Part shown: positions 1 through 64,000 of the stretch, in pieces | Numbering within the stretch: the stretch's first letter is position 1 | Layout of the letters: every line of letters starts with the position of its first letter | Notes under the pieces: generated by a model | Seen by the model: the letters and a program-made list of their open reading frames with translations, nothing else | Told to the model about the DNA's origin: nothing | Database searches by the model: none | Source: Cloacibacterium caeni | GTDB taxonomy: Bacteria > Bacteroidota > Bacteroidia > Flavobacteriales > Weeksellaceae | Direction of reading: 5' to 3' | NCBI RefSeq assembly: GCF_907163125.1 | Contig: NZ_OU015319.1 | Span: forward strand, 1,240,001 to 1,304,000 | Length of the DNA: 64,000 bases | Made by a program: the position numbers and the translations under genes

Positions 1-849
1 TATATAACCTAATTCTTCTAACAGTTTTTTGCCGTTTTCGTAGAGTTTTCGTTTTTCTTCGCCACTTGGCAAATCATTTTCGTCAAATCCACGTTGACCA
101 ACTCCTTTTATCCACGGAACGTGAGCGTAAGAATAAAATGCAAGCCTGTCTGGTTTTAATTCCAAAGTTTTTCTGATGGTAAATTCCATCGCGTCCCAAG
201 TTTGGTGCGGTAAACCAAAAACCAAATCGTGAGAAACACTCTTATAACCAATTTCTCTAGCCCATTCTGTAACGTTTTTCACATTTTCGAAAGGCTGAAT
301 TCTATTGATGGCTTTTTGAACTTTTGCATCATAATCTTGCACTCCGAAACTACATCTTCTGAAACCTAAATCATACAAAGTTTGCAAATGTACTTTTGTA
401 GTATTGTTTGGGTGACCTTCAAAAGAAAATTCAGGATTTTCGGCAATTTCTACGGTGCTAAAAATTCCTTCTAGTAAAATTCTCAAATTTTCTGGAGAGA
501 AAAAGGTAGGAGTTCCTCCACCGAGATGCAATTCTTTAAGCTTTGGTTTTTCTTCAAAAAGATTCAGATAGAGATTCCACTCTTTTAAAACACTTTCTAA
601 ATAAGGTGTTTCCACAGAATGTTGTTTAGTTATGCGTTTATGACAAGCACAAAAAGTACACAATTGCTCACAAAAAGGAAGGTGAATATAAATAGAAATT
701 CCTTCTTGAGCATTGCTCTCGTTGAAAGATTGAATAACAGTTTTTTGCCATTGTTCAGAAGTAAAACCATCATTATCCCAGTAAGGAACAGTAGGATAAG
801 AAGTATATCTAGGTCCCGGAATATTATATTTATCGATAAGTGAATTCAT
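1..849 (-). CDS. hemN: Oxygen-independent coproporphyrinogen III dehydrogenase (HemN), C-terminal part beyond window
   Basis: Radical-SAM enzyme that oxidatively decarboxylates coproporphyrinogen III to protoporphyrinogen IX in anaerobic haem synthesis; cytoplasmic. Reading the minus strand from the ATG at 849 gives 283 codons open to the window edge. Residues 54-70 contain the iron-sulfur loop IHLPFCEQLCTFCAC, with cysteines at 60, 64, 67 and 69. The CX3CX2CXC spacing is that of true HemN rather than the HemW homologue. A GGGTPTF motif, the SAM-binding glycine stretch, follows. The N-terminal PGPRYTSYPT segment is also typical of HemN. A TAATTTTG promoter box ends only 4 nt before the ATG. 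The C-terminal domain lies outside the window. Confidence 0.93.
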   Translation of the reverse strand, partial: MNSLIDKYNIPGPRYTSYPTVPYWDNDGFTSEQWQKTVIQSFNESNAQEGISIYIHLPFCEQLCTFCACHKRITKQHSVETPYLESVLKEWNLYLNLFEEKPKLKELHLGGGTPTFFSPENLRILLEGIFSTVEIAENPEFSFEGHPNNTTKVHLQTLYDLGFRRCSFGVQDYDAKVQKAINRIQPFENVKNVTEWAREIGYKSVSHDLVFGLPHQTWDAMEFTIRKTLELKPDRLAFYSYAHVPWIKGVGQRGFDENDLPSGEEKRKLYENGKKLLEELGYI

Positions 850-853
850 TTTG

Positions 854-861
854 CAAAATTA
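854..861 (-). promoter_or_regulatory. -7 promoter box of hemN, nearly leaderless
   Basis: TAATTTTG on the minus strand fits the Bacteroidota TAnnTTTG consensus. It ends 4 nt (CAAA) before the hemN ATG. Upstream sequence (862-895) repeats the word CTAATCCCTAAAA. Confidence 0.6.
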
Positions 862-933
862 GGGATTAGGTTTTAGTTTTTAGGGATTAGTTTTAAAAAA
901 AATGATAAAACGAATCTATTGCAGCAATTAAAA

Positions 934-1953
934 CTACTCAGTGAATACCGCTTTTAAAATCCTATTTTTTCCGGCAAATACGAGACTGTTTTCATCTATC
1001 CATTCGCAAACGTAAAGATTTTTTTCTTGTGAAATCGTTTTCCAAGTTTTTCCATAATCGCTAGAAAATTCTATATTTTGGTCTCCCACTGCAATGATGT
1101 CTTTACCTTTAAATTTCGGACGAATTTTAACACACGTTTTATATCCTCCATTTTTTCCAGAAGCTTGAATTTGCCAGGTTTCGCCACCGTCTGAAGTTGT
1201 AGCGATATTGTTAACATTATCTGATTGTTGGGTATAATCACCACCTACTGCAATCCCGAATTTCTCATCATAGAAATCTATAGAATAAATTCCTGTAGAC
1301 GATTTCCCGTTGACAAAAGGCGTATTGTAAACATTCCAAAAATAAGGTTTATCCCAATTGAATTTAAAAATTCTAGAAACGGTTCCTCCTGTTGCAATCC
1401 AAACGGTATTTCCTTTCATTGCAATATTGGTATTACTCGCTGCAAAATGAGCTTCACCATCTTGATATTTCGGCATAATTCCGCCTTCGTTTTTATAATT
1501 TTTGCTCGAAATAATTCTAAAATGAGGTTTTCCTTCTTTTCTTGGGTCACTTATTGCCAATCCTCTCCCCTTTTTATCAAACATAAAAGCGTCATAAAAT
1601 GCAGTTTTTATGGTATCGGTAAAAACTTCTTCTGCTGTGAAACTGCTTTTGGTGATTTTGTAAAAAGTGGCCGGACTTTCGATGTTTACGGTATAAAATA
1701 AATCTTTAGTCTGTGCCAAAGTTCTGAATTGAAGATTAGCATCTGATAATTTCATTTGCTTTCTAATCGTTGGTTCTTTCAAATGAATATACCCAAATTT
1801 AGAATCTGTAGCGGCGTAATAAACTTTATTTTGCCAAATCTGAATTGCTCTTACACTCATGTTATAATTTTCTGCTAAAGCCGAGAATTCTAGACTTTGA
1901 GCCATTATAAAAGCATGAGCCAATAAACAAAAGGCTAATATTATTCTTTTCAT
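934..1953 (-). CDS. Secreted Asp-box (BNR/YCF48-like) beta-propeller protein
   Basis: Exported protein of 339 residues with a signal peptide ending near residue 18 (LLAHAFIMAQS). Two Asp-box motifs, SDGGETW (about residue 253) and SDYGKTW (about 298), mark a sialidase-like or YCF48-like beta-propeller. Such proteins in Bacteroidota are usually annotated as glycosyl hydrolases or oxidoreductases on weak grounds, and no catalytic residues can be named here, so the substrate is unknown. A TATTTTTG box lies 13 nt upstream of the ATG. It stands alone between hemN and the permease gene. Confidence 0.75.
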   Translation of the reverse strand: MKRIILAFCLLAHAFIMAQSLEFSALAENYNMSVRAIQIWQNKVYYAATDSKFGYIHLKEPTIRKQMKLSDANLQFRTLAQTKDLFYTVNIESPATFYKITKSSFTAEEVFTDTIKTAFYDAFMFDKKGRGLAISDPRKEGKPHFRIISSKNYKNEGGIMPKYQDGEAHFAASNTNIAMKGNTVWIATGGTVSRIFKFNWDKPYFWNVYNTPFVNGKSSTGIYSIDFYDEKFGIAVGGDYTQQSDNVNNIATTSDGGETWQIQASGKNGGYKTCVKIRPKFKGKDIIAVGDQNIEFSSDYGKTWKTISQEKNLYVCEWIDENSLVFAGKNRILKAVFTE

Positions 1954-1966
1954 TTTTACTTTTTTA

Positions 1967-1974
1967 CAAAAATA
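1967..1974 (-). promoter_or_regulatory. -7 promoter box of the Asp-box protein gene
   Basis: TATTTTTG on the minus strand, 13 nt before the ATG at 1953, directly after the permease terminator. Confidence 0.5.
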
Positions 1975-1976
1975 AA

Positions 1977-2000
1977 AAATCCCACCAAAAAGTGGGATTT
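1977..2000 (-). terminator. Rho-independent terminator of the amino-acid permease gene
   Basis: Perfect 9-bp stem AAATCCCAC/GTGGGATTT with a 6-nt loop, followed on the minus strand by a T-run. It starts 7 nt after the permease stop codon. Confidence 0.85.
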
Positions 2001-2006
2001 AATTTG

Positions 2007-3548
2007 TTAATCTTTATTGTCAATATCGATTTCTATTTCTTCTAAAGGTTCTTGTTCCGCTTTGAAAGTTTCATCGAAACCACCATTTTGAAGTTTAGAA
2101 TTTTTTCTACTGTATAAGAAGTAAATCACAAAACCAAACAACAACCAAATTGCAGAATATGTTTGTGCTTCTATACTTAAATTAATAATCAAATAAATAT
2201 TAATTAAAATTCCTAAAGTTGCAATTAATGGCAATGCAGGAACTCTAAAATTTCTTTGAAGATTAGGTTGTTTTACTCTCAATACCCAAACCGCAACACA
2301 AACCATCGTAAACGCGAAAAGCGTCCCGAAACTTGTCATGTGTGCTAAATCGTTAATAGGTGTAAAAGCTGCAACTACAGAAATAACCCCACCTAGAATC
2401 ATTAAATTTTTACTTGGAACACCTGTTTCTGCGTTTACTTTAGAGAAAGTTTTAGGAATTAAACCGTCTTTAGACATTCCTAAGAAAATTCTAGATTGTC
2501 CCATAATCATTACCATCAATACAGAAATAAGACCTACTGTTGCAGCAATCGTGATGATGTATCCTGCCCAAGCTTGACCAGCAATATCAAACGCATAAGC
2601 TACTGGAGCTTTAATTGCATCTGGATATTTTCCTAGTGGATTAAAATCTGAATAATGCATCATTCCTGTTAAAACCAATGAAACTAAAATATACAATAAA
2701 GTACAAATTAATAACGAAGCAATAATAGCAAATGGTACATCTTTTTTAGGATTAATCGCTTCACCGGCTTGTGTAGAAACTGCATCAAAACCTACATAAG
2801 CAAAGAAAATGGCAGAAGCACCTGCAATAATTCCGGCATAACCATATGCACTATGCGAAACTCCGTTTTCAGTAATCACCGTTGGTTCTGGAATAAAAGG
2901 TGTCCAGTTAGCTGGGTCAATGAAAAATGCTCCTGCTACAATTACGAAAATAATCGCAGCTACTTTAAGCATTACAATAAAATTATTTGCTTTAGCAGCA
3001 CCTTTAGTTCCTCTCAATAGGATAGAAATTACTATTAAAACGATGAAAAACGCTGGTAAATTCATGGAAAAACCTGAGTTTCCTGCTGCTAAATATGTTT
3101 GAGGATCGGTAGTTAACCAAGCTGGAAGATGCAAGCCAAACATTTTGAGCAATTTCCCAAAATATCCTGACCAAGAAACCGCCACCGTCATAGAACCCAT
3201 TGCATATTCTAGTATCAATCCCCATCCAATAATCCACGCAAAAATCTCTCCTACTGTTCCATAAGCATATGCATAAGCAGAACCTTCTACTGGTAGAATT
3301 GATGCAAATTCTGCGTAACACAGTGCTGCAAATACACAAGCAATCCCCGCTATTACGAAAGAAAGTGCAAGAGCTGGACCTGCATTATAATATGCACCAG
3401 TTCCTGTCAATACAAAAATACCACCACCAATAATGGCTCCAATTCCTATGGCTGTTAAACTCCATTTTCCGAGAACTCTCTTCAGCTGACTCTTTTTGAT
3501 GTCTGCCTCATAAGCTTCCATCGGCTTTTTAATCCAAATATTCGACAT
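2007..3548 (-). CDS. APC-family amino-acid permease
   Basis: Inner-membrane secondary transporter of 513 residues with about 12 hydrophobic helices, of the amino acid-polyamine-organocation superfamily. The first helix carries the signature IGIGAIIGGGIFVLTG (residues about 34-49), and GFDAVSTQAGEAINP (about 253-267) is the conserved helix 6/loop region. Sequence style resembles the cationic amino-acid transporter/YfnA branch, but the substrate cannot be assigned from sequence. The C-terminal tail is acidic (EIEIDIDNKD). Divergent from pnuC; terminated by a strong hairpin just after the stop. Confidence 0.9.
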   Translation of the reverse strand: MSNIWIKKPMEAYEADIKKSQLKRVLGKWSLTAIGIGAIIGGGIFVLTGTGAYYNAGPALALSFVIAGIACVFAALCYAEFASILPVEGSAYAYAYGTVGEIFAWIIGWGLILEYAMGSMTVAVSWSGYFGKLLKMFGLHLPAWLTTDPQTYLAAGNSGFSMNLPAFFIVLIVISILLRGTKGAAKANNFIVMLKVAAIIFVIVAGAFFIDPANWTPFIPEPTVITENGVSHSAYGYAGIIAGASAIFFAYVGFDAVSTQAGEAINPKKDVPFAIIASLLICTLLYILVSLVLTGMMHYSDFNPLGKYPDAIKAPVAYAFDIAGQAWAGYIITIAATVGLISVLMVMIMGQSRIFLGMSKDGLIPKTFSKVNAETGVPSKNLMILGGVISVVAAFTPINDLAHMTSFGTLFAFTMVCVAVWVLRVKQPNLQRNFRVPALPLIATLGILINIYLIINLSIEAQTYSAIWLLFGFVIYFLYSRKNSKLQNGGFDETFKAEQEPLEEIEIDIDNKD

Positions 3549-3743
3549 ATTAAATCAATTTTTTACATTTTAGAATTCACGAAAATATAAATTTTTTAGA
3601 AGTATTAAGAACTTTTATTCAATTTTTTAACAGAGATGGTAGATTTCCTCAAATAATAGCTTTGAAAGATTATCATTTTTTTATTTGTTTTTTTGCGAAT
3701 CTTTAAATTTTTAATTCCTCGCTTATTTTCTAAACGAAATCTT

Positions 3744-3751
3744 TATCTTTG
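3744..3751 (+). promoter_or_regulatory. -7 promoter box of pnuC, nearly leaderless
   Basis: TATCTTTG ends 5 nt (AAACA) before the pnuC ATG at 3757. No TPP, FMN or other riboswitch-like structure is seen in the 208-bp spacer. Confidence 0.6.
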
Positions 3752-3756
3752 AAACA

Positions 3757-4419
3757 ATGAATTTGTACGAACTTTTTTTCAAACCTTACGAAACCTACAC
3801 CAATTTTCAGATTTTTCTGGAAGCAACCGCAGCTATTTTCGGATTGCTGAGTGTTTATTTTTCCATCAAAAAAAATATTTGGGTCTATCCTACAGGTATA
3901 ATTTCTACGGCTCTTTATGTCTATATACTCTTTAATTTTGGGCTTTTAGGAGATGCTATGATTAATGTGTATTATACGATTATGAGCATTTATGGCTGGA
4001 TTCTTTGGTCAGCGAGTTCAGAAGATAATATCCACGTAGAAGTTTCGTGGGCAAACTTTAAACAATGGATTTTTGCCACAGTTTTATTTGTCTTCAGTTT
4101 AGGATTAGTCACCCTTATTTATTATTACAAACCTGCTATTGACAATCATTTTTCTACCGAAAATGTAAATTTAGGTTTACATCATCTCGATTGGGCAAAT
4201 TGGCTAGATGTCTTCACCACTTCTATATTTTTAGTAGGAATGTGGCTCATGGCAAAAAGAAAAATAGAAAACTGGATTTTTTGGATCATCGGTGATTTTA
4301 TTTGCATTCCGATGATGCTCTACAAAGGTCTAGGAATAACTTCGGTGCAATATTTGGTTTTTACGGTAATGGCTTATCAAGGATATTTAGAATGGAAAAA
4401 ATCAATCAAAAAAATGTAA
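3757..4419 (+). CDS. pnuC: PnuC-family nicotinamide riboside (or related vitamin) transporter
   Basis: Inner-membrane protein of 220 residues with about seven transmembrane segments, fitting PnuC, a facilitator of nicotinamide riboside uptake for NAD salvage. Features of the family are NIWVYPTGIISTALY near residue 40 and WFW-like aromatic segments; the C-terminal region (MAYQGYLEWKKS) also matches PnuC. Paralogues import thiamine (PnuT) or riboflavin (PnuX), so substrate is uncertain; absence of a TPP or FMN riboswitch upstream mildly favours nicotinamide riboside. Followed 60 bp later by dapF on the same strand. Confidence 0.88.
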   Translation: MNLYELFFKPYETYTNFQIFLEATAAIFGLLSVYFSIKKNIWVYPTGIISTALYVYILFNFGLLGDAMINVYYTIMSIYGWILWSASSEDNIHVEVSWANFKQWIFATVLFVFSLGLVTLIYYYKPAIDNHFSTENVNLGLHHLDWANWLDVFTTSIFLVGMWLMAKRKIENWIFWIIGDFICIPMMLYKGLGITSVQYLVFTVMAYQGYLEWKKSIKKM

Positions 4420-4479
4420 AAATTCTAATAATCTAAGATATATTTGCAAACTTATTCATTATTTCAACTTTAAAAATTA

Positions 4480-5265
4480 ATGACAACACTAGATTTTTAT
4501 AAATATCAAGGAACAGGAAACGATTTTGTAATGATAGACAATCGTGACCTAAGTTTCCCAAAAGATACAGAAATCATCAAAAAACTCTGTGACAGACGTT
4601 TCGGAATTGGTGGTGATGGACTTATTTTACTAGAAAATGCAGCAGAAGGAGATTTTAAAACAGATTTCAAAATGGTGTATTACAATTCAGACGGAAATGA
4701 ATCTACCATGTGTGGAAATGGTGGAAGATGCATTGTAGCTTTTGCTCATTTTTTAGATATTTTCGAGGATAAATGTACGTTTCTTGCCATCGATGGTTTA
4801 CATGAAGCTGAAATGAATTTCGGAACGGTAAAACTGAAAATGATAGATGTAGAAAATATTAAAAACATTGATGAAGATTTTGAACTCAATACGGGTTCTC
4901 CTCATTTTGTGAAATATGTAGAAAATCTAGAAAATTTTGATGTTTACAACAATGGTTATGCTATCAGAAATTCTGAAAGATACGCTCAAGAAGGCATTAA
5001 TGTAAATTTTGTAGAAAAAACGGATGAAAATAAAATCTTCGTAAGAACTTATGAACGTGGTGTAGAAGACGAAACCTACAGTTGTGGAACAGGTGTAACT
5101 GCTTGTTCATTGGTTTATATGCTTCAAAATCATGTAGAAAAAGTAGACGTAAAAGTTCTGGGCGGAAATCTAAAAGTATATGCAGAAAAAACTGAAAACG
5201 GATTCAAAAACGTTTGGCTAGAAGGTCCCGCAAAACAAGTTTTCAAAGGAAAAATCAATTTATAA
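4480..5265 (+). CDS. dapF: Diaminopimelate epimerase
   Basis: Cytoplasmic PLP-independent epimerase interconverting LL- and meso-diaminopimelate for lysine and peptidoglycan synthesis. At 261 residues it is a normal length for the family. Both catalytic cysteines are visible: C78 in MCGNGGRC and C202 in YSCGTGVTAC. The N-terminal YQGTGNDFVMIDN motif is diagnostic. It is followed by an 87-bp word-repeat spacer and then mltG, so the two may form a cell-wall gene pair on one transcript. Confidence 0.97.
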   Translation: MTTLDFYKYQGTGNDFVMIDNRDLSFPKDTEIIKKLCDRRFGIGGDGLILLENAAEGDFKTDFKMVYYNSDGNESTMCGNGGRCIVAFAHFLDIFEDKCTFLAIDGLHEAEMNFGTVKLKMIDVENIKNIDEDFELNTGSPHFVKYVENLENFDVYNNGYAIRNSERYAQEGINVNFVEKTDENKIFVRTYERGVEDETYSCGTGVTACSLVYMLQNHVEKVDVKVLGGNLKVYAEKTENGFKNVWLEGPAKQVFKGKINL

Positions 5266-5296
5266 TGCAATCGGCTGTCAGCATTCTGCAATTAGC

Positions 5297-5345
5297 TAAC
5301 TAAAAATAAATGCCAAAAGCTGAAAGCTGAAGGCAAAAAGCAATA
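5297..5345. repeat. Degenerate word repeat in the dapF-mltG spacer
   Basis: The words AAAGCTGAAAGCTGAAGGC and GCCAAAAGC are repeated imperfectly just before the mltG start. The same kind of 'stutter' DNA fills many other spacers in this window. Confidence 0.5.
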
Positions 5346-5352
5346 ATTATTT

Positions 5353-6390
5353 ATGAAAAAAGGTTGTTCTATCATCGCCGTTATTGGGCTAATCGTTTTT
5401 TTGATTGGCGGATACTTTGCATTTAATTTTTTGAAAAAATATAAACTCGGGAACGTAGCAAAAGAAGGCTATATTCTCGTTCCGACAGGTGCAAATTTCG
5501 AACAGGTTCTTGATTCTATCTCTCCTTATCTTAAAAATAAAGAAAATTTCAAAGAAGTAGCATTAAAGAAAAATCTTGACCAAAAAATTAAGCCTGGTCG
5601 TTATAAAATTGAGTCTGGAACGGACAACACAGACTTGGTAAACATGATTAAAGCTGGAAACCAAACAGAAAGCAGTTTCAGAATTGGAGATTTCAATGAT
5701 GTTTATCAAATGATAGGAAGAGTTTCTAGAAAAACGGAAGCAGATTCTTTAACTTTTGTCAAAGAATTCAATAAAATAGCAGTTTCGAAAGGTCTTAACA
5801 ATGCCGAAGACTTAAAAAAATACTTCTTTGCAGATACTTATCAATTCTTTTGGACGGTAAAACCTACGGAATTTTTTGAAAAATTCGAAAATCAATATCA
5901 AGAATTCTGGAATGAAGAAAGACTTGCGAAAGAGAGAAAACTCAACCTTTCTAGAGAAGAAATTTATGCACTAGCTTCTATCGTTTACAAAGAATCTGGT
6001 GGAAAAACAGACGAGCAAAAAACAATAGCAGGATTATACCTTAATCGTGTAAGAAAAGGAATGAAGTTACAATCTGACCCGACTGTAATTTATGCCATTA
6101 ACAAAGAAAATAACTTTACTCAAGATATTAAAAGAGTGCTTTACAAGCATCTTTCCTTCCCTTCTCCTTACAATACTTATGCAGTAAAAGGAATTCCTCC
6201 AGGACCAATTTGCGTGGTCGACAAAAATTCTGTAGACGCTGTTCTAAACGCAGAAAATAACAATTACATTTTTATGTGTGCCGACCCAAAAAGAATGGGT
6301 TATCACAAATTTACAGACAATGATGTAGAACACGCTGCGAATGCAAAAGCTTATCAAGATTGGCTCAATTCAAAAAACATTACTCAATAA
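5353..6390 (+). CDS. mltG: Endolytic peptidoglycan transglycosylase MltG (YceG-like)
   Basis: Membrane-anchored lytic transglycosylase that cleaves nascent glycan strands and sets their length. The 345-residue protein has one N-terminal transmembrane helix (residues about 6-27), a LysM-like region, and the YceG catalytic domain with VYKESGGKTDEQ (catalytic Glu about 214) and YLNRVRKGMKLQSDPTVIYA. PSPYNTYAVKGIPPGPICVV near the C-terminus is also diagnostic. Placed downstream of dapF, in keeping with a role in the cell wall. A hairpin terminator follows at 6430. Confidence 0.95.
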   Translation: MKKGCSIIAVIGLIVFLIGGYFAFNFLKKYKLGNVAKEGYILVPTGANFEQVLDSISPYLKNKENFKEVALKKNLDQKIKPGRYKIESGTDNTDLVNMIKAGNQTESSFRIGDFNDVYQMIGRVSRKTEADSLTFVKEFNKIAVSKGLNNAEDLKKYFFADTYQFFWTVKPTEFFEKFENQYQEFWNEERLAKERKLNLSREEIYALASIVYKESGGKTDEQKTIAGLYLNRVRKGMKLQSDPTVIYAINKENNFTQDIKRVLYKHLSFPSPYNTYAVKGIPPGPICVVDKNSVDAVLNAENNNYIFMCADPKRMGYHKFTDNDVEHAANAKAYQDWLNSKNITQ

Positions 6391-6429
6391 ATTAACAAAA
6401 ATTTAACTTTTTTAAGTTTAACATAATTA

Positions 6430-6463
6430 AGATTTCTGCGTCTAATCGACAGAAATCTTTTTA
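6430..6463 (+). terminator. Rho-independent terminator after mltG
   Basis: Perfect 9-bp stem AGATTTCTG/CAGAAATCT with an 11-nt loop and a following T-rich tract, 39 nt after the mltG stop. Confidence 0.8.
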
Positions 6464-6525
6464 TTTATTAAAAATTTAAAAAAATAATCTGGAGCGAAAA
6501 ATTTAGCTTCACAACACAAAAATTA

Positions 6526-9012
6526 ATGAAGATGATTCAAACAGAAATTCTAAATTTAATTACCAAAAAAACACTAGGACTAACCCTCGTTCTTTCTGCT
6601 GCTGCAATGGCTTTTGCACAAGAAAAACAACAAATTTCAGGTAAAATTGTAGATGCACAAAACAATGCAGTTCCTTATGCTTCTATCTCTTTTAGCAATA
6701 AAACCGTAAAAGAAAATGCTGCGCTTTTTAGCGATGCTACTTTAACCGATGAAAAAGGAAACTTTACCATCAACCTTATTCCTGGAAACTACGAAATCAC
6801 CATTGATGCAGTAGATTTCAAAAAATTAGTGGTTACAAAAAGTATCGGGCAAAATCCTAATTTAGGAAACATCAAAATAGAATCTGAGCAACAAGTTACC
6901 AACTCTAAAACCAAAGATATAGAAGGCGTTACTCTTACAGCTTCAAAACCTGTTTACAAGGTAGAACTTGATAAAAAAACATATGATGTTACTCAAGATT
7001 TAACTGCCAAAGGTGGGAATTTACAAGATGTACTCGCTAATGTACCTTCTGTAAATGTAGATGCAGACGGAAGTGTTTCTATGAGAGGAAACTCAAACAT
7101 TAAGTTTTTAATTAACGGAAAACCTTCATCTATTTTAGGAATTACAGATGACAGTAATGCTCTAAAAAATATTCCAGCAGACCAAATAGAAAAGATAGAA
7201 GTGATTACAAATCCTTCTTCTAAATACGAAGCTTCAGGTACAGCTGGGATTTTAAATATTGTATTAAAAAAATCAAAAGGATTAGGATTTAATGGTTCTG
7301 TAGAAGGAACTGTAGGCTATCTTCCTCAATCAAGACTGAATACCAATCTATCATGGAATTATGGTAAATTTTCTTGGTTTGTGAATGGTGGTGGTGGTTT
7401 TGGAAAATTTGAAAACAAAAGCAAAACCTACTCTAATGATACGGGAAATGCAGAAATTTCTAATATAGAAAGCGTAAATACCAATAACTTTAAGAACTTC
7501 AACTTCACTACTGGACTGAATTATAATTTTACAGACTTCACCTCTGCTAATTTCTCTATTACGACCAATGGTAATAATAGTGATAGCGAATCTACATCTA
7601 CTACTAGTTCTACTAAATTTGGTAATTCTTCTAGAAATGTTAATGGAGAAGGCGAAAATAACAGTGTACAATTAGACGCAGGTTTAGAGCATAAATTTGA
7701 CAATAAAGGACATGTTTTATCAGCAAGTGGAAGTTTTCAAAAAACCAAGAATAATAATTTTGAAGACATTGAAGACAATTACATCAATAGCGTAAGTCAG
7801 AATAATTATAATAATAACAATCAAAAAACTTGGATTGCAAAAGCAGATTATGAACTTCCTATTACAGAAGATTCTAAATTTGAAGCAGGAGCAAGATATG
7901 ATTTCAGAAACAACATTACTGAAAACCTTTTTTATGATGTAACTGCTGGACAAGATTTAGACGAAAGATTCTCTAATAAAACAGATTATACCGAGAAAAT
8001 ATTAGCCATTTATGCTCAATTCAAAAGTAAATTCGACAATTTTGGTTATCAATTAGGCCTAAGAAATGAGAACACCAGTATTGCTACTGTTTTCAATGGT
8101 TACGATATCAGAACAAATCCAATCACGCCTATCAATAATCTTAAAAATACTAAATCATATAGCGGATTTTTCCCTTCTGTATTTTTAAGTTATAACATCA
8201 CAGATAAGAGCCAATTTTCACTAAATTATGCTAGAAGAATTAATAGACCTAGATCTTTTCAGTTAATTCCTGCATACAGACTACAAAATGCTACCAACTA
8301 TTTTAAAGGAAACGCAGACCTTAATCCTTCGTATGTAAATTCATTTGAGTTGGGTTATAACTACTCTAAAGGAAATAAATTAACCATCAATCCTACTCTA
8401 TACTACCAAAGAACAAATGATGACATCAATTTTACGGTAACCAAAGACACAGACGGAAACTATGTATCTATGCCAGCGAACTTAGGTACAGAAGACAGAT
8501 ATGGTATGGATTTTAACTATAATATTACTGCTACTAAATGGTTAAGAGTATTTGGTAATTTTAATCTATTTGGTTATAAAAATGAATCTGAATTTAATAA
8601 CATAAAAACAGAAAATTCAGGAACATCTTTCCAAACTAGACTTACCACTGCAATAAAATTAAATAAACAAACCAACTTACAATTACAAGGAAACTATAAT
8701 GCTCCTCAAAAAACTTTCCAAAACGAAAGATTAGCAATTTATGCAATGAATTTTGGGATCAGTAGAAATATACTTAACAATCAAGGAACCATCAACCTTA
8801 ATGTACAAGACGTTTTTAACACAAGAAAGAGACGTATGAAAACATATGGAGAAGATTTCTATAGAGAAGCAGAAATGCAGTTTATGCCTAGAACAGTTAT
8901 GCTTTCTTTCTCTTACAGATTTAAGAATAAATTTGCTGACGAAAAGAAAATGAAACCAAGAAAACAAGACCAGCAAAGAGATAATGGCGGAATGGATGAC
9001 GTTCCAATGTAA
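6526..9012 (+). CDS. TonB-dependent outer-membrane receptor with carboxypeptidase-regulatory-like N-terminal domain
   Basis: Outer-membrane protein of 828 residues. A signal peptide ends at AMAFAQ (about residue 31). Residues about 36-120 form a CarboxypepD_reg-like domain (ISGKIVDAQNNAVPYASISF), then a TonB plug (about 135-240, with VPSVNVDADGSVSMRGN and IEKIEVITNPSSKYEASG), and a large beta-barrel of the OMP_b-brl_3 type. The C-terminal tail is charged (KPRKQDQQRDNGGMDDVPM). The ligand is unknown. It is not next to a SusD gene, so it is a stand-alone receptor rather than a SusC. Confidence 0.88.
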   Translation: MKMIQTEILNLITKKTLGLTLVLSAAAMAFAQEKQQISGKIVDAQNNAVPYASISFSNKTVKENAALFSDATLTDEKGNFTINLIPGNYEITIDAVDFKKLVVTKSIGQNPNLGNIKIESEQQVTNSKTKDIEGVTLTASKPVYKVELDKKTYDVTQDLTAKGGNLQDVLANVPSVNVDADGSVSMRGNSNIKFLINGKPSSILGITDDSNALKNIPADQIEKIEVITNPSSKYEASGTAGILNIVLKKSKGLGFNGSVEGTVGYLPQSRLNTNLSWNYGKFSWFVNGGGGFGKFENKSKTYSNDTGNAEISNIESVNTNNFKNFNFTTGLNYNFTDFTSANFSITTNGNNSDSESTSTTSSTKFGNSSRNVNGEGENNSVQLDAGLEHKFDNKGHVLSASGSFQKTKNNNFEDIEDNYINSVSQNNYNNNNQKTWIAKADYELPITEDSKFEAGARYDFRNNITENLFYDVTAGQDLDERFSNKTDYTEKILAIYAQFKSKFDNFGYQLGLRNENTSIATVFNGYDIRTNPITPINNLKNTKSYSGFFPSVFLSYNITDKSQFSLNYARRINRPRSFQLIPAYRLQNATNYFKGNADLNPSYVNSFELGYNYSKGNKLTINPTLYYQRTNDDINFTVTKDTDGNYVSMPANLGTEDRYGMDFNYNITATKWLRVFGNFNLFGYKNESEFNNIKTENSGTSFQTRLTTAIKLNKQTNLQLQGNYNAPQKTFQNERLAIYAMNFGISRNILNNQGTINLNVQDVFNTRKRRMKTYGEDFYREAEMQFMPRTVMLSFSYRFKNKFADEKKMKPRKQDQQRDNGGMDDVPM

Positions 9013-9022
9013 TAAAAACAAA

Positions 9023-9050
9023 ATCCGAGAAAATTTTCTCGGATTTTTTT
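9023..9050. terminator. Bidirectional terminator between convergent genes
   Basis: Perfect 22-bp palindrome with arms ATCCGAGAAAA/TTTTCTCGGAT followed by seven T. It serves the receptor gene on the plus strand, and with A-rich DNA on its other side can also serve the minus-strand cytidylyltransferase gene. Confidence 0.85.
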
Positions 9051-9486
9051 ATTTATCTAGTTTCGCTTTTTCGGCTTCGTAGATTCTTTTTCTTAAATCT
9101 GTGGAAGAAAATCGGTGGTCTCTTTTATTGTAATATATTTCAATTCCTTTTTCTTCGCAATATTGTCTTCCAGTGAAATCTTTGTCTTTATATTCATCTC
9201 CAATAATTCTCACATCAATCACAAAAGACCTCAAAATATCTTCTAAATCCTGCTCTGTGTAATAGGGAACGATTTCATCTACTGCATTCACAGCCTTTAG
9301 CTGAATATATCGTTCTACAACCGTTTGAGTAGGTTTGTTTTTAGTAGGTCTGTCATAAGCTGGGTCTAATTGCAGCCCAACAATCAAATAATCACAAACC
9401 GTTTTTGCTTCTTCTAGCATCTTGATATGACCTGCATGAAGCAAATCAAATGATGAAAAAGTAATTCCTATTTTTTGAGTTTTCAT
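9049..9486 (-). CDS. Adenylyl/cytidylyltransferase of the glycerol-3-phosphate cytidylyltransferase (TagD) type
   Basis: Small nucleotidyltransferase, 145 residues from ATG 9486 (a TTG two codons earlier is less likely). The HxGH signature is HAGH (residues about 18-21 in FSSFDLLHAGHIKML). The C-terminal motif, normally RxSSGI in TagD, is HRFSSTDLRKRI here. The family transfers CMP or AMP to phosphorylated polyols or sugars for cell-surface polymers. Its neighbours GalE and a sugar aminotransferase support a role in surface glycan precursors. Substrate is inferred, not shown. Confidence 0.85.
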   Translation of the reverse strand: MKTQKIGITFSSFDLLHAGHIKMLEEAKTVCDYLIVGLQLDPAYDRPTKNKPTQTVVERYIQLKAVNAVDEIVPYYTEQDLEDILRSFVIDVRIIGDEYKDKDFTGRQYCEEKGIEIYYNKRDHRFSSTDLRKRIYEAEKAKLDK

Positions 9487-9518
9487 AGTCAAATTAAATT
9501 TAAAAAAATTAGAAAATT

Positions 9519-10667
9519 TTATTTTTTAGTGCAGTATTTATCTAAAGCATCAAAATTCATGGCATTTCTATCTCCAAGAAAAACTGCTAATTTTAAATCT
9601 GAACAGATTTTATCTTTTTCAATTTCTGGGATGATAACTTCTTTTTTAGAAGCAATAATAGTAACCTCAGAGTTTTTCAATAATTCTCTTCCTCCTAATT
9701 CATATTTTCTAATTCTTACAAAGGCACGATTTGTAATCGCAAAAGTGTAATAAGGTTCTATTTCAATAGCTTTATCAAAATCCTTTATAGCCTCATCAAA
9801 CTTCATTTGATTGAGCAACATGGTACCTCTAGAAAAATAAGCATCTTTAAAACTAGGACTTGCATCAATTAATTTAGAAAGAATTTTAATTGCAGATTTT
9901 TCATTTCCATTTCTATATTCTTCATTAGATTTTTTCATTTGAGAATCTAATTCCGCAAATTTAGAATCTGGTAAAATCTTTCCATCTATTATTAATTCAT
10001 TTCTGTCTTCATTTCCATTAGACATAAAAGTAATAGATTTATCTACCATTTTTCCATTCTTAAAAATATTACGTTGCTTCACTTTACCGTTAGGATAATA
10101 CATTTCCCAAACTCCTTCTTCTTTTCCGTTAATAAACTCTCCTTTTTGTTTTAAAGAGCCATCTTCATAAAACTCTTGTTCCAGACCATTAGGAATAGAA
10201 TTTTTATAATATCTTTCTAAAGAAACATTTCCATTCTGAAAATACATTTTTCTTAAACCATCAAGCCTTCCATTCAATAAATTTCCTTCTCCTTGAATTC
10301 TTCCACTATAATAGTAATCTATAAACTTCCCACTATAAATTTTATTATTATAATGCCAAATATTTCCATTTAACATTTCCATATTTCTTGTAGTCGGAAT
10401 TTTTTTCAATTCATCGGAACGTTTTTTAAATTCTTTTGTAAAAATATAAATAACTCCATCGAATTTTTCTAAACCATTTTTCTTAAGAGAATCCTTATTT
10501 TTAACAATATCCACCTCTTCTATATCATTAGCATTTATATCATTTCCTCTTTCCGGATCATTAATAACTTTTACATTATCAATTACATAAAGAACATTTT
10601 CATTTTGTTCTTGAGCAAATGATTTAAAGAAAAAAAATAATAGTAATAAGAAAATTCTCGGTTTCAT
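9519..10667 (-). CDS. Secreted MORN/YwqK-repeat protein with C-terminal TPR domain
   Basis: Exported protein of 382 residues with a signal peptide ending near residue 18 (FFFKSFAQEQ). The middle (about 105-215) holds repeated MORN/YwqK-type units such as YYYSGRIQGEGNLLNGRLDG and FYEDGSLKQKGEFINGKEEG. The C-terminal part (about 255-330) has TPR-like helices (KSAIKILSKLIDASPSFKDA, KFDEAIKDFDKAIEIEP). YwqK units were named from an antitoxin family, but in Bacteroidota they are common in exported proteins of unknown function; no toxin partner is nearby. It lies 6 bp downstream of galE. Confidence 0.8.
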   Translation of the reverse strand: MKPRIFLLLLFFFFKSFAQEQNENVLYVIDNVKVINDPERGNDINANDIEEVDIVKNKDSLKKNGLEKFDGVIYIFTKEFKKRSDELKKIPTTRNMEMLNGNIWHYNNKIYSGKFIDYYYSGRIQGEGNLLNGRLDGLRKMYFQNGNVSLERYYKNSIPNGLEQEFYEDGSLKQKGEFINGKEEGVWEMYYPNGKVKQRNIFKNGKMVDKSITFMSNGNEDRNELIIDGKILPDSKFAELDSQMKKSNEEYRNGNEKSAIKILSKLIDASPSFKDAYFSRGTMLLNQMKFDEAIKDFDKAIEIEPYYTFAITNRAFVRIRKYELGGRELLKNSEVTIIASKKEVIIPEIEKDKICSDLKLAVFLGDRNAMNFDALDKYCTKK

Positions 10668-10673
10668 AGTTTT

Positions 10674-11693
10674 TTAAATATCCCTGGTTTCTAAATATTT
10701 CTGCCATTGCCAAACGGTTCTGAGAGCCTCTTCTAATGAAGTTTCAGATTTCCAACCGAGTTCTTTTTCGGCTTTATCAGCATTTGCATAAGCGATGGTA
10801 ATATCTCCTGCTCTTCTTTCACAAATTTGATAAGGAACAGCTACATCGTTGGCTTTTTCAAAAGCATGAACCACTTCTAAAACTGAACTTCCTTTTCCTG
10901 TTCCTAGGTTATAAATATCTAACAGCGTTTCAGAGTTTTCAGAAATTAATTTCTGCAAAGCTTTTACATGCGCTTTTGCCAAATCTACTACATAAATATA
11001 ATCTCTGATTGCGGTTCCATCTTCAGTAGGATAATCATTTCCCCAAACCGAAAGTTTCTCACGAATTCCCGCAGCAGTTTGCATCACATAAGGAACCAAA
11101 TTATTCGGAATTCCGATAGGCAATTCTCCTAATTTCGCAGATGGATGCGCTCCAATTGGATTAAAATACCTCAACAAAGTCACTTTTTTCTGATGAGCTG
11201 TTGCAAAATCTTTCAGAATTTCTTCGCCCATTTGTTTGGTCTTTCCGTAGGAAGATTCTGGTAATTTCAGAGGTGTATTTTCGTCAATTGGCATTGTATC
11301 AGCTTGTCCGTAAACCGTACAACTTGAACTAAAAATGAAATTAGAAATATTTCTTTCTTTCATTTCTTGCAAAAGATTTAGGAGCGAAAACAGATTATTT
11401 TCGTAATAATCAATAGGTTTTACCTGAGATTCGCCTACCGCTTTATATGCCGCAAAATGAATACAACCTTCGATTTTGTGAGCATCAAAAACTTGTTTCA
11501 GTAATTCCTTTCTTTTTAAATCAAAAGGATAGAAAATAGGTTTTTTGCCCGAGATTTCTTCTATATTTTTAAGGATAAATTTTTCGGTATTGGATAAATC
11601 ATCGATGATGACTACTTCAAAATTGTTATTCAAAAGTTCTACTACGGTGTGTGAACCTATATATCCTAATCCGCCTGTTACGAGTATGGTCAT
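10674..11693 (-). CDS. galE: UDP-glucose 4-epimerase
   Basis: NAD-dependent short-chain dehydrogenase-type epimerase (339 residues) interconverting UDP-glucose and UDP-galactose, cytoplasmic. The N-terminal Rossmann motif is TGGLGYIGSH (about 6-15). The catalytic SSSCTVYG and YGKTKQMGE give Ser, Tyr and Lys (YxxxK). RYFNPIGAHPSAKLGE and the C-terminal RAGDITIAYANADKAEKELGW are typical of GalE. It sits between a sugar aminotransferase and the MORN protein on the minus strand, 36 bp from the former, consistent with a glycan precursor operon. Confidence 0.95.
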   Translation of the reverse strand: MTILVTGGLGYIGSHTVVELLNNNFEVVIIDDLSNTEKFILKNIEEISGKKPIFYPFDLKRKELLKQVFDAHKIEGCIHFAAYKAVGESQVKPIDYYENNLFSLLNLLQEMKERNISNFIFSSSCTVYGQADTMPIDENTPLKLPESSYGKTKQMGEEILKDFATAHQKKVTLLRYFNPIGAHPSAKLGELPIGIPNNLVPYVMQTAAGIREKLSVWGNDYPTEDGTAIRDYIYVVDLAKAHVKALQKLISENSETLLDIYNLGTGKGSSVLEVVHAFEKANDVAVPYQICERRAGDITIAYANADKAEKELGWKSETSLEEALRTVWQWQKYLETRDI

Positions 11694-11729
11694 GATTATT
11701 TTGTTATGTTTTCAGAATTATAATTAGAC

Positions 11730-12854
11730 TTATTTCATAAACTCTAAAACAGAATCTGTAATGAACTTCAATTGCTCCTCTTCTAATTCTGTATGCATTG
11801 GTAAAGAAATCACTTGGTCTAATAATTTATCTGTGTTAACAAAATCTGCATCATTAGACTCTTGGTAATAGGCTTTTTGTTTTCTTAACGCAACTGGATA
11901 ATAAATCATCGCTGGAATTTCTTTTTCGGCTAAAAACGCTTGTAATTCGTTTCTTTTTCCGTTCAAAATTCTGAGTGTATATTGATGAAAAACGTGAGTA
12001 GAGTTTTCTGCTCTTTTCGGTGTTAAAATATTTGGATGATTTGCAAAAGCTTTGTCATAATAATCTGCAGCACTTCTTCTTGCAGTATTATAAGAATCCA
12101 AAAGCGGAAGTTTCACTCTTAGAACCGCAGCTTGAACACTGTCTAATCTAGAATTTACGCCTACTTCATCGTGATAATAACGCTTGTACATTCCGTGGTT
12201 TACAATTCCACGCATTTTGTACGCTAATTCGTCATCATTGGTAAAAATAGCACCACCATCTCCGTAACAACCTAAATTTTTAGATGGAAAGAAACTTGTG
12301 GTACCAATAGTTCCCATAGTTCCAGATTTTTTTACTGTACCTTCAGAAAAAGTGAAATCGGCACCAATTCCTTGACAATTGTCTTCTACTACGAATAAAT
12401 TATGCTCTTTTGCTACTTCTAAAACGGCTTCCATATTAGCACATTGTCCGAACAAATGCACAGGAATAATCGCTTTCGTTTTTGGAGTAATCGCAGCTTT
12501 TAATTTTTCAATGTCAATATTGAAAGTATCATAATCTACATCTACTAAAACTGATTTTAATTTTAAAAGATGAACCACTTCTACCGTTGCCGCAAATGTG
12601 AAATCTGCGGTGATAACCTCATCACCTGGTTGTAAATCTAGCGCCATCAAAGCTATTTGCAATGCATCTGTACCATTAGCACAAGGAATCACATGTTTTA
12701 CACCAAGATATTGCTCTAATTCTTTTTGAAAATTCTGAACTTCTGGACCATTAATGAATTGTGCACTTTGCATCACATTGAGCACTTTTTCGTCTACTTC
12801 ATTTTTTATTTTTTGATACTGACTTTGTAAGTCAACCATTTGGATTTTTTTCAT
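11730..12854 (-). CDS. DegT/DnrJ/EryC1/StrS-family sugar aminotransferase
   Basis: PLP-dependent aminotransferase for nucleotide-sugar amination, 374 residues from ATG 12854. An upstream in-frame TTG adding six residues is less likely because MKKIQMVDLQ is the usual start. The PLP lysine is in TSFFPSKNLGCYGDGGA (about residues 180-196), and VPCANGTDALQIAL near residue 50 and VEDNCQGIGA near 155 are family motifs. The product may be an amino sugar for surface polysaccharide, given adjacent galE and cytidylyltransferase genes. A TATTTTTG box lies 15 nt upstream. Divergent from the subtilase gene. Confidence 0.92.
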   Translation of the reverse strand: MKKIQMVDLQSQYQKIKNEVDEKVLNVMQSAQFINGPEVQNFQKELEQYLGVKHVIPCANGTDALQIALMALDLQPGDEVITADFTFAATVEVVHLLKLKSVLVDVDYDTFNIDIEKLKAAITPKTKAIIPVHLFGQCANMEAVLEVAKEHNLFVVEDNCQGIGADFTFSEGTVKKSGTMGTIGTTSFFPSKNLGCYGDGGAIFTNDDELAYKMRGIVNHGMYKRYYHDEVGVNSRLDSVQAAVLRVKLPLLDSYNTARRSAADYYDKAFANHPNILTPKRAENSTHVFHQYTLRILNGKRNELQAFLAEKEIPAMIYYPVALRKQKAYYQESNDADFVNTDKLLDQVISLPMHTELEEEQLKFITDSVLEFMK

Positions 12855-12959
12855 TTCTAAAAATTTTAGCAAAAATACGGAATTTGTAAGGAAAAATAAG
12901 TGAATTTTTTAAAATACATATTGTCGAAATATTTTAAATTCGTAGAAAATTTTTAAACG

Positions 12960-14555
12960 ATGAAAAAAATCATTCATTTATATTTTCTCTTCTTTTTTAG
13001 TTTTGTTTTTTCGCAAACAGAATTGGTATTTGTTTATTTTAAAGACAAACCAAATGCATCTGCTTTTTTAGCCAATCCTCTTTCAGAATTATCACAAAAA
13101 GCCCTTGACAGAAGAACCAACCTTGGAATAGCTATTACCGCTCAAGATGCACCAATAGAACCAGCATATATTCAGAATATACAAAATTTGGGATTTACCG
13201 TTAATGATAAATCAAAATGGCTCAATGGTGTTGCCGTGATTGCTACAGCAGCTCAAATTGCACAATTACAAGCAGAATCTTATGTATTAAAAGTAGAAAG
13301 TTTTGTTAAAAACAATCCTTCTGGAAAAACCACCAAAAAAGAAAAATTCCCTAAAAATTTATCTTCTAAAATAAGTTTCAATTATGGAAACTCTTTAGCT
13401 CAAATAGATCAAGTTAATCTTAGAACACTTCATGTACAAGGTTTTACGGGCTCAGGAATTTCCATTGCAGTCATAGATACGGGATTTCCAACAGTAAATA
13501 CTGGTTCTGCATTTGCTAGAATGAGAAACAATGGGCAAATAAAGGATGTTTATAATTTTATCTCTAAAAATACAGATGTTTACAACACTTCTCTCAACAA
13601 TCACGGAACCAATTGCTTAGGAATAATCGGAGGTTATCTTGACGGAACTTTTGTGGGAGCAGCTCCAGATGCAAATTTTTATTTATATGCAACGGAAGTG
13701 GGCGATGAAGAAATTCCAGAAGAAGAATTATATTGGATTCAAGCCGCAGAAGAAGCCGATAGAAAAGGAGTTGATATTATTTCTACTTCTTTAGGATATG
13801 CAGATTTTTTTGATGATACTCGTTACAATTATACTTACGCTCAGATGAATGGCTCTACTTCATTTATTGCAAGAGCCGCACAAATTGCTTCAGAAAAAGG
13901 AATAATTGTAGTGGTTGCTGCAGGAAATGAAGGAAACCAAACATGGAAATATATTTCTACACCTGCTGATAATGAAAATGTTTTTACGATTGGAGGTGTA
14001 GATAGTACAGGAAATCCTTCTATTTTTACTTCTTTTGGCCCAAATTCTGCGGGAAAAGTTAAACCCGATGCTTCTGCTAGAGCAACTTCTACCTACTTTG
14101 CATATAATAATGGTGCATATCCTGGAAATGGAACTTCTTATGCTACCCCACTTTCTGCTGGTGGTATTGCTTGTTTATTACAAGCTATTCCAAACTCTAC
14201 TAACAGAGAATTTTTGAAAAATAGTTTGAGACAAACTGCATCTCTATACCCTAATTATACTGACCAACTAGGTTATGGAATTTTAAATTTTGGGCAAGTT
14301 CTTTCATCTTTCTTAAAAACAAATGAGTTTTATTCACAAAATAAGGCAATTGTATATCCTAATCCTGCAAAACAAGAGATCAATATTTCTTCTACTCAAA
14401 AAATTGAAAAAATATCTGTTTATAATAGTTTAGGCCAATTTTTATTCGAATCAAAAACCAATCAAATTAATATTGAGAAATTAGAAAAAGGACTGTATTT
14501 TTTAAAAATCAAAACCTCTTCTTCTGAAACCGTAGAAAAGTTCATAAAAGAATAA
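12960..14555 (+). CDS. Secreted S8 subtilisin-like protease with T9SS C-terminal sorting domain
   Basis: Exported serine protease of 531 residues. A signal peptide ends near FSFVFSQ (residue 19), a propeptide follows (about 20-125), and the S8 domain carries the triad in AVIDTGFP (Asp about 176), NNHGTNCLG (His about 219) and GNGTSYATPLSAGG (Ser about 400). Residues about 460-531 are a type A sorting domain (VYPNPAKQEINISS through GLYFLKIKTSSSETVEKFIKE). Such domains direct export through the type IX secretion system and attachment or release at the surface, so extracellular proteolysis is likely. Confidence 0.93.
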   Translation: MKKIIHLYFLFFFSFVFSQTELVFVYFKDKPNASAFLANPLSELSQKALDRRTNLGIAITAQDAPIEPAYIQNIQNLGFTVNDKSKWLNGVAVIATAAQIAQLQAESYVLKVESFVKNNPSGKTTKKEKFPKNLSSKISFNYGNSLAQIDQVNLRTLHVQGFTGSGISIAVIDTGFPTVNTGSAFARMRNNGQIKDVYNFISKNTDVYNTSLNNHGTNCLGIIGGYLDGTFVGAAPDANFYLYATEVGDEEIPEEELYWIQAAEEADRKGVDIISTSLGYADFFDDTRYNYTYAQMNGSTSFIARAAQIASEKGIIVVVAAGNEGNQTWKYISTPADNENVFTIGGVDSTGNPSIFTSFGPNSAGKVKPDASARATSTYFAYNNGAYPGNGTSYATPLSAGGIACLLQAIPNSTNREFLKNSLRQTASLYPNYTDQLGYGILNFGQVLSSFLKTNEFYSQNKAIVYPNPAKQEINISSTQKIEKISVYNSLGQFLFESKTNQINIEKLEKGLYFLKIKTSSSETVEKFIKE

Positions 14556-14574
14556 TAAAAACAAACTCTAAAAA

Positions 14575-14599
14575 AAGCCTTCAGAAAATCTGAAGGCTT
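14575..14599. terminator. Bidirectional terminator between subtilase and ppc
   Basis: Perfect 11-bp stem AAGCCTTCAGA/TCTGAAGGCTT with a 3-nt loop lies between convergent genes, with an A-run on one side and T-rich DNA on the other. Confidence 0.85.
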
Positions 14600-14600
14600 A

Positions 14601-14634
14601 CTTTTTACTTGACTCTTTTTACTTGGCTCTTTTA
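14601..14634. repeat. Tandem copy of the CTTTTTACTTGRCTC word
   Basis: Two adjacent copies (CTTTTTACTTGACTC and TTTTTACTTGGCTCTT) between the terminator and the ppc stop codon. A third copy is at 56049-56065 upstream of the transaldolase gene. Confidence 0.5.
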
Positions 14635-17178
14635 TGCCGAATTCCTACTCGCATTTATATTTCCAAAAAGAGAACGAGTAACCAATTTTTCGAGCGTTTC
14701 TCTATCTCCTTCGTTTTTCTGTAATTTCATGAGTGCATACTGCTGAATACTCAACAACGGAAGCACTATTTTTTCTCTAATTTTCACGGATTTTCTTCCT
14801 ACTGGTTCTTCTTCCATCAAACTATGGAAACCTGTAATTTCGAACATCATTTCTTTAGACAATTCATATTCACTAAACAAAACTTGCCAAAACTCGCCGA
14901 ATTTAGGATGATTTTTCATGTAATAGGTGAGCGGAAAATAAGATTTATTCATCGCCATCATAGAATTAAGCACCAAAGTTTTAAAGAAATCAGAATTTCT
15001 AAATAAATCTTTTACTTCTTCTATTCTGCCTTCGTCTTTTAATTTTTTAATTGCAGTTCCAAAACCAAAAAACCCTGGTATATTTTGCTTCAGTTGGCTC
15101 CAACTTCCCACAAAAGGAATCGCTCTTAAATCCTCGAATTTCAATTCATTTCCTGCGCCACGTTTGCTCGGTCTACTTCCTATGTTGGTTTTCCCGTAAT
15201 ATTGAAGCGTACTTATTTCTTGCAAATAAGGTACAAACAGTGGATTTTGCTTTAAATCAACATATTTCACATAACTCAATTCTGCTAATTCTTCAATTAA
15301 GGCTCTTTCTTTTTCGGTTAAATCTTTTTTGTGATTTTTAAAAACTTCATTCTCGATTCCAGCAGTCAAAAGTTGCTCAAAATTATATTTTGCTTGATCT
15401 TTATTTCCAAAAACCGAAGTAATGGTTTGACCTTGAATCGTTAATTCTATTTTGTTATTGGCGATAGTTTTTCCTTGGCTTGCGTAGAACTGGTGCGTTT
15501 TACCACCACCACGAGCTGGAGGTCCACCTCTACCGTCAAAGAAAATTACTTTTACATCATTCTCTTCAGAAACTTTAGAAAGTCTTTCTTTGGTAGCATA
15601 AATTTCCCAATTGGCTTTTAAATAACCACCATCTTTGGTTCCATCAGAAAAACCGAGCATTATCGTTTGTTCTCTTTTTCTCTTTGCCAAATGTTTTTGA
15701 TAAACTTCATCATTGTATAAATCCTGCATCACTTTTTCTGCATTGGCAAGTCCTTCCATAGTTTCAAAAAGCGGAACAATATCTATGTTGATGTCTTCAT
15801 CTTGATAACCACACACTTTGAACAAAGCGAAAACATTCATCACATCTTCTACCGTATCAGAATTAGAAATGATGTAACGATGCATTCCTCTTTCGCCATT
15901 TTTGGCCTGAACTTCTTTAACATTGATGACGCTTTTTAGGGTTTCTTTGATAATTTCATCTTCGAAATCATCAGGATTAGCCAGAATATGTTCAGAAATC
16001 AAGATATTTACTTTTTCAGAATTGGTAAGTTCTGCAACATTTTGCTTAGAATATTTCGTCACCAACTCATCTATCACTTTTTGGTGAATTCTGCTATCTT
16101 GGCGAATATCCAAAGTTGCAAAATGAGTTCCAAAAATCTTAACTCGGTCTCTGTAATCTACCAAAATATTGGTAAAAAGTCCATTATGTTGAGTTTTCAG
16201 AATATGTTCAGCTTCTGATAAATATTTTAAAATCGTTTCACTAGAAATAGAATTTTCATTTTTGAAAATGTTATTGTACAATTCATTGCTTAATTTTTCT
16301 AAAACTTCTGAAACGCCTCTAAAACTTAATCGTCTTCTTAAATCTTTTAAATGATTGTAATAATTTTTGAGAATAGAATTTCTAAGTTCATTGGCAACTT
16401 TTAGCGTAACATCTGCCGTCACAAAAGGATTCCCATCTCTGTCTCCTCCTGGCCAAAAACCTAATTGAAAAACGTCTTGATGTATATCAAAATATTCATT
16501 TCCGAAAGATTGTTTCAGTTTTTTATACAATTCACCAATCGTGTCATAATACACATATCTCAAGTAAAAAATAATGCTTAATGCTTCATCTAGCGGTGTT
16601 GGTCGCTCTTTATTTACAAATGGAGTTTTTCCTAACTGTTGAAGTAAAAGGTCTATTTCATTTATGTCATCTTTTAAAATAGCAGAACGCAAATCATGCA
16701 AAATTCTTTGTACAGCATTCGGATAAAACTGTGTAGGATGCGCTGTAAAAACCACTTTTACGGCAAAATCTTCTAACTTTTCGCGAACTTTTCCTAGTTT
16801 ATGTTCTTGCAAAGCACGTTCATGCAATTGCATTACCGTTCCCGCATCACTTTCTGAATGCAACTGTTGAAAAGCTGCATCTTCTATACTGTCAAAAAGC
16901 ACCACTTGCCTTTCAATGTATTGAATAATCTTAAAAAGCAGTTCCTGCTTTTGTTCTTCTGTAGTAACTTCTGTATGTTTTTTGAAGAATTCTTCTACAA
17001 TTTCTTCTGGAGATTTTCCTTCTTCATAGCCATCTCTACTTTCTTCATAAAGAAACGGCAAAAGCATTCCGATGTTGGTCATTTTATCATACGGAAGGCT
17101 CATAAACAAGCTGTTATAAATCTGAAATTTATTTTCTACAACCTGACGAAATTTTTCTAAGCGGGCTTCATTAATCAT
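14632..17178 (-). CDS. ppc: Phosphoenolpyruvate carboxylase
   Basis: Cytoplasmic anaplerotic enzyme making oxaloacetate from PEP and bicarbonate. The 848-residue protein has catalytic His147 in VFTAHPTQFYPNAV and the PEP-binding glycine loop FFDGRGGPPARGGGKTH, the Bacteroidota version of the usual FHGRGGxxGRGG. It also has FWPGGDRDGNPFVT (about 242-255) and SRPSKRGAGNELKFEDLRAI near residue 670. A TACCTTTG box lies 4 nt before the ATG, implying a nearly leaderless mRNA. Divergent from the alcohol dehydrogenase gene. Confidence 0.95.
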   Translation of the reverse strand: MINEARLEKFRQVVENKFQIYNSLFMSLPYDKMTNIGMLLPFLYEESRDGYEEGKSPEEIVEEFFKKHTEVTTEEQKQELLFKIIQYIERQVVLFDSIEDAAFQQLHSESDAGTVMQLHERALQEHKLGKVREKLEDFAVKVVFTAHPTQFYPNAVQRILHDLRSAILKDDINEIDLLLQQLGKTPFVNKERPTPLDEALSIIFYLRYVYYDTIGELYKKLKQSFGNEYFDIHQDVFQLGFWPGGDRDGNPFVTADVTLKVANELRNSILKNYYNHLKDLRRRLSFRGVSEVLEKLSNELYNNIFKNENSISSETILKYLSEAEHILKTQHNGLFTNILVDYRDRVKIFGTHFATLDIRQDSRIHQKVIDELVTKYSKQNVAELTNSEKVNILISEHILANPDDFEDEIIKETLKSVINVKEVQAKNGERGMHRYIISNSDTVEDVMNVFALFKVCGYQDEDINIDIVPLFETMEGLANAEKVMQDLYNDEVYQKHLAKRKREQTIMLGFSDGTKDGGYLKANWEIYATKERLSKVSEENDVKVIFFDGRGGPPARGGGKTHQFYASQGKTIANNKIELTIQGQTITSVFGNKDQAKYNFEQLLTAGIENEVFKNHKKDLTEKERALIEELAELSYVKYVDLKQNPLFVPYLQEISTLQYYGKTNIGSRPSKRGAGNELKFEDLRAIPFVGSWSQLKQNIPGFFGFGTAIKKLKDEGRIEEVKDLFRNSDFFKTLVLNSMMAMNKSYFPLTYYMKNHPKFGEFWQVLFSEYELSKEMMFEITGFHSLMEEEPVGRKSVKIREKIVLPLLSIQQYALMKLQKNEGDRETLEKLVTRSLFGNINASRNSA

Positions 17179-17182
17179 ATAA

Positions 17183-17190
17183 CAAAGGTA
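17183..17190 (-). promoter_or_regulatory. -7 promoter box of ppc, nearly leaderless
   Basis: TACCTTTG on the minus strand ends 4 nt (TTAT) before the ppc ATG at 17178. Confidence 0.55.
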
Positions 17191-17276
17191 TTAAAAACTC
17201 TTTATTTATAGCATATTATTGAAATTTTCAATCTTAAATTTTTATTAATTTTCATCACATTCGGAATCTTATTTCG

Positions 17277-17284
17277 TAATTTTG
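17277..17284 (+). promoter_or_regulatory. -7 promoter box of the alcohol dehydrogenase gene
   Basis: TAATTTTG on the plus strand, 17 nt before the ATG at 17302. Confidence 0.55.
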
Positions 17285-17301
17285 AGAAAAAATTTATTAA
17301 T

Positions 17302-18465
17302 ATGTTAAATTTTGAATTTAAAAATCCTACAAAAATCATTTTCGGTAAAGGCGAAATCGCTAAAATTTCTAGAGAAATCCCGAAAACAGAAAAAATATTA
17401 GTGCTTTACGGAGGCGGAAGCATTAAAACCAATGGCGTTTACGACCAAGTAAAAGCAGCATTAGAAGGCTACAACTGGGAAGAATTCGGTGGAATTCCTG
17501 CAAATCCAGAATATGAAGTTTTATTAGAAGCTTTAAAAATCATCAAAGAAAAAAATATCACTTACATGTTAGCAGTAGGTGGTGGTTCTGTAATTGATGG
17601 AGTTAAATTCCTTTCTGCAGCAGCTAATTATGAAGGAGAACCTTGGGATATTTTAAAAAATGGAATTAGAACAGAAGAAGGAAAAGGTTTACCATTTGCT
17701 TCTGTACTTACGCTTCCTGCAACAGGTTCTGAAATGAATTCTGGCGCAGTAGTTTCTAGAAGAGAAATCGGTCAGAAATTAGGAATGGGAGGTCCTGGTT
17801 TATTCCCTCAATTTTCTATTTTAGACCCAGAAGTGATTCGTTCAATCCCTAAAAAACAAATTGCAAACGGAATTACAGATGCTTACACTCACGTTTTAGA
17901 GCAATATATGACTGTAAAAACCTCTGCTACACTTCAAGACCGTTTTGCCGAAAGTATTTTACAAACTTTACAAGAAATTGCTCCAAAAATGATGGAAGAA
18001 GAGTTCGATTATGATTCAGCTGCTAATTTTATGTGGAGTTGTACCATGGCTTTAAATGGATTGATTCAAAAAGGAGTCATTTCTGACTGGGCAATTCACG
18101 GAATTGGTCACGAATTAACTGCTCAATTTGGTATAGACCATGCCAGAACTTTAGCCATTATTGCACCTTCTCATTACCGTTATAATTTTGATGCTAAAAA
18201 AGAAAAATTAGCACAATATGCAGAAAGAGTTTGGAATGTGACAGAAGGTTCTACCGAAGAAAAAGCATTGAAAGGAATAGAAAAAATGGAAGCTTTCTTC
18301 CAAAGTTTAGGGATAAAAACCAAATTATCTGAGTACACCGAAAACTACCAAGGAACAGCAGAAAAAATTCAAGAAGCATTTATTGCTAGAAATTGGTTAG
18401 CGATTGGCGAAAAAGGCATTGTAAAACCTGAAGATGCTAAAAAAATTGTAGAAATGGCGTACTAA
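17302..18465 (+). CDS. Iron-containing alcohol dehydrogenase (YqhD/BDH type)
   Basis: NAD(P)H-dependent group III alcohol dehydrogenase, 387 residues, cytoplasmic. It reduces aldehydes; the closest family style is YqhD/butanol dehydrogenase. Visible motifs are the nucleotide-binding AVGGGSVIDGVKF (about 93-105), LPATGSEMNSG, and the metal-binding sets NGITDAYTHVLEQYM and WAIHGIGHELTAQFGIDHARTLA, which supply the Asp and three His ligands. The physiological substrate is not known. It has its own promoter and a following hairpin terminator, so it is probably monocistronic. Confidence 0.92.
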   Translation: MLNFEFKNPTKIIFGKGEIAKISREIPKTEKILVLYGGGSIKTNGVYDQVKAALEGYNWEEFGGIPANPEYEVLLEALKIIKEKNITYMLAVGGGSVIDGVKFLSAAANYEGEPWDILKNGIRTEEGKGLPFASVLTLPATGSEMNSGAVVSRREIGQKLGMGGPGLFPQFSILDPEVIRSIPKKQIANGITDAYTHVLEQYMTVKTSATLQDRFAESILQTLQEIAPKMMEEEFDYDSAANFMWSCTMALNGLIQKGVISDWAIHGIGHELTAQFGIDHARTLAIIAPSHYRYNFDAKKEKLAQYAERVWNVTEGSTEEKALKGIEKMEAFFQSLGIKTKLSEYTENYQGTAEKIQEAFIARNWLAIGEKGIVKPEDAKKIVEMAY

Positions 18466-18501
18466 TGAACTCGTTCATTATATGCTCAAAATAACTTTCA
18501 C

Positions 18502-18532
18502 AAAATCACAGAGAATTCTGTGATTTTTTTTT
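18502..18532 (+). terminator. Rho-independent terminator of the alcohol dehydrogenase gene
   Basis: Perfect 11-bp stem AAAATCACAGA/TCTGTGATTTT with a 4-nt loop, followed by a T-run. Confidence 0.85.
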
Positions 18533-18539
18533 ATTTTTG
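18532..18539 (+). promoter_or_regulatory. -7 promoter box of the class V aminotransferase gene
   Basis: TATTTTTG immediately after the preceding terminator T-run, 13 nt before the ATG at 18553. Confidence 0.5.
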
Positions 18540-18552
18540 AAAAAAAGTAAAA

Positions 18553-19923
18553 ATGAATGCATTAGCAGAGAATAAGACCGTTTTAGCACACAATGATTTC
18601 TTCGAAATTCTGAGAAATGTAGAATACAAACGTTTAGATACACACAAGCAAGTTTATCTAGATTTTACGGGAGGAAATCTCTATGCTAAATCACAGATTT
18701 TGGAACATCAAGATTTGTTGATTAATAATATTCTCGGCAATCCACATTCTACCAATCCTACATCTCAATTGTCAACAAAATTGGTAGAAGAAGCGAGACA
18801 AAAGGTAATTGACTACTTCAATGCAGAAGATTATTACTGCATTTTTACTCAAAATGCTTCTAATGCATTGAAAATTGTAGGAGAATCTTATCCATTCAAC
18901 GAAAAATCACATTTTTTACTTCTTGCAGATAACCATAATTCAGTAAATGGAATTCGTCAATTTTGCCTATCAAAAGGCGGAAAAGTAACGTACGCTCCTA
19001 TCTATTATCAGGATTTAAGAATGGACGAAAATTTCGTGATGGAAAAACTTCAAGAATCTGAAAATTTCGAAAATAAACTCTTCGCATTTCCTGCTCAGTC
19101 AAACGTTTCGGGCGTGAAACACGATTTAGGTTGGATTAAAAAAGCACAAGATTTAGGTTGGGATGTTTTACTAGATGCAGCAGCATTTGTCCCAACGAAT
19201 CAATTGGATTTAAAAGAAGTAAAACCAGATTTTGTTTGTGTTTCTTTTTATAAAATTTTTGGCTATCCTACAGGAATTGGTTGTCTCTTGGTGAATAAAG
19301 AAAAGTTTAAAAAACTACAAAAACCATGGTTTGCAGGTGGAACCGTAAGTTTGGTTTCGGTGAATGCCATTCATCATTTTTTGATTAATAACCACGAGAG
19401 ATTCGAAGATGGAACGCTCAATTATTTAGACATTCCTGCGGTAAAAATTGGTTTAGATTACATCGAAAATATCGGAATACAGCGCATTAATGAACGTGTA
19501 GCTTCTCTCAGAAAATATCTATTCGAAAAATTAGAAAGTTTACAACACGATAATGGTAGAAAATTAATTCAGATTTTCGGTCCAAAAGACCATCAGAATC
19601 TTGGAGGAACCATTATTTTAGGGTTTTACAACCAAGAAGGCGTTCGTTATGAATTTGAACAAATAGAAGAAATGGCAAATCAACATAACATTTCACTTCG
19701 TTCAGGTTGTTTCTGCAATCCCGGTATTGACGAAGTTAATAATTGCTTAACAGACAATGAATTAGCAACCTACTACTCTTCTCACGAACAAGGTGATTAC
19801 AAAGACATGATTAAATTTTTAGGAAAAATGCGTGGCGCAACTAGAATTTCTGTAGGAATTGCTACTACTAAAAATGATATTGATAAACTGATGAATTTCA
19901 TAAGAGAATTGCTCAATAAGTAA
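18553..19923 (+). CDS. Class V aminotransferase-fold PLP enzyme (cysteine desulfurase/MoCo sulfurase-like)
   Basis: PLP enzyme of 456 residues. The PLP-binding lysine is in VCVSFYKIFGYPTG (about residues 227-240), preceded by VLLDAAAFVP with the cofactor Asp. The arrangement YLDFTGGNLYAKSQI, GNPHSTNPTSQ and the C-terminal RSGCFCNPG with paired cysteines resembles the NifS-like domain of molybdenum-cofactor sulfurases. The C-terminal MOSC domain of those enzymes is absent. Whether it desulfurates cysteine or acts on another substrate is not decided by the sequence. Followed 45 bp later by an SGNH hydrolase gene on the same strand. Confidence 0.85.
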   Translation: MNALAENKTVLAHNDFFEILRNVEYKRLDTHKQVYLDFTGGNLYAKSQILEHQDLLINNILGNPHSTNPTSQLSTKLVEEARQKVIDYFNAEDYYCIFTQNASNALKIVGESYPFNEKSHFLLLADNHNSVNGIRQFCLSKGGKVTYAPIYYQDLRMDENFVMEKLQESENFENKLFAFPAQSNVSGVKHDLGWIKKAQDLGWDVLLDAAAFVPTNQLDLKEVKPDFVCVSFYKIFGYPTGIGCLLVNKEKFKKLQKPWFAGGTVSLVSVNAIHHFLINNHERFEDGTLNYLDIPAVKIGLDYIENIGIQRINERVASLRKYLFEKLESLQHDNGRKLIQIFGPKDHQNLGGTIILGFYNQEGVRYEFEQIEEMANQHNISLRSGCFCNPGIDEVNNCLTDNELATYYSSHEQGDYKDMIKFLGKMRGATRISVGIATTKNDIDKLMNFIRELLNK

Positions 19924-19968
19924 TTTAGGTTTCCCTAAATTTGAAAAGTTTATCCTAATATTTTTATC

Positions 19969-20628
19969 TTGAAGAATTTTCTTAAAATTTCATTCCTCTT
20001 TTTTGTATTTATTTTCGGTTCTCTTACTGCTCAAAAAGCAGATTTTTATGATGATATTCAACATTTTAAAAAATTAGATGCAGAAAAAACGCCACCAAAA
20101 GATGCTATCCTTTTCTTGGGAAGTTCATCTTTTACCATGTGGAAAGACGTAGCAGATTATTTCCCTGATAAAACCATTATCAATAGAGCTTTTGGAGGTT
20201 CTAGATTGCTTAATCTAAATTACTATGCCGAAGATTTACTCAATCCTTATCAACCGAAACAAGTGGTGATCTATTGCGGCGAAAATGACATTGCGCATGA
20301 TGAAAAACCTTCTGCAAATGAAGTTTTCAAAAGATTTAAACAATTTTATAAAACGGTAAGAGCTCATTATCCAAATGCCAACATCTCTTACGTTTCCATC
20401 AAATATTCGCCAAGTAGAGAACAATATTGGCCTACCATGAAGCATGTGAATAAAAAAATTAGAAACTTCATGAATGCTAAGAAAAATGCAGAATTTATAG
20501 ACATCACAGAAAGCATGAATGATGAAAATGGCAACATCAGAAAAGATTTATACTTAGAAGACATGCTACACATGAAACCTGAAGGTTATAAAATCTGGAC
20601 TAAAGTGATGTATCCTTATTTAAAATAA
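19969..20628 (+). CDS. Exported SGNH/GDSL hydrolase, TTG start
   Basis: Periplasmic or secreted esterase-type hydrolase of 219 residues. The only suitable start is TTG at 19969: no ATG precedes it before the in-frame stop at 19942, and it gives a normal signal peptide (FLFFVFIFGSLTAQK). SGNH blocks are visible: Ser in LFLGSSSFTMW (about 44-54), Gly in RAFGGSR, Asn in YCGENDIAHD, and the catalytic Asp-His pair in LEDMLHMKPEGY. The substrate is unknown; related proteins deacetylate sugars or cleave esters. A 21-bp gap separates it from the TPR gene. Confidence 0.87.
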   Translation: MKNFLKISFLFFVFIFGSLTAQKADFYDDIQHFKKLDAEKTPPKDAILFLGSSSFTMWKDVADYFPDKTIINRAFGGSRLLNLNYYAEDLLNPYQPKQVVIYCGENDIAHDEKPSANEVFKRFKQFYKTVRAHYPNANISYVSIKYSPSREQYWPTMKHVNKKIRNFMNAKKNAEFIDITESMNDENGNIRKDLYLEDMLHMKPEGYKIWTKVMYPYLK

Positions 20629-20649
20629 AAACTTTAAAAACCAATAACC

Positions 20650-21608
20650 ATGAAAAAACTAATGATTTTCCTTTTTTCAGTGATTTCCATTTCTATTTTT
20701 TCTCAAGAGAAAGAGACTAAAGAAGATGTTAATAAAATCATTGAAAGCATTAAAAAAGAAATTGCTGACAAAACTTGTAAATGCATTGATTCTGTAAAAG
20801 ATGAAGTCATTAACCGTAAAAGAAAAGAAAATATTGAAGGAATCAACGGCTGCGTAAAAGAATATACTGGAGCGTATATGCTAGGTAAAAAATTAGCAGC
20901 AGTAGATAAAACCAAAGACAGCAATATCGACATTAACTTAAACGAAAAATCTCAGGATTACCTAGATTCAAAAAGAGAATTAGAAGATTATTTGATGGCA
21001 AATTGCGAATCTCTGAAATTCGTCTTAGCGACTAATGATAGAGAAAATGAAAATTCGCTTTCTCAAAATCCAAAAGCTAGAGATTACTATACAAAAGGTG
21101 TAAATCAATCTAACAATAAAAACTACACAAAAGCATTAGAATATTTTCTTTTAGCAGTAAAAGAAGACAGCAATTTTCCTTTTGCATGGGATAATTTAGG
21201 ATATTGCTACAGACAATTAGGAGAATATGACAAAGCGATAGAAGCTTATAAAAATCTATCGAATTAGACCCAAATCATTCATTTCCTATTCAAAATTTGG
21301 CTGTTGCATACACCTATAAAAAAGAATATCAAAAAGCTATTGACACCTTTGAACTTCTCAAAAAATTAGACTCCGAAAATCCTGAAATCTATTATGGAAT
21401 TGGTCAAATTTACTTTCAGTATTTAAAAGAATATGAAAAAAGTCTAGATTATATGTGTAAAGCTTTTAATCTCTATATCAAAAATAACTCTCCATATCGT
21501 GTAGATGCAGAAAACATAATCAGGTATAATTTTACAGAGATGAAAAAACTTGGCAAAGAAGACAAATTTTATGAAATTTTAAAAGCCAATAATATTAATA
21601 CAAAATAA
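20650..21608 (+). pseudogene. Exported TPR-repeat protein gene broken by a one-base frameshift
   Basis: Two consecutive reading frames make one protein. The first (20650-21267) has a signal peptide, a CKCIDS segment, and TPR helices ending AIEAYKNLSN followed by a stop. The second (21297-21608) continues with TPR sequence (AVAYTYKKEYQKAIDTFELL). Adding one A to the run of five A at 21250-21254 gives AIEAYKKSIELDPNHSFPIQ, a perfect TPR continuation into the second frame. Either the gene is a recent pseudogene or phase variant, or the assembly lost a base in a homopolymer. The intact product would be about 319 residues, function unknown. Confidence 0.88.
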
Positions 21609-21613
21609 AAAAC

Positions 21614-21637
21614 CGCTCCGAAATTCGGAGCGATTTT
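21614..21637. terminator. Bidirectional terminator between the TPR gene and the DEAD-box helicase
   Basis: Perfect 9-bp stem CGCTCCGAA/TTCGGAGCG with a 1-nt centre (the tip must open into a larger loop), with A-rich and T-rich flanks, between convergent genes. Confidence 0.85.
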
Positions 21638-21641
21638 TGTT

Positions 21642-22994
21642 TTATTTCTTTTTTCTCTTTGCAATAGATTTTGCTTTTGCTTGAGCTCTGTTTCCCGGTT
21701 TGGTTTTTGGTGGTTTTCTTTTGCTTGGTCCACCAAGATTCACTTTCTTATTTTTGTCTTTTTTCTCGTGGAAAGCAGAACCCGGTTCAATTTTCTTATA
21801 CTGAACAGGATTTTTCATCACTACAACTTCTTTTTCTGACGCAATTTTCACCTCAGAAACCTTCACTTCTTCTGGAAATTCTACTCTTTTCACTTCCTTG
21901 TTCATAAACATTTCCAGTTCTATGAAACGTTCTTCTTCTTTTGGTGTGTAAAAAGAAATCGCAATTCCGTCTTTATCTGCTCTACCTGTTCTACCAATTC
22001 TGTGAATATATTGCTCCTGAATTTCTGGAATTTCAAAGTTAAAAACGTGTGAAACATCCGGAATATCAAGACCTCTCGCCATAACATCAGTGGTAATAAT
22101 TCCTCTCAATTCATTGTCTGAGAAAGATTTCATGGTTCTCAATCTGAAATTTTGAGATTTATTCGAGTGAATCACCCCAAATTCTCCAGGAAATTCTTCA
22201 TCTATTTTATTAAAAATCAAATCGGCGTGTCTCTTATTATTGGCAAAAATTAAAATTTTCTCAAATTCATCCTGCGTTCTTAACAAGTGAACCAATAGAT
22301 TTAATTTGGTATTAAAATTCTTTACCGGAATAGCAGATTGAGCTATTTTTTCGAGTGGAGTTCCGCTTCTTGCTAAAGAAATTTCCTGTGGATTTTTGAA
22401 ATATTCGTCTAACATGGCATCTACTTCATCCGTCATCGTTGCAGAGAAAAGAATATTTTGTCTGCGCTCACTCATCATCGTGAAAATATCTTCTAACTGT
22501 CTTCTGAAACCCAATGAAAGCATCTCATCAAACTCATCGATAATCAGTTTTTTCAAATCTTTCAAGTTCAAAACAGCATCTTTCATCAAATCCATTACTC
22601 TTCCCGGAGTTCCCACCAAAATATCTACACCTTCGTAAACCAAAAGTTTCTGAGTATTAATATTTACACCGCCATAAACGCCTAAAACTCTTGTTGACAT
22701 ATCTTCTGTCAGTTTTTCTACAACTTCGGCAACTTGCACCACCAATTCACGTGTAGGAACAAGGATAAGTACAGTTGGACTTCCGTTTTTATTGTATTTC
22801 CAAGTTTTAAGAACTGGAAGAAGATAAGCTAATGTTTTACCAGTTCCGGTTTGTGCAATTCCCATTACATCTTTTCCAGACATAATTGGCGAAAAAGATT
22901 TCAGCTGAATAGGAGTAGGCTCAGAAATTCCTAATTTTTCTAAAGCGCTGTTGAGTTGTTTTGGCAAATCAAAATCTGCAAATGATACTTTCAT
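21642..22994 (-). CDS. DEAD-box ATP-dependent RNA helicase
   Basis: RNA helicase of 450 residues for ribosome assembly or mRNA decay, cytoplasmic. All core motifs are present: AQTGTGKT (I, about 47-54), PTRELVV (Ia), GTPGRVMD (Ib), IDEFDEML (II, DEFD instead of DEAD), SAT (III) and HRIGRTGRADKDG (VI). The Q motif lies at residues 15-25. The C-terminal 60 residues are very basic (KRKPPKTKPGNRAQAKAKS), probably for RNA binding. The TATTTTTG box ends 4 nt before the ATG. The exact paralogue (RhlE, CshA or DeaD) is not decided. Confidence 0.93.
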   Translation of the reverse strand: MKVSFADFDLPKQLNSALEKLGISEPTPIQLKSFSPIMSGKDVMGIAQTGTGKTLAYLLPVLKTWKYNKNGSPTVLILVPTRELVVQVAEVVEKLTEDMSTRVLGVYGGVNINTQKLLVYEGVDILVGTPGRVMDLMKDAVLNLKDLKKLIIDEFDEMLSLGFRRQLEDIFTMMSERRQNILFSATMTDEVDAMLDEYFKNPQEISLARSGTPLEKIAQSAIPVKNFNTKLNLLVHLLRTQDEFEKILIFANNKRHADLIFNKIDEEFPGEFGVIHSNKSQNFRLRTMKSFSDNELRGIITTDVMARGLDIPDVSHVFNFEIPEIQEQYIHRIGRTGRADKDGIAISFYTPKEEERFIELEMFMNKEVKRVEFPEEVKVSEVKIASEKEVVVMKNPVQYKKIEPGSAFHEKKDKNKKVNLGGPSKRKPPKTKPGNRAQAKAKSIAKRKKK

Positions 22995-22998
22995 TTGG

Positions 22999-23006
22999 CA
23001 AAAATA
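22999..23006 (-). promoter_or_regulatory. -7 promoter box of the helicase gene, nearly leaderless
   Basis: TATTTTTG on the minus strand, separated by CCAA from the ATG at 22994. Confidence 0.6.
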
Positions 23007-23024
23007 CGATTTTTAAATTTGAGG

Positions 23025-24164
23025 TTAAAATCTTGCCTGAACTTGCACAAACATTGTAGTATGGTCATATTCTGAAGTAAGTGGAACATTTTTTTGATAA
23101 TCATCAATCATGGCGCCTATTTGCAAACAAGCAAAATATTGGTCGGCAAATTCTAATGTAAGCATCGGCGTAAAAGTAGTTCTTACATTGCCTTCTAATT
23201 GGTAATTAGGATTAAGATATTCATATCGGTTAGAGAATTCTATGCTCCTTAGTCTTGGTGAATTCAGATTATATCGAATAATAGGATTGATATAAAAACT
23301 TCTAAATCTAAAGTCTTTCAGCTCTGGTTTTGGCGAAAGCTTAGAAACTCCAAATTCTGAAAAATTGTTTCCTTCTTTGTATTCTGAGATGATTTCTAGA
23401 TTCCATTTTGGATTAATGGTAAAGGTTTTTTCTATATCTGCCCCGATTACATTTCCTGATTGATTCATGTAACTGCCAATTCCTCCATTCACTCCAATTT
23501 TTAAATCATCTTTAAAATCCTTTTCTAATCTGGCGTAAACATGTTTGCTTTGGTCATTATCAATTTCAGAACCACGAGAATTTCCATTGGTAGCTCCTAT
23601 GTAATATTTCAAAGGATTTTTAGCATTATTGACATCACCATAAACAGCAATTCCTGTTTGAAAACTTTGCCAACCGTTTTTCCCCAATAAATAATAACCA
23701 TTTGAGAAATCTACAGACTTGATAAACTCACTCGGAATTTTGTCTTCTATCCCAAAATACGGACGGAACTGCCCTAATTGAATTTTGAGATGCTTATTAT
23801 GAGAATATCTTACAAAAGCTTGTTCTAATACTTTTCCGGTAAGGTTACTGCTGTTAAACTCAGCAAAATTAAGCATCATTCCCAAGTCAAAACGGTCATT
23901 AATCTTAGATTTCAATAAAAATCTTGCTCTTCTTACGTTAAAACTATTGGTCACTAATTTTTGTTGGTCTGCTATATTTACACCGTTTACATCTACATTA
24001 TCGGTGAGAGAAACCAAATATCTGGTCTGCAACAAACCGCTAAAACTAGTATTTCTTAAGATTTTAGAATAGTTAGAAATGGTGTCTTTTTTAGAATCAT
24101 TTTGCGCAAAAATCGCCAAACTGAACAATACAAAACTGAATAAAAGAATTTTCTTCATCTTCAT
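23025..24164 (-). CDS. Phosphate-selective porin O/P-like outer-membrane protein
   Basis: Outer-membrane beta-barrel of 379 residues with a signal peptide (LLFSFVLFSLAIFAQND, to about residue 22). The sequence shows alternating hydrophobic strands ending in a C-terminal aromatic residue (TMFVQVQARF), and family-like segments such as RRARFLLKSKINDRFDLGMM, QLGQFRPYFGIED and GYYLLGKNGW. Porin O/P relatives allow passive anion or phosphate uptake, but many Bacteroidota copies are uncharacterised. A TAATTTTG box is present 32 nt upstream. Confidence 0.82.
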   Translation of the reverse strand: MKMKKILLFSFVLFSLAIFAQNDSKKDTISNYSKILRNTSFSGLLQTRYLVSLTDNVDVNGVNIADQQKLVTNSFNVRRARFLLKSKINDRFDLGMMLNFAEFNSSNLTGKVLEQAFVRYSHNKHLKIQLGQFRPYFGIEDKIPSEFIKSVDFSNGYYLLGKNGWQSFQTGIAVYGDVNNAKNPLKYYIGATNGNSRGSEIDNDQSKHVYARLEKDFKDDLKIGVNGGIGSYMNQSGNVIGADIEKTFTINPKWNLEIISEYKEGNNFSEFGVSKLSPKPELKDFRFRSFYINPIIRYNLNSPRLRSIEFSNRYEYLNPNYQLEGNVRTTFTPMLTLEFADQYFACLQIGAMIDDYQKNVPLTSEYDHTTMFVQVQARF

Positions 24165-24196
24165 TAATTTTAAACAATCATTTAAATTTGAAGTTG

Positions 24197-24204
24197 CAAA
24201 ATTA
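24197..24204 (-). promoter_or_regulatory. -7 promoter box of the porin gene
   Basis: TAATTTTG on the minus strand, 32 nt before the ATG at 24164. Confidence 0.5.
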
Positions 24205-24267
24205 TCATTCAGAAAGGACTAAATTATGCTAAGCAGAGAATAATTTAAGAAAATAAGACAAAAATCA

Positions 24268-24774
24268 TTATTTGAGCTTCACAGATTTGGTTTCTACTTT
24301 GATTTCATCATTTTTCCAAACACTTGAAGTAATTCTTACGAATCCTTTTTTCAGAGGATCTTTTTCAATAGGAAATTTATTTTCTTCCCACTGCAAACAA
24401 TGCGTAGGAATAGGTTTTACCAAGAATTTCGATTCATTATTTTTAAAAGTGTAGACGTAAAAAGAATGCCAACAACTGGTGCACCAATTCGGATAAAATC
24501 CTATTTCATCTGCGCCATCATTGTTTAAATCTTTCAGGTTATTGATATCGCCGTTTTTAGCATTTTTGATGGTAATCGGTTTAATTTTTTCATCAGAAAA
24601 ATGAATGGTAGTAATACAATTTCCTTCGCATTCATCACTACAATCTGAAACCGTAGCATATGCAAATTCTTTTTTGCCATCTCCGTTATAATCTCCTTCT
24701 ATCTTCACACCAGAAGTTTGTGAAAACAAGAAATTAACCATCAGAAAAAAAGAAACGGAAGCTATTTTTTTCAT
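24268..24774 (-). CDS. Exported protein of unknown function with FG-GAP/EF-hand-like loops
   Basis: Small exported protein, 168 residues from ATG 24774 (an ATG two codons earlier is possible). The signal peptide ends near FLFSQTSG. Two Asp-rich loops, DYNGDGKKEFAY and DLNNDGADEIGFY, resemble the calcium-binding repeats of VCBS/FG-GAP proteins. Five cysteines (CSDECEGNC and CTSCWHSF) could form disulfides after export. No function can be assigned. It lies between guaA and the porin gene on the same strand. Confidence 0.7.
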   Translation of the reverse strand: MKKIASVSFFLMVNFLFSQTSGVKIEGDYNGDGKKEFAYATVSDCSDECEGNCITTIHFSDEKIKPITIKNAKNGDINNLKDLNNDGADEIGFYPNWCTSCWHSFYVYTFKNNESKFLVKPIPTHCLQWEENKFPIEKDPLKKGFVRITSSVWKNDEIKVETKSVKLK

Positions 24775-24809
24775 AATCATTTGTGTTTTGTGTATTTCAA
24801 AAATAAAAA

Positions 24810-24838
24810 AAATCTTTCATGTTAATGAAAGATTTTAA
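24810..24838 (-). terminator. Rho-independent terminator after the exported Asp-rich gene region, upstream of guaA stop side
   Basis: Perfect 11-bp stem AAATCTTTCAT/ATGAAAGATTT with a GTTA loop. It lies 7-32 nt beyond the guaA stop in the transcription direction of guaA and is followed on the minus strand by a T-run, so it ends the guaA transcript. Confidence 0.85.
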
Positions 24839-24841
24839 AAT

Positions 24842-26371
24842 TTATTCCCACTCAATCGTTGCTGGTGGTTTACTCGAAATATCATAAGCGACTCTATTAA
24901 TTCCTTTCACTTCATTGATAATTCTGTTCGATACATTTTCTAAAAATTCCCAAGGAAAATGACTGAAAGTTGCCGTCATAAAATCCGTAGTATTCGCAGA
25001 GCGAACTACAGCGGTGTATTCATACGTTCTTTCGTCTCCCATTACTCCAACAGATTTCACAGGAAGTAACACCACAAAAGCCTGAGAAACCTTTTCATAC
25101 AAATCATTTTTATACAATTCTTCTATGAAAATATCATCTGCTTCTTGTAATATTTTCACTTTTTCGGCATCTACTTCTCCTAAAATTCTGATTCCTAAAC
25201 CTGGTCCTGGAAATGGATGTCTGTAAACCAAATGATGCGGAATTCCTAATTCTTCGCCTACTTTTCTTACTTCATCTTTAAATAATTCACGAAGCGGTTC
25301 TAGAAGTTGAAGTTTCATTTCTTCCGGCAATCCACCTACATTGTGGTGAGATTTAATCACTGCAGAAGGTCCTTTTACCGATTGAGATTCGATAACATCT
25401 GGATAAATGGTTCCTTGAGCCAAAAATTTAGCTCCTTCTATTTTGTGAGATTCTTCATCGAAAACGGCAACAAATTCTCTACCGATGATTTTTCGTTTTT
25501 CTTCTGGGTCTGAAACTCCAGCTAATTTTGACAAAAATCTTTCTGAAGCATCTACCATATCAATATTCATATGGAAATGTTCTCCGTAATTTTCCATTAC
25601 TTTTTTGCCTTCATCTTTACGCAAAAGTCCAGTATCTACGAAAATACATTGCAACTGGTCTCCAATAGCTTTATGAATGAGAACCGCAGCTACTGATGAA
25701 TCTACACCACCAGAAAGCCCAAGAATGACCTTATCATTTCCTACTTTTTCGCGGATTTCGGCAACGGTTTTTTCGATATAATTGGTCAGTTTCCAATTTT
25801 TTTCTGCTTTACAAATCTGGAAAACGAAGTTTTCGAGCATTCTAGCTCCAAATTCACTGTGCGAAACTTCTGGATGGAACTGGACGCAATAAATATTTTT
25901 CTTTTCGTTAAAAATCCCTGCAATTACTCCAGATTTTGCTGAAATTTCAAAATTCTCTGGCAAAGTTTCTACTTCATCAAAATGGCTCATCCAAACGGTA
26001 GAAAATCTGCTTACTCCTGTAAAAAGTGGATTAGATTTTGTGATTTCTAGAGTTGCTTTTCCGTATTCTCCTTTTTCACCTTTTTTTACGTTTCCACCCA
26101 AAAGATGTGCTGTAAGTTGCATTCCGTAGCAAATTCCCAAAACTGGAATTCCCAATTCGAATAATTCTTTTTCTACCAAATGTGCATCTGGAGAATTTAC
26201 AGAACTCGGTCCTCCAGAAAGGATAATTCCCGCAGGATTTTTGGATTGTATTTCTTCTAAAGAGGTATTAAAAGGTAAAATTTCTGAATACACTTCCATT
26301 TCGCGTATTCTTCTACCAATCAACTGGTTATATTGTGAACCGAAGTCCAAAATGATGATTCCTTTATTCAT
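24842..26371 (-). CDS. guaA: GMP synthase (glutamine-hydrolysing)
   Basis: Cytoplasmic enzyme converting XMP to GMP with glutamine and ATP. The 509-residue protein has a class I glutamine amidotransferase domain first, with nucleophile Cys in LGICYGMQL (about residue 80) and HPEVSHSEFG supplying His and Glu. Next come the ATP-pyrophosphatase loop LGLSGGVDSSVAAV (about 219-232) and the C-terminal dimerisation domain ending PPATIEWE. It is the last gene of the minus-strand purine series, separated from purD by a 251-bp spacer with a terminator and repeats, so it may have its own promoter. Confidence 0.97.
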   Translation of the reverse strand: MNKGIIILDFGSQYNQLIGRRIREMEVYSEILPFNTSLEEIQSKNPAGIILSGGPSSVNSPDAHLVEKELFELGIPVLGICYGMQLTAHLLGGNVKKGEKGEYGKATLEITKSNPLFTGVSRFSTVWMSHFDEVETLPENFEISAKSGVIAGIFNEKKNIYCVQFHPEVSHSEFGARMLENFVFQICKAEKNWKLTNYIEKTVAEIREKVGNDKVILGLSGGVDSSVAAVLIHKAIGDQLQCIFVDTGLLRKDEGKKVMENYGEHFHMNIDMVDASERFLSKLAGVSDPEEKRKIIGREFVAVFDEESHKIEGAKFLAQGTIYPDVIESQSVKGPSAVIKSHHNVGGLPEEMKLQLLEPLRELFKDEVRKVGEELGIPHHLVYRHPFPGPGLGIRILGEVDAEKVKILQEADDIFIEELYKNDLYEKVSQAFVVLLPVKSVGVMGDERTYEYTAVVRSANTTDFMTATFSHFPWEFLENVSNRIINEVKGINRVAYDISSKPPATIEWE

Positions 26372-26397
26372 TTATTTTTCTATTTTATTACTTTAAT

Positions 26398-26423
26398 GTT
26401 CTTTTGGCTTGAACCAAAAGAAC
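26398..26423. repeat. Intergenic palindrome with arms GTTCTTTTGG/CCAAAAGAAC
   Basis: A perfect 10-bp inverted repeat around CTTGAA, 27 bp upstream of guaA. It has no T-run on either side and looks like a dispersed intergenic hairpin rather than a terminator. Confidence 0.6.
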
Positions 26424-26487
26424 CAAAAATTCAAGACTTAGAAACTCGACTAAATAAACAAAAATTACTTATTATTTCTAAGCGTAA

Positions 26488-26586
26488 CTAGCCCTGATTG
26501 CAACGGAAATCCTGTTATTGTGAGCAAAAACTTGGGATTGCTTCGCTTTGCTTGCAATGACAGATTGCAGAGGAAAGCAGGATTAG
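26488..26586. repeat. Composite REP-like element in the guaA-purD spacer
   Basis: About 99 bp bounded by near-complementary ends CTAGCCCTG and CAGGATTAG (eight of nine positions pair in RNA). The two halves share ATTGCAACGGAAA/ATTGCAGAGGAAA. Its centre holds a second inverted repeat ATTGC...GCAAT. From recall, similar strings recur in flavobacterial spacers; a genome search is needed to confirm copy number. Confidence 0.55.
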
Positions 26587-26595
26587 CTCCTAAAA

Positions 26596-26619
26596 AAATT
26601 GAGGGAAAATTCCCTCATT
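26596..26619 (-). terminator. Rho-independent terminator of purD
   Basis: Perfect 8-bp stem TGAGGGAA/TTCCCTCA with a 2-nt centre (tip must open), starting 6 nt after the purD stop, with a T-run on the minus strand. Confidence 0.85.
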
Positions 26620-26622
26620 TTA

Positions 26623-27861
26623 TTAAAATTTTCCGATGTCTTCTCTGTAAAATGCGTAGTCGAAATGAAGTGTTTTAGCATCTTCATAGACTTTTTCGCG
26701 AGCTTCTTCGTAAGTATCACCAGTTGCAACCACATTTAGCACTCTACCAGAATTGGTGACTACTTTTCCTGCAATTTGCTCTGCTCCAGCAAAGAGAACA
26801 TTGCTGTGTTTTACCTTGTCTAAACCTTGGATTTCGTAACCGATTTCATAATTCCCAGGATAACCGCCAGAACACATCACGAGACAAATCGCCTTCTTGT
26901 CTGAAAACTGTAAATCTAAATCTTTTCCTTCGATACAGTCATGGATAACATCTAACAAATTATTCTCTAAAAGTGCCATGATGACTTGCGTTTCTGGATC
27001 GCCAAATCTCATGTTATATTCTAACAAATAACATTGATTATCTTGTACCAAAACACCAAAAAATATAATCCCTACAAAATCAAGTGCTTTGTCTTTAATT
27101 CCTTTAACGGTAGGCTCTAAAATATTTTTATTAAAATCTGCTAAATGCTCTGCCGTAAATTCTGGACTTGGAGCTACAGTTCCCATTCCACCAGTATTTG
27201 CGCCAGTATTTCCGTTTCCTACTTTTTTATAATCTTTGGCAGAAACACATGGAAAAGCTTTTTCACCATTCCAAAAAGCAATAATAGACGCTTCGAAACC
27301 TTGTAAAAACTCTTCTATGACAACTTTTATTCCAGCATCTCCATAAATTCTTTCAATCATGAATTGGTGCAAAGTGTGATGCGCGGTTTCTTTGTCTTCA
27401 CAAATAACTACTCCTTTTCCGCTTGCTAAACCACTTGCTTTAATCACCAAAGGATAAGAATGATTTTGGATATATTTATCTGCTTCTACATAAGAATCAA
27501 AAATAGCAGCTTTAGCTGTTCTTATGCCATAATCTTGCATAAATTTTTTAGAAAAAGCTTTGCTTCCTTCTAAATCTGCGGCACGTTTTGTTGGGCCAAA
27601 AATTTTGAGATTATGTTTTTGAAATTCGTCTACAATACCATTAACTAAAGGTAATTCTGGACCTACGAATGTGAAATCTATTTTTTCTCTAAGAGCAAAA
27701 TCTCTTAACTCTGCTACACTCTCATAAGGCAAGTTTTTACCCAAATTTTCTGTTGTAGCATTGCCTTTTGCAAAAAACATTTGACTGATTCTTTTGTCTT
27801 CTGATAATTTTTTTGCAATAGCAGATTCTCTACCTCCGTTTCCTATTATTAATACTTTCAT
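26623..27861 (-). CDS. purD: Phosphoribosylamine-glycine ligase
   Basis: ATP-grasp enzyme making GAR from phosphoribosylamine and glycine in IMP synthesis; cytoplasmic. The 412-residue protein starts with the pre-ATP-grasp motif VLIIGNGGRESAIAKKL, and has VIKASGLASGKGVVIC (about 139-154), NTGGMGTVAPSP and MRFGDPETQVIM (metal ligands). This length is slightly below the usual 420-430 but all domains are present. Fourth gene in the order purM, purN, purH, purD. The 44 bp upstream repeats the word ACCAAATAC. Confidence 0.97.
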   Translation of the reverse strand: MKVLIIGNGGRESAIAKKLSEDKRISQMFFAKGNATTENLGKNLPYESVAELRDFALREKIDFTFVGPELPLVNGIVDEFQKHNLKIFGPTKRAADLEGSKAFSKKFMQDYGIRTAKAAIFDSYVEADKYIQNHSYPLVIKASGLASGKGVVICEDKETAHHTLHQFMIERIYGDAGIKVVIEEFLQGFEASIIAFWNGEKAFPCVSAKDYKKVGNGNTGANTGGMGTVAPSPEFTAEHLADFNKNILEPTVKGIKDKALDFVGIIFFGVLVQDNQCYLLEYNMRFGDPETQVIMALLENNLLDVIHDCIEGKDLDLQFSDKKAICLVMCSGGYPGNYEIGYEIQGLDKVKHSNVLFAGAEQIAGKVVTNSGRVLNVVATGDTYEEAREKVYEDAKTLHFDYAFYREDIGKF

Positions 27862-27865
27862 TTTT

Positions 27866-27901
27866 TGTATTTGGTATTTGGTATGTTAGTATTTGGTATA
27901 T
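27866..27901. repeat. Word repeat (GTATTTGGTAT) upstream of purD
   Basis: Three imperfect copies of GTATTTGGTAT on the plus strand; in the sense of purD they read ACCAAATAC repeats within the leader, about 5-40 nt before the ATG. Confidence 0.6.
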
Positions 27902-27971
27902 TGATTTTATCAAATTTACGAATTTGTTTGATTTTAAGTCAAAATTAATTTTTTAATTCTTCAATTTTTAA

Positions 27972-29486
27972 TTAATGTAAGAAATGTCTCATTCCTGTGA
28001 ACATCATTGGAATTTTATGTTCATTAGCAGCTGCAATAGAATCTTCATCTTTTACAGAGCCACCCGGTTGAACAATCGCTGTAATTCCTTCTTTAGCACA
28101 GAAATCTACCACATCTCTGAATGGGAAAAATGCATCTGAAGCGAGAACTAAATTTCCTGAAAATTTCTCTTTCGCTCTAGAAATCGCTTGTTCAGTAGCC
28201 CAAATTCTATTCACTTGACCGCCTCCAATTCCGAAAGCTTGAATTCCGTTTGAAACTACTATAGCGTTAGATTTTACATATTTAACCACTCTTTGAGCAA
28301 ATAAAAGTGCTTTTTCTTGCTGTTCTGTTGGTTGAATTTCTGTAACTACTTTAAAGTCTGTAGAAAATTGGTCATCTACATCTTGAACCAAAATTCCGCC
28401 ATCTATTTTCACCCAAGTTTTTTTGTCTGAAACTGGATTTTTGATTTTTATAATTCTAAGATTTTTCTTCTTTCTCAAAATTTCTAGCGCCTCTTCATCA
28501 AAATCAGTTGCCATTACAATCTCAAGGAAAGTTTTGTTGAGTTCTTCCGCAGTTGCCGCATCTACTTTATAATTCATTCCGATGATTCCACCGAAAATAG
28601 AAATTGGATCGCATTCAAAAGTTTTGGTATAAGTTTCTAAAGCAGTAGTTCCGATGGCAACTCCACAAGGTGTAGAATGTTTTACGGCACAACAAGCCAT
28701 TTCATCTTTGAATTCATTAACCACTTTCCAACATAAATCCATATCTCTCAAATTATTGAAAGAAAGTTCTTTGCCTCCTAAAATTTCGAAATCTTTCATC
28801 GCACCGTTTTCAGTAGTAGAAACGTAATACGCTGCCGATTGATGAGGATTTTCGCCATATCTTAAATCAGAAACTTTTTGGTAAGAAGCCTGTAAATATT
28901 CAGGATAATCTTCATTCAACAACATTTGAGAAATCGCAGCATCATAAGCAGAAGTTAAGTTGAAAACTTTACCTGCCAATTTTTTACGAGTTTCAATTGT
29001 AGTATCGCCGTTTTCAGAGATTTCTTGTTGAACTTTAGCATAATCTTCCACATCGGTAACTACAGTCACAGAAGCGAAATTTTTAGCAGCAGAACGAAGC
29101 ATTGATGGTCCACCAATATCGATAAATTCTACTTTTTCTTCTAATGAAATTTCTTTATTTACATTTTCGAAAAACGGATAAAGGTTTACAATTACCATAT
29201 CAATCAGCTCTATTCCGTGTTCCTGAACGGTTTTCATGTGTTCTTCATTATCACGAACTGCTAATAAACCGCCGTGAACTTTTGGATGAAGGGTTTTTAC
29301 TCTTCCGTCTAACATTTCAGGAAAATTGGTCACTTCATCAATCTGAATTGGGTTAAGTCCCGCTTCTTTAAGATGTTTGAAGGTTCCGCCAGTAGAAATG
29401 AGTTCGTAATTTTTAGATTCTAAAAATTTGGCAAAATCAATAAGATTGTTTTTGTTGGAGACACTGATTAATGCTCGTTTTTTCAT
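27972..29486 (-). CDS. purH: Bifunctional AICAR formyltransferase/IMP cyclohydrolase
   Basis: Catalyses the last two steps of IMP synthesis; cytoplasmic. The 504-residue protein has the MGS-like IMP cyclohydrolase domain first ([41 protein letters not shown], about residues 61-74) and the AICAR transformylase domain after about 200 ([26 protein letters not shown] with the catalytic Lys-His; [23 protein letters not shown]). The length matches the family. The leader is 64 bp from purN. Confidence 0.97.
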
Positions 29487-29513
29487 TTTTATTTATACTT
29501 TTTTTATTAAATC

Positions 29514-29559
29514 ATTGGAACGAATTCCAATTCTGTAAAATCTGTCGTTCCTATGGAAC
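29514..29559. repeat. Two small palindromes at the purN-purH junction
   Basis: ATTGGAA/TTCCAAT around CGAA (29514-29531) and GTTCC/GGAAC around TAT (29547-29559, overlapping the purN stop). The second belongs to the same TTCCTAYGGAA family as palindromes at 55005 and 55056. Confidence 0.5.
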
Positions 29560-30123
29560 TCTTTTATTTAAAACCAAGTCAATCGCTTTCGGGAAAATCT
29601 CGTACTCGATTTGATGCACTTTCTGTGCTAAAGTTTCTGGAGTTTCATTTTCTGCAATTTCAAATTTTCCTTGAAGGATAATTTCGCCTTCATCAATTCC
29701 AGAAGTCACAAAATGAACAGTTGCACCACTTTCTTTTTCTTGGGCTGCAATTACCGCTTCGTGAACGTGATGTCCCCACATTCCTTTTCCACCGAATTTT
29801 GGCAATAAAGCAGGATGAATATTGATGATTTTTCCTTTGTATTTTTCACAAAAATTTTTGCTCAAAATTGATAGAAAACCAGCTAATACAATCAAATCTG
29901 TATTTTCGGGCAAAAGTTTTTCTAAATTTTCAGAGAAATCTTTTCCTCTTTTGATAAGTTGATGCGGAATTTGATGATTTTCGGCTCTTTCTAAAGCATA
30001 GCAATCTCTGTCTGCAACCACCAAATTGACTTTTGTATTGCTGATTTCTCCATTATCAATACAATCAATGATTCGCTGTAAATTGCTACCAGAACCCGAA
30101 ACTAAAACTGTAATATTTTTCAT
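29551..30123 (-). CDS. purN: Phosphoribosylglycinamide formyltransferase
   Basis: Transfers a formyl group from 10-formyl-THF to GAR; cytoplasmic. At 190 residues it is a normal PurN. The N-terminus is VLVSGSGSNLQRIID, and the active site has INIHPALLPKFGGKGMWG (Asn and His, about 100-117) and the Asp in SGIDEGEIILQ. The stop codon lies inside a small palindrome. The upstream leader has five copies of a 7-bp word. Confidence 0.97.
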   Translation of the reverse strand: MKNITVLVSGSGSNLQRIIDCIDNGEISNTKVNLVVADRDCYALERAENHQIPHQLIKRGKDFSENLEKLLPENTDLIVLAGFLSILSKNFCEKYKGKIINIHPALLPKFGGKGMWGHHVHEAVIAAQEKESGATVHFVTSGIDEGEIILQGKFEIAENETPETLAQKVHQIEYEIFPKAIDLVLNKRVP

Positions 30124-30126
30124 GTT

Positions 30127-30160
30127 AGATTTCAGATTTCAGATTTCAGATTTCAGATTT
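30127..30160. repeat. Tandem 7-bp repeat (AGATTTC, about 4.9 copies) in the purN leader
   Basis: Perfect head-to-tail copies of AGATTTC start 3 bp from the purN ATG; in the sense of purN they read GAAATCT. A simple-sequence tract that could change length by slippage. Confidence 0.85.
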
Positions 30161-30192
30161 TTGTCTGATATCTCTTATCTAAAATCTCGTTT

Positions 30193-31182
30193 CTATATTA
30201 ATTGAATTTTCTCTTCGTTTTCTACGATTTCACCTACTAAATAAGCGTCTTCGATTAAAGAAAGTGCTTTTTCGGCAAGGCTTTCATCTACTACGATAAC
30301 CATTCCTACTCCCATGTTAAAAGTACCGAACATCTCCATTCTTTCGATGTTTCCACGTTTTTCTAATTCTAACATTACATTTGGAATTTGGATTTTAGAA
30401 GTGTCTATTTTCGCACATAATCCATTCGGAATAATTCTCGGAACGTTTTCTATTAAACCGCCACCTGTAATATGAGCAATTCCTGAAATTTCCAAATTTT
30501 CTTTCAGTTTAAAAACGTCTTTGTAATAGAGTTTCGTAGGAACTAAAAGTGTCTCGTAAAGAGGTTTTCCTTCGAATTCTTCTTCAAAATTTGGAAAAAT
30601 TTTTCTTACCAATGAAAAACCATTGCTGTGAAAACCAGAACTTGGTAAAGCGATGATTTTATCACCCATTTTTATTTTAGAACCATCAATAATTTGGTCT
30701 TTTTCAACAATTCCTACGCAGAAACCTGCTACATCGTAATCTCCTGGTTGATACATTCCTGGCATTTCTGCGGTTTCACCACCAATTAATGCGCACTCAT
30801 TGTCTTTGCAAGCATTTACCATTCCTAGAACAATTTCTGCTGCTACATCTGCATCTAGTTTTCCGCAAGCTAAATAATCTAAAAAAAATAGAGGTTTTGC
30901 GCCATGACACAGAATATCATTGGCACACATCGCAAAACAATCTACACCAATAGAATCATATTTTTTGGTATCTAATGCAATTTTTAATTTGGTTCCTACT
31001 CCATCAGTTCCAGAAACCAAAACAGGATTTTTATAGCCACCAATTTCATAGAAAGCTCCAAAACTTCCTAGATTGTTCAGTACATTTTTATTGTGCGTTT
31101 CGGCTACTGCAGATTTTATTTTGTCTACGGTTTTGTAGCCTTCTTCTTTGTCTACGCCAGCTGATTTATACGTATTATTCAT
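30193..31182 (-). CDS. purM: Phosphoribosylformylglycinamidine cyclo-ligase
   Basis: Forms AIR from FGAM with ATP; cytoplasmic. The 329-residue protein has the PurM/AIRS fold with VSGTDGVGTKLKIA (about 57-70), DCFAMCANDILCHGAKPLFF, ALIGGETAEMPGMY, and the C-terminal HITGGGLIENVPRII and FNMGVGMVIV. First gene of the local purine series. Its leader contains an attenuator-like hairpin ending about 20 nt before the ATG, and a promoter box 97 nt upstream, so premature termination may tune purine synthesis. Confidence 0.96.
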   Translation of the reverse strand: MNNTYKSAGVDKEEGYKTVDKIKSAVAETHNKNVLNNLGSFGAFYEIGGYKNPVLVSGTDGVGTKLKIALDTKKYDSIGVDCFAMCANDILCHGAKPLFFLDYLACGKLDADVAAEIVLGMVNACKDNECALIGGETAEMPGMYQPGDYDVAGFCVGIVEKDQIIDGSKIKMGDKIIALPSSGFHSNGFSLVRKIFPNFEEEFEGKPLYETLLVPTKLYYKDVFKLKENLEISGIAHITGGGLIENVPRIIPNGLCAKIDTSKIQIPNVMLELEKRGNIERMEMFGTFNMGVGMVIVVDESLAEKALSLIEDAYLVGEIVENEEKIQLI

Positions 31183-31203
31183 TTTTCTTTTTGTTTTTTT
31201 TCT

Positions 31204-31232
31204 GAAAAACTTGCAGGACTTTATCCTGCAAG
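31204..31232 (-). promoter_or_regulatory. Attenuator-like hairpin in the purM leader
   Basis: Minus strand: perfect 9-bp stem CTTGCAGGA/TCCTGCAAG with a TAAAG loop, followed at once by TTTTT, about 21 nt before the purM ATG. Outer bases CTGAA/TTCAG extend the stem. The upstream leader segment GTTTGCAG (31262-31269) can pair with CTGCAAG of the 3' arm, giving a mutually exclusive antiterminator. The alternative is a dispersed hairpin repeat with no regulatory role. Confidence 0.55.
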
Positions 31233-31279
31233 ATTCAGGTTTTTACTAGATTTATTTCAAACTGCAAACGCATTGAAAA

Positions 31280-31287
31280 TCAAAAAT
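31280..31287 (-). promoter_or_regulatory. -7 promoter box of the purM transcript
   Basis: TATTTTTG on the minus strand with a TTG about 20 bp upstream (in the terminator stem of the preceding RNA unit). It predicts a leader of roughly 90 nt before purM. Confidence 0.45.
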
Positions 31288-31296
31288 AAACGATAC

Positions 31297-31328
31297 AAAA
31301 AAAGCCGACAATCGTTCTGATTATCGGC
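31297..31328 (-). terminator. Terminator of the candidate small RNA
   Basis: Ten-bp stem GCCGATAATC/GATTGTCGGC (one U-G pair) with an AGAAC loop, followed by seven T on the minus strand. It is 180 nt beyond the pirin stop, unusually far for a pirin terminator. Confidence 0.88.
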
Positions 31329-31425
31329 CTCAATTATTTTGCTGCGTATTTTAGCTTCCCAATTTCTTGGAATGTACAAGAGCCAAAATGTTGCGATTTA
31401 ATATTCAATTTGTTTGGAATTTGAT
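31297..31425 (-). ncRNA. Candidate structured small RNA between pirin and purM
   Basis: A free-standing transcription unit with no ORF. On the minus strand a TAATTTTG box (31430-31437) has a TTG 20 bp upstream. The predicted RNA is about 125 nt and ends in a terminator. Inside it, ATTTTGGCT pairs with AGCTAAAAT, enclosing a 6-bp hairpin TTCCAA/TTGGGA capped by a GAAA tetraloop. AU-rich unpaired segments flank this stem, and outer AATCAAATT/AATTGA can close the fold. Closing stem, open bubble and apical stem recall 6S-type RNAs (a 6S-Flavo family exists), but that identity is only a hypothesis. Confidence 0.5.
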
Positions 31426-31429
31426 TTCG

Positions 31430-31460
31430 CAAAATTATATTTTTTATTGACAAAAAGCAA
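31430..31460 (-). promoter_or_regulatory. Promoter of the candidate small RNA
   Basis: TAATTTTG (31430-31437) as the -7 box and TTG (31458-31460) as the -33 element, spaced 20 bp, as expected for the Bacteroidota primary sigma factor. Confidence 0.55.
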
Positions 31461-31507
31461 CAGAAAAAATATTTTTTCTTCATTGCTCTTCAATTTTAAC
31501 TTAATTT

Positions 31508-32230
31508 TTAGATTTTGGGCAATTCCATTGGAACTTCAATCAATAAAATTTCAGAATCCTTATCTATTTCTAAATCAAAATGTTCTGTTTCTGTAATTCC
31601 TAAAGCATCTCTTTGCCCAAGAGTATTTTCGGCTATTTTCACACTTCCTGAAATAACGAAAACGTAAACTCCATTTCCTTCTTTTTTAACTTGATAAGTT
31701 CTAGAAGATTTTTCGGTGAAATTTCCTAAGTGAAACCAAGCATCCTGGTGAATCCAACTTCCTTCATCATTAGGATTAGGAGAAACAATCTGTTGAAATT
31801 CATTCTCTACTGCATTGTCAGAAATTTTCAATTGGTCGTATCTTGGTTCTACTCCCATTTTATTAGGAATGACCCAAATTTGCAATAAAGTTACGGGTTG
31901 TTCTTTACTTCCGTTAAATTCACTGTGTTGAATTCCTGTTCCTGCACTCATCACTTGAATTTCGCCTTTTTTAATTGCTCCAAAATTCCCCATAGAATCA
32001 CGGTGATGCAACTCTCCACTTAATGGAATGGTCACAATTTCCATATTTGCATGTGGATGCATCCCAAAACCCATTCCTTTTTCTACAAAATCGTCATTGA
32101 GAACTCTTAAATTTCCGAAATGCACTTTGTCTGGATTGTAATAATTTGCAAAAGAAAAACTGTGATTGGCAACTAACCAACCGTGATTTTGAAATCCTCT
32201 TTCGCTTGCTTTATGTAATATTGTTTTCAT
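31508..32230 (-). CDS. Pirin-family protein (cupin, quercetinase-like)
   Basis: Bicupin protein of 240 residues from ATG 32230; a TTG seven codons upstream is less likely. Pirin N-terminal domain motifs are HGWLVANHSFSFANYYNP and GFGMHPHANMEIVTI, where the HPHANME box supplies the metal-binding His, His and Glu. LHHRDSMGN and AGTGIQHSE add further ligands. Some pirins are quercetin 2,3-dioxygenases, others redox-sensing regulators; the role here is unknown. A TAACTTTG box lies 31 nt upstream. Its 3' side leads into the small RNA unit. Confidence 0.92.
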   Translation of the reverse strand: MKTILHKASERGFQNHGWLVANHSFSFANYYNPDKVHFGNLRVLNDDFVEKGMGFGMHPHANMEIVTIPLSGELHHRDSMGNFGAIKKGEIQVMSAGTGIQHSEFNGSKEQPVTLLQIWVIPNKMGVEPRYDQLKISDNAVENEFQQIVSPNPNDEGSWIHQDAWFHLGNFTEKSSRTYQVKKEGNGVYVFVISGSVKIAENTLGQRDALGITETEHFDLEIDKDSEILLIEVPMELPKI

Positions 32231-32261
32231 ATGTAGATAATTATTTATCAATTTAATACTG

Positions 32262-32269
32262 CAAAGTTA
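32262..32269 (-). promoter_or_regulatory. -7 promoter box of the pirin gene
   Basis: TAACTTTG on the minus strand, 31 nt before the ATG at 32230. Confidence 0.5.
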
Positions 32270-32304
32270 GCCTAATCAAAAGCAGAAGTCATTGATGTAA
32301 GATA

Positions 32305-32334
32305 ATAAAAAAATCCACCAAAATTTGGTGGATT
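32305..32334 (-). terminator. Terminator of the maltodextrin (sus-like) locus
   Basis: Perfect 11-bp stem AATCCACCAAA/TTTGGTGGATT around a single base, followed on the minus strand by a T-run, about 23 nt after the transporter stop codon. Confidence 0.88.
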
Positions 32335-32357
32335 ATGAAGTGAATATTTTGAGAAGA

Positions 32358-33680
32358 TTATTCTTTAATGACTAAAAGCGCTGCAATTCCTGCAACCGCC
32401 ATAGAAACACCTGCTAAAGCAACCATGTTAATAGCTGTTCCGCCTAAAGCAGAAAGTAAAACTCCACCTAATAAACCAGCAGCAATCTGTGGAATAGTAA
32501 TGGTAGCATTAAAAATTCCCATGTAAACTCCTGTTTGTTTTGCTGGAAGTTTAGAAGATAAAATGGCATAAGGCAATGCTAAAATAGCTGCCCAAGCTAT
32601 ACCTACTCCAATCATTGGTAAGAATAATAGGTTTTTGTCTTTGATAAACATAATAGATAACAAACCAAGACCACCTAAAATTAAAGAAACAACATAAACA
32701 TTTCTTCTTCCGTATTTATTTGCTAATGGAGTAATCACTAAAGAAAATAGAGCGGCAAAAACACTATAAGCGGCAAAGATTACACCAGTCCAGTTTCCTG
32801 CTTCGTTAAAAGCATTAGAGGTAGCATCTGTCGTTCCCCAAATATTTTGAGCAATTCCTTGAGTAGTGTAAACCCACATTAAAAACAAAGCAAACCAAGA
32901 AAAAAACTGTGTAACAGCCAATTGTTTCATGGCGTTTGGTACATTTTTAATCAAAGTAAAGAAACTTACTTTTTCTGGATTTTCGTTTTCTTTTTCTTCT
33001 AAATTATTGTATTTCGCGTATTCTTCTGGCGGATATTCTTTCGTTCTAAAAGAAGTCCATAAAACCGAAGCCAATAAAACTGCTCCACCAATATAGAAAG
33101 ACCAAATTACAGTAGGTGCAACTTTTTGACCAGCTTCTGGTTCGTTTGCAATTCCCCACCATGTCAATAAAAATGGTAAAAGTGAACCGAAAACAGCTCC
33201 TACATTAATTAAAAAACTTTGGATAGAATATCCCTTATTTCTTTGAGATTCGTCTACCATATCACTTACCAAAGCACGGAATGGTTGCATGGTAACGTTA
33301 AAAGAAACGTCCATGAAAAGTAGCATCATCGCTCCGAAGAAAACGGCAGGAAATAATTGTGCGAAATGTTCAGAATTTGGCATAAAAAACATTGCCAATG
33401 CAGAAACAATTGCTCCACCTAAAATAAATGGAATTCTACGACCTAATCTCGTCCAAGTTTTATCACTAGAAAGACCTACAATAGGTTGTACAAAAAGTCC
33501 TGCAAGAGGAGCTGCTAACCAAAAATAGCTTAAATGATGTACATCTGCACCGATTGCCGAAAGAATTCTACTGGTATTGGCGTTCTGAAGAGAATAACCA
33601 ATTTGCACTCCCAAAAAACCAAAACTTATGTTCCAGATTTGCCAGAAAGACAAGAGTGGTTTTTTCTGTGTATTACTCAT
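32358..33680 (-). CDS. MFS sugar transporter, SLC45/maltose type
   Basis: Inner-membrane carrier of 440 residues with 12 predicted helices, resembling the glycoside-pentoside-hexuronide and SLC45-like maltose/sucrose carriers. The first segment has FGFLGVQIGYSLQNANTSRI, and the helix 2-3 loop SSDKTWTRLGRRIPFI has the RLGRRxPFI motif of disaccharide transporters. As last gene of the locus it probably carries maltose or glucose, released in the periplasm by GH13 and GH97, into the cytoplasm. This job is inferred from context. Confidence 0.88.
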   Translation of the reverse strand: MSNTQKKPLLSFWQIWNISFGFLGVQIGYSLQNANTSRILSAIGADVHHLSYFWLAAPLAGLFVQPIVGLSSDKTWTRLGRRIPFILGGAIVSALAMFFMPNSEHFAQLFPAVFFGAMMLLFMDVSFNVTMQPFRALVSDMVDESQRNKGYSIQSFLINVGAVFGSLLPFLLTWWGIANEPEAGQKVAPTVIWSFYIGGAVLLASVLWTSFRTKEYPPEEYAKYNNLEEKENENPEKVSFFTLIKNVPNAMKQLAVTQFFSWFALFLMWVYTTQGIAQNIWGTTDATSNAFNEAGNWTGVIFAAYSVFAALFSLVITPLANKYGRRNVYVVSLILGGLGLLSIMFIKDKNLLFLPMIGVGIAWAAILALPYAILSSKLPAKQTGVYMGIFNATITIPQIAAGLLGGVLLSALGGTAINMVALAGVSMAVAGIAALLVIKE

Positions 33681-33711
33681 ATACTATAATTTTTATTTGT
33701 TTTTAACGAAT

Positions 33712-35553
33712 TTACTTATTTATTTCTAAAATCAAAGAAGATTTTGCAGGAATAGTTAACAAATTTTTAATTTGAACCGTAGCATCTTTCATTACGTCTT
33801 TTGCTGTAAAACTAGAAGGAACCATTTCTTGGAATCTATTCATTTCGATGGTTTGTTCTTTATCACTGCTGTTGATCACTACCATTACTTTTTCCTCATC
33901 ATTATAACGGAAATAAACGTAAACATTTTTCTCTGGCGAAAAGTTTTTGGTTTTCCCATTGTGGATAACATCTTTAGACTTTCTCCAGTTTAATAATTTT
34001 TGGGTATAATCAAAAAACTCATTTTGCTCTGGTGTTCTAGAAACAAAAGCATTTTGAGCATCACCTTTCCAACCTCCAGGGAAATCTCTTCTGATGTCTG
34101 CGTCTCCTTTGTTTTTATCACCACGCATTCCTATTTCTGAACCATAATACAATTGCGGAATTCCTCTAATGGTAGAAACAATCGTTAATGCCAATTTGTA
34201 ATAAGCAGGATTTCCGTTGAACATTTCATTGATTCTAGGAGTATCATGATTTTCGAAGAAAACCATCATGTTTTTAGGATTTGGAAATAAGAAATCACTG
34301 GCAAAAGAATTGTAAAGTCTAATCATACCTTTGTCCCAATTTTCTTCTTCTTGTAAAGCTTTTGGAAGATTTTCATACAACATAAAATCCATTACCGATG
34401 GCAAATTAGAATTGTAATTTTCTATTTCGCCTACTTTAGAATCTTTTTGCCAGAAAGCGATTTGAGCTGGGTCATACATCCAAGTTTCGCCTACAATATT
34501 GAAGTTAGGATATTCATCTGTAATCGCTTTACACCATTTTGCCATTCCATCTTTGTCGTTATAAGGATAAGTGTCTACTCTATAACCGTCTAACTGCGCA
34601 TATTCAATCCACCAAATTGCATTTTGAATTAAATATTTTAAAACCAATGGATTGCTTTGGTTAAGATCAGGCATTGTGGTATCAAACCAACCATCTAAAG
34701 CGACTTTTTTATCAACATCAGCAGCATAAGGATTCATTTGAGAATTGGTTCTGTAGTTAGAACGTTTGAAACCATTCTTTCCATCTTCAAACCAATGAAT
34801 CCAATCTTTAGTAGGCAAATCCTGAATCAACCAATGCGAAACTCCCCAGTGATTGGTCACGTAATCTTTCACCAATTTCATGTCTCTTTTTTTGAGTTCA
34901 GTAGAAAGTTCACGGTATTCTTCATTGGTTCCGTATCTCGCATCTATTTTGTACAAATCAGTCTGTGCATAACCATGATACGTATACGCTTTTTCATTGT
35001 CTTCACAAACTGGAGTAAGCCAAAGTGTAGTCACTCCAAGATTTTTAAGATAATCCAGATTATTGATAATTCCTCTTAAATCACCACCATGTCTTCCTCC
35101 TTCGCTTTTTCTGTCTGCTTTTTCGATGAGAGCTTTGTTAGAATCATTTTTTTCATCGCCATTGGCAAAACGATCTGGCATAATCAGGTAGAAAACATCT
35201 TTAGAAGTATAAGATTCTCGCGCAGATGAATTAGGCGTTCTTTCCTTCAATTCATACTGATATGTACTGATGGTTTTCTTACCGTTTTTAAGGAAAATTT
35301 TGAATTTAGGCGTGTTAATTTCATTAGTATTAATGGTGATAAACACATAATTAGGATTTTCTACCTTCGTTAAATCCTTAATCTGAATTCCATCTGAAAG
35401 TTCTATGTTTTGTTGGGCAATATTTTTGCCATATAACAAAATCTGAAGCTCAGGATTCTTCATTCCTTTCCACCAAAAAGCAGGTTCTACTCTTTGGAAT
35501 TGAGCAAAGGAAAATGTTGTGATGAACAGAAATAAAAATGTTAGTTTTTTCAT
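33712..35553 (-). CDS. susA: GH13 alpha-amylase family enzyme (SusA/neopullulanase-cyclomaltodextrinase type)
   Basis: Exported glycosidase of 613 residues. The signal peptide (FLFLFITTFSFAQ) has no lipobox cysteine, so it is probably periplasmic. An N-terminal cyclomaltodextrinase-type beta domain (about 25-115) precedes the GH13 barrel. Catalytic regions are LDGYRVDTYPYND (nucleophile Asp), FNIVGETWMY (acid Glu) and FFENHDTPRI (transition-state Asp); DRFANGD near residue 131 is a typical early motif. The C-terminal domain ends IPAKSSLILEINK. It cleaves alpha-1,4 maltooligosaccharides. It is followed by the MFS carrier and preceded by the GH97 gene. Confidence 0.92.
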   Translation of the reverse strand: MKKLTFLFLFITTFSFAQFQRVEPAFWWKGMKNPELQILLYGKNIAQQNIELSDGIQIKDLTKVENPNYVFITINTNEINTPKFKIFLKNGKKTISTYQYELKERTPNSSARESYTSKDVFYLIMPDRFANGDEKNDSNKALIEKADRKSEGGRHGGDLRGIINNLDYLKNLGVTTLWLTPVCEDNEKAYTYHGYAQTDLYKIDARYGTNEEYRELSTELKKRDMKLVKDYVTNHWGVSHWLIQDLPTKDWIHWFEDGKNGFKRSNYRTNSQMNPYAADVDKKVALDGWFDTTMPDLNQSNPLVLKYLIQNAIWWIEYAQLDGYRVDTYPYNDKDGMAKWCKAITDEYPNFNIVGETWMYDPAQIAFWQKDSKVGEIENYNSNLPSVMDFMLYENLPKALQEEENWDKGMIRLYNSFASDFLFPNPKNMMVFFENHDTPRINEMFNGNPAYYKLALTIVSTIRGIPQLYYGSEIGMRGDKNKGDADIRRDFPGGWKGDAQNAFVSRTPEQNEFFDYTQKLLNWRKSKDVIHNGKTKNFSPEKNVYVYFRYNDEEKVMVVINSSDKEQTIEMNRFQEMVPSSFTAKDVMKDATVQIKNLLTIPAKSSLILEINK

Positions 35554-35565
35554 TTTTTATAAGTT

Positions 35566-35617
35566 TTGGCTAAAGCCAATTATATTTTTTTATTATTAGA
35601 CGGGCTAAAGCCCGTCT
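35566..35617. repeat. Palindromic REP-like pair (GGCTAAAGCC family) between GH97 and GH13 genes
   Basis: TTGGC/GCCAA around TAAA (35566-35579) and a perfect 8-bp stem AGACGGGC/GCCCGTCT around TAAA (35598-35617), directly against the GH97 stop codon. On the minus strand the second is followed by A/T-rich DNA and may also slow transcription or protect the 3' end. Confidence 0.7.
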
Positions 35618-37777
35618 CTATTTAATTGGCTTTAAAGAAATAGCATAACCACCACTTCTTGCAAGGTGAACCTTAATTTTAGAACCATTGGTTACTACTT
35701 TTTTGTAAATATGATAAGCTTGCGGATTTTTTTCGTAATCAGCATTTTTACCATCTTCGTAAATAATAGCTTCATATTTTTTTCCTTTTTCTAAGAAAGA
35801 AAAATCTACAGTGAAATCTCTAGCATATTCGTCTGTAACACCTCCTACAAACCAATTTTCTGAACCTTTCGCTTTTCTAGCAGTGTGAATATAATCCCCT
35901 GGTTCGGCTGATAAAATTTTGGTATCATCCCAATCTACCGCTACATCTTTGATGAACTGGAAAGCATCTAAATGTCTTTCGTAGTTTTCTGGTAAATCAC
36001 AAGCCATCTGAAGTGGAGAATACATCACCACATATAATCCTAATTGTTTAGCTAAAGTAGTATTGGCAAAATTTTTACTGTTAGCATCATAATAATTGTA
36101 TTGTGTTTGGAAAATTCCTGGAGTGTAATCCATTGGTCCACCCATAAATCTTGTAAATGGCAAAATGGTAGTATGGTCTGGATTGTTTCCTCCCATTGCT
36201 TCGAACTCTGTTCCACGAGCAGCTTCTGCAGCAATCCAATTCGGATAAGTTCTGCTTAAACCACTAGGACGAACACTTTCGTGAGAATTAACCATGATTT
36301 TATATTCTGCAGCTTTGTCTACTACTCTTTGATAATGGTTAATCATCCACTGAGAATAGTGATGTTCTCCTCTAGGAATAATATTTCCTACGTAACCCGT
36401 TTTCACCGCGTCATAACCATGTTCTTTCATCAATTTAAAAGCTGGATCAAGCCATCTTTCGTAATTGGTTGCTGAAGCAGATGTTTCATGGTGCATTATG
36501 AGTTTCACATTTTTAGAATGTGCGTATTCATTGAGCATTTTAATATCAAAATCTGGATAAGGTGTAATAAAATCAAAAACAAATTCTTTCGATTTTCCGA
36601 ACCAATCTTCCCAACCTTCGTTCCAACCCTCTACCAAAACAGCATCAAAGCCATGTTTAGAAGCGAAATCGATGTATTTTTTTACATTATCATTATTCGC
36701 AGCGTGTGTTCCGTTTGGTTTCGTTTTAGAATAATCTGTTACGCCAAGATGTACATTATCGATATTGGTATAATTCCAAGTTCCACGGTTTGGAACGAAC
36801 ATTTGCCACCAAACTCCAATATATTTCACTGGATGAATCCAAGAAGTATCCGTATATTTCGTTGGTTCATTTAAGTTAAAAATCATTTTAGAATCTAGCA
36901 CTTCTTCTGCTTTTTCTGAAACGATTACGGTTCTCCATGGTGTTACTGCAGGAGTTTGCATATAACCTTTTGCACCTTGAGCATCTGGAGTAAGATGGGT
37001 TTTGAAATCAAAATTTTCTGAATTTACTTCAAGTTGAGAAGCGGGATAATTGATTACAGCAGCTTCTGCAAGGTTTATGTACAGTGGTTTTTCTTTACCA
37101 GAAACCTCTTTTTTTAACATAAGAGGTGATTGAACCGCATTTTTAACCAAAGTTTGAGATGCGTTACTATCAAAACTGCTTTCCCATTTTGTAGAAATCT
37201 GAGAAACCAAACTGGTTGTAGGTTTATATTCCTGGGTGTCATAATCTGCAGGAACCCACCAAGATTTTAAATCATAAGGAAAATTAAATTCAGTATCTTC
37301 TTCTTTTACAACGAAATAATTAAGATTTTTCTGTTGAGGAAACTCATATCTGAAACCTAAACCATCATTAAAAAGTCTGAACTTAACGATGATTTTTCGG
37401 TCTTCATTGGGTTGATTCAATGTAACCGAAAGTTCGTTGTAATGATTGGTATAATATTTTTTTTCTCCAAGAACGGGAGCCCAATTTTCGTTTTTAGAAT
37501 CTCTGCTTTCTGCAATTTTTTCGAAGTCAGAATTGAGATTTTTACCATCTGGAAGTTTATTGACATTATCAAAAGCGATGGTATTATCTTTAAGCAATCG
37601 AAGACCTAGTTTAGAATCTTCTATGACTGTTTTTCCTTTATAATTCAGATGATAATAAGGAACTCCATTTTTCAGTTGGAAATTCATTTCGAAATTTCCG
37701 TTAGGAGATTTAAGTGTTTGTGCATTAAAAATAGAACTTGAAAAAAGCAGAGCAAAACACCATTTAGCGTATTTCAT
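35618..37777 (-). CDS. susB: GH97 family glycoside hydrolase (SusB-like alpha-glucosidase)
   Basis: Exported calcium-dependent alpha-glucosidase of 719 residues from ATG 37777; the longer frame begins at a TTG and lacks a sensible signal peptide start. The signal peptide ends at FNAQT (about residue 20). GH97 marks include LIMHHETSASATNYERWLDP (about 455), MVNSHESVRPSGLSRTYPNW and RGTEFEAMGGNNPDHTTILP; the Glu residues in HHET and NSHES fit calcium-ligand and base positions of inverting GH97 enzymes. It removes glucose from maltooligosaccharides in the periplasm. A dyad lies upstream at 37840-37862. Confidence 0.93.
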   Translation of the reverse strand: MKYAKWCFALLFSSSIFNAQTLKSPNGNFEMNFQLKNGVPYYHLNYKGKTVIEDSKLGLRLLKDNTIAFDNVNKLPDGKNLNSDFEKIAESRDSKNENWAPVLGEKKYYTNHYNELSVTLNQPNEDRKIIVKFRLFNDGLGFRYEFPQQKNLNYFVVKEEDTEFNFPYDLKSWWVPADYDTQEYKPTTSLVSQISTKWESSFDSNASQTLVKNAVQSPLMLKKEVSGKEKPLYINLAEAAVINYPASQLEVNSENFDFKTHLTPDAQGAKGYMQTPAVTPWRTVIVSEKAEEVLDSKMIFNLNEPTKYTDTSWIHPVKYIGVWWQMFVPNRGTWNYTNIDNVHLGVTDYSKTKPNGTHAANNDNVKKYIDFASKHGFDAVLVEGWNEGWEDWFGKSKEFVFDFITPYPDFDIKMLNEYAHSKNVKLIMHHETSASATNYERWLDPAFKLMKEHGYDAVKTGYVGNIIPRGEHHYSQWMINHYQRVVDKAAEYKIMVNSHESVRPSGLSRTYPNWIAAEAARGTEFEAMGGNNPDHTTILPFTRFMGGPMDYTPGIFQTQYNYYDANSKNFANTTLAKQLGLYVVMYSPLQMACDLPENYERHLDAFQFIKDVAVDWDDTKILSAEPGDYIHTARKAKGSENWFVGGVTDEYARDFTVDFSFLEKGKKYEAIIYEDGKNADYEKNPQAYHIYKKVVTNGSKIKVHLARSGGYAISLKPIK

Positions 37778-37839
37778 TTCGTAATTTTTTGAAGGTTTAA
37801 AAGTAAAAAAACTAAGGCTAAAAAGCAACTGTTTAGTCT

Positions 37840-37862
37840 ATGAAATATATGTTTTATTTCAT
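37840..37862. promoter_or_regulatory. Candidate operator dyad upstream of susB
   Basis: Inverted repeat ATGAAATA-N7-TATTTCAT, 62 bp upstream of the GH97 ATG and directly after the terminator of the susCDEF part. No bound factor is known. A similar dyad is at 51066-51086. Confidence 0.3.
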
Positions 37863-37888
37863 AAAAAAGCCGCAAAAAATGCGGCTTT
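37863..37888 (-). terminator. Terminator inside the sus-like locus, after the susF-like gene
   Basis: Perfect 8-bp stem AAAGCCGC/GCGGCTTT with a 7-nt loop and a T-run on the minus strand, 26 nt after the susF-like stop. It divides the locus into susCDEF and enzyme/transporter transcripts. Confidence 0.85.
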
Positions 37889-37914
37889 AATATGGTTTAG
37901 TTGTTTATAATCAA

Positions 37915-39321
37915 TTATTTTTTAACGAAAACATATCTTCCGTCGATGTCATTGAAATAAACATCATAAGTACCTGCGTTTAAAGGAATATTTGCACCTC
38001 CTTGAGTACCTTGACCAGAGAATTCTGCAGCAGCTCCCCAGTTAATATCCCAAGTACCATTAGCTCTAAATTTAGCTTCACCATTTGATGACACTACTAA
38101 ATCTTTAATAAACCATTGGTGAGGATCAAAACTAGATTGTGTAAGTACAGTGCTTCCACTCCATCCGTTTAAATTACCTGCTATATCAATAGAACTGTAA
38201 GTAGTCATAGCTCCTGAATATGGAGTAATAGAGTAAGTTTTAGCAAGAATATCTACCTCAAAAGTATAATATCCTGCAGTAGAAACTGTAAATGGTTCTG
38301 GTTCACCACCATCACTGTTTGCAACAACTCCTCCTTTTAACCCCCATTGTGGTTGCCATGTATTGTCTCCTAAGATTTCTAATAACTTAAACATACTTGT
38401 TCCAAATTTTCCTGTGAAGTAAAATTTATTGGTATTTGATGCATCTCTGTAAAGAGCTTGGTTATTATTATTCGTATTCCAACCTGCAGCAGTAGCATCA
38501 CCTACGAAGAATAGATTTTTGAACGCAACATAAGGTGTTACTTTAATTGTTACTACATCTGAAACTTTTTTTATTTCTGTTACAGTTTTTGTAACAGCAG
38601 TAACTCTTACATCAATATCTGTTGCTACATTTGCTTGAGCACCAGCTTTTAGAACAGCATCATTAAGTGATTTATTTGTCCAGTCTAGTAATTTTATATT
38701 ATTTACTTCACCAGAAGCTATAAAATTTTCTGTACCAGATAAAGCTATTTCTACTAAATATTTTACATCTACACCATATGATGAATAATCTGCCCATACA
38801 ACTTTAGTTACAATTCCTTGAGCATTTTTACCATCTAAAATAAAACTTGATCCTGATGAAGGAGAAGTAATTACAGGAACAGAAACTGGATAAGGAGTAA
38901 CAGTAAAGGCAATAGTATTAGAAACACTAATATCCGTTCCTGTTCCAGCAGTTTGAATTCGTAAGTACATTTGCTTTGATGCATAAGGAGAATATCCTGC
39001 TTGCAATAAAGCAGTATTCAACTCCCCAATTGTAGTTTTATAATTATTTGTAGTTGTACTAGCTAATGTTATTGTCTTTGCAAAATCTGAAGTATCAGAA
39101 AAAACAACATTATATTTATTAGTAGTTCCAAATTTCTCCCATACTAATTGAAAAGGGTTATTTTCCATAGTAGGATACAAAACATTGCTTCCTAAAGTAG
39201 TATCATACAACTTAAATGAAGGTGCCTTTGTTGTCCAAGTAACATCATTATCATCTCTACAAGACTGTAAAAAGAATGAAAAGAGTGTTGTTATAAATAA
39301 AATTCTTAAAATATTTTTCAT
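37915..39321 (-). CDS. susF: SusF/SusE-type outer-membrane starch-binding lipoprotein
   Basis: Surface lipoprotein of 468 residues. The signal peptide ends in a lipobox (FFLQSCRDD, Cys about 21). An N-terminal SusE-like Ig-type domain is followed by a second such domain (about 145-262). Two CBM-like starch-binding modules follow (NLFFVGDATAAGWNTNNN and the second starting about 373 with SSIDIAGNLNGWSG). Aromatic residues WQPQWG and INWGAA fit sugar-binding platforms. The family holds starch at the cell surface without cutting it. Confidence 0.85.
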   Translation of the reverse strand: MKNILRILFITTLFSFFLQSCRDDNDVTWTTKAPSFKLYDTTLGSNVLYPTMENNPFQLVWEKFGTTNKYNVVFSDTSDFAKTITLASTTTNNYKTTIGELNTALLQAGYSPYASKQMYLRIQTAGTGTDISVSNTIAFTVTPYPVSVPVITSPSSGSSFILDGKNAQGIVTKVVWADYSSYGVDVKYLVEIALSGTENFIASGEVNNIKLLDWTNKSLNDAVLKAGAQANVATDIDVRVTAVTKTVTEIKKVSDVVTIKVTPYVAFKNLFFVGDATAAGWNTNNNNQALYRDASNTNKFYFTGKFGTSMFKLLEILGDNTWQPQWGLKGGVVANSDGGEPEPFTVSTAGYYTFEVDILAKTYSITPYSGAMTTYSSIDIAGNLNGWSGSTVLTQSSFDPHQWFIKDLVVSSNGEAKFRANGTWDINWGAAAEFSGQGTQGGANIPLNAGTYDVYFNDIDGRYVFVKK

Positions 39322-39348
39322 TTTTATAAACTTAATAGTTAAAAAGTT

Positions 39349-40482
39349 TTATTGTTTTTTAATAGTATAAATTCCTCCTTTCAAGTTAACCGTAATCTTA
39401 TAAGAAGAACCATCACCAACAAATTTAATATTTCCATTATCTCCTTTTGGAGCAAGGAACCCTGAATTTCCTGTTGAAGAAATATCTCCCCATTCTAAAC
39501 TTCCCCAAGATTTTTGCCCAATAATTTTAAATTCTGTATCAGCTACTAATGTTGTTACAAATTCATATACTCCTGTTGAAACTTTAGTCATAGTAAGTGC
39601 ATTGGCTGCATCCCAACCATTTCCTCCTACATTACCAACTAAATACACCTCAGCAAAATCATAACCAAAAATTGGTGAAGCTACTGCTGTAAGTGATTTA
39701 ATTTCAGAAGTTGCATCAATTGTAACTTTATAAATTCCTGTATCGCCAGTAAACTTCATATTTTCATCATCCCCAGCTGCTTTAATGATATTAGAAGAAG
39801 CTTGCTTAAAATATTTATAAGCATCTTTTATACCATCAGCATTAATACTATAATTAGTTGGATTCCAATCTTGTTGTCCTAAAAATCTAAAGTTTTTATC
39901 TTTTTCTAGATAAGTATAAATTGTAGAAAAATTATCAGATTTATAAAAAAGCTGAGCACTTCCAGCGTTCCAACCAACATAACTTGCTTCTCCTACTATA
40001 TAAAAATCAGGATAAGATAACTTATAAGGTGTAATTTTAACAGATGTTATGTTAGATGTAGAAACCATAGAATTGTTAGTTCCCAAATAAGAAATAACTC
40101 TTATATACATAGTTCCTTCTACATAAGGTGTTAATCCAATAGAAACTGCAGCAGTATTCATTTGTTCTGCTGTAAAAGTAGAAGTTCTAGTAGACTCTTT
40201 TAAAGTTGTTAATGTAAAAGGTTTTGTGAATTTATTATCAGCAGAAGCTTCAACTCTATACTGAATTTCTGTAGGCACAGAATATTGAGTAGCATCCCAA
40301 AACACTGACAATGCAGGATTTTTAGGAAAATTACTATCTAATACTATTTTATCAGTTGATAAATCTACAACAATTGGAGCTTGCTTAGTCTCAATCATTG
40401 TATCATTTCTATCATCACAAGCAATTAAGCCTATTATGGCAATAATTGCAAAAGCTATTATATTAAATATTTTTTTATTCAT
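39349..40482 (-). CDS. susE: SusE-type outer-membrane starch-binding lipoprotein
   Basis: Surface lipoprotein of 377 residues. The signal peptide ends at a lipobox IGLIACDDR (Cys about 22). A SusE-domain follows (about 35-160), then two starch-binding CBM-like modules starting YPDFYIVGEASYVGWNAGS and FAEVYLVGNVGGNGWDAAN. It is second in line after susD and shares architecture with the next gene, suggesting duplication. Binding of maltooligosaccharides is inferred from the family and locus. Confidence 0.87.
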   Translation of the reverse strand: MNKKIFNIIAFAIIAIIGLIACDDRNDTMIETKQAPIVVDLSTDKIVLDSNFPKNPALSVFWDATQYSVPTEIQYRVEASADNKFTKPFTLTTLKESTRTSTFTAEQMNTAAVSIGLTPYVEGTMYIRVISYLGTNNSMVSTSNITSVKITPYKLSYPDFYIVGEASYVGWNAGSAQLFYKSDNFSTIYTYLEKDKNFRFLGQQDWNPTNYSINADGIKDAYKYFKQASSNIIKAAGDDENMKFTGDTGIYKVTIDATSEIKSLTAVASPIFGYDFAEVYLVGNVGGNGWDAANALTMTKVSTGVYEFVTTLVADTEFKIIGQKSWGSLEWGDISSTGNSGFLAPKGDNGNIKFVGDGSSYKITVNLKGGIYTIKKQ

Positions 40483-40500
40483 TTTAATTATGCTTTAAGA

Positions 40501-42111
40501 TTAATATCCTGGGTTCTGTTTCAAATTTGGATTCATAACTAATTGATCATAAGGGATAGGATATAAATTAATTGTACTAGGTAAAGCACTACCATTTACA
40601 GATCCTTTCCAATTCCAAACATACTGACTTCCTTCTAACATATGAAATCTAATTAAGTCTTGTCTTCTATGAGCTTCCCAATACAATTCTCTTCCTCTCT
40701 CATCTATCAAAAATTTAGAATTAATAGCCGCTGCTGTAACATCTGGAACGCCAGCTCTTTGTCTAAGTTTATTCAAATTACCAAGAACTGTAGCATCTAA
40801 ACTACCTGCTCCATTTAAAGCACATTCAGCAACCATTAAATAAGCGTCAGACAGTCTAAACATTGGAAAATCGGTATCCACAAAATTACTACCACTTCCT
40901 CCTGCAATATAACTACCATCTCTTCTAATATTCGTAAATTTTGTAATTCTATAGCCTTGTCTATCTTTAGATAAATCGGTAATAAATTCTATTAAACCAT
41001 CTCTTTTATCAAACATTGCTCTTTTGTCTGTCGAAGAAAACAATGAAATAAATTCTTTAGTTGTTTTATTACCTCCCCATTGTCCCGAAGAACCTAAATA
41101 AAATGCAGGTTGTAAATCAATATTATCTGTTTTACCGATGCCTGCTGCATTAATCAAGTAAGTCATATTACCATAAGATTGTGAATGATTAGGATCTGAG
41201 ATTATTGGGAAAATAATTTCATTTGAGAGATTATTGTCACCTTTAAATGTATCTGCAAAATTACTATCAATTGTATAACCCGCATTAAGAACATAATCAT
41301 CTAAAGCCTTTTTGCAATCTGCATATCTAGTTGTACCAGTATAAACTCCAGCATTAAGATAAAGTTTTGCTAAAAGCATACCTGCAGCAGCTTTATCTGC
41401 TCTACCATATACACTTCTTGCGGGTCTTAATAATGGAATTATTTCTTTCAATTCGCTTTCAATAAAATTAAAAACTTCAGTTCTTGATTTTACTCTTGGT
41501 GCTTTAATACCTGGTAAATCAGATTCATCTATAAAAGGAACATTTCCAAAATTATCTATTGCATGATAATAGTGTAGGGCTCTTAAGAATCTAGCCTCTG
41601 CTCTATAAAATTTAACTTCAGTTTTTTGTGCATCAGTAAGATTTCTAGCTTCTATCTTAGAATCTGTAGCTTCTCTTATAAATTCATTGTCTTTTGCAAT
41701 GCAAGTAAATATTCTATAAAAGAAATTTTTTAAAACATCATTAGATGAATTAATGTCAACAGAAGATAATTCAATCATTCCTGCATCACCTTCCCAGCTG
41801 TTTTTAGCTTCATCAGTAATTAACTCTTGTGTACTCCACAAAACTCTAAAATAATTAGATTTACCTCCATCAAAGCCTTGTAAATCAGAAGCATCAGTAG
41901 TTTCTCCATTAGGTCCACCTTGTCCTGCAAGACTTAATTGAGCATATAATTTTGCATTTAAAGATTCATAAGTACCGAAAGGATTATTGGCAAACTGTTC
42001 TTCTACAGTAACTCTACCATCTTCTGGCACTTGCTCTAAATCATTAACACATGATAGTGAAAGTAATGAAACCCCACTAAGCAAAAATATTTTATAAAAT
42101 TTATTTTTCAT
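40501..42111 (-). CDS. susD: SusD/RagB-family outer-membrane glycan-binding lipoprotein
   Basis: Surface lipoprotein of 536 residues. The lipobox is SLLSLSCVND (Cys about 21). The SusD helical TPR fold is suggested by AEARFLRALHYYHAIDNFGNVPFID (positions about 170-194 hold RFLRALHYYH), VYGRADKAAAGMLLAKLYLNAG and the C-terminal RGRELYWEAHRRQDLIRFHM and INLYPIPYDQLVMNPNLKQNPGY. It acts as the lid of the SusC transporter, binding maltooligosaccharides. It lies 15 bp after susC, the usual pair order. Confidence 0.95.
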   Translation of the reverse strand: MKNKFYKIFLLSGVSLLSLSCVNDLEQVPEDGRVTVEEQFANNPFGTYESLNAKLYAQLSLAGQGGPNGETTDASDLQGFDGGKSNYFRVLWSTQELITDEAKNSWEGDAGMIELSSVDINSSNDVLKNFFYRIFTCIAKDNEFIREATDSKIEARNLTDAQKTEVKFYRAEARFLRALHYYHAIDNFGNVPFIDESDLPGIKAPRVKSRTEVFNFIESELKEIIPLLRPARSVYGRADKAAAGMLLAKLYLNAGVYTGTTRYADCKKALDDYVLNAGYTIDSNFADTFKGDNNLSNEIIFPIISDPNHSQSYGNMTYLINAAGIGKTDNIDLQPAFYLGSSGQWGGNKTTKEFISLFSSTDKRAMFDKRDGLIEFITDLSKDRQGYRITKFTNIRRDGSYIAGGSGSNFVDTDFPMFRLSDAYLMVAECALNGAGSLDATVLGNLNKLRQRAGVPDVTAAAINSKFLIDERGRELYWEAHRRQDLIRFHMLEGSQYVWNWKGSVNGSALPSTINLYPIPYDQLVMNPNLKQNPGY

Positions 42112-42126
42112 TTCTATTAAATTAAA

Positions 42127-44958
42127 TTAAAAATCAAAGTTTACACCAAAAGTAAATGTTCTTGATCTTGGAAATAAATTCCAATCAATACCTACTTCTG
42201 GATCTAAACCTGAATAATCAGTAATTGTAAACACGTTCTGAACAGAACCATAAAATCTAAACTTTGTTTTAGTTCCTAAGAAATTATCAAAAACATAACC
42301 AGCAGTTACATTGTCTAATTTCATAAAAGATGCTTCTTCTAAATATAAGTCTGAGGCAAATTGAATTTGCCCAGGAGGATTTACAAATCCTGTTTGATCA
42401 TAATATTTAATTGTGTTATTTACAGCACCAAAACCATCAGAATCTATAAATTTCAATGTTGCATATCTTGCTTTAACGTTGTTAAATGCATAATTACCTA
42501 CGCTTGCTCTCCATACAGTTCTTAAATCAAATTTCCCCACTTGTAAAAAAGTATTCCACCCAAAAGTAAAATCTGCAATTGGTGATTTACCAGTAAGATA
42601 TTTATCATCTGCTGTAATTTTACCATCTCCATTTATATCTGCAAATACACCTTCTAATGGTTTACCATTTGTATCATATACTTGCTTATATACATAATAC
42701 TCATATGGTATTCTACCTGCGCTTAGAGATTGAACATAAGGATTTTCAACCAACCCATTTAATTGTCCAATTTTGTCATCTATTGTACCGCTAGAATTTA
42801 ATTTCTTAACTTCCATGTCTACCCAACCCATATTAAAACCAACATCAAATTTAGTTTTATTGGTATTTACAACTTTAACATTTAAATCTACATCAATACC
42901 TTGAGAATCCATAGATGCAATATTACCATCTACTTTACTGTCTAGATTAGCACCTGCAGGTAAAAATGAGTTGTATAAAAGATCATTAATTTCTTTTCTC
43001 CAATAATCTACAGAACCAGTTACTTTTCTTAAAATACCAAAATCTAAACCTGTATTATATTGGGTAGTTTTTTCCCAACTGAATGATTTATTATAACTAT
43101 TTGGATTCATTGTAGCAATATAGGCAGGTAAGGTATTATTACCATTAGGATACAATACATAATTTGTAAAAGAACTATTAACTGTATTATAAACAGCAAC
43201 CGTAGGGTACCAACCTCCAACATCTTGATTACCAGTTACACCCCAACCCATACGCAATTTCATCTCACTAAAGAAATTATTATCTTTTAGCCAATCTTCT
43301 TTCTTCATTTGCCATGCAAAAGCTGCAGAAGGAAAAATTTCCCAAGTTTGTTCACTTCCGTTAAATCTAGAAGAAGCTTCGCGTCTTGCTGTAATCGTTA
43401 ATAAATATTTATCAACAAATGTCATATTAGCTCTTCCAAAAAATGAAATTAAAACACCTGTATCTTTGTAAAAACCTTTATTGGTAACACTTTTTACAGG
43501 ATCATTTAAATCCCTTGCGTAAGTACCATCATTTCTTAGTTTTTGGTAAGTATAACCGCCAGTAAAACCTAAATTAGTAATCACCCCAGATTTGAAATCG
43601 CTTTTATTATATTTAAAATATAAATCTAATGACTGATTATTTCTTCTTTGGTTTGCAATATCTGCATAAGCTATTTGATTACCAGTACCAGAATCAATAG
43701 CAGTAAGGTAAGCCTGATTATTATTAGTAGTTTCTGATTCTGTATATTCTAAACCAAGATTTGCAACAGCACTAAGTCCTTTTACAAAAGGTATTTTATA
43801 TTCAAATTCTGAATTTCCAATAAATTGTTTTACATCTGCTAAATTCTTTTTACCTTCTAAAGTTGCTACAGGATTTACCAAACCTACGTTTTGAGGTGTA
43901 GTAACATGTCCGTTTCTAGTTTCTAAAAATTGTACAAAACCTCCATAATTTTCGTATAATGGGAGATCAGATGTTACAGGTTTTGTAGGATCCATAGCAA
44001 TTGCTTGTCCTATAGCTCCAGTATCTGCATATCTGTATTTTGTTTGAGTACCTTTTGCATTAAGTGTCACCAATAAATTATCATTTAATAATTTTGGAGT
44101 TAATGAGACACCTGCATTATATCTTTCAAAATTTGATGTTTTAAGAATACCATCAATATTATTGTACCCTAAAGAAACTCTCATTGGCAATTTACCGCCA
44201 AAAACATTTCCTCTTGCACTTATATCCTGAGTGGTACCCCAAGCTTTTTGAAAAATTTGATCTTGCCAATCAGTATTATATAATACTTGGCTACCTGCTG
44301 CATCATTTATACCTAAAATATTATATTTATCTGGCAAACTAGTTTGAACAATCTCAGAAAGCTCAGTCCCAGTATAAACATCAAATTTATCCATTAATGT
44401 ACTCATTTGTACATTTCCTGAATAATTAAATTTCCACTTACCTGATAATCCACTTTTAGTTTTAATAATAACAACACCAGCAGAAGCTCTCATACCATAA
44501 ATAGCAGTAGCTGATGCATCTTTTAATACAGAAATTGATTCTATATCATTAGGATTAATTAAGTTTAAAGGATTACCTACACCTCCTGTTCCGTCTTTAG
44601 TAATAGGAACTCCATCAATTACATACAATGGATCAGTATTACCGTTAAGAGATGATAAACCTCTAATTCTTACAGTAGAACCTCCACCTGGAGCTCCATC
44701 ATTTGTTATGGTAACACCTGCTGCTTTACCTTGCAACATTTGTTGTGTATTAACTACCGCACCTTTGTTAAAATCTTTTTCACCAAATGCAGTTACGGAA
44801 CCAGTTAAATCGGTTTTCTTTTTACTACCATAACCAATTAGCACAACTTGTTCAATGTCTTTTTGTTTGATTGAATCTCTTTGTTGAGCTTCTAGCATAA
44901 TTGTTCCTGCCAATAAAAAAGCTGGAGCAATTTTTAAAACTTTACTATAGTTTCTCAC
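42127..44958 (-). CDS. susC: SusC/RagA-family TonB-linked outer-membrane transporter, GTG start
   Basis: Outer-membrane TonB-dependent importer of 943 residues pairing with SusD for maltodextrins. The start is GTG at 44958: an in-frame TAA lies 24 nt upstream and no ATG intervenes. The signal peptide ends at LEAQQ (about 26). It is followed directly by the TonB-box-like IEQVVLIGYGSKKKTDLTGSV and the plug (MLQGKAAGVTITNDG; RIRGLSSLNGNTDPLYVIDG; SVLKDASATAIYGMRASAGV). The CarboxypepD_reg-like N-terminal domain common in SusC is missing. The barrel ends with GLDPEVGIDWNLFPRSRTFT and TFGVNFDF. Confidence 0.93.
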   Translation of the reverse strand: MRNYSKVLKIAPAFLLAGTIMLEAQQRDSIKQKDIEQVVLIGYGSKKKTDLTGSVTAFGEKDFNKGAVVNTQQMLQGKAAGVTITNDGAPGGGSTVRIRGLSSLNGNTDPLYVIDGVPITKDGTGGVGNPLNLINPNDIESISVLKDASATAIYGMRASAGVVIIKTKSGLSGKWKFNYSGNVQMSTLMDKFDVYTGTELSEIVQTSLPDKYNILGINDAAGSQVLYNTDWQDQIFQKAWGTTQDISARGNVFGGKLPMRVSLGYNNIDGILKTSNFERYNAGVSLTPKLLNDNLLVTLNAKGTQTKYRYADTGAIGQAIAMDPTKPVTSDLPLYENYGGFVQFLETRNGHVTTPQNVGLVNPVATLEGKKNLADVKQFIGNSEFEYKIPFVKGLSAVANLGLEYTESETTNNNQAYLTAIDSGTGNQIAYADIANQRRNNQSLDLYFKYNKSDFKSGVITNLGFTGGYTYQKLRNDGTYARDLNDPVKSVTNKGFYKDTGVLISFFGRANMTFVDKYLLTITARREASSRFNGSEQTWEIFPSAAFAWQMKKEDWLKDNNFFSEMKLRMGWGVTGNQDVGGWYPTVAVYNTVNSSFTNYVLYPNGNNTLPAYIATMNPNSYNKSFSWEKTTQYNTGLDFGILRKVTGSVDYWRKEINDLLYNSFLPAGANLDSKVDGNIASMDSQGIDVDLNVKVVNTNKTKFDVGFNMGWVDMEVKKLNSSGTIDDKIGQLNGLVENPYVQSLSAGRIPYEYYVYKQVYDTNGKPLEGVFADINGDGKITADDKYLTGKSPIADFTFGWNTFLQVGKFDLRTVWRASVGNYAFNNVKARYATLKFIDSDGFGAVNNTIKYYDQTGFVNPPGQIQFASDLYLEEASFMKLDNVTAGYVFDNFLGTKTKFRFYGSVQNVFTITDYSGLDPEVGIDWNLFPRSRTFTFGVNFDF

Positions 44959-44997
44959 AAAAATAAAATTTAAGGATTAATATTCATTTTTCACATC

Positions 44998-45021
44998 GCA
45001 TAATTTCTATTACAATTATGC
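44998..45021. promoter_or_regulatory. Candidate operator dyad upstream of susC
   Basis: Perfect inverted repeat GCATAATT-N8-AATTATGC, 40-63 bp upstream of the susC start. Position and symmetry suit a repressor or activator site, but no regulator lies in the window. Confidence 0.4.
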
Positions 45022-45299
45022 ACTGCTAATTTATGAAATTTTTAAATATTTATTAAATTTATCTAAAAAATGTTAATTATTTATGATAAGAATCAGTGTG
45101 TTTTGTACGAATTAAAAGCTAAAACATTGTAAATCAATTCAATTTCATTTATTATCTCACCAATGAGACAATGAAAGATTTCGCAATATTTCAAACGAAT
45201 GTTTAACAATTTGATATGTTAAGCAAATGTTAAGAAAGAAAATTTTTACCAAAATATTAACCAAGAAGTCAAAATTTTCCAAAAAGGCAAACAAAACCT

Positions 45300-45307
45300 T
45301 ATCTTTG
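45300..45307 (+). promoter_or_regulatory. -7 promoter box of metG
   Basis: TATCTTTG, 13 nt before the ATG at 45321. Confidence 0.6.
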
Positions 45308-45320
45308 CAAAAAAATTTCC

Positions 45321-47354
45321 ATGCAGAAGAGAAAAATGATTACCGCTGCATTACCCTATGCAAACGGCCCTGTTCATATCGGTCATTTAGCAGGAGTATA
45401 TATTCCTGCTGATGTTTACGCACGTTTCCAAAGAAGATTAGGAAGCGATGTTGCTTTTATCTGTGGTTCAGATGAACACGGAATTCCTATTACCATTAGA
45501 GCAAAAAAAGAAGGGGTTACCCCTCAAGATATTGTAGATAAATATCACGCAATCATAAAAAAATCTTTTGAAGACTTAGGCATTTCATTTGATGAATATT
45601 CTAGAACTTCATCAGAAAATCACAAAAAAACCTCTCAAGATTTTTTCTTGAAAATGTACGAAAACGGAAAATTCACTGAAGAAATCTCAGAACAATATTA
45701 TGATGAACAAGCTGGCGAATTTTTGGCAGACAGATACATTGTTGGAACTTGCCCAAAATGTGGAAATGATGGAGCTTATGGTGACCAATGCGAAAAATGT
45801 GGTTCTACGCTCTCTCCTTCAGAATTAATTAATCCAAAATCTGCATTGAGTGGAAACATTCCTGTACTTAAAGAAACCAAAAACTGGTATTTACCTTTAA
45901 ATGAATATGAAGATTTCTTAAACGAGTGGATTATTGAAGGACATAAAGACGACTGGAAACCTAATGTTTATGGACAAGTAAAATCTTGGCTCAATGATGG
46001 TTTGAAACCTAGAGCAATGACCAGAGATTTAAATTGGGGTGTACAAGTTCCACTTCCTGATGCAGAAGGAAAAGTGCTTTACGTTTGGTTTGATGCGCCG
46101 ATTGGTTATATTTCTTTCACCAAAGAATGGGCAGAAAAAAATGGTAAAAATTGGAAAGATTATTGGCAATCAAACGATTCAGACTTAATTCACTTTATCG
46201 GGAAAGACAATATTGTATTCCACTGTATTATTTTCCCTGCAATGATGAAGGCTCACGGAAAATACATTATGCCAACTAATGTTCCTGCTTTTGAATTTTT
46301 AAATCTTGAAAATGACAAGATTTCTACCTCTAGAAATTGGGCAGTTTGGGCGCATGAATATGTAGAAGAATTCCCAGGTCAACAAGATGTTCTTCGTTAT
46401 GCTTTGATTTCTTCTGCTCCAGAAACTAAGGACAACAATTTTACTTGGAAAGATTTCCAAACCAAAAACAACTCTGAATTGGTAGGGATTTTTGGGAATT
46501 TCATCAATAGAGTTGCGGTTCTTATTCACAAATATTATAATGGAGTGATTCCTGCAGGAAATGAAAACGCAGAAGAACTTTCTGAAATTTCTAAAGCTGC
46601 AAAAGAAATTAATGAATACCTAAGCAAATATGAATTCAGAAATGCTCTTTCAGCTTTAATGAATTTAGCACGTTTCGGAAATCAATATCTTCAAACCGAA
46701 GAACCTTGGAAAACCATCAAAGATAATCCTGAAAAAGCAGCAAACTCATTGTTTGTAGGAGCACAAATTGCAGTTGGTTTAGCACAATTATGTGAACCAT
46801 TTATGCCTTTTTCTTCGGAAAAATTATTGAAAATGTTTAACACTGAGAAAATTTCTTGGCAAGAAGTGGAAAAAGCTAAAGTTTTCGTAAAAACAGGTCA
46901 CACAATCAATGAAAGTTCTCTACTTTTCTCAAAAATTGAAGACGAAACCATTGATTTCCAAATTCAAAAATTAGAAAATACCAAAATCTCTAACGCAAAA
47001 ACCAATCCTAAAGCCAATCCCATGAAAGAAGAAATCACTTTTGACGATTTTACCAAAATAGATTTAAGAACTGCCACTATTTTAGAAGCTGAAAAAGTAG
47101 AAAAAGCAGACAAATTATTAAAACTAAAAGTAGATACCGGAGTTGATGTAAGAACCGTAGTTTCGGGGATTGCAGAGAGTTTTTCGCCAGAAGAAATCAT
47201 TGGGAAACAAGTAATGATTTTATTGAATTTGGCTCCAAGAAAAATCCGTGGAATAGAATCTCAAGGAATGCTTTTATTGACGACAAAACCAGACGGAAAA
47301 TTGAGTTTTGTAACGCCTGATGAAACCGTAGAAAACGGAATCGAAATAGGCTAA
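45321..47354 (+). CDS. metG: Methionyl-tRNA synthetase with C-terminal tRNA-binding domain
   Basis: Class I aminoacyl-tRNA synthetase of 677 residues, cytoplasmic. The HIGH motif is PYANGPVHIGHLAG (about 12-25). A zinc knuckle CPKCGNDGAYGDQCEKCG (about 146-163) has four cysteines. The KMSKS equivalent is KISTSRNWAVW (about 335), the Bacteroidota version. Residues about 570-677 form an EMAP/Trbp111-like tRNA-binding domain (FTKIDLRTATILEAEKVEKA). The promoter box lies 13 nt before the start; an internal ATG five codons later is an alternative start. Confidence 0.97.
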   Translation: MQKRKMITAALPYANGPVHIGHLAGVYIPADVYARFQRRLGSDVAFICGSDEHGIPITIRAKKEGVTPQDIVDKYHAIIKKSFEDLGISFDEYSRTSSENHKKTSQDFFLKMYENGKFTEEISEQYYDEQAGEFLADRYIVGTCPKCGNDGAYGDQCEKCGSTLSPSELINPKSALSGNIPVLKETKNWYLPLNEYEDFLNEWIIEGHKDDWKPNVYGQVKSWLNDGLKPRAMTRDLNWGVQVPLPDAEGKVLYVWFDAPIGYISFTKEWAEKNGKNWKDYWQSNDSDLIHFIGKDNIVFHCIIFPAMMKAHGKYIMPTNVPAFEFLNLENDKISTSRNWAVWAHEYVEEFPGQQDVLRYALISSAPETKDNNFTWKDFQTKNNSELVGIFGNFINRVAVLIHKYYNGVIPAGNENAEELSEISKAAKEINEYLSKYEFRNALSALMNLARFGNQYLQTEEPWKTIKDNPEKAANSLFVGAQIAVGLAQLCEPFMPFSSEKLLKMFNTEKISWQEVEKAKVFVKTGHTINESSLLFSKIEDETIDFQIQKLENTKISNAKTNPKANPMKEEITFDDFTKIDLRTATILEAEKVEKADKLLKLKVDTGVDVRTVVSGIAESFSPEEIIGKQVMILLNLAPRKIRGIESQGMLLLTTKPDGKLSFVTPDETVENGIEIG

Positions 47355-47453
47355 AGTCAGAAGACAGAAGTCGGAAGATTATAATATGCTCTCGCAGATT
47401 GTGCTGATTTTGCAGATTTTTCTGTACACTTCACTTCATCTGCGAGTTTTTTT

Positions 47454-47619
47454 TATTTTAAATTTTCAAATTTTTGTTTTTCAGTTAATTGCAACGCAAT
47501 CATCAGCTAAATCAGCTAAATCTGTGAGAGTTTTTTTTGTATTTTAGATTTTCAAATTTTGTTTTTCAGCTAATTGCAACTCAATCATCAGCTAAATCTG
47601 CTAAATCAGCGAGAATTTT
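47454..47619. repeat. Imperfect tandem duplication, about 80 bp per unit
   Basis: Unit 1 (47454-47538) and unit 2 (47541-47619) both run TTTTCAAATTT(T)TGTTTTTCAG, TTAATTGCAAC or CTAATTGCAAC, TCAATCATCAGCTAAATC, then a T-run. Each unit also contains internal GCTAAATC words. Confidence 0.8.
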
Positions 47620-47656
47620 CATATTTCCGAAATCTTTTTTTATTTTTGGATATCAC

Positions 47657-47700
47657 ACTTTGTCAAAGTTTTTGCGAAGCAAAGGAATCTTTGACAAAGT
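47657..47700. repeat. Intergenic hairpin with arms ACTTTGTCAAAG/CTTTGACAAAGT
   Basis: A perfect 12-bp inverted repeat with a 20-nt loop, 13 bp upstream of an ATG. No T-run follows; it resembles a dispersed intergenic palindrome rather than a terminator. Confidence 0.65.
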
Positions 47701-47713
47701 TAAATGTATTACC

Positions 47714-48304
47714 ATGAAACTTTTAAAATCACTTCTACTCTGCTTTTTATTTTTTGGATTGGGGAATTTTAAAGCTCAAAATTTATTGTTAAATAATTTT
47801 GATAGAAGAATTAATTTTTATCAGCAACAAAAATATAAGTTAAAAGCAAATTATCTTAACAAAAGAAAAAGTCTAAATTTATCATATGAATTGAAACAAA
47901 ACTTAAAAAAATTAAGTATAAATTATTTTGCTAAAATTAATAATGAGTTAAAAATAATTAATAAAATTTCTAATGACTATGAACTTTACAAAGCCATTAC
48001 TCTAAAGTCTTTAGGTGAATCTTATCCAGATATCAACGCAGTTTTCTTTAACAGAGGAAATCTTTTATCTGATGAAAAAATCTCAGATGAAGAAAAACAA
48101 AAATACAATGCTCTTTTTCTAGAAATTGCCAAACAAATTCCAAACGAAACCTATATAGAACTTTCTAAAATCACAGATGAAATTAATCGTGATAAATTTG
48201 CATTAACGATTCCTTATCGTTTTGAAATTTTTCAAGATTTATTTGATGAAAACCAAAGAAAAAGAATAGACATCATCAATTTTCTACTTTGGAATGTAGA
48301 ATAA
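47714..48304 (+). CDS. Exported protein of unknown function
   Basis: Protein of 196 residues from ATG 47714; a longer frame from 47537 runs through repeat DNA and would bury the signal peptide. The signal peptide ends near GLGNFKAQN (about residue 23). The rest is Lys/Asn-rich and mostly helical (YLNKRKSLNLSYELKQNLKK, LSDEKISDEEKQKYNALF). I do not recognise the family. It stops 3 bp before the stop of the convergent, IS-split methyltransferase gene. Confidence 0.65.
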   Translation: MKLLKSLLLCFLFFGLGNFKAQNLLLNNFDRRINFYQQQKYKLKANYLNKRKSLNLSYELKQNLKKLSINYFAKINNELKIINKISNDYELYKAITLKSLGESYPDINAVFFNRGNLLSDEKISDEEKQKYNALFLEIAKQIPNETYIELSKITDEINRDKFALTIPYRFEIFQDLFDENQRKRIDIINFLLWNVE

Positions 48305-48401
48305 ACCTTATTTTAACGTAAGTTGAGCCAAATAAGAATCTTCTAGTTGTTCAATTTTTTGAATTTTAAAACCATTAGCAATCGCTGCATTTTCTAAGGT
48401 G

Positions 48402-48406
48402 TTAAA
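48402..48406. repeat. Left target-site duplication TTAAA
   Basis: Identical to TTAAA at 49805-49809 on the other side of the insertion sequence; the duplicated 5 bp fits IS1380-type insertion. Confidence 0.85.
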
Positions 48407-49804
48407 CCCAAATTCCGCAATAGAAAAAAAAGAGTATTTTAGTATTCTAATATCCAACTGCGTAGCAGTAGAAAAAAATAAGCGATGAAATTCGAGCTAT
48501 CCTTTACCAATAAAGAGATTACGCCTTGGGGAGGCATGGTGTTTTTAAAGCAAATGTTGGACAAAATCGGCTTTAGAGAGCAAATTGAAAAATGCGAATC
48601 TTTACCTGTGTCACTTTCCAATAATTCTTATAAAAAAGAAGTTTTGCTTGAATCTTTTATTACGAGTATTTGGTGTGGTGCCAATCGTTTTTTGCACACA
48701 GAAATTACCCGTGCAGATAAGGCTCTTGGGGAAATATTTGACTGGCGAAAGACCCCTGCTCAGGACGCATATAAACGCTATTTTGGCAAGTTTACACAAC
48801 ACATCAACCAGCAAGTTGGGCATTATTTTTTCAGTTGGTTTTTTCAGAATTTGAACCTCAATTATTTTACGTTAGACATTGATTCATCTGTAATTACTCG
48901 ATACGGAGAGCAAGAGGGAGCAAAAAAAGGCTACAATCCTAAGAAAAAAGGAAGAAACAGCCATCATCCTATCATTGCATTTGTGAACGATGTAAAGATG
49001 GTCGCTAATTTTTGGCTCAGGAGCGGCAATACTTCTTCGGCAAATAATTTTGTAGGATTTTTAGAAGAAACACTCTTAAATTTTGGGGATAAGAAAGTAG
49101 GATTAGTTCGTTTGGATAGTGGTTTTTTCCAGAAAGACATTATGGATTATCTTGAATTAAAAACACTCCAATACATCATCGCTGCAAAATTTACTCACCC
49201 CATTCAACACTTGATAGACCAGCAAGATTTTTGGATAAAAGTTGATGAGGGCATCGAAATTTGCGACAAATATTATCAAGCAAAAAACTGGGAAAAGCCA
49301 AGAAGGATAGTCATTGTAAGGCAAAAAATAGCACAACGGCCGAATGCGGCAGGCCGAATATTAAGCCTGTTTCCGGAAGATGAAATCCATAGAAATTATC
49401 GCTATTCAGCCTATATTACCAACCAAGAACAATCGGCAACAGATGTTTGGAGAACGTACCGAAACAGAGGCGATGCAGAGAATCGAATCAAGGAATTAAA
49501 GGCAGATTTTGGAGCCGAAAGTTTTAACCTTAAAGGCTTTTTCCCTACAGAAGCTGCACTTATATTTTCGATGATTGCTTATAATCTGATGTCAATTTTC
49601 AGACTGTTTGTTCTTCAGGAAAAAACGCAGAAAACATTATCTACACTACGATATAGAACCTTTGCTATTGGAGCTTATTTTGAAAAAGTAGGTGACACAC
49701 TCAAACTGAAGATTGCACTCACCAAAAAACGCAGAAAATGGTTCGTCGGAATTTGGGATTACCCCATAGACTTATCTCAAAAAATTTCAACTGCGTGATT
49801 TGGG
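48407..49804 (+). mobile_element. IS1380-type insertion sequence, 1,398 bp, complete
   Basis: Ends are inverted repeats: CCCAAATTCCGCAATAG on the left and, read inward from the right, CCCAAATCACGCAGTTG (13 of 17 match). TTAAA duplications flank both ends. One transposase gene fills the element. The insertion lies inside a methyltransferase gene, and excision restores the frame exactly, so insertion is recent. Family placement rests on transposase motifs and needs an ISfinder comparison. Confidence 0.93.
48485..49798 (+). CDS. IS1380-type DDE transposase
   Basis: Transposase of 437 residues, intact. The RNase H-fold catalytic residues are visible: first Asp in LDIDSS (131 or 133), second Asp in LVRLDSGFF (211), and Glu332 in the IS4-superfamily signature Y325-x2-R328-x3-E332-x6-K339 (YRNRGDAENRIKELK). 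KKGYNPKKKGRNSHHPIIAF after the first Asp is typical of the IS1380 group. Its stop codon overlaps the right inverted repeat. Being full length, the element may still be mobile. Confidence 0.93.
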   Translation: MKFELSFTNKEITPWGGMVFLKQMLDKIGFREQIEKCESLPVSLSNNSYKKEVLLESFITSIWCGANRFLHTEITRADKALGEIFDWRKTPAQDAYKRYFGKFTQHINQQVGHYFFSWFFQNLNLNYFTLDIDSSVITRYGEQEGAKKGYNPKKKGRNSHHPIIAFVNDVKMVANFWLRSGNTSSANNFVGFLEETLLNFGDKKVGLVRLDSGFFQKDIMDYLELKTLQYIIAAKFTHPIQHLIDQQDFWIKVDEGIEICDKYYQAKNWEKPRRIVIVRQKIAQRPNAAGRILSLFPEDEIHRNYRYSAYITNQEQSATDVWRTYRNRGDAENRIKELKADFGAESFNLKGFFPTEAALIFSMIAYNLMSIFRLFVLQEKTQKTLSTLRYRTFAIGAYFEKVGDTLKLKIALTKKRRKWFVGIWDYPIDLSQKISTA

Positions 49805-49809
49805 TTAAA
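49805..49809. repeat. Right target-site duplication TTAAA
   Basis: Matches 48402-48406; removing the element plus this copy restores the methyltransferase frame. Confidence 0.85.
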
Positions 49810-50419
49810 ATCTAAATACAACCATTTCATAGGTTCTTCAGATTCTCCTTTGTAATGCAAATAATAATCTAATTCTCCGTAAAAACCTGTTGCAGGAACC
49901 AGAACTCCACCATCTTCATCTTGGTCATACATATACAAAATATCTGTACTATCTAAGAGAATTTGTCCGTTTTCAGCAACTAAACTTTTCAGTTTTTGCA
50001 AGTATTGGTCAATGTGTTCTAAACTTTGAAAAATTCCAGTTCCATTCATCAAAAGCAAAACGGTATCAAAATTCTTTTCAGAAAATTGAAGCAAATCTTC
50101 GCATATGGCATTTTTTACACCTCTTGCTTTACAAATTTCAATAGATTTCGGAGAAATATCTAGTGCTGTTACTTCTAATTTTCTTTCATTTTGCAGATAA
50201 AGGCTATGTGAACCCGCTCCAGAACCTACATCTAGAACCTTACCAAAAGACAAATCCAATGCTTTTTTTTCTAAAGCATTCATTTCTTGATAATCTCTGA
50301 AAAGATAAGAAACTGGCAAATCATCCAACTCAGAAATAGAAGTTTCGGTTTGTAAATCTTCAGGATTTTCTTGGTAATAATAATCCCAAATTGCGCGTCC
50401 CATTAAGTCTTTCATTTTG

Positions 50420-50427
50420 CAAAAATA
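50420..50427 (-). promoter_or_regulatory. -7 promoter box of the split methyltransferase gene, nearly leaderless
   Basis: TATTTTTG on the minus strand, separated by CAAA from the ATG at 50415. Confidence 0.55.
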
Positions 50428-50512
50428 TTAATTAGGAATCACATAATTTAAAATTTCAAAAAATATTCAGGTTTTAAAAAGGATTTATTACTTTTAATAA
50501 AATTTAAAAAAT

Positions 50513-50986
50513 ATGAGAAAAATAGACCAACTTTTCGCAGAATACGCAGAAAGTCATCAAAACCAAACGAATAAATTCATTCATTGGATTTGCGTTCCTT
50601 TAATTTTCTTTACTATAGTAGGATTTATCAGTCTTATTCCTGCGCCACATTTTTGTGCACCTTATTTTGGTTGCATCAGCATTGCCAGTATTGTTGCGCT
50701 TGTTTTGGTAAGTATTTTTTACTTTACTCTTTCATGGAGAATTTCTTTAATCATGCTTTTAATAATGCTTTTAATGGAACATTTTGCGTATGCAATCAAT
50801 GTACATTTTAAAGAAAATTCTTTGATTATTTATCTCTCCATTTTTGTTATCACATGGATTTTTCAGTTCATCGGTCATAAAATTGAAGGTAAAAAACCGA
50901 GTTTCTTAAAGGATTTACAGTTTTTATTGGTTGGACCAATTTGGCTTTTACATTTTATATTAAAGAAAATCGGAATAAAATATTAA
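50513..50986 (+). CDS. DUF962/Mpo1-like membrane protein
   Basis: Small membrane protein of 157 residues with about four helices. The start IDQLFAEYAESHQNQTNKFIHWICVPLIFF matches the Mpo1/YGL010w family at residues about 3-32, with the conserved HxxxxNxxxHxxGxP-type block here as HQNQTNKFIHWICVP; a second histidine set is FIGHKIEGKKPSF near residue 120. Yeast Mpo1 is a 2-hydroxy fatty-acid alpha-oxidising dioxygenase using these histidines, but the bacterial role is not established. It stands alone after the disrupted methyltransferase gene. Confidence 0.85.
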   Translation: MRKIDQLFAEYAESHQNQTNKFIHWICVPLIFFTIVGFISLIPAPHFCAPYFGCISIASIVALVLVSIFYFTLSWRISLIMLLIMLLMEHFAYAINVHFKENSLIIYLSIFVITWIFQFIGHKIEGKKPSFLKDLQFLLVGPIWLLHFILKKIGIKY

Positions 50987-51065
50987 TCAATTAATTATTC
51001 ACAAAAATAAATGAAATCAAACTAATCAAAACAATGCAAAAATCACAAATTATTTTATCACATAA

Positions 51066-51086
51066 ATGAAATATGATAAATTTCAT
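51066..51086. promoter_or_regulatory. Candidate operator dyad upstream of a lipoprotein gene
   Basis: ATGAAAT-N7-ATTTCAT, ending 24 bp before the -7 box of the next gene. The arms equal the core of the dyad at 37840-37862. AT-rich background makes chance possible. Confidence 0.3.
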
Positions 51087-51110
51087 TTAGAATTTTTCAA
51101 AAAAAACATT

Positions 51111-51118
51111 TAAATTTG
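51111..51118 (+). promoter_or_regulatory. -7 promoter box of the lipocalin-like lipoprotein gene
   Basis: TAAATTTG, 23 nt before the ATG at 51142. Confidence 0.5.
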
Positions 51119-51141
51119 TCTTAAATATAAAAAGTTAAAAA

Positions 51142-51567
51142 ATGAAAGATTCTCAAAAAAACTTCCTAATTAAACCTTTAATTGTTTTATTCATCGCATT
51201 ATTTTCTGTGATTTCTTGTAGAGGAGAAGATGACACAGAAGATGTAACACCTTTAGTAGGAAATTGGGAATGGGTTTCTTCTATAGGTGGAGTTGGAAAT
51301 ACTACTGAAACGCCTACTTCTACTGGAAATAATATAGTTTTCAACTTTGGCGCAGATAAAAAATACACCATTACTACTAACGGAACAGTTACCAATGAAG
51401 GGACTTTTTCACTTTACAAAAACGTTTCTAATCTAGAACATTTAGATAGATTATATATAGATTTTTCTAATTATCCTGATAAAATGATTATCAATAATGA
51501 TGGAGTGAACTTAGTTTGGAGTGACGATGCAAACAACGGATACACTTATACTTACAAGAAAAAATAA
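51142..51567 (+). CDS. Lipocalin-like lipoprotein of unknown function
   Basis: Small lipoprotein of 141 residues with a lipobox ending FSVISCRGE (Cys about 26). After the acidic linker (EDDTEDVTP) comes PLVGNWEWVSS, the typical start of Bacteroidota lipocalin-like (DUF4923/lipocalin_4) domains, with beta-strand-like repeats down to YTYTYKKK. The acidic residues next to the cysteine may be a surface export signal. Ligand unknown. Its terminator lies within the 3' end of the convergent RsmI-like gene. Confidence 0.8.
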   Translation: MKDSQKNFLIKPLIVLFIALFSVISCRGEDDTEDVTPLVGNWEWVSSIGGVGNTTETPTSTGNNIVFNFGADKKYTITTNGTVTNEGTFSLYKNVSNLEHLDRLYIDFSNYPDKMIINNDGVNLVWSDDANNGYTYTYKKK

Positions 51568-51569
51568 AT

Positions 51570-52268
51570 TTATTTCCCCAAAACAAATACCGCCGGAATT
51601 TTATGAAGTTCCGGTTTTTTATTTTTCCAATCAGAGATTTTTAAGGTTTTGATAAATTCTTCGGTTGGATGATTGATATTTGCAGCGATGCAAAGTTTCG
51701 TATTAGGATTGAGAAATTTAATTAAATCTTCTAAAAGCTGATTATTTCTGTACGGTGTTTCCATAAAGATCTGAGAATATCCTGACTTTTGAACTTGATT
51801 TTCTAGAAACAAAATCTGCTTTTTCTTTTGCTCCTTATCAATTGGTAAATATCCGTGAAAAGTAAATTCTTGACCATTAAAACCACTCGAAATTAAAGCT
51901 AAAATGATAGAACTCGGCCCATTAATTGGAATAACTTTAATATTATTCTCATGACACCATTTCACCATCAAATTTCCAGGATCTGCAATACAAGGCAATC
52001 CTGCTTCAGAAAGCAATCCGAAATCCTGACCAGATTTCATGAGTTTTTGTGCTTCTTTTAAATCATTAGATTCAGAATATTTATCCAAAATAAAAAGCTT
52101 TAAATCACTTTGTTTTTTCTCTGGTGCAAAAAATTTGATGACTTTTCTGGCCGTTTTTTCGTTTTCCACGAAAAAATAATCGGTTTTAAGAATATATTCT
52201 TTAATCGATGGCGCAAAATAGTCTATCGGAGATTCTTCGGATAAATAAGCTGGGATTAGAAACAACAT
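51570..52268 (-). CDS. rsmI: RsmI-like SAM-dependent methyltransferase (tetrapyrrole methylase fold)
   Basis: Methyltransferase of 232 residues, shorter than the usual RsmI of about 280. It has the tetrapyrrole methylase arrangement: GLLSEAGLPCIADPGNLMVK (about 99-118) and INGPSSIILALISSGFNGQEF (about 138-157 covers INGPSSIILALISSGFNGQE). RsmI 2'-O-methylates C1402 of 16S rRNA. This short form is common in Bacteroidota, sometimes beside a longer RsmI, so the exact substrate is not certain. It is convergent with the lipoprotein gene and lies 49 bp from the phosphatase gene. Confidence 0.8.
   Translation of the reverse strand: MLFLIPAYLSEESPIDYFAPSIKEYILKTDYFFVENEKTARKVIKFFAPEKKQSDLKLFILDKYSESNDLKEAQKLMKSGQDFGLLSEAGLPCIADPGNLMVKWCHENNIKVIPINGPSSIILALISSGFNGQEFTFHGYLPIDKEQKKKQILFLENQVQKSGYSQIFMETPYRNNQLLEDLIKFLNPNTKLCIAANINHPTEEFIKTLKISDWKNKKPELHKIPAVFVLGK
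51593..51620 (+). terminator. Terminator of the lipoprotein gene inside the convergent RsmI-like gene
   Basis: Stem CCGGAA/TTCCGG with a 10-nt loop and six T, within the last codons of the opposite gene; only 2 bp separate the two stop codons. Confidence 0.7.
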
Positions 52269-52317
52269 GTTTTAAAAAAATTTAATTAGAGATAAAAGTA
52301 ATCAATTTTTAGAAAAT

Positions 52318-52776
52318 TTACTTCAAGTTGTACTTTTCAGCAATCGCTTCACAAGCTTGATCTAACATTTGATATACCTTTTCGAAATCACTCATATCGC
52401 CATAATACGGATCTGGAACTTCTATTTTTCCATCAGATAAAACGCCAGCTTCTTCCATAATCAAGGAAACTTTATTTCTCTGTTCTTCAGATTTGGCTTT
52501 TGACAATACATCTTCTAAATTTTTTAAATCCATGCAGAAAATCTTATCAAAGTCTTCTAAATGCTTTTCGGTGAAGTAATTAGCTCTTTGATGAGAAATA
52601 TCTACGCCATGTTCTTGGGCAGTTTTGGTAGAACGTTTGTCAGGAGGTGAACCTTGATGAAAAGAAATTGTTCCTGCACTTGCAACCGTATGTTTTTCTG
52701 AAATTTTAGAACGCAAAATTCCTTCTGCTAATGGACTTCTGCATATATTTCCGAGGCAAACCATTAAAATTTTCAT
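52318..52776 (-). CDS. Low-molecular-weight protein-tyrosine phosphatase
   Basis: Cytoplasmic phosphatase of 152 residues. The P-loop CLGNICRS (about 7-14, CX5R-S) is at the N-terminus and the general acid Asp is in VPDPYYGD near residue 122. The length is normal. In bacteria such enzymes often act with tyrosine kinases in capsule control; no kinase is nearby. It lies between dnaA and the RsmI-like gene on the same strand and may be cotranscribed with them. Confidence 0.93.
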   Translation of the reverse strand: MKILMVCLGNICRSPLAEGILRSKISEKHTVASAGTISFHQGSPPDKRSTKTAQEHGVDISHQRANYFTEKHLEDFDKIFCMDLKNLEDVLSKAKSEEQRNKVSLIMEEAGVLSDGKIEVPDPYYGDMSDFEKVYQMLDQACEAIAEKYNLK

Positions 52777-52854
52777 AAGTAAGTCTTCATTTAATTAAAA
52801 AAGGAATTTTTCAAACTTAACATTTAAAAAATTCCTCAATATTTTTATTATCAA

Positions 52855-52869
52855 TAGGTCAAAGACCTA
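52855..52869 (-). terminator. Weak hairpin after dnaA
   Basis: Six-bp stem TAGGTC/GACCTA with a 3-nt loop, 5 nt beyond the dnaA stop. The following DNA is A/T-rich but has no clean T-run. Confidence 0.4.
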
Positions 52870-52873
52870 AATT

Positions 52874-54325
52874 TTATTCAAAGATTTTATCTTTAATTTC
52901 TTTTAGATATTTCTTCAGTTCTTTGTCAATTTTAGAAACATCTCTGATGGTTTCACAAGCATACATTACTGTAGAATGGTCTTTTCCGCCCATTTCTTCG
53001 CCAATTTTGGTAAAAGTAGCATTGGTATATTCTTTCGCGAAATACATCGCTAATTGTCTAGGCAATGCAATTTCTCTTTTTCTGGTTTTAGACAGCAATT
53101 GCTCTCTCTGAATACCGAAATATTCGCAAACCACTTCTTGAATGTATGGAATATTGATGGTTTTCTTTTGATTTGCCGCAATCTTATTGATGGTTTCTTT
53201 TAATAAATCTAGACTTAAATCTGATTTAGAAATCATAGAATGCGCAATCACAGAATTAATCACTCCAATCAGTTCTCTCACGTTAGATTTTACTTCTCCA
53301 GCCAAGAAATCTACCATATCATCTTTTAAAACGATACCATCTCTGTGAAGTTTATCTACGATAATTTTCTTTCTCGTATCAAAATCTGGAGATTTTACTT
53401 CTGCACTCAATCCCCATTTAAAACGAGAAACAATTCTTTCTTGAATATCTTGAATATCCGCAGGAGCTTTATCAGAAGTTAAGATAATTTGTTTTCCGTT
53501 TTGATGTAAATGATCAAAAATGTGGAAGAACATATCCTGAGTTGCAGCTTTACCAGAAAGAAACTGAATATCATCGATTATTAGAACATCTACCATTTGG
53601 TAAAAATTACCAAAATCTGTTTTATTCTGAGCTTTGGCCGCAGAAACAAACTGCTGGATAAATTTTTCTGATGATAAATATAAAACAACTTTATCTGGAA
53701 GATTCTGTTTAATATCTAAACCAATTGCATGAGCTAAGTGCGTTTTTCCTACACCTACTCCACCATGAATAAATAATGGGTTGAAAGAAGTTGCGCCAGG
53801 TCTTTTTGCAATGGTTTTAGCAACTGTATATGCAAATTTATTGCTTTCCCCTTCCACAAAATTATCAAATGATAAATTTGGGTTAAGGTTAGCATCTATG
53901 TTTACCTTTTTAATTCCTGGAACTACAAAAGGATTCACTAAACTTTTAGAAACTGTGGTAGGAAGCACCTCTTGAACTTTCGGAGCTTGTACAGAAATCC
54001 CTTTATAATTTTGAGTAGCGGGTTTTTCTAATCCTTGTGGTTTATTTTCCATTACAGAATACCACAATTTAACTCCTTTTCCGATATTTTTTTTGAGAGC
54101 TGCAGAGAGTAGAGAAAGGTAATTTTCTTCTATATATTCTTTATAGAAGTCAGAAGGAACCAACAATGTAAGATTATGGTTAATTAATGACACAGGTTGT
54201 ACTCTGTCAAACAATAAGTCGAATGAGTGTTCTAGTTTTTTTACATCTTCATGCTCAGAAGCGCTCAAATTGTCTCTCATAAATTTAAGACAACGCTCCC
54301 AAATCAAGCCTAAGTTTTGATCCAT
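52874..54325 (-). CDS. dnaA: Chromosomal replication initiator DnaA
   Basis: AAA+ initiator of 483 residues that opens the origin. Domain I is residues about 1-95, the linker about 96-145, then the AAA+ domain with Walker A GGVGVGKTHLAHAIG (about 185-199) and Walker B VLIIDDIQFLSG (about 247). The C-terminal helix-turn-helix has the DnaA signature GGKDHSTVMYACETI (about 448-462). No cluster of TTATCCACA boxes is seen beside the gene, so the origin is probably elsewhere, as in other Bacteroidota. Confidence 0.97.
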   Translation of the reverse strand: MDQNLGLIWERCLKFMRDNLSASEHEDVKKLEHSFDLLFDRVQPVSLINHNLTLLVPSDFYKEYIEENYLSLLSAALKKNIGKGVKLWYSVMENKPQGLEKPATQNYKGISVQAPKVQEVLPTTVSKSLVNPFVVPGIKKVNIDANLNPNLSFDNFVEGESNKFAYTVAKTIAKRPGATSFNPLFIHGGVGVGKTHLAHAIGLDIKQNLPDKVVLYLSSEKFIQQFVSAAKAQNKTDFGNFYQMVDVLIIDDIQFLSGKAATQDMFFHIFDHLHQNGKQIILTSDKAPADIQDIQERIVSRFKWGLSAEVKSPDFDTRKKIIVDKLHRDGIVLKDDMVDFLAGEVKSNVRELIGVINSVIAHSMISKSDLSLDLLKETINKIAANQKKTINIPYIQEVVCEYFGIQREQLLSKTRKREIALPRQLAMYFAKEYTNATFTKIGEEMGGKDHSTVMYACETIRDVSKIDKELKKYLKEIKDKIFE

Positions 54326-54429
54326 TTTTTTCTCTGCTAAACAGTTTTGTCTGATTAATTTTATCGGGAAGACAAATATGAAAAATAATTTTTTCTTAAA
54401 AAAATTTTGGGGTATTGCTTTTTTAAAAA

Positions 54430-54437
54430 TATATTTG
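54430..54437 (+). promoter_or_regulatory. -7 promoter box of the thioesterase gene
   Basis: TATATTTG with TTG (54407-54409) 20 bp upstream; 22 nt before the ATG at 54460. Confidence 0.55.
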
Positions 54438-54459
54438 TATGTATTAAAGAAAAGTTAAA

Positions 54460-54870
54460 ATGATACACACAACTCACACATTACGAGTACGTTACGGAGA
54501 AACAGATCCTATGAAATATGTCTACTATGGCAACTATGCAGAATACCTAGAAGTTGCTAGAGTTGAGCTGTTTAGAAGCATTGGAATTTCATACGATGAA
54601 ATCGAAAAACGCGGGATTTGGCTGCCTGTTTCTGAGTATAAAATCAAGTATTTAAAACCTGCTTTTTATGACGAAATTTTAGAAATTCACACTTATGTAA
54701 GAAAAATTCCAGGAGTGAAAATAGAATTTGAATATGAAATTTATAATGATTCTAAACAAAAAATCACAGAAGCATCTACTACTCTTTTTTTCTTAGACGC
54801 TACAACCAACAAAGTGTCTAGATGTCCTGATTTCTTGATGGAACTCATCCAAAAAAATTGGAAGGAATAA
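54460..54870 (+). CDS. Acyl-CoA thioesterase, YbgC/4HBT hotdog fold
   Basis: Cytoplasmic hotdog-fold thioesterase of 136 residues. The active-site segment YGETDPMKYVYYGNYAEYLEVARVE holds the catalytic Asp (residue 16 in GETDPMKYVYYGNY) and the following Tyr/Asn pattern of the 4-hydroxybenzoyl-CoA thioesterase family. It hydrolyses acyl-CoA thioesters; the natural substrate is not known. Divergent from dnaA and alone on its strand. A palindrome with a T-run at 55005 could end its transcript. Confidence 0.92.
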   Translation: MIHTTHTLRVRYGETDPMKYVYYGNYAEYLEVARVELFRSIGISYDEIEKRGIWLPVSEYKIKYLKPAFYDEILEIHTYVRKIPGVKIEFEYEIYNDSKQKITEASTTLFFLDATTNKVSRCPDFLMELIQKNWKE

Positions 54871-55004
54871 GTAAAAAGAACAAAAATAAAAAAGTGAGAT
54901 GACAAAAATCATCCAAAAAAATCAAAAATAAAATTCACCAAAAATGATGACTAAAATTTGATTTAGATGAATTAATTTTTTGTTTAAATTAATCTCATAA
55001 CATT

Positions 55005-55027
55005 GCGTTCCTACGGAACGCTTTTTT
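55005..55027 (+). terminator. Palindrome GCGTTCC/GGAACGC with T-run downstream of the thioesterase gene
   Basis: Perfect 7-bp stem around TAC, followed by CTTTTTT. It is 135 bp after the thioesterase stop and belongs to the TTCCTAYGGAA palindrome family, so it may be a mobile hairpin that also terminates transcription. Confidence 0.55.
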
Positions 55028-55055
55028 ATTAATTAGCAAATTCTACACACATTAC

Positions 55056-55068
55056 ATTCCTACGGAAT
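55056..55068. repeat. Palindrome ATTCC/GGAAT of the TTCCTAYGGAA family
   Basis: ATTCCTACGGAAT, a second family member 35 bp after the one at 55005; a third is at 29547-29559. Confidence 0.6.
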
Positions 55069-55108
55069 AAATAATTTTAAAAATCTACAAATCTATCCAT
55101 TAAAAAAA

Positions 55109-55172
55109 CACTCGTTTCCTCTCCCATTCTACAACTCTCCAACTCTACAACTCACTCCCACTCTCCAATTCA
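55109..55172. repeat. Word repeat (CAACTCT/CCACTCTC) running into the pepE stop codon
   Basis: Repeated words CTACAACTCTCCAACTCTAC and CACTCCCACTCTCC cross the pepE stop codon at 55145. In the sense of pepE they encode the last residues ELESGSEL. Confidence 0.6.
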
Positions 55173-55837
55173 TATGGTTCTTTTCCTTTTTCAAAAATTC
55201 TAGTCAGTTGTGTTCCTTCTGTTGTAATTTTATCACCAAGAACTCTAATCCAGTTTCCTTCTCTTAAACCTACTACTTTTACCTCATTTTGGGTAAGGAA
55301 TTCTTTAATTCTGGTTTCTCTGGTTTCTCCATTATGTTTCAAATTTGGATTTGGGTCTAAATAATGCGGATTGATATTAAACGGAACCAATCCCATACAA
55401 TCAAAACTTGGCGGATATACAATTGGCATATCGTTCGTAGTTTTCATGTTAAGGCCTGCGATATTGCTTCCTGCAGAAGTTCCTAAATACGGATTTCCAG
55501 ATTTTACATTTTCTGCTAAAACAGACATTAGATTTTCTTCGTGTAAGGTTTTCACGAGGAGAAAAGTATTTCCACCGCCAGTAAAAAAGCCTTTTGCTTC
55601 GTTTACCGCTGCAATTTTATCCTCGAATTCATGTAATCCTTTTACTTTTATATTGATTTGTTCAAAAAAATCTCTTGCAATTTGCGTGTATTCTTCATGT
55701 GAAATTCCGCTTGGTCTTGCAAAAGGAATAAAGATAATTTCGACTATTCCGCTGAATAATTCGGCAATTTCTTCTTTGATATATTCTAAATATTTCCCAC
55801 CAAAAAGTGAAGAGGTAGAAGCTAATAAAACGTTCAT
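55145..55837 (-). CDS. pepE: Dipeptidase E (peptidase S51, alpha-aspartyl dipeptidase)
   Basis: Cytoplasmic serine peptidase of 230 residues that splits Asp-Xaa dipeptides. The nucleophile Ser is in YLGTSAGSNIAGL (about 120-132) and GFFTGGGNTFLL (about 83-94) is the conserved glycine-rich turn; NINPHYLDPNP near residue 156 holds the catalytic His. The C-terminal tail is encoded by word-repeat DNA. The leader also has word repeats (ACGACTTTACAACTTCAC). Confidence 0.93.
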   Translation of the reverse strand: MNVLLASTSSLFGGKYLEYIKEEIAELFSGIVEIIFIPFARPSGISHEEYTQIARDFFEQINIKVKGLHEFEDKIAAVNEAKGFFTGGGNTFLLVKTLHEENLMSVLAENVKSGNPYLGTSAGSNIAGLNMKTTNDMPIVYPPSFDCMGLVPFNINPHYLDPNPNLKHNGETRETRIKEFLTQNEVKVVGLREGNWIRVLGDKITTEGTQLTRIFEKGKEPYELESGSEL

Positions 55838-56097
55838 TTTTTGTGAAGTTGTAAAGTCGTTAATTTGTAAAGTAGTTATAAAAATGCAAAAATATAATAT
55901 TTTACTGAAAATATCCTTTCAAAAAAGGTAAATTGCTCTCCACGCTGAGTCAAGTTAATAATCTTAATTTTACACCAATTCACAATTAAACGATTTCACG
56001 ATTTTACAGATTAACGACTTCACGACTTTACAATTTCACTCCGTTTCGCTTTTTACTTGGCTCTTAAATCCTTATCTTTGCAAAAAATAATTTTAAC
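55838..56097. repeat. Divergent spacer with inverted arrays of TTTACA/CGACTT words
   Basis: The words GTTGTAAAGTCGTTAATTTG (55848-55867) and, in reverse orientation at 55977-56040, ACGATTTCACGATTTTACAG and AACGACTTCACGACTTTACA are related. They sit in the leaders of pepE and the transaldolase gene. No gene is seen. Confidence 0.55.
56073..56080 (+). promoter_or_regulatory. -7 promoter box of the transaldolase gene
   Basis: TATCTTTG, 17 nt before the ATG at 56098. Confidence 0.6.
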
Positions 56098-56751
56098 ATG
56101 AAATTTTTTATTGATACAGCTAATCTAGACCAAATTAGAGAGGCACAAGATTTAGGAATTCTAGACGGTGTTACGACCAATCCAAGTTTAATGGCGAAAG
56201 AAGGCATTTCTGGAGCTGAAGCGATTAAAAATCATTACAAAACGATTTGCGAAATCGTAGATGGTGATATTTCTGCGGAAGTTCTAAGTACTACTTACGA
56301 AGAAATGATTAAAGAAGGAGAAGAATTGGCTGCAATTCACCCAAACATCGTGGTAAAAATTCCTATGATTAAAGACGGAATTAAAGCATTAAAATATTTT
56401 ACAGATAAAGGAATTAAAACCAACTGTACTTTAATTTTTTCTGCTGGACAAGCGCTTCTTGCTGCAAAAGCTGGTGCTACTTACGTTTCTCCTTTCTTAG
56501 GAAGATTAGATGATGTTTCTACAGACGGATTAGCATTAATAGAAGAAATTAGAATTATTTTTGATAACTACGATTACAAAACTGAAATTCTAGCAGCTTC
56601 TATCCGTCATTCTATGCACATTATCAACTGTGCTAAGATTGGTGCAGATGTAGTAACTACACCTCTTGCTCCGATTTTATCTTTACTAAAACACCCTTTA
56701 ACTGATAATGGTTTAGCTCAATTTATTGCAGACTCTAAAAAGATGATGTAA
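56098..56751 (+). CDS. fsa: Transaldolase-like fructose-6-phosphate aldolase (FSA/TalC type)
   Basis: Cytoplasmic class I aldolase of 217 residues, the short TalC/FSA subtype. The start [14 protein letters not shown] and [13 protein letters not shown] (about 25-37) are diagnostic. The Schiff-base lysine is in NIVVKIPM (about 86), and [11 protein letters not shown] (about 130-140) is conserved. In many Bacteroidota this short form is annotated as transaldolase of the pentose phosphate pathway; sequence alone does not separate the two activities. Confidence 0.93.
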
Positions 56752-56800
56752 TAAAGATGCTGGATGCTGGATGTTAGATGTTGGAAGATGGATGATAAAA
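56752..56800. repeat. Word repeat (GATGCTGGATGTTAGATG) after the transaldolase stop
   Basis: Imperfect GATG(C)TGGATG words start directly at the stop codon and continue for about 45 bp. Confidence 0.6.
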
Positions 56801-56860
56801 AATTCAAAATTTACTTCCTTTAGGATTGAGGCTAATAAATTTTGAGTTTTCTACAAATAA

Positions 56861-56893
56861 AAATCCTGAAAATTTAGATTTTCAGGATTTTTT
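56861..56893. terminator. Bidirectional terminator between transaldolase and GLPGLI genes
   Basis: Perfect 13-bp stem AAATCCTGAAAAT/ATTTTCAGGATTT with a 4-nt loop, a T-run after it and A-rich DNA before it, between convergent genes. Confidence 0.88.
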
Positions 56894-56898
56894 ATTTT

Positions 56899-57759
56899 TT
56901 ATTGAAGCAAGTCTAACTCTAAAAGATTATTGTCTCGCTTATTATTTTCTTTGACTTGTTGTTCCCTTCTTTTAATCATTTCCGATGCAGAAATTTCGTT
57001 TCCGCTTTGGTCTCTAAACTGAAGAACGGCTACATTTGCCATCGCCATTTTCATAGATTTTGCTGGATCATTTCGGTCTTCTAGAAATATTTTTTTGTAC
57101 TGTTCTTGATTAACTTCTATATATTTATCATTGCCAACAAATTCAGAAACTTTTTGAATTTCCTCCTTATATTTCCCTACTGCTTTTAGCTCAAAAACGT
57201 GAGATTGAGTAGCATCTTCCAGCTTCACAATCAATCCTGGTAATCCTCTAAATTTATATGGTCCGTCTTGAAAAGGCAATTCCTCGGTGAACCAAGCCGT
57301 CCATTTTCTTCCTGCAAATTCTGTAACCGCTTTTTGAGCCTCGAACTCTCCTATTTTTTGTTTTTCTGGAAGAATTTTCCATTGAATTTTTCTTTTGTCC
57401 CAAACTTTATAAGCATCCATTCCGCTTCTGGTTAATGAATACGTTTCGAAAGAAGGATAATTCTTATGAATTTTATAGCGTACACTTCCTTTTCTCATAG
57501 ACATGGCTTTCATATCTACATTCATGCTTCCCGTTGCTTTTATTTGCTTCTCAAAAGCAGCCGTCATGATAGAATCCGAAACATAAACTTCTCTACTGTA
57601 AAACTTAGAGCCTTTCTCCGAAATATCAAGATACATAAGTTCTGATTTCACATCCGCATTGTTGGTAGAATCCGTCACAAATTTATAATCATAGATAAAT
57701 CTATTCTGCGCCGAAAAGAATGCTGAAATCAATAAAAAAGTAAAAAGTAATTTTTTCAT
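56899..57759 (-). CDS. GLPGLI family exported protein
   Basis: Exported protein of 286 residues with a signal peptide ending FLLISAFFSAQN (about 18). The family motif appears as FRGLPGLIVKLEDA (about 166-179), after the usual FAGRKWTAWFTEELPFQDGP. The family is restricted to Bacteroidota and its function is unknown; members often sit near TonB receptors or peptidases. It follows the blaI-M56 pair, with a terminator hairpin in between, so it may be transcribed in part by read-through. Confidence 0.93.
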   Translation of the reverse strand: MKKLLFTFLLISAFFSAQNRFIYDYKFVTDSTNNADVKSELMYLDISEKGSKFYSREVYVSDSIMTAAFEKQIKATGSMNVDMKAMSMRKGSVRYKIHKNYPSFETYSLTRSGMDAYKVWDKRKIQWKILPEKQKIGEFEAQKAVTEFAGRKWTAWFTEELPFQDGPYKFRGLPGLIVKLEDATQSHVFELKAVGKYKEEIQKVSEFVGNDKYIEVNQEQYKKIFLEDRNDPAKSMKMAMANVAVLQFRDQSGNEISASEMIKRREQQVKENNKRDNNLLELDLLQ

Positions 57760-57769
57760 AGGTGTATTA

Positions 57770-57810
57770 ATTTAAAAAATCCTTCAAGATTTTTAAACTT
57801 GAAGGATTTT
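57770..57810 (-). terminator. Terminator of the M56 peptidase gene
   Basis: Perfect 13-bp stem AAAATCCTTCAAG/CTTGAAGGATTTT with a 9-nt loop and a T-run on the minus strand, 9 nt after the M56 stop. Confidence 0.88.
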
Positions 57811-57818
57811 AAGTTTTT

Positions 57819-59711
57819 TTATTTGGTTTGGATTCTTATTTCGCCTTCTTCTTTGCCATTATTCACGTTTTTATTTACGTTTACCGTAGCAATATCATTA
57901 GGGTTTAATTTATCCATTTCTTCTTTGGTAGAAAGTTTACCATTGATATAATATTTAATCGATTTATCCGAGATAACTTTCATTGATTTCAATCCTTCAA
58001 CTTCACTATTTTTAGTGGCTAAATTATACTTTATTTTATCTGCGGAAACACTTACTACTCCATCTTTTGGGACATTAGCATCTACAGTAATTATCCAAGG
58101 ATTATTTTGAGTATATTTTCTAGAAATTTCTGCCTGTTGTTTGGCAATTTCAGCTTGTTTTCTAGCCAGTTCTGCTTGTTTTTGTGCTAAATCTCTTCTT
58201 TCTTTTGAAAGTTTTTCTAGTTTTTTCTGTTCTGCTTTAGAAAGTTTAGATTTATCAGTCCAGTTGAAATTCTCAATATTCATCGGTGGAAATGACTGAA
58301 CTTTTCCATCATTTTTTTTATGAAATTCAACTTTTTTTATTTTTACTATTCCATTATTAAATTCTTTAGAATTGAGCTTTTTCTCTAATTCTTTTATTGA
58401 AGAAAAATTATTACTAGTATTATCAACAAAAATTTTATATTTTAAACCATTATCTAATTCTTTATTAAATTCTAAATTATTTAGTTTAAATCCTTCAATT
58501 TGATCTAAACCGTTTTTCATTTCCATCAAAAAAGATATTTCATCTTTATATCCATCAGAATTAGCAATTCTATCAATTTCGTTTCCAAGATTTTCTAATT
58601 CTTTGGCTTTCAATTCATAATCATAACTATCTGCACCTTTTTCTTTTGCAATTTTCTGTAACTCTTCAGATTTTTTACGAGTTTGTTCGCTAAGTGTAGC
58701 TATTTTTTCGTTCTCTTTTTTAATTTTTTCAGAAGCTTTATTAATTTTCGCTTGTTGAGCTTCTAACAGTTTTTGCACATCTTTTTCTTTAACGGTATCT
58801 TTTTTAAGTTCCTGAACCGCAATTTCTATGGCTTTATTTTGCTTTTTGATTTCTATATTTTTAGCATTAACCAATAGCGCAAAGGAAACCCCGAAAAGAA
58901 TTGGCAAAGCCAAAATTCTACGCGCATAACTGTATTTTGTATTTTTCTGTGTAAGCATTTTTAGTCGTTTTTTAAGGTTTGATGATAAAAACGGACTGGT
59001 TGCAGGCAATACATTTCCGGAGAAATTACTCGCCAAAAGCATCTGCGCAAATGCTCTAGTGTCCGCGTTTTTCACAGCTTTTTTGTCTGCCAAATATTCA
59101 TGAATAAGGGTGATTTCTTTTTTGATGAAGTAAAAAATTGGATTAAACCAAAACAGAGATTGAATAATTTGGACAAACAGTTTATCAAAACTGTGTTTTT
59201 GTTCTATGTGTACCATTTCGTGTTTCAGGATTTGTTTTCCTAAATCTGAGTTGATCAGAATCGATTTTTTCCAAAACAAATTTCTAAAAAACGAAAACGG
59301 AGCATCATGCAAATTGGTGTTATAAAAGGTAATTCCTTCTATGCTTTCCTTCGGAAATTCTTTTTTGAGTTGATGAATTTTCACCAATCCTAAAGTTAAT
59401 TTAGCCAAAAGAAAAAAGGAAACTATTCCTAAAATCAAAGCTCCAAAATTCCAAAAATTGAAAGAATTTCCAACTTCTTGAGAAGAATTTTGGTTGAATT
59501 GATTCAGCAATAATAAAATTCTACTATCAGTTTCTATAGTAAAATATTCTACTTTTAAAAGCGGCAACAAAAGACTTAAAACCATCGTTCCCAGAAGGTA
59601 AAATCTGTTATAATGGTGAAAAGTTTTGTCGCGAAGAAACAAAAGATAATACGCCGACATCACTGCCGAAACTAAAATCATCTTTCCGAAATACAGGAAT
59701 ATTGTTTCCAT
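57819..59711 (-). CDS. BlaR1-like M56 family membrane metallopeptidase
   Basis: Inner-membrane sensor-type protease of 630 residues. Helices lie at about 8-28, 35-53, 88-112 and 266-284. The zinc site is H164-E-M-V-H168 with Glu205 in LIHEYLADKKA. After the last helix comes a long charged coiled coil (about 290-385, and KKLEKLSKERRDLAQKQAEL about 495-545 with repeated QAELARKQAEIA heptads), then a periplasmic C-terminal tail. In BlaR1 systems the protease inactivates the BlaI repressor after sensing a signal. No penicillin-binding domain is recognised, so the signal is unknown. Confidence 0.9.
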   Translation of the reverse strand: METIFLYFGKMILVSAVMSAYYLLFLRDKTFHHYNRFYLLGTMVLSLLLPLLKVEYFTIETDSRILLLLNQFNQNSSQEVGNSFNFWNFGALILGIVSFFLLAKLTLGLVKIHQLKKEFPKESIEGITFYNTNLHDAPFSFFRNLFWKKSILINSDLGKQILKHEMVHIEQKHSFDKLFVQIIQSLFWFNPIFYFIKKEITLIHEYLADKKAVKNADTRAFAQMLLASNFSGNVLPATSPFLSSNLKKRLKMLTQKNTKYSYARRILALPILFGVSFALLVNAKNIEIKKQNKAIEIAVQELKKDTVKEKDVQKLLEAQQAKINKASEKIKKENEKIATLSEQTRKKSEELQKIAKEKGADSYDYELKAKELENLGNEIDRIANSDGYKDEISFLMEMKNGLDQIEGFKLNNLEFNKELDNGLKYKIFVDNTSNNFSSIKELEKKLNSKEFNNGIVKIKKVEFHKKNDGKVQSFPPMNIENFNWTDKSKLSKAEQKKLEKLSKERRDLAQKQAELARKQAEIAKQQAEISRKYTQNNPWIITVDANVPKDGVVSVSADKIKYNLATKNSEVEGLKSMKVISDKSIKYYINGKLSTKEEMDKLNPNDIATVNVNKNVNNGKEEGEIRIQTK

Positions 59712-59719
59712 AATTTATT

Positions 59720-59790
59720 TTGTTTGAAATGGTTTGAATTGGTTTGAAATGGTTTGAAAGTCATCTTCCGACTTCCGTCTTCTGACTTCA
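59720..59790. repeat. Word repeats in the M56 leader (TTTGAAATGG and GACTTCCGTCTTCTGACTTC)
   Basis: Three to four copies of GGTTTGAAAT lie just before the M56 ATG. Next to them, CTTCCGACTTCCGTCTTCTG is the reverse complement of the words after metG at 47356-47378. Confidence 0.65.
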
Positions 59791-59796
59791 TACTTC

Positions 59797-60162
59797 CTAC
59801 TTTTTCAGTTCTTTTAGAAGCATCTCTAAATCTTCTACACTCATCTCATTTTTTTCTACCAAAAATGAAACAGCGTTTCTGTAAGAACCTTCAAAATAGT
59901 TCTTCACCAAACTTTTTATGGATTTTCCGCTGTAGGTTTCTTTAGAAATAAGCGGGAAATATTCGTGTTGTCTTCCGTGAACATTATGCCCTACAAACTC
60001 TTTTTCCATCAAAATTTTTAAAATGGTAGAAACAGTATTGGTATGAGGTTTCGGTTCTGGAAAAAGCTCTAATATATCTTTTAAGAAACCTTTTTCTAGC
60101 TCCCAAAGATATTGCATTACTTGTTCTTCTGCTTTTGTAAGTGTTTTTGCTGTCATAATCAT
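59797..60162 (-). CDS. BlaI/MecI-family transcriptional repressor
   Basis: Winged-helix repressor of 121 residues (119 from the alternative ATG at 60156). TKAEEQVMQYLWELEKGFLK at residues about 9-28 and NTVSTILKILMEKEFV (about 41-56, recognition helix) are typical, followed by a C-terminal dimerisation helix pair. It lies 85 bp upstream of the M56 protease gene, the classic blaI-blaR1 pairing. Two copies of a dyad surround its promoter, suggesting autoregulation. Confidence 0.93.
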   Translation of the reverse strand: MIMTAKTLTKAEEQVMQYLWELEKGFLKDILELFPEPKPHTNTVSTILKILMEKEFVGHNVHGRQHEYFPLISKETYSGKSIKSLVKNYFEGSYRNAVSFLVEKNEMSVEDLEMLLKELKK

Positions 60163-60227
60163 TACATCATTATTGATAAAAAGAAATTTACTATTTCTAA
60201 AATCAAATTTAACAAAAAAGAAATCAT

Positions 60228-60288
60228 AACTAATTATTTAGTGATACAAATTTAGAAAAGATTTTCTTTTATCACTAAAAAATTAGTT
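60228..60288 (-). promoter_or_regulatory. blaI promoter with paired operator dyads
   Basis: Two sites, ACTAA-TTAT-TTAGT (60229-60242) and ACTAA-AAAA-TTAGT (60274-60287), centred 45 bp apart. They also form a larger inverted repeat with 19-nt arms, one mismatch (AACTAATTATTTAGTGATA at 60228-60246). The -7 box TAAATTTG (60247-60254, minus) lies between them; one site covers the likely start of transcription and the other the -33 region. The layout is that expected for BlaI repression. Confidence 0.7.
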
Positions 60289-60335
60289 AAAATATTGTTA
60301 AATTTTTACAACAGACTGAAATACAATAGAATAAA

Positions 60336-61748
60336 TTAATTTTTAGGTATACTTGCAGCCTTTCTCACGAAGTAATTATCGGTAGAACTATTGCCTCTTA
60401 ATCTGTAGAAACCACAATTTCCCCAAGATGCAGGAACATCTGTAATGGTCATATCTTCGCCAGTATCATTAGAAACGTGCGCTGCAATCATATTTTGCCA
60501 CTTCTGAATTCTTTGTTGACTGTAATCAATATAAAATAAATCGTATTTTTTATCAATCAAATCATTGAGGTATTTTACATATTGAGTTTTGTATTCAGGA
60601 ATAGATAAAACTTTTGAAACCAAAGGATTTTGGTCACTTTTTCCCCAAGTCAAAGGATTCTGAATACCAGAATCTGTCATCAGAAGAGATGTTCCCAAAG
60701 TATTGTCATAATCATAAGGAATGAAATAAAATTTTCCTGCCGCATCAAAATAGAAATAAAAATTATTAGAATTATTCCAATAATCGTCCCACATTCCTAC
60801 CATTACATTTACGGCGTAAGTTTTCAAAAACAGATTGACATCCATTTTTTGTGAAATATAAGTTTTAAAATCATCTCCATTTTTGGAATTGACATTCGTG
60901 ATGAAATCTGCTAATTGTGTTTTGGCTGTCTCCAAATTAGATTTACTGCCTTTGTAATCGTAAGTTGGCGTATTGGTATAAGTTAAAGTCACATCTTCTA
61001 TTCCCATATTCGAAGTGGAAGCATCTTTAAAACTCGCTCCCCAATTTGCTTTCCATAAATTTCCAGTCGTAGAAAAAAACGTACTTCTATTGGCTAAATA
61101 AACATCGTCAACAGGTTCTTGCAACTGATAAACTCCAAAATAAGCGGCTTTGTTATCTCCAGTCACTTTAATGGTAAGTTTACAATAACTGGATTGTGGC
61201 GCAGTCCAAACTCCAAATTTCTCAAATAAATCATAAGAATAGACTTCTCTGGCATACATGGCATCATCTTTAAACCATTTCAACACTACTTTTTCTGAAT
61301 TATGAAAGAGTTGAGTTTTATTATATTTCTTGAAACTCACAGTAAAACTTGCATGATGCCAATCTGGATTGGTCGCATTATGTGTTTCTCCGGGATTTCC
61401 TTCCGGTCTTCTTCTGCTGGTATTTCCTTTCAATCTTAATCCTATATTATCTAAAATTTCTGTAGTTCCGTTTTTCACCCAAGTGAATTTTCCAGCTACA
61501 TATTCTTCATTATTGGGATTTTGGTCGTAATAATTCAAAAATTTATTCCATTCTGCAAGAGAAACTTCTACCGTAATTTCTGGCAATGCATCAATATCAT
61601 AAATAAATTTTTGAGAATTTGTTTGAAAATAAGGCGGTTGATATGCTTGTTGAAACAACGGAGGATCTGGAGTGACAGGATTGTTTTCTTCTTGATTTCT
61701 ACAAGTTACTAAAAGTAAAAGAATACTGAACAGAAAAAACTTTTTCAT
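60336..61748 (-). CDS. CotH kinase family lipoprotein
   Basis: Exported lipoprotein of 470 residues with a lipobox (LLVTCRNQ, Cys about 16). The CotH domain spans about 50-420, with LRLKGNTSRRRP (about 105-116) and KWFKDDAMYAREVYSYDLFE, and a core YGVYQLQEPVDDVYL-like stretch (here FGVYQLQEPVDDVYLANR); FYFIPYDYDNTLG (about 344-356) has the conserved Asp residues for ATP and metal. CotH of Bacillus is an atypical protein kinase; the target in Bacteroidota is unknown. The TAGTTTTG box is 16 nt upstream. Confidence 0.9.
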   Translation of the reverse strand: MKKFFLFSILLLLVTCRNQEENNPVTPDPPLFQQAYQPPYFQTNSQKFIYDIDALPEITVEVSLAEWNKFLNYYDQNPNNEEYVAGKFTWVKNGTTEILDNIGLRLKGNTSRRRPEGNPGETHNATNPDWHHASFTVSFKKYNKTQLFHNSEKVVLKWFKDDAMYAREVYSYDLFEKFGVWTAPQSSYCKLTIKVTGDNKAAYFGVYQLQEPVDDVYLANRSTFFSTTGNLWKANWGASFKDASTSNMGIEDVTLTYTNTPTYDYKGSKSNLETAKTQLADFITNVNSKNGDDFKTYISQKMDVNLFLKTYAVNVMVGMWDDYWNNSNNFYFYFDAAGKFYFIPYDYDNTLGTSLLMTDSGIQNPLTWGKSDQNPLVSKVLSIPEYKTQYVKYLNDLIDKKYDLFYIDYSQQRIQKWQNMIAAHVSNDTGEDMTITDVPASWGNCGFYRLRGNSSTDNYFVRKAASIPKN

Positions 61749-61764
61749 GATTAGAAATTTGAAA

Positions 61765-61772
61765 CAAAACTA
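61765..61772 (-). promoter_or_regulatory. -7 promoter box of the CotH gene
   Basis: TAGTTTTG on the minus strand, 16 nt before the ATG at 61748. Confidence 0.5.
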
Positions 61773-61827
61773 CATCAATTATCTTATAAAAAATTACCAA
61801 AATTCTATGATTTATAATAGCTTATTT

Positions 61828-61865
61828 CAAAAAAAAAAGAGAATTACTTTCGTAATCCTCTTTTA
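61828..61865 (-). terminator. Terminator of tRNA-fMet
   Basis: Minus strand: stem GAGGATTAC/GTAATTCTC (one G-U pair) capped by a GAAA tetraloop and followed by ten T. Confidence 0.88.
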
Positions 61866-61871
61866 ACTTAG

Positions 61872-61944
<73 letters not shown>

Positions 61945-62022
61945 TTATTGTGGTGCAAATATATAACAATTTTTTAAATCTCCAAAATTTCTGAAAAATA
62001 TTTTTTATTAATTCATTTTTTG

Positions 62023-62030
62023 TATCTTTG
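62023..62030 (+). promoter_or_regulatory. -7 promoter box of the Sua5/YrdC gene, nearly leaderless
   Basis: TATCTTTG ends 3 nt (AGT) before the ATG at 62034. Confidence 0.6.
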
Positions 62031-62033
62031 AGT

Positions 62034-62645
62034 ATGGCAAAAATCCTGAAAATATATCCAGACAATCCTCAAGAAAATTACATGAACGAGGTGATTAAAA
62101 CGCTGCAAGATGGTGGATTGATTATTTATCCTTCAGACACAGTTTATGCGTTGGGTTGCGATATTTACAATGTAAAAGCTATGGAAAAACTTGCTCGTCT
62201 TAAAAATACTACACTAGACAAAGCGCAATTTTCTATTATTTGTAACAATCTCAGCCATCTTTCAGAATTTACTCGTCCTATCGAAACGTCTACTTTCAGA
62301 CTTTTAAAATCTAAAATTCCAGGACCTTTCACCTTTATTTTAGAAGCCAATAAAAATTTACCATTGGCTTACAAAGGCAAAAAAACCGTCGGAATTAGAG
62401 TTCCAGACCATTCTATTCCGCAGTTAATTGTGGAGAAATTAGGTCATCCAATCGCTTCTACTTCCATTAAAGATGATGACGAAGTCATTGAATATTCTAC
62501 CGATCCAGAACTCATTGCAGAGAAATATGACCATTTGGTAGACATTGTCATCGATTCTGGCTATGGAGATAACGTAGCTTCTACCATCGTAGATTTAACC
62601 AGCGGCGAACCAGAAATCCTGAGAGAAGGAAAAGGAATTCTGTAA
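62034..62645 (+). CDS. L-threonylcarbamoyladenylate synthase (Sua5/YciO/YrdC family)
   Basis: Cytoplasmic enzyme of 203 residues from ATG 62034 (a TTG two codons upstream overlaps the promoter box). YrdC-domain motifs are GGLIIYPSDTVYALGCD (about 27-43), the KxR pair region ending RLKNTTLDKAQFSIIC, KIPGPFTFIL and VGIRVPDHSIPQ (about 121-132), and PIASTSIKDD. It makes threonylcarbamoyl-AMP for t6A at position 37 of ANN-decoding tRNAs, though YciO paralogues exist. No C-terminal Sua5 domain is present. Confidence 0.92.
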   Translation: MAKILKIYPDNPQENYMNEVIKTLQDGGLIIYPSDTVYALGCDIYNVKAMEKLARLKNTTLDKAQFSIICNNLSHLSEFTRPIETSTFRLLKSKIPGPFTFILEANKNLPLAYKGKKTVGIRVPDHSIPQLIVEKLGHPIASTSIKDDDEVIEYSTDPELIAEKYDHLVDIVIDSGYGDNVASTIVDLTSGEPEILREGKGIL

Positions 62646-62649
62646 AAGT

Positions 62650-62835
62650 GTCAGTCTGAGCGAAGTCGAAGACTTTGGGCGCCAATTTGACTCCTAAAGT
62701 CGTCGAACCACTTCGTTAGGTTTCCGCCTTCCGCTCCCACTTTTTTAAAATTTTCCGTTCGTTCAATATAAAAAGTTCGGAAAATCAAAAAATTTTAAAA
62801 AGAGTTCCGCTTCAGTCGGGGCGCAGTTTTCGTCT
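62650..62835. repeat. Structured intergenic element after the Sua5/YrdC gene
   Basis: A G+C-rich island in AT-rich DNA. It starts with GTCTGAGCGAAGTCGAAGAC (62654-62673) and continues with a foldable 146-bp core. Helices are GCGCC/GGCGC (62679-62683/62820-62824), GACT/AGTC (62689-62692/62814-62817), CCTAA/TTAGG (62693-62697/62716-62720) capped by CGAA/TTCG, and TTTTCCG/CGGAAAA near 62751-62784. No ORF. Probably a dispersed repeat; function unknown. Confidence 0.5.
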
Positions 62836-62871
62836 ATGACAGTTATAGTCGGCAAAAATCAAAATTTGTCT

Positions 62872-62879
62872 TATTTTTG
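62872..62879 (+). promoter_or_regulatory. -7 promoter box of yaaA
   Basis: TATTTTTG, 43 nt before the ATG at 62923. Confidence 0.45.
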
Positions 62880-62922
62880 AACATTCGAAATCTAAAATTT
62901 AAAATTTTAATTTAAAATTTTC

Positions 62923-63684
62923 ATGAAAATCATTACTTCTCCAGCAAAACTGATGAATGTAGAAAATTCTACAGAATTTTTGAAATCTACCACTCCAAAA
63001 TTCATAGAAGAAGCGACTTTAATACATTCTTATCTCAAAGAAAAAAGTCCACAATATTTATCAGAATTAATGGAAATTTCAGCAAAATTAGCAGATGAAA
63101 ACTGGCACAGAAACCAAGTTTGGAAACCCAAACCAACTGCCAAAGAATCTGCTCCTGCCCTTTTTGCTTTTACAGGAGAAGTTTACAGAGGTCTTGATGC
63201 GAAAACGTTAAGCAAAGACGCTGTGGATTATCTTCAAAAAAATCACAGAATACTTTCTGGTTTATATGGATTGCTAAAACCATCAGACAAAGTAATGCTT
63301 TACCGTTTAGAAATGGGAAGAAATTTCGAATTTGAGCATTATAAAAATCTATATGAATTTTGGAGTGACAAAATCACAGAACAAATCAATACTGAACTCA
63401 AAAAAAATGAATTATTGCTCAATCTAGCAAGCAATGAATACGGGAAAGTCATCAACAGAAAAAAACTCAATAATCCTGTTGTAGATTTTGAATTTTACCA
63501 AACTCAACCGACCGGAAAACTAAAAACCATCGTAGTTTACACCAAACATGCGAGAGGTTTAGTCGCTAGATTTTGCGCTGAAACCAACGCCAAAACATTG
63601 AATGACGTAAAAGCATTCAACTATGAAAATTATTTGATTAACGAAGAATTATCAACAGACCAAAAATTGGTTTTTGTAAGGTAA
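62923..63684 (+). CDS. yaaA: Peroxide stress protein YaaA (DUF328/UPF0246)
   Basis: Cytoplasmic protein of 253 residues. In E. coli YaaA lowers free iron and protects DNA during hydrogen peroxide stress. Family motifs visible are the start IITSPAKLM, FTGEVYRGLDAKTLS (about 82-96), HRILSGLYGLLKPSDKVMLYRLEMG at about 107-131 (core LSGLYGLLKPSD), and the C-terminal TKHARGLVARFC. The length is typical. It lies 101 bp before a ferritin-like gene, which would fit an iron or oxidative-stress pairing. Confidence 0.95.
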   Translation: MKIITSPAKLMNVENSTEFLKSTTPKFIEEATLIHSYLKEKSPQYLSELMEISAKLADENWHRNQVWKPKPTAKESAPALFAFTGEVYRGLDAKTLSKDAVDYLQKNHRILSGLYGLLKPSDKVMLYRLEMGRNFEFEHYKNLYEFWSDKITEQINTELKKNELLLNLASNEYGKVINRKKLNNPVVDFEFYQTQPTGKLKTIVVYTKHARGLVARFCAETNAKTLNDVKAFNYENYLINEELSTDQKLVFVR

Positions 63685-63785
63685 TTTTATAATGATTTTC
63701 AAATAAAATATAAGAAAAAGTCTTTTGAAAAGATAGAAATTTGCCATATCACAATCACAAATTATTAATTAAAAAAAAGATAAGT

Positions 63786-64000
63786 ATGGCAACTCTTACA
63801 AAAACAAAAAAGACGACAACTAAAACTTCAACTCCTAAAACTACTGCAGTAAAAACAGTAAAAGCAGAAAAAGTTCCTGCTAAAAAAGACGCTGCAAAAG
63901 ATTTAGCAGATTTATTTGAAGATGGACTAAAAGACTTGTATTGGGCAGAAAAAAACCTCCTAAAAAACATGCCGAAAATGCATAAAAATGCAAGTTCTCC
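63786..64000 (+). CDS. DUF892/YciE-like ferritin-like protein, 5' part only
   Basis: The first 71 codons are in the window, open to the right edge. A low-complexity Lys/Thr/Ala-rich N-terminal tail (about residues 1-38, TKTKKTTTKTSTPKTTAVKT) precedes AKDLADLFEDGLKDLYWAEKNLL, the start of the DUF892 ferritin-like domain (LFxDxLKDLYxAEKxL). The family is linked to stress. The basic tail, resembling histone-like tails, may bind DNA as in some Dps proteins; this is inference. Confidence 0.85.
   Translation, partial: MATLTKTKKTTTKTSTPKTTAVKTVKAEKVPAKKDAAKDLADLFEDGLKDLYWAEKNLLKNMPKMHKNASS

Follow-up and report, generated by a model that had tools for sequence, protein, structure and literature searches.

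A candidate attenuator and a putative small-RNA site in the purM leader of Cloacibacterium caeni and related Weeksellaceae

The purM locus and its transcription signals

The window, i.e. the whole 64,000-nucleotide stretch that was analysed, corresponds to positions 1240001-1304000 of contig 1 of the 2.98 Mb Cloacibacterium caeni genome (G000) and carries on its minus strand, in this order, purM, purN, purH and purD, followed by guaA (Table 1). Two Flavo-1 RNAs (RF01705) also lie in the window, one at 26486-26588 (+) between purD and guaA, on the opposite strand, and one at 62716-62827 (-); the whole genome holds 31 Flavo-1 matches, 23 of them above the family cut-off.

Table 1. Features of the purM operon, its leader and the unlinked small-RNA gene (window positions unless stated otherwise)
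Feature	Position	Strand	Remarks
purM (AIR synthetase)	30193-31182	-	First gene of purM-purN-purH-purD; NCBIfam TIGR00878, 409.8 bits vs cut-off 236
purN	29551-30123	-	Assigned by reading frame and sequence
purH	27972-29486	-	Assigned by reading frame and sequence
purD	26623-27861	-	Assigned by reading frame and sequence
Promoter P1	31430-31460	-	TTG 31460-31458, N20, TAATTTTG 31437-31430; Bacteroidota -33/-7 type, from sequence
Leader ORF	31334-31408	-	TTG start at 31408, 24 codons, TAA at 31336-31334; (M)NIKSQHFGSCTFQEIGKLKYAAK; stop 5 nt before terminator stem
Small hairpin inside ORF	31350-31371	-	GAAA-capped, (U)UCCAA-GAAA-UUGGGA; predicted fold
Intrinsic terminator	31297-31331	-	13-bp stem (31331-31301) and T7, between leader ORF and purM; pair changes on both sides in relatives
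Possible second promoter P2	31281-31311	-	TTG 31311-31309, N20, TATTTTTG 31288-31281; local to close relatives
sRNA-complementary site	31240-31266	-	UGCAGUUUGAAAUAAAUCUAGUAAAAA, in the purM 5'UTR; 27 nt, i.e. 26 Watson-Crick pairs and one G-U
Hairpin after the site	about 31205-31238	-	Core CUUGCAGGA-UAAAG-UCCUGCAAG; between sRNA site and purM start; fold at 31232-31210, z = -4.6
Second half-site	31178-31186	-	AAAAAUGAA, covers the purM start codon; predicted by cofolding of sRNA and leader
sRNA gene	contig 1, 2367607-2367530 (outside the window)	-	Unlinked to purM; about 70 nt, predicted; loci L002 and L241

A first-pass annotation of the DNA upstream of purM, made from the letters alone, had described a transcription unit without an ORF, with a promoter, about 125 nt of RNA, a GAAA-capped hairpin and a strong terminator with seven T, and had likened its fold to that of 6S-type RNAs. 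This description is confirmed in part. The promoter TTG-N20-TAATTTTG followed by a terminator before purM is present and conserved at this position in relatives, the RNA starting at P1 would extend from about 31424 to 31297 (-) and thus measure about 125-130 nt, the hairpin CCAA-GAAA-TTGG is there, and so are the terminator stem and its seven T. In the surrounding 700-nt region, two terminators were found, whereas 0.3 are expected from shuffled sequences, and the RNA from P1 to the terminator folds with an MFE z-score of -3.9. Among the 84 purM upstream regions examined first, 75 contain the terminator, and every terminator-bearing leader has a TAnnTTYG box about 103-126 nt 5' of it, with the -33 TTG of P1 present in 32 of 74 leaders. 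The pairing of the terminator and of one small hairpin is conserved in relatives (98.1% of cells paired, three pairs changed on both sides), a level that only one of 500 shuffles reached. The first-pass annotation had proposed covariation in the spacers between pirin and purM as a check, and conserved pairing is indeed seen, but the unit belongs to purM and not to that spacer: it stays before purM even where the upstream gene differs (e.g. L005, L048, L049), and the pirin-purM spacer was therefore ruled out as the conserved unit. Two other families and the group f16 possess a PurM of the same type but no such leader, and in most of the remaining families PurM is distant.

The box that the first-pass annotation had taken for the purM promoter, with its TTG inside the terminator (P2), does exist in the window, but it is not conserved. 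A P2-like TTG-N17-23-TAnnTTTG between the terminator and the purM ATG occurs in only 5 of 74 leaders, the window included, four of them in the close group of the window, and it is absent from L005, L048 and L049, all of the same genus as the window; P2 as a general purM promoter was thus ruled out. In the 69 leaders that lack it, the terminator stem may begin merely 57-90 nt before the purM ATG. As no conserved promoter follows the terminator, purM should be expressed only by readthrough in most genera, unless a promoter of an unrecognised type is present. Throughout the family, the terminator thus lies between the sole conserved promoter and purM, with no conserved promoter behind it, while P2 leaves this in doubt for the window.

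A reading frame between promoter and terminator

The claim that the unit lacks an ORF fails. Promoter and terminator enclose a 24-codon ORF, the frame of which is retained across the family: an ORF was found between box and terminator in 74 of the 75 terminator-bearing leaders (of the 84 regions), the exception being L086. With a fixed test, which demanded that the ORF start 10-28 nt downstream of the -7 box, comprise 18 codons or more and stop near the stem, 68 of 68 distinct leaders passed vs 8.9% of dinucleotide shuffles, but for this count duplicates had been removed and the ORF-less leader had been dropped beforehand, so that 74/75 is the honest figure. The stop codon lies 5-11 nt before the stem in 60 of 68 leaders vs 2.3% of the shuffles, and at 5-7 nt in most of them. 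In 67 distinct sequences there is no in-frame stop, whereas the other two frames have stops in 55-56 of the 67, a comparison in which the frame had been chosen as the open one. Forty further Chryseobacterium-type leaders gave 33 open ORFs with the strict pattern, and the remaining seven were open by reading.

Selection on the peptide itself appears to be modest. In Chryseobacterium-type leaders the third codon positions are the most variable, and pN/pS of the ORF is 0.71, 0.54 and 0.52 in three groups and higher in the other frames, but a column-permutation test for selection at the peptide level gave p = 0.105, and purifying selection is therefore suggestive only. What speaks for the ORF is thus its frame, its length and the position of its stop. 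Between genera, the peptide sequence is almost unrecognisable, whereas the position of the stop relative to the terminator is retained, and neither a run of codons for a single amino acid or of regulatory codons nor a conserved arrest motif was found in the ORF. We read this as an ORF whose translation probably matters more than its product.

These features also bear on what else the unit could be. An autonomous noncoding, 6S-like RNA would agree with the promoter, the terminator, the size and the two hairpins, but a conserved ORF runs across the entire unit, a 6S-like closing stem is lacking, and the consensus structure contains nothing beyond the terminator and one helix of 3 bp. The Rfam comparison that the first-pass annotation had suggested, with the 6S-Flavo model in particular, argues in the same direction: cmscan of 31000-31700 (701 bases) at E<=10 returned 20 chance matches, none of them 6S, and no family rose above noise. 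We therefore regard a 6S-like RNA as extremely improbable. A riboswitch that binds purine, ZTP, PRPP or a similar ligand before purM has hardly better prospects; while a terminator ahead of a purine gene and some helix conservation would fit, no Rfam riboswitch matches, there is no aptamer-like conserved core outside the terminator, and what is conserved is a reading frame. Concerning the small hairpin inside the ORF, its UCC/GGA pairs are kept in 99% of cells in 33 sequences with one-sided changes only, and its counterpart in L118, CCTG..CAGG, holds the pairing with both sides changed. A long outer stem inside the ORF was also considered and rejected, as its pairing is inconsistent over 38 sequences and no run of at least four good pairs exists besides the inner hairpin.

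It could also be that the ORF is a free-standing small gene, with an mRNA from P1 that encodes a functional 24-aa peptide and ends at the terminator, and with purM being transcribed from its own P2. The good P2 in the window and in three close relatives would permit such an arrangement, as would some purifying selection on the peptide. As the above-described lack of P2 in 69 of 74 leaders leaves a stem as near as 57-90 nt to the ATG, and as the peptide diverges between genera while the geometry of stop and terminator stays, we consider this rather unlikely, albeit far less so than the 6S-like RNA or the riboswitch.

A small RNA complementary to the purM 5'UTR

A BLAST search with the leader as query in the genome of the window yielded a second 27-nt match, which recurs in all seven members of the genus. 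At this unlinked locus, the strand antisense to the motif carries a -33 TTG and a TAnnTTTG box, followed by a near-invariant stretch of 40 nt and a terminator; the invariant core measures 40 nt in 16 chosen sequences. The TAnnTTTG box is found at a fixed distance in 116 of 116 loci, always 4 nt before the 30-mer, the -33 TTG in 114 and the T-run in 115 of them, and the predicted RNA would begin at the CUUUCAUUUUUACUUU end. A covariance model detected one copy per genome in 139 of 197 Weeksellaceae genomes, corresponding to 14 of 33 genera, and with strict filters no copy outside this family when 196 genomes of the order were scanned; the carriers among the matches listed include Chryseobacterium, Kaistella, Epilithonimonas, Cloacibacterium, Soonwooa, Riemerella and Bergeyella. 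Against Rfam 15, the sequence gave four chance matches at E>=2.6, and six further loci gave none at the gathering score. The locus thus appears to encode a candidate trans-encoded base-pairing sRNA with its own promoter and terminator that is absent from Rfam. A phage origin was rejected, as viral contigs contained no exact 30-mer. The sRNA gene is oriented divergently from a gene pair for a CBS-domain protein and an NAD kinase, and the divergent neighbour is present in 107 of 116 loci. In four loci of Riemerella type (L231, L234, L237, L240), the first 30 nt of the sRNA are kept and the 3' part is different, and purM of two of the genomes concerned has neither leader nor site.

The complementary site in the purM leader lies between the terminator and a further hairpin before the start codon. 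The first-pass annotation had called this leader attenuator-like, and while its regulatory appearance is supported, the site of 27 nt, which tells most about the leader, had been missed. With a match score of 49, as compared to a maximum of 27 in 60 shuffles, it is the best sRNA duplex on both strands of the 64-kb window (-36.1 vs -28.5 for the next separate place). A 16-nt core of the site is kept in several genera, in contrast to the remainder of the spacer. Sites with scores of at least 32 were found in 26 of 84 leaders, all from sRNA-bearing genomes, i.e. in 26/70 with and 0/14 without the sRNA (Fisher p = 0.004), and the site is missing from the other 44 of the 70 sRNA-bearing leaders. 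In other genera, mostly a hairpin of different sequence occupies the same place after the site, and where the hairpin is lacking (L059, L068) the site lies directly at the start codon. Cofolding of the sRNA with the window leader gave -65.5 kcal/mol, vs -27.4 and -15.0 for the two RNAs apart, with a predicted shape in which the long helix forms, the hairpin stays intact and the purM start codon is covered by nine pairs. This second half-site is short, weak alone and absent in some genera, and in L061, L088, L091 and L096-L098, where the site lies 145-215 nt from the start, the idea of two half-sites is not obviously applicable.

Complementarity is not restricted to purM. Targets were predicted from searches and from fetched stretches. 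When the antisense of the sRNA was searched in seven genomes, which represent three other genera, the best non-self matches were largely starts of purine genes, namely of purC, purK, purH, purA, purL, prs and purM, plus rpe, with the identities confirmed by NCBIfam. In five genomes, the start regions of purL, purA, purK, prs and purC had a median score of 29 vs 16 for the controls dapF, metG, dnaA, tal, galE and sua5 of the same genomes (p = 2e-8), and the purine starts also differed from 529 other gene starts (p = 4e-14), but the test is partly circular, as the purine genes were picked after the discovery search, in which some of them had appeared, and all p-values on the regulon are optimistic, as shared descent links both the genomes and the genes. 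Restricted to two genomes outside the discovery search (G000 and G044), p was 0.0009. The purine mean of 29.6 exceeds that of all 300 shuffled sRNAs (18.7, sd 1.5, maximum 23.6), while the control mean of 16.8 is slightly above its own shuffles (15.6, sd 0.6). The least biased test is that of purH, which was fetched by its position behind purM irrespective of the sRNA: its starts score 26-45 in sRNA-bearing vs 14-33 in sRNA-less genomes (p = 0.0009), whereas for purN, taken from the same fragments, the two groups do not differ (p = 0.42). In the window, purH (24), purD (22) and guaA (20) reach moderate scores and purN (17) has no match, which leaves purM as the clear target in this genome.

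Could the shared motif instead be a binding site for a protein or for the ribosome, which the sRNA locus merely resembles on its opposite strand? A-rich start regions are common in the phylum, and part of the match (AAAAAGTAAAAATGA) comes near a general start pattern and recurs at two genes of the window that are not purine genes. Against this stand the almost invariable -7 box, -33 TTG and T-run on the antisense strand of the locus, the fact that the controls exceed their shuffles modestly and the purine genes exceed theirs well, and the drop of the purH match in genomes without the locus. A mere resemblance is therefore unlikely, even somewhat more so than the free-standing small gene discussed above.

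Matches also occur elsewhere. The start of a gene near the sRNA locus that begins with MSRIFPAGVATGQ and, by its sequence, probably encodes a class II fructose-bisphosphate aldolase (fba) matches the sRNA, and a gene near the sRNA gene that begins with MSRIFPAGVATGQLVTDIFQYAKENKFALP matches in its start region with scores of 30-36 (L256, L257, L279, L290, L292 and others). Two non-purine gene starts in the window, at 1953 (-) and 18553 (+), contain AAAAAGTAAAAATGAA, with 16-17 nt complementary to the 5' part of the sRNA. In L226, L230, L238 and L239, all of the genus Cloacibacterium, a perfect 22-nt complement of the 5' part lies directly behind the stop codon of a gene and before a terminator-like hairpin, and not at a start codon, while L225, L228 and L229 have repeated small genes, followed by sRNA complements of 15-24 nt and a common hairpin. 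In view of such non-purine matches at the fba start and in 3'UTR-like places, the sRNA may have a general role that is wider than purines.

Proposed mechanism and relation to known systems

How could the two elements of the leader act together? Transcription would start at P1, cross the leader ORF and meet the terminator. A ribosome at a stop codon extends past it by about ten bases. The terminator hairpin is calculated at -17.7 kcal/mol, and at only -8.7 or -1.3 kcal/mol if 5 or 8 bases of its 5' arm are covered; as the stop codon is so near to the stem, a ribosome at this position could weaken the terminator. A ribosome that finishes or stalls at the leader stop would thus most likely cover the foot of the 5' arm and permit the polymerase to read into purM, whereas an untranslated leader would lead to termination. 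In the genus of the window, a free-standing P2 may add purM transcripts. The near-invariant unpaired 5' part of the sRNA, which we infer to be expressed like the leader RNA, would pair with the starts of purM, purH, purL, purA, purK, prs and purC and most likely block the initiation of translation. On purM, the long upstream helix would anchor the sRNA, so that its 5' end can reach the start codon across the hairpin.

What the analysis documents are the elements, their conservation, the complementarity and the co-occurrence, whereas expression of both RNAs, antitermination and repression are inferred; overall, we consider it likely that the purM-N-H-D leader (31460-31180, minus strand) is a control region that combines an attenuator with a site for a new sRNA of a purine regulon. 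There is an even chance for the more far-reaching view that in one family the whole de novo purine pathway, from prs to purA, is controlled at the level of translation by one near-invariant base-pairing sRNA, and that the purM-N-H-D leader is two-layered, with the translation-coupled attenuator first and then the sRNA site, whose halves would be joined by a hairpin to form a three-way junction over the start codon. A leader ORF and a putative sRNA site replace the earlier idea of one noncoding RNA in the purM spacer.

The known regulators of purine synthesis are repressor proteins and riboswitches, and leader peptides in this phylum have been suggested mainly for amino-acid operons. In our literature search, no sRNA covering purine synthesis was found for any Bacteroidota, and nothing relevant was found on sRNAs of Riemerella, Elizabethkingia and Chryseobacterium. 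With the leader ORF, a nucleotide operon gains a candidate attenuator, and the sRNA gives a directly testable regulon with natural controls, i.e. genera without the sRNA as well as purN inside the same operon. 6S RNA (6S-Flavo) and Flavo-1 (RF01705) are small RNAs of the same phylum, and the purM leader matches neither model.

Ribosome-mediated attenuation is established for leader peptides of the trp and his type, and tnaC provides an example of stop-codon geometry. The purM leader resembles these systems in having a short ORF and an intrinsic terminator between the sole conserved promoter and the first gene, but it differs from them in preceding a purine operon, and no run of codons for one amino acid, no conserved arrest motif and no competing antiterminator helix were found in it. 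Within the phylum, attenuation by leader peptides has been suggested upstream of amino-acid operons of Flavobacterium psychrophilum (PMC9723704), and for Bacteroides thetaiotaomicron, sORFs resembling leader peptides have been suggested in long 5'UTRs (PMC7366714). The Flavobacterium RNA Rfp18 (PMC9723704) and the Bacteroides RNA GibS (PMC7366714) are trans-acting sRNAs of Bacteroidota like the RNA proposed here, a comparison made by description only. By such description, Rfp18, which is reported to be strongly folded, to pair via its third stem-loop and to act on protease mRNAs (PMC9723704), is set apart from the present sRNA, which is mostly unpaired and matches purine genes. In its overall design, the present sRNA rather recalls the trans-encoded sRNAs of the GcvB/RyhB type. 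Such RNAs pair with several mRNAs of one pathway, at the sites where translation begins. Own promoter and terminator, an unpaired conserved 5' region and complementarity to several starts of one pathway are common to both, whereas the present sRNA is unrelated in sequence, not in Rfam 15, found in Weeksellaceae only and directed at purine genes, with a pairing of 27 nt on purM that is predicted to span a hairpin.
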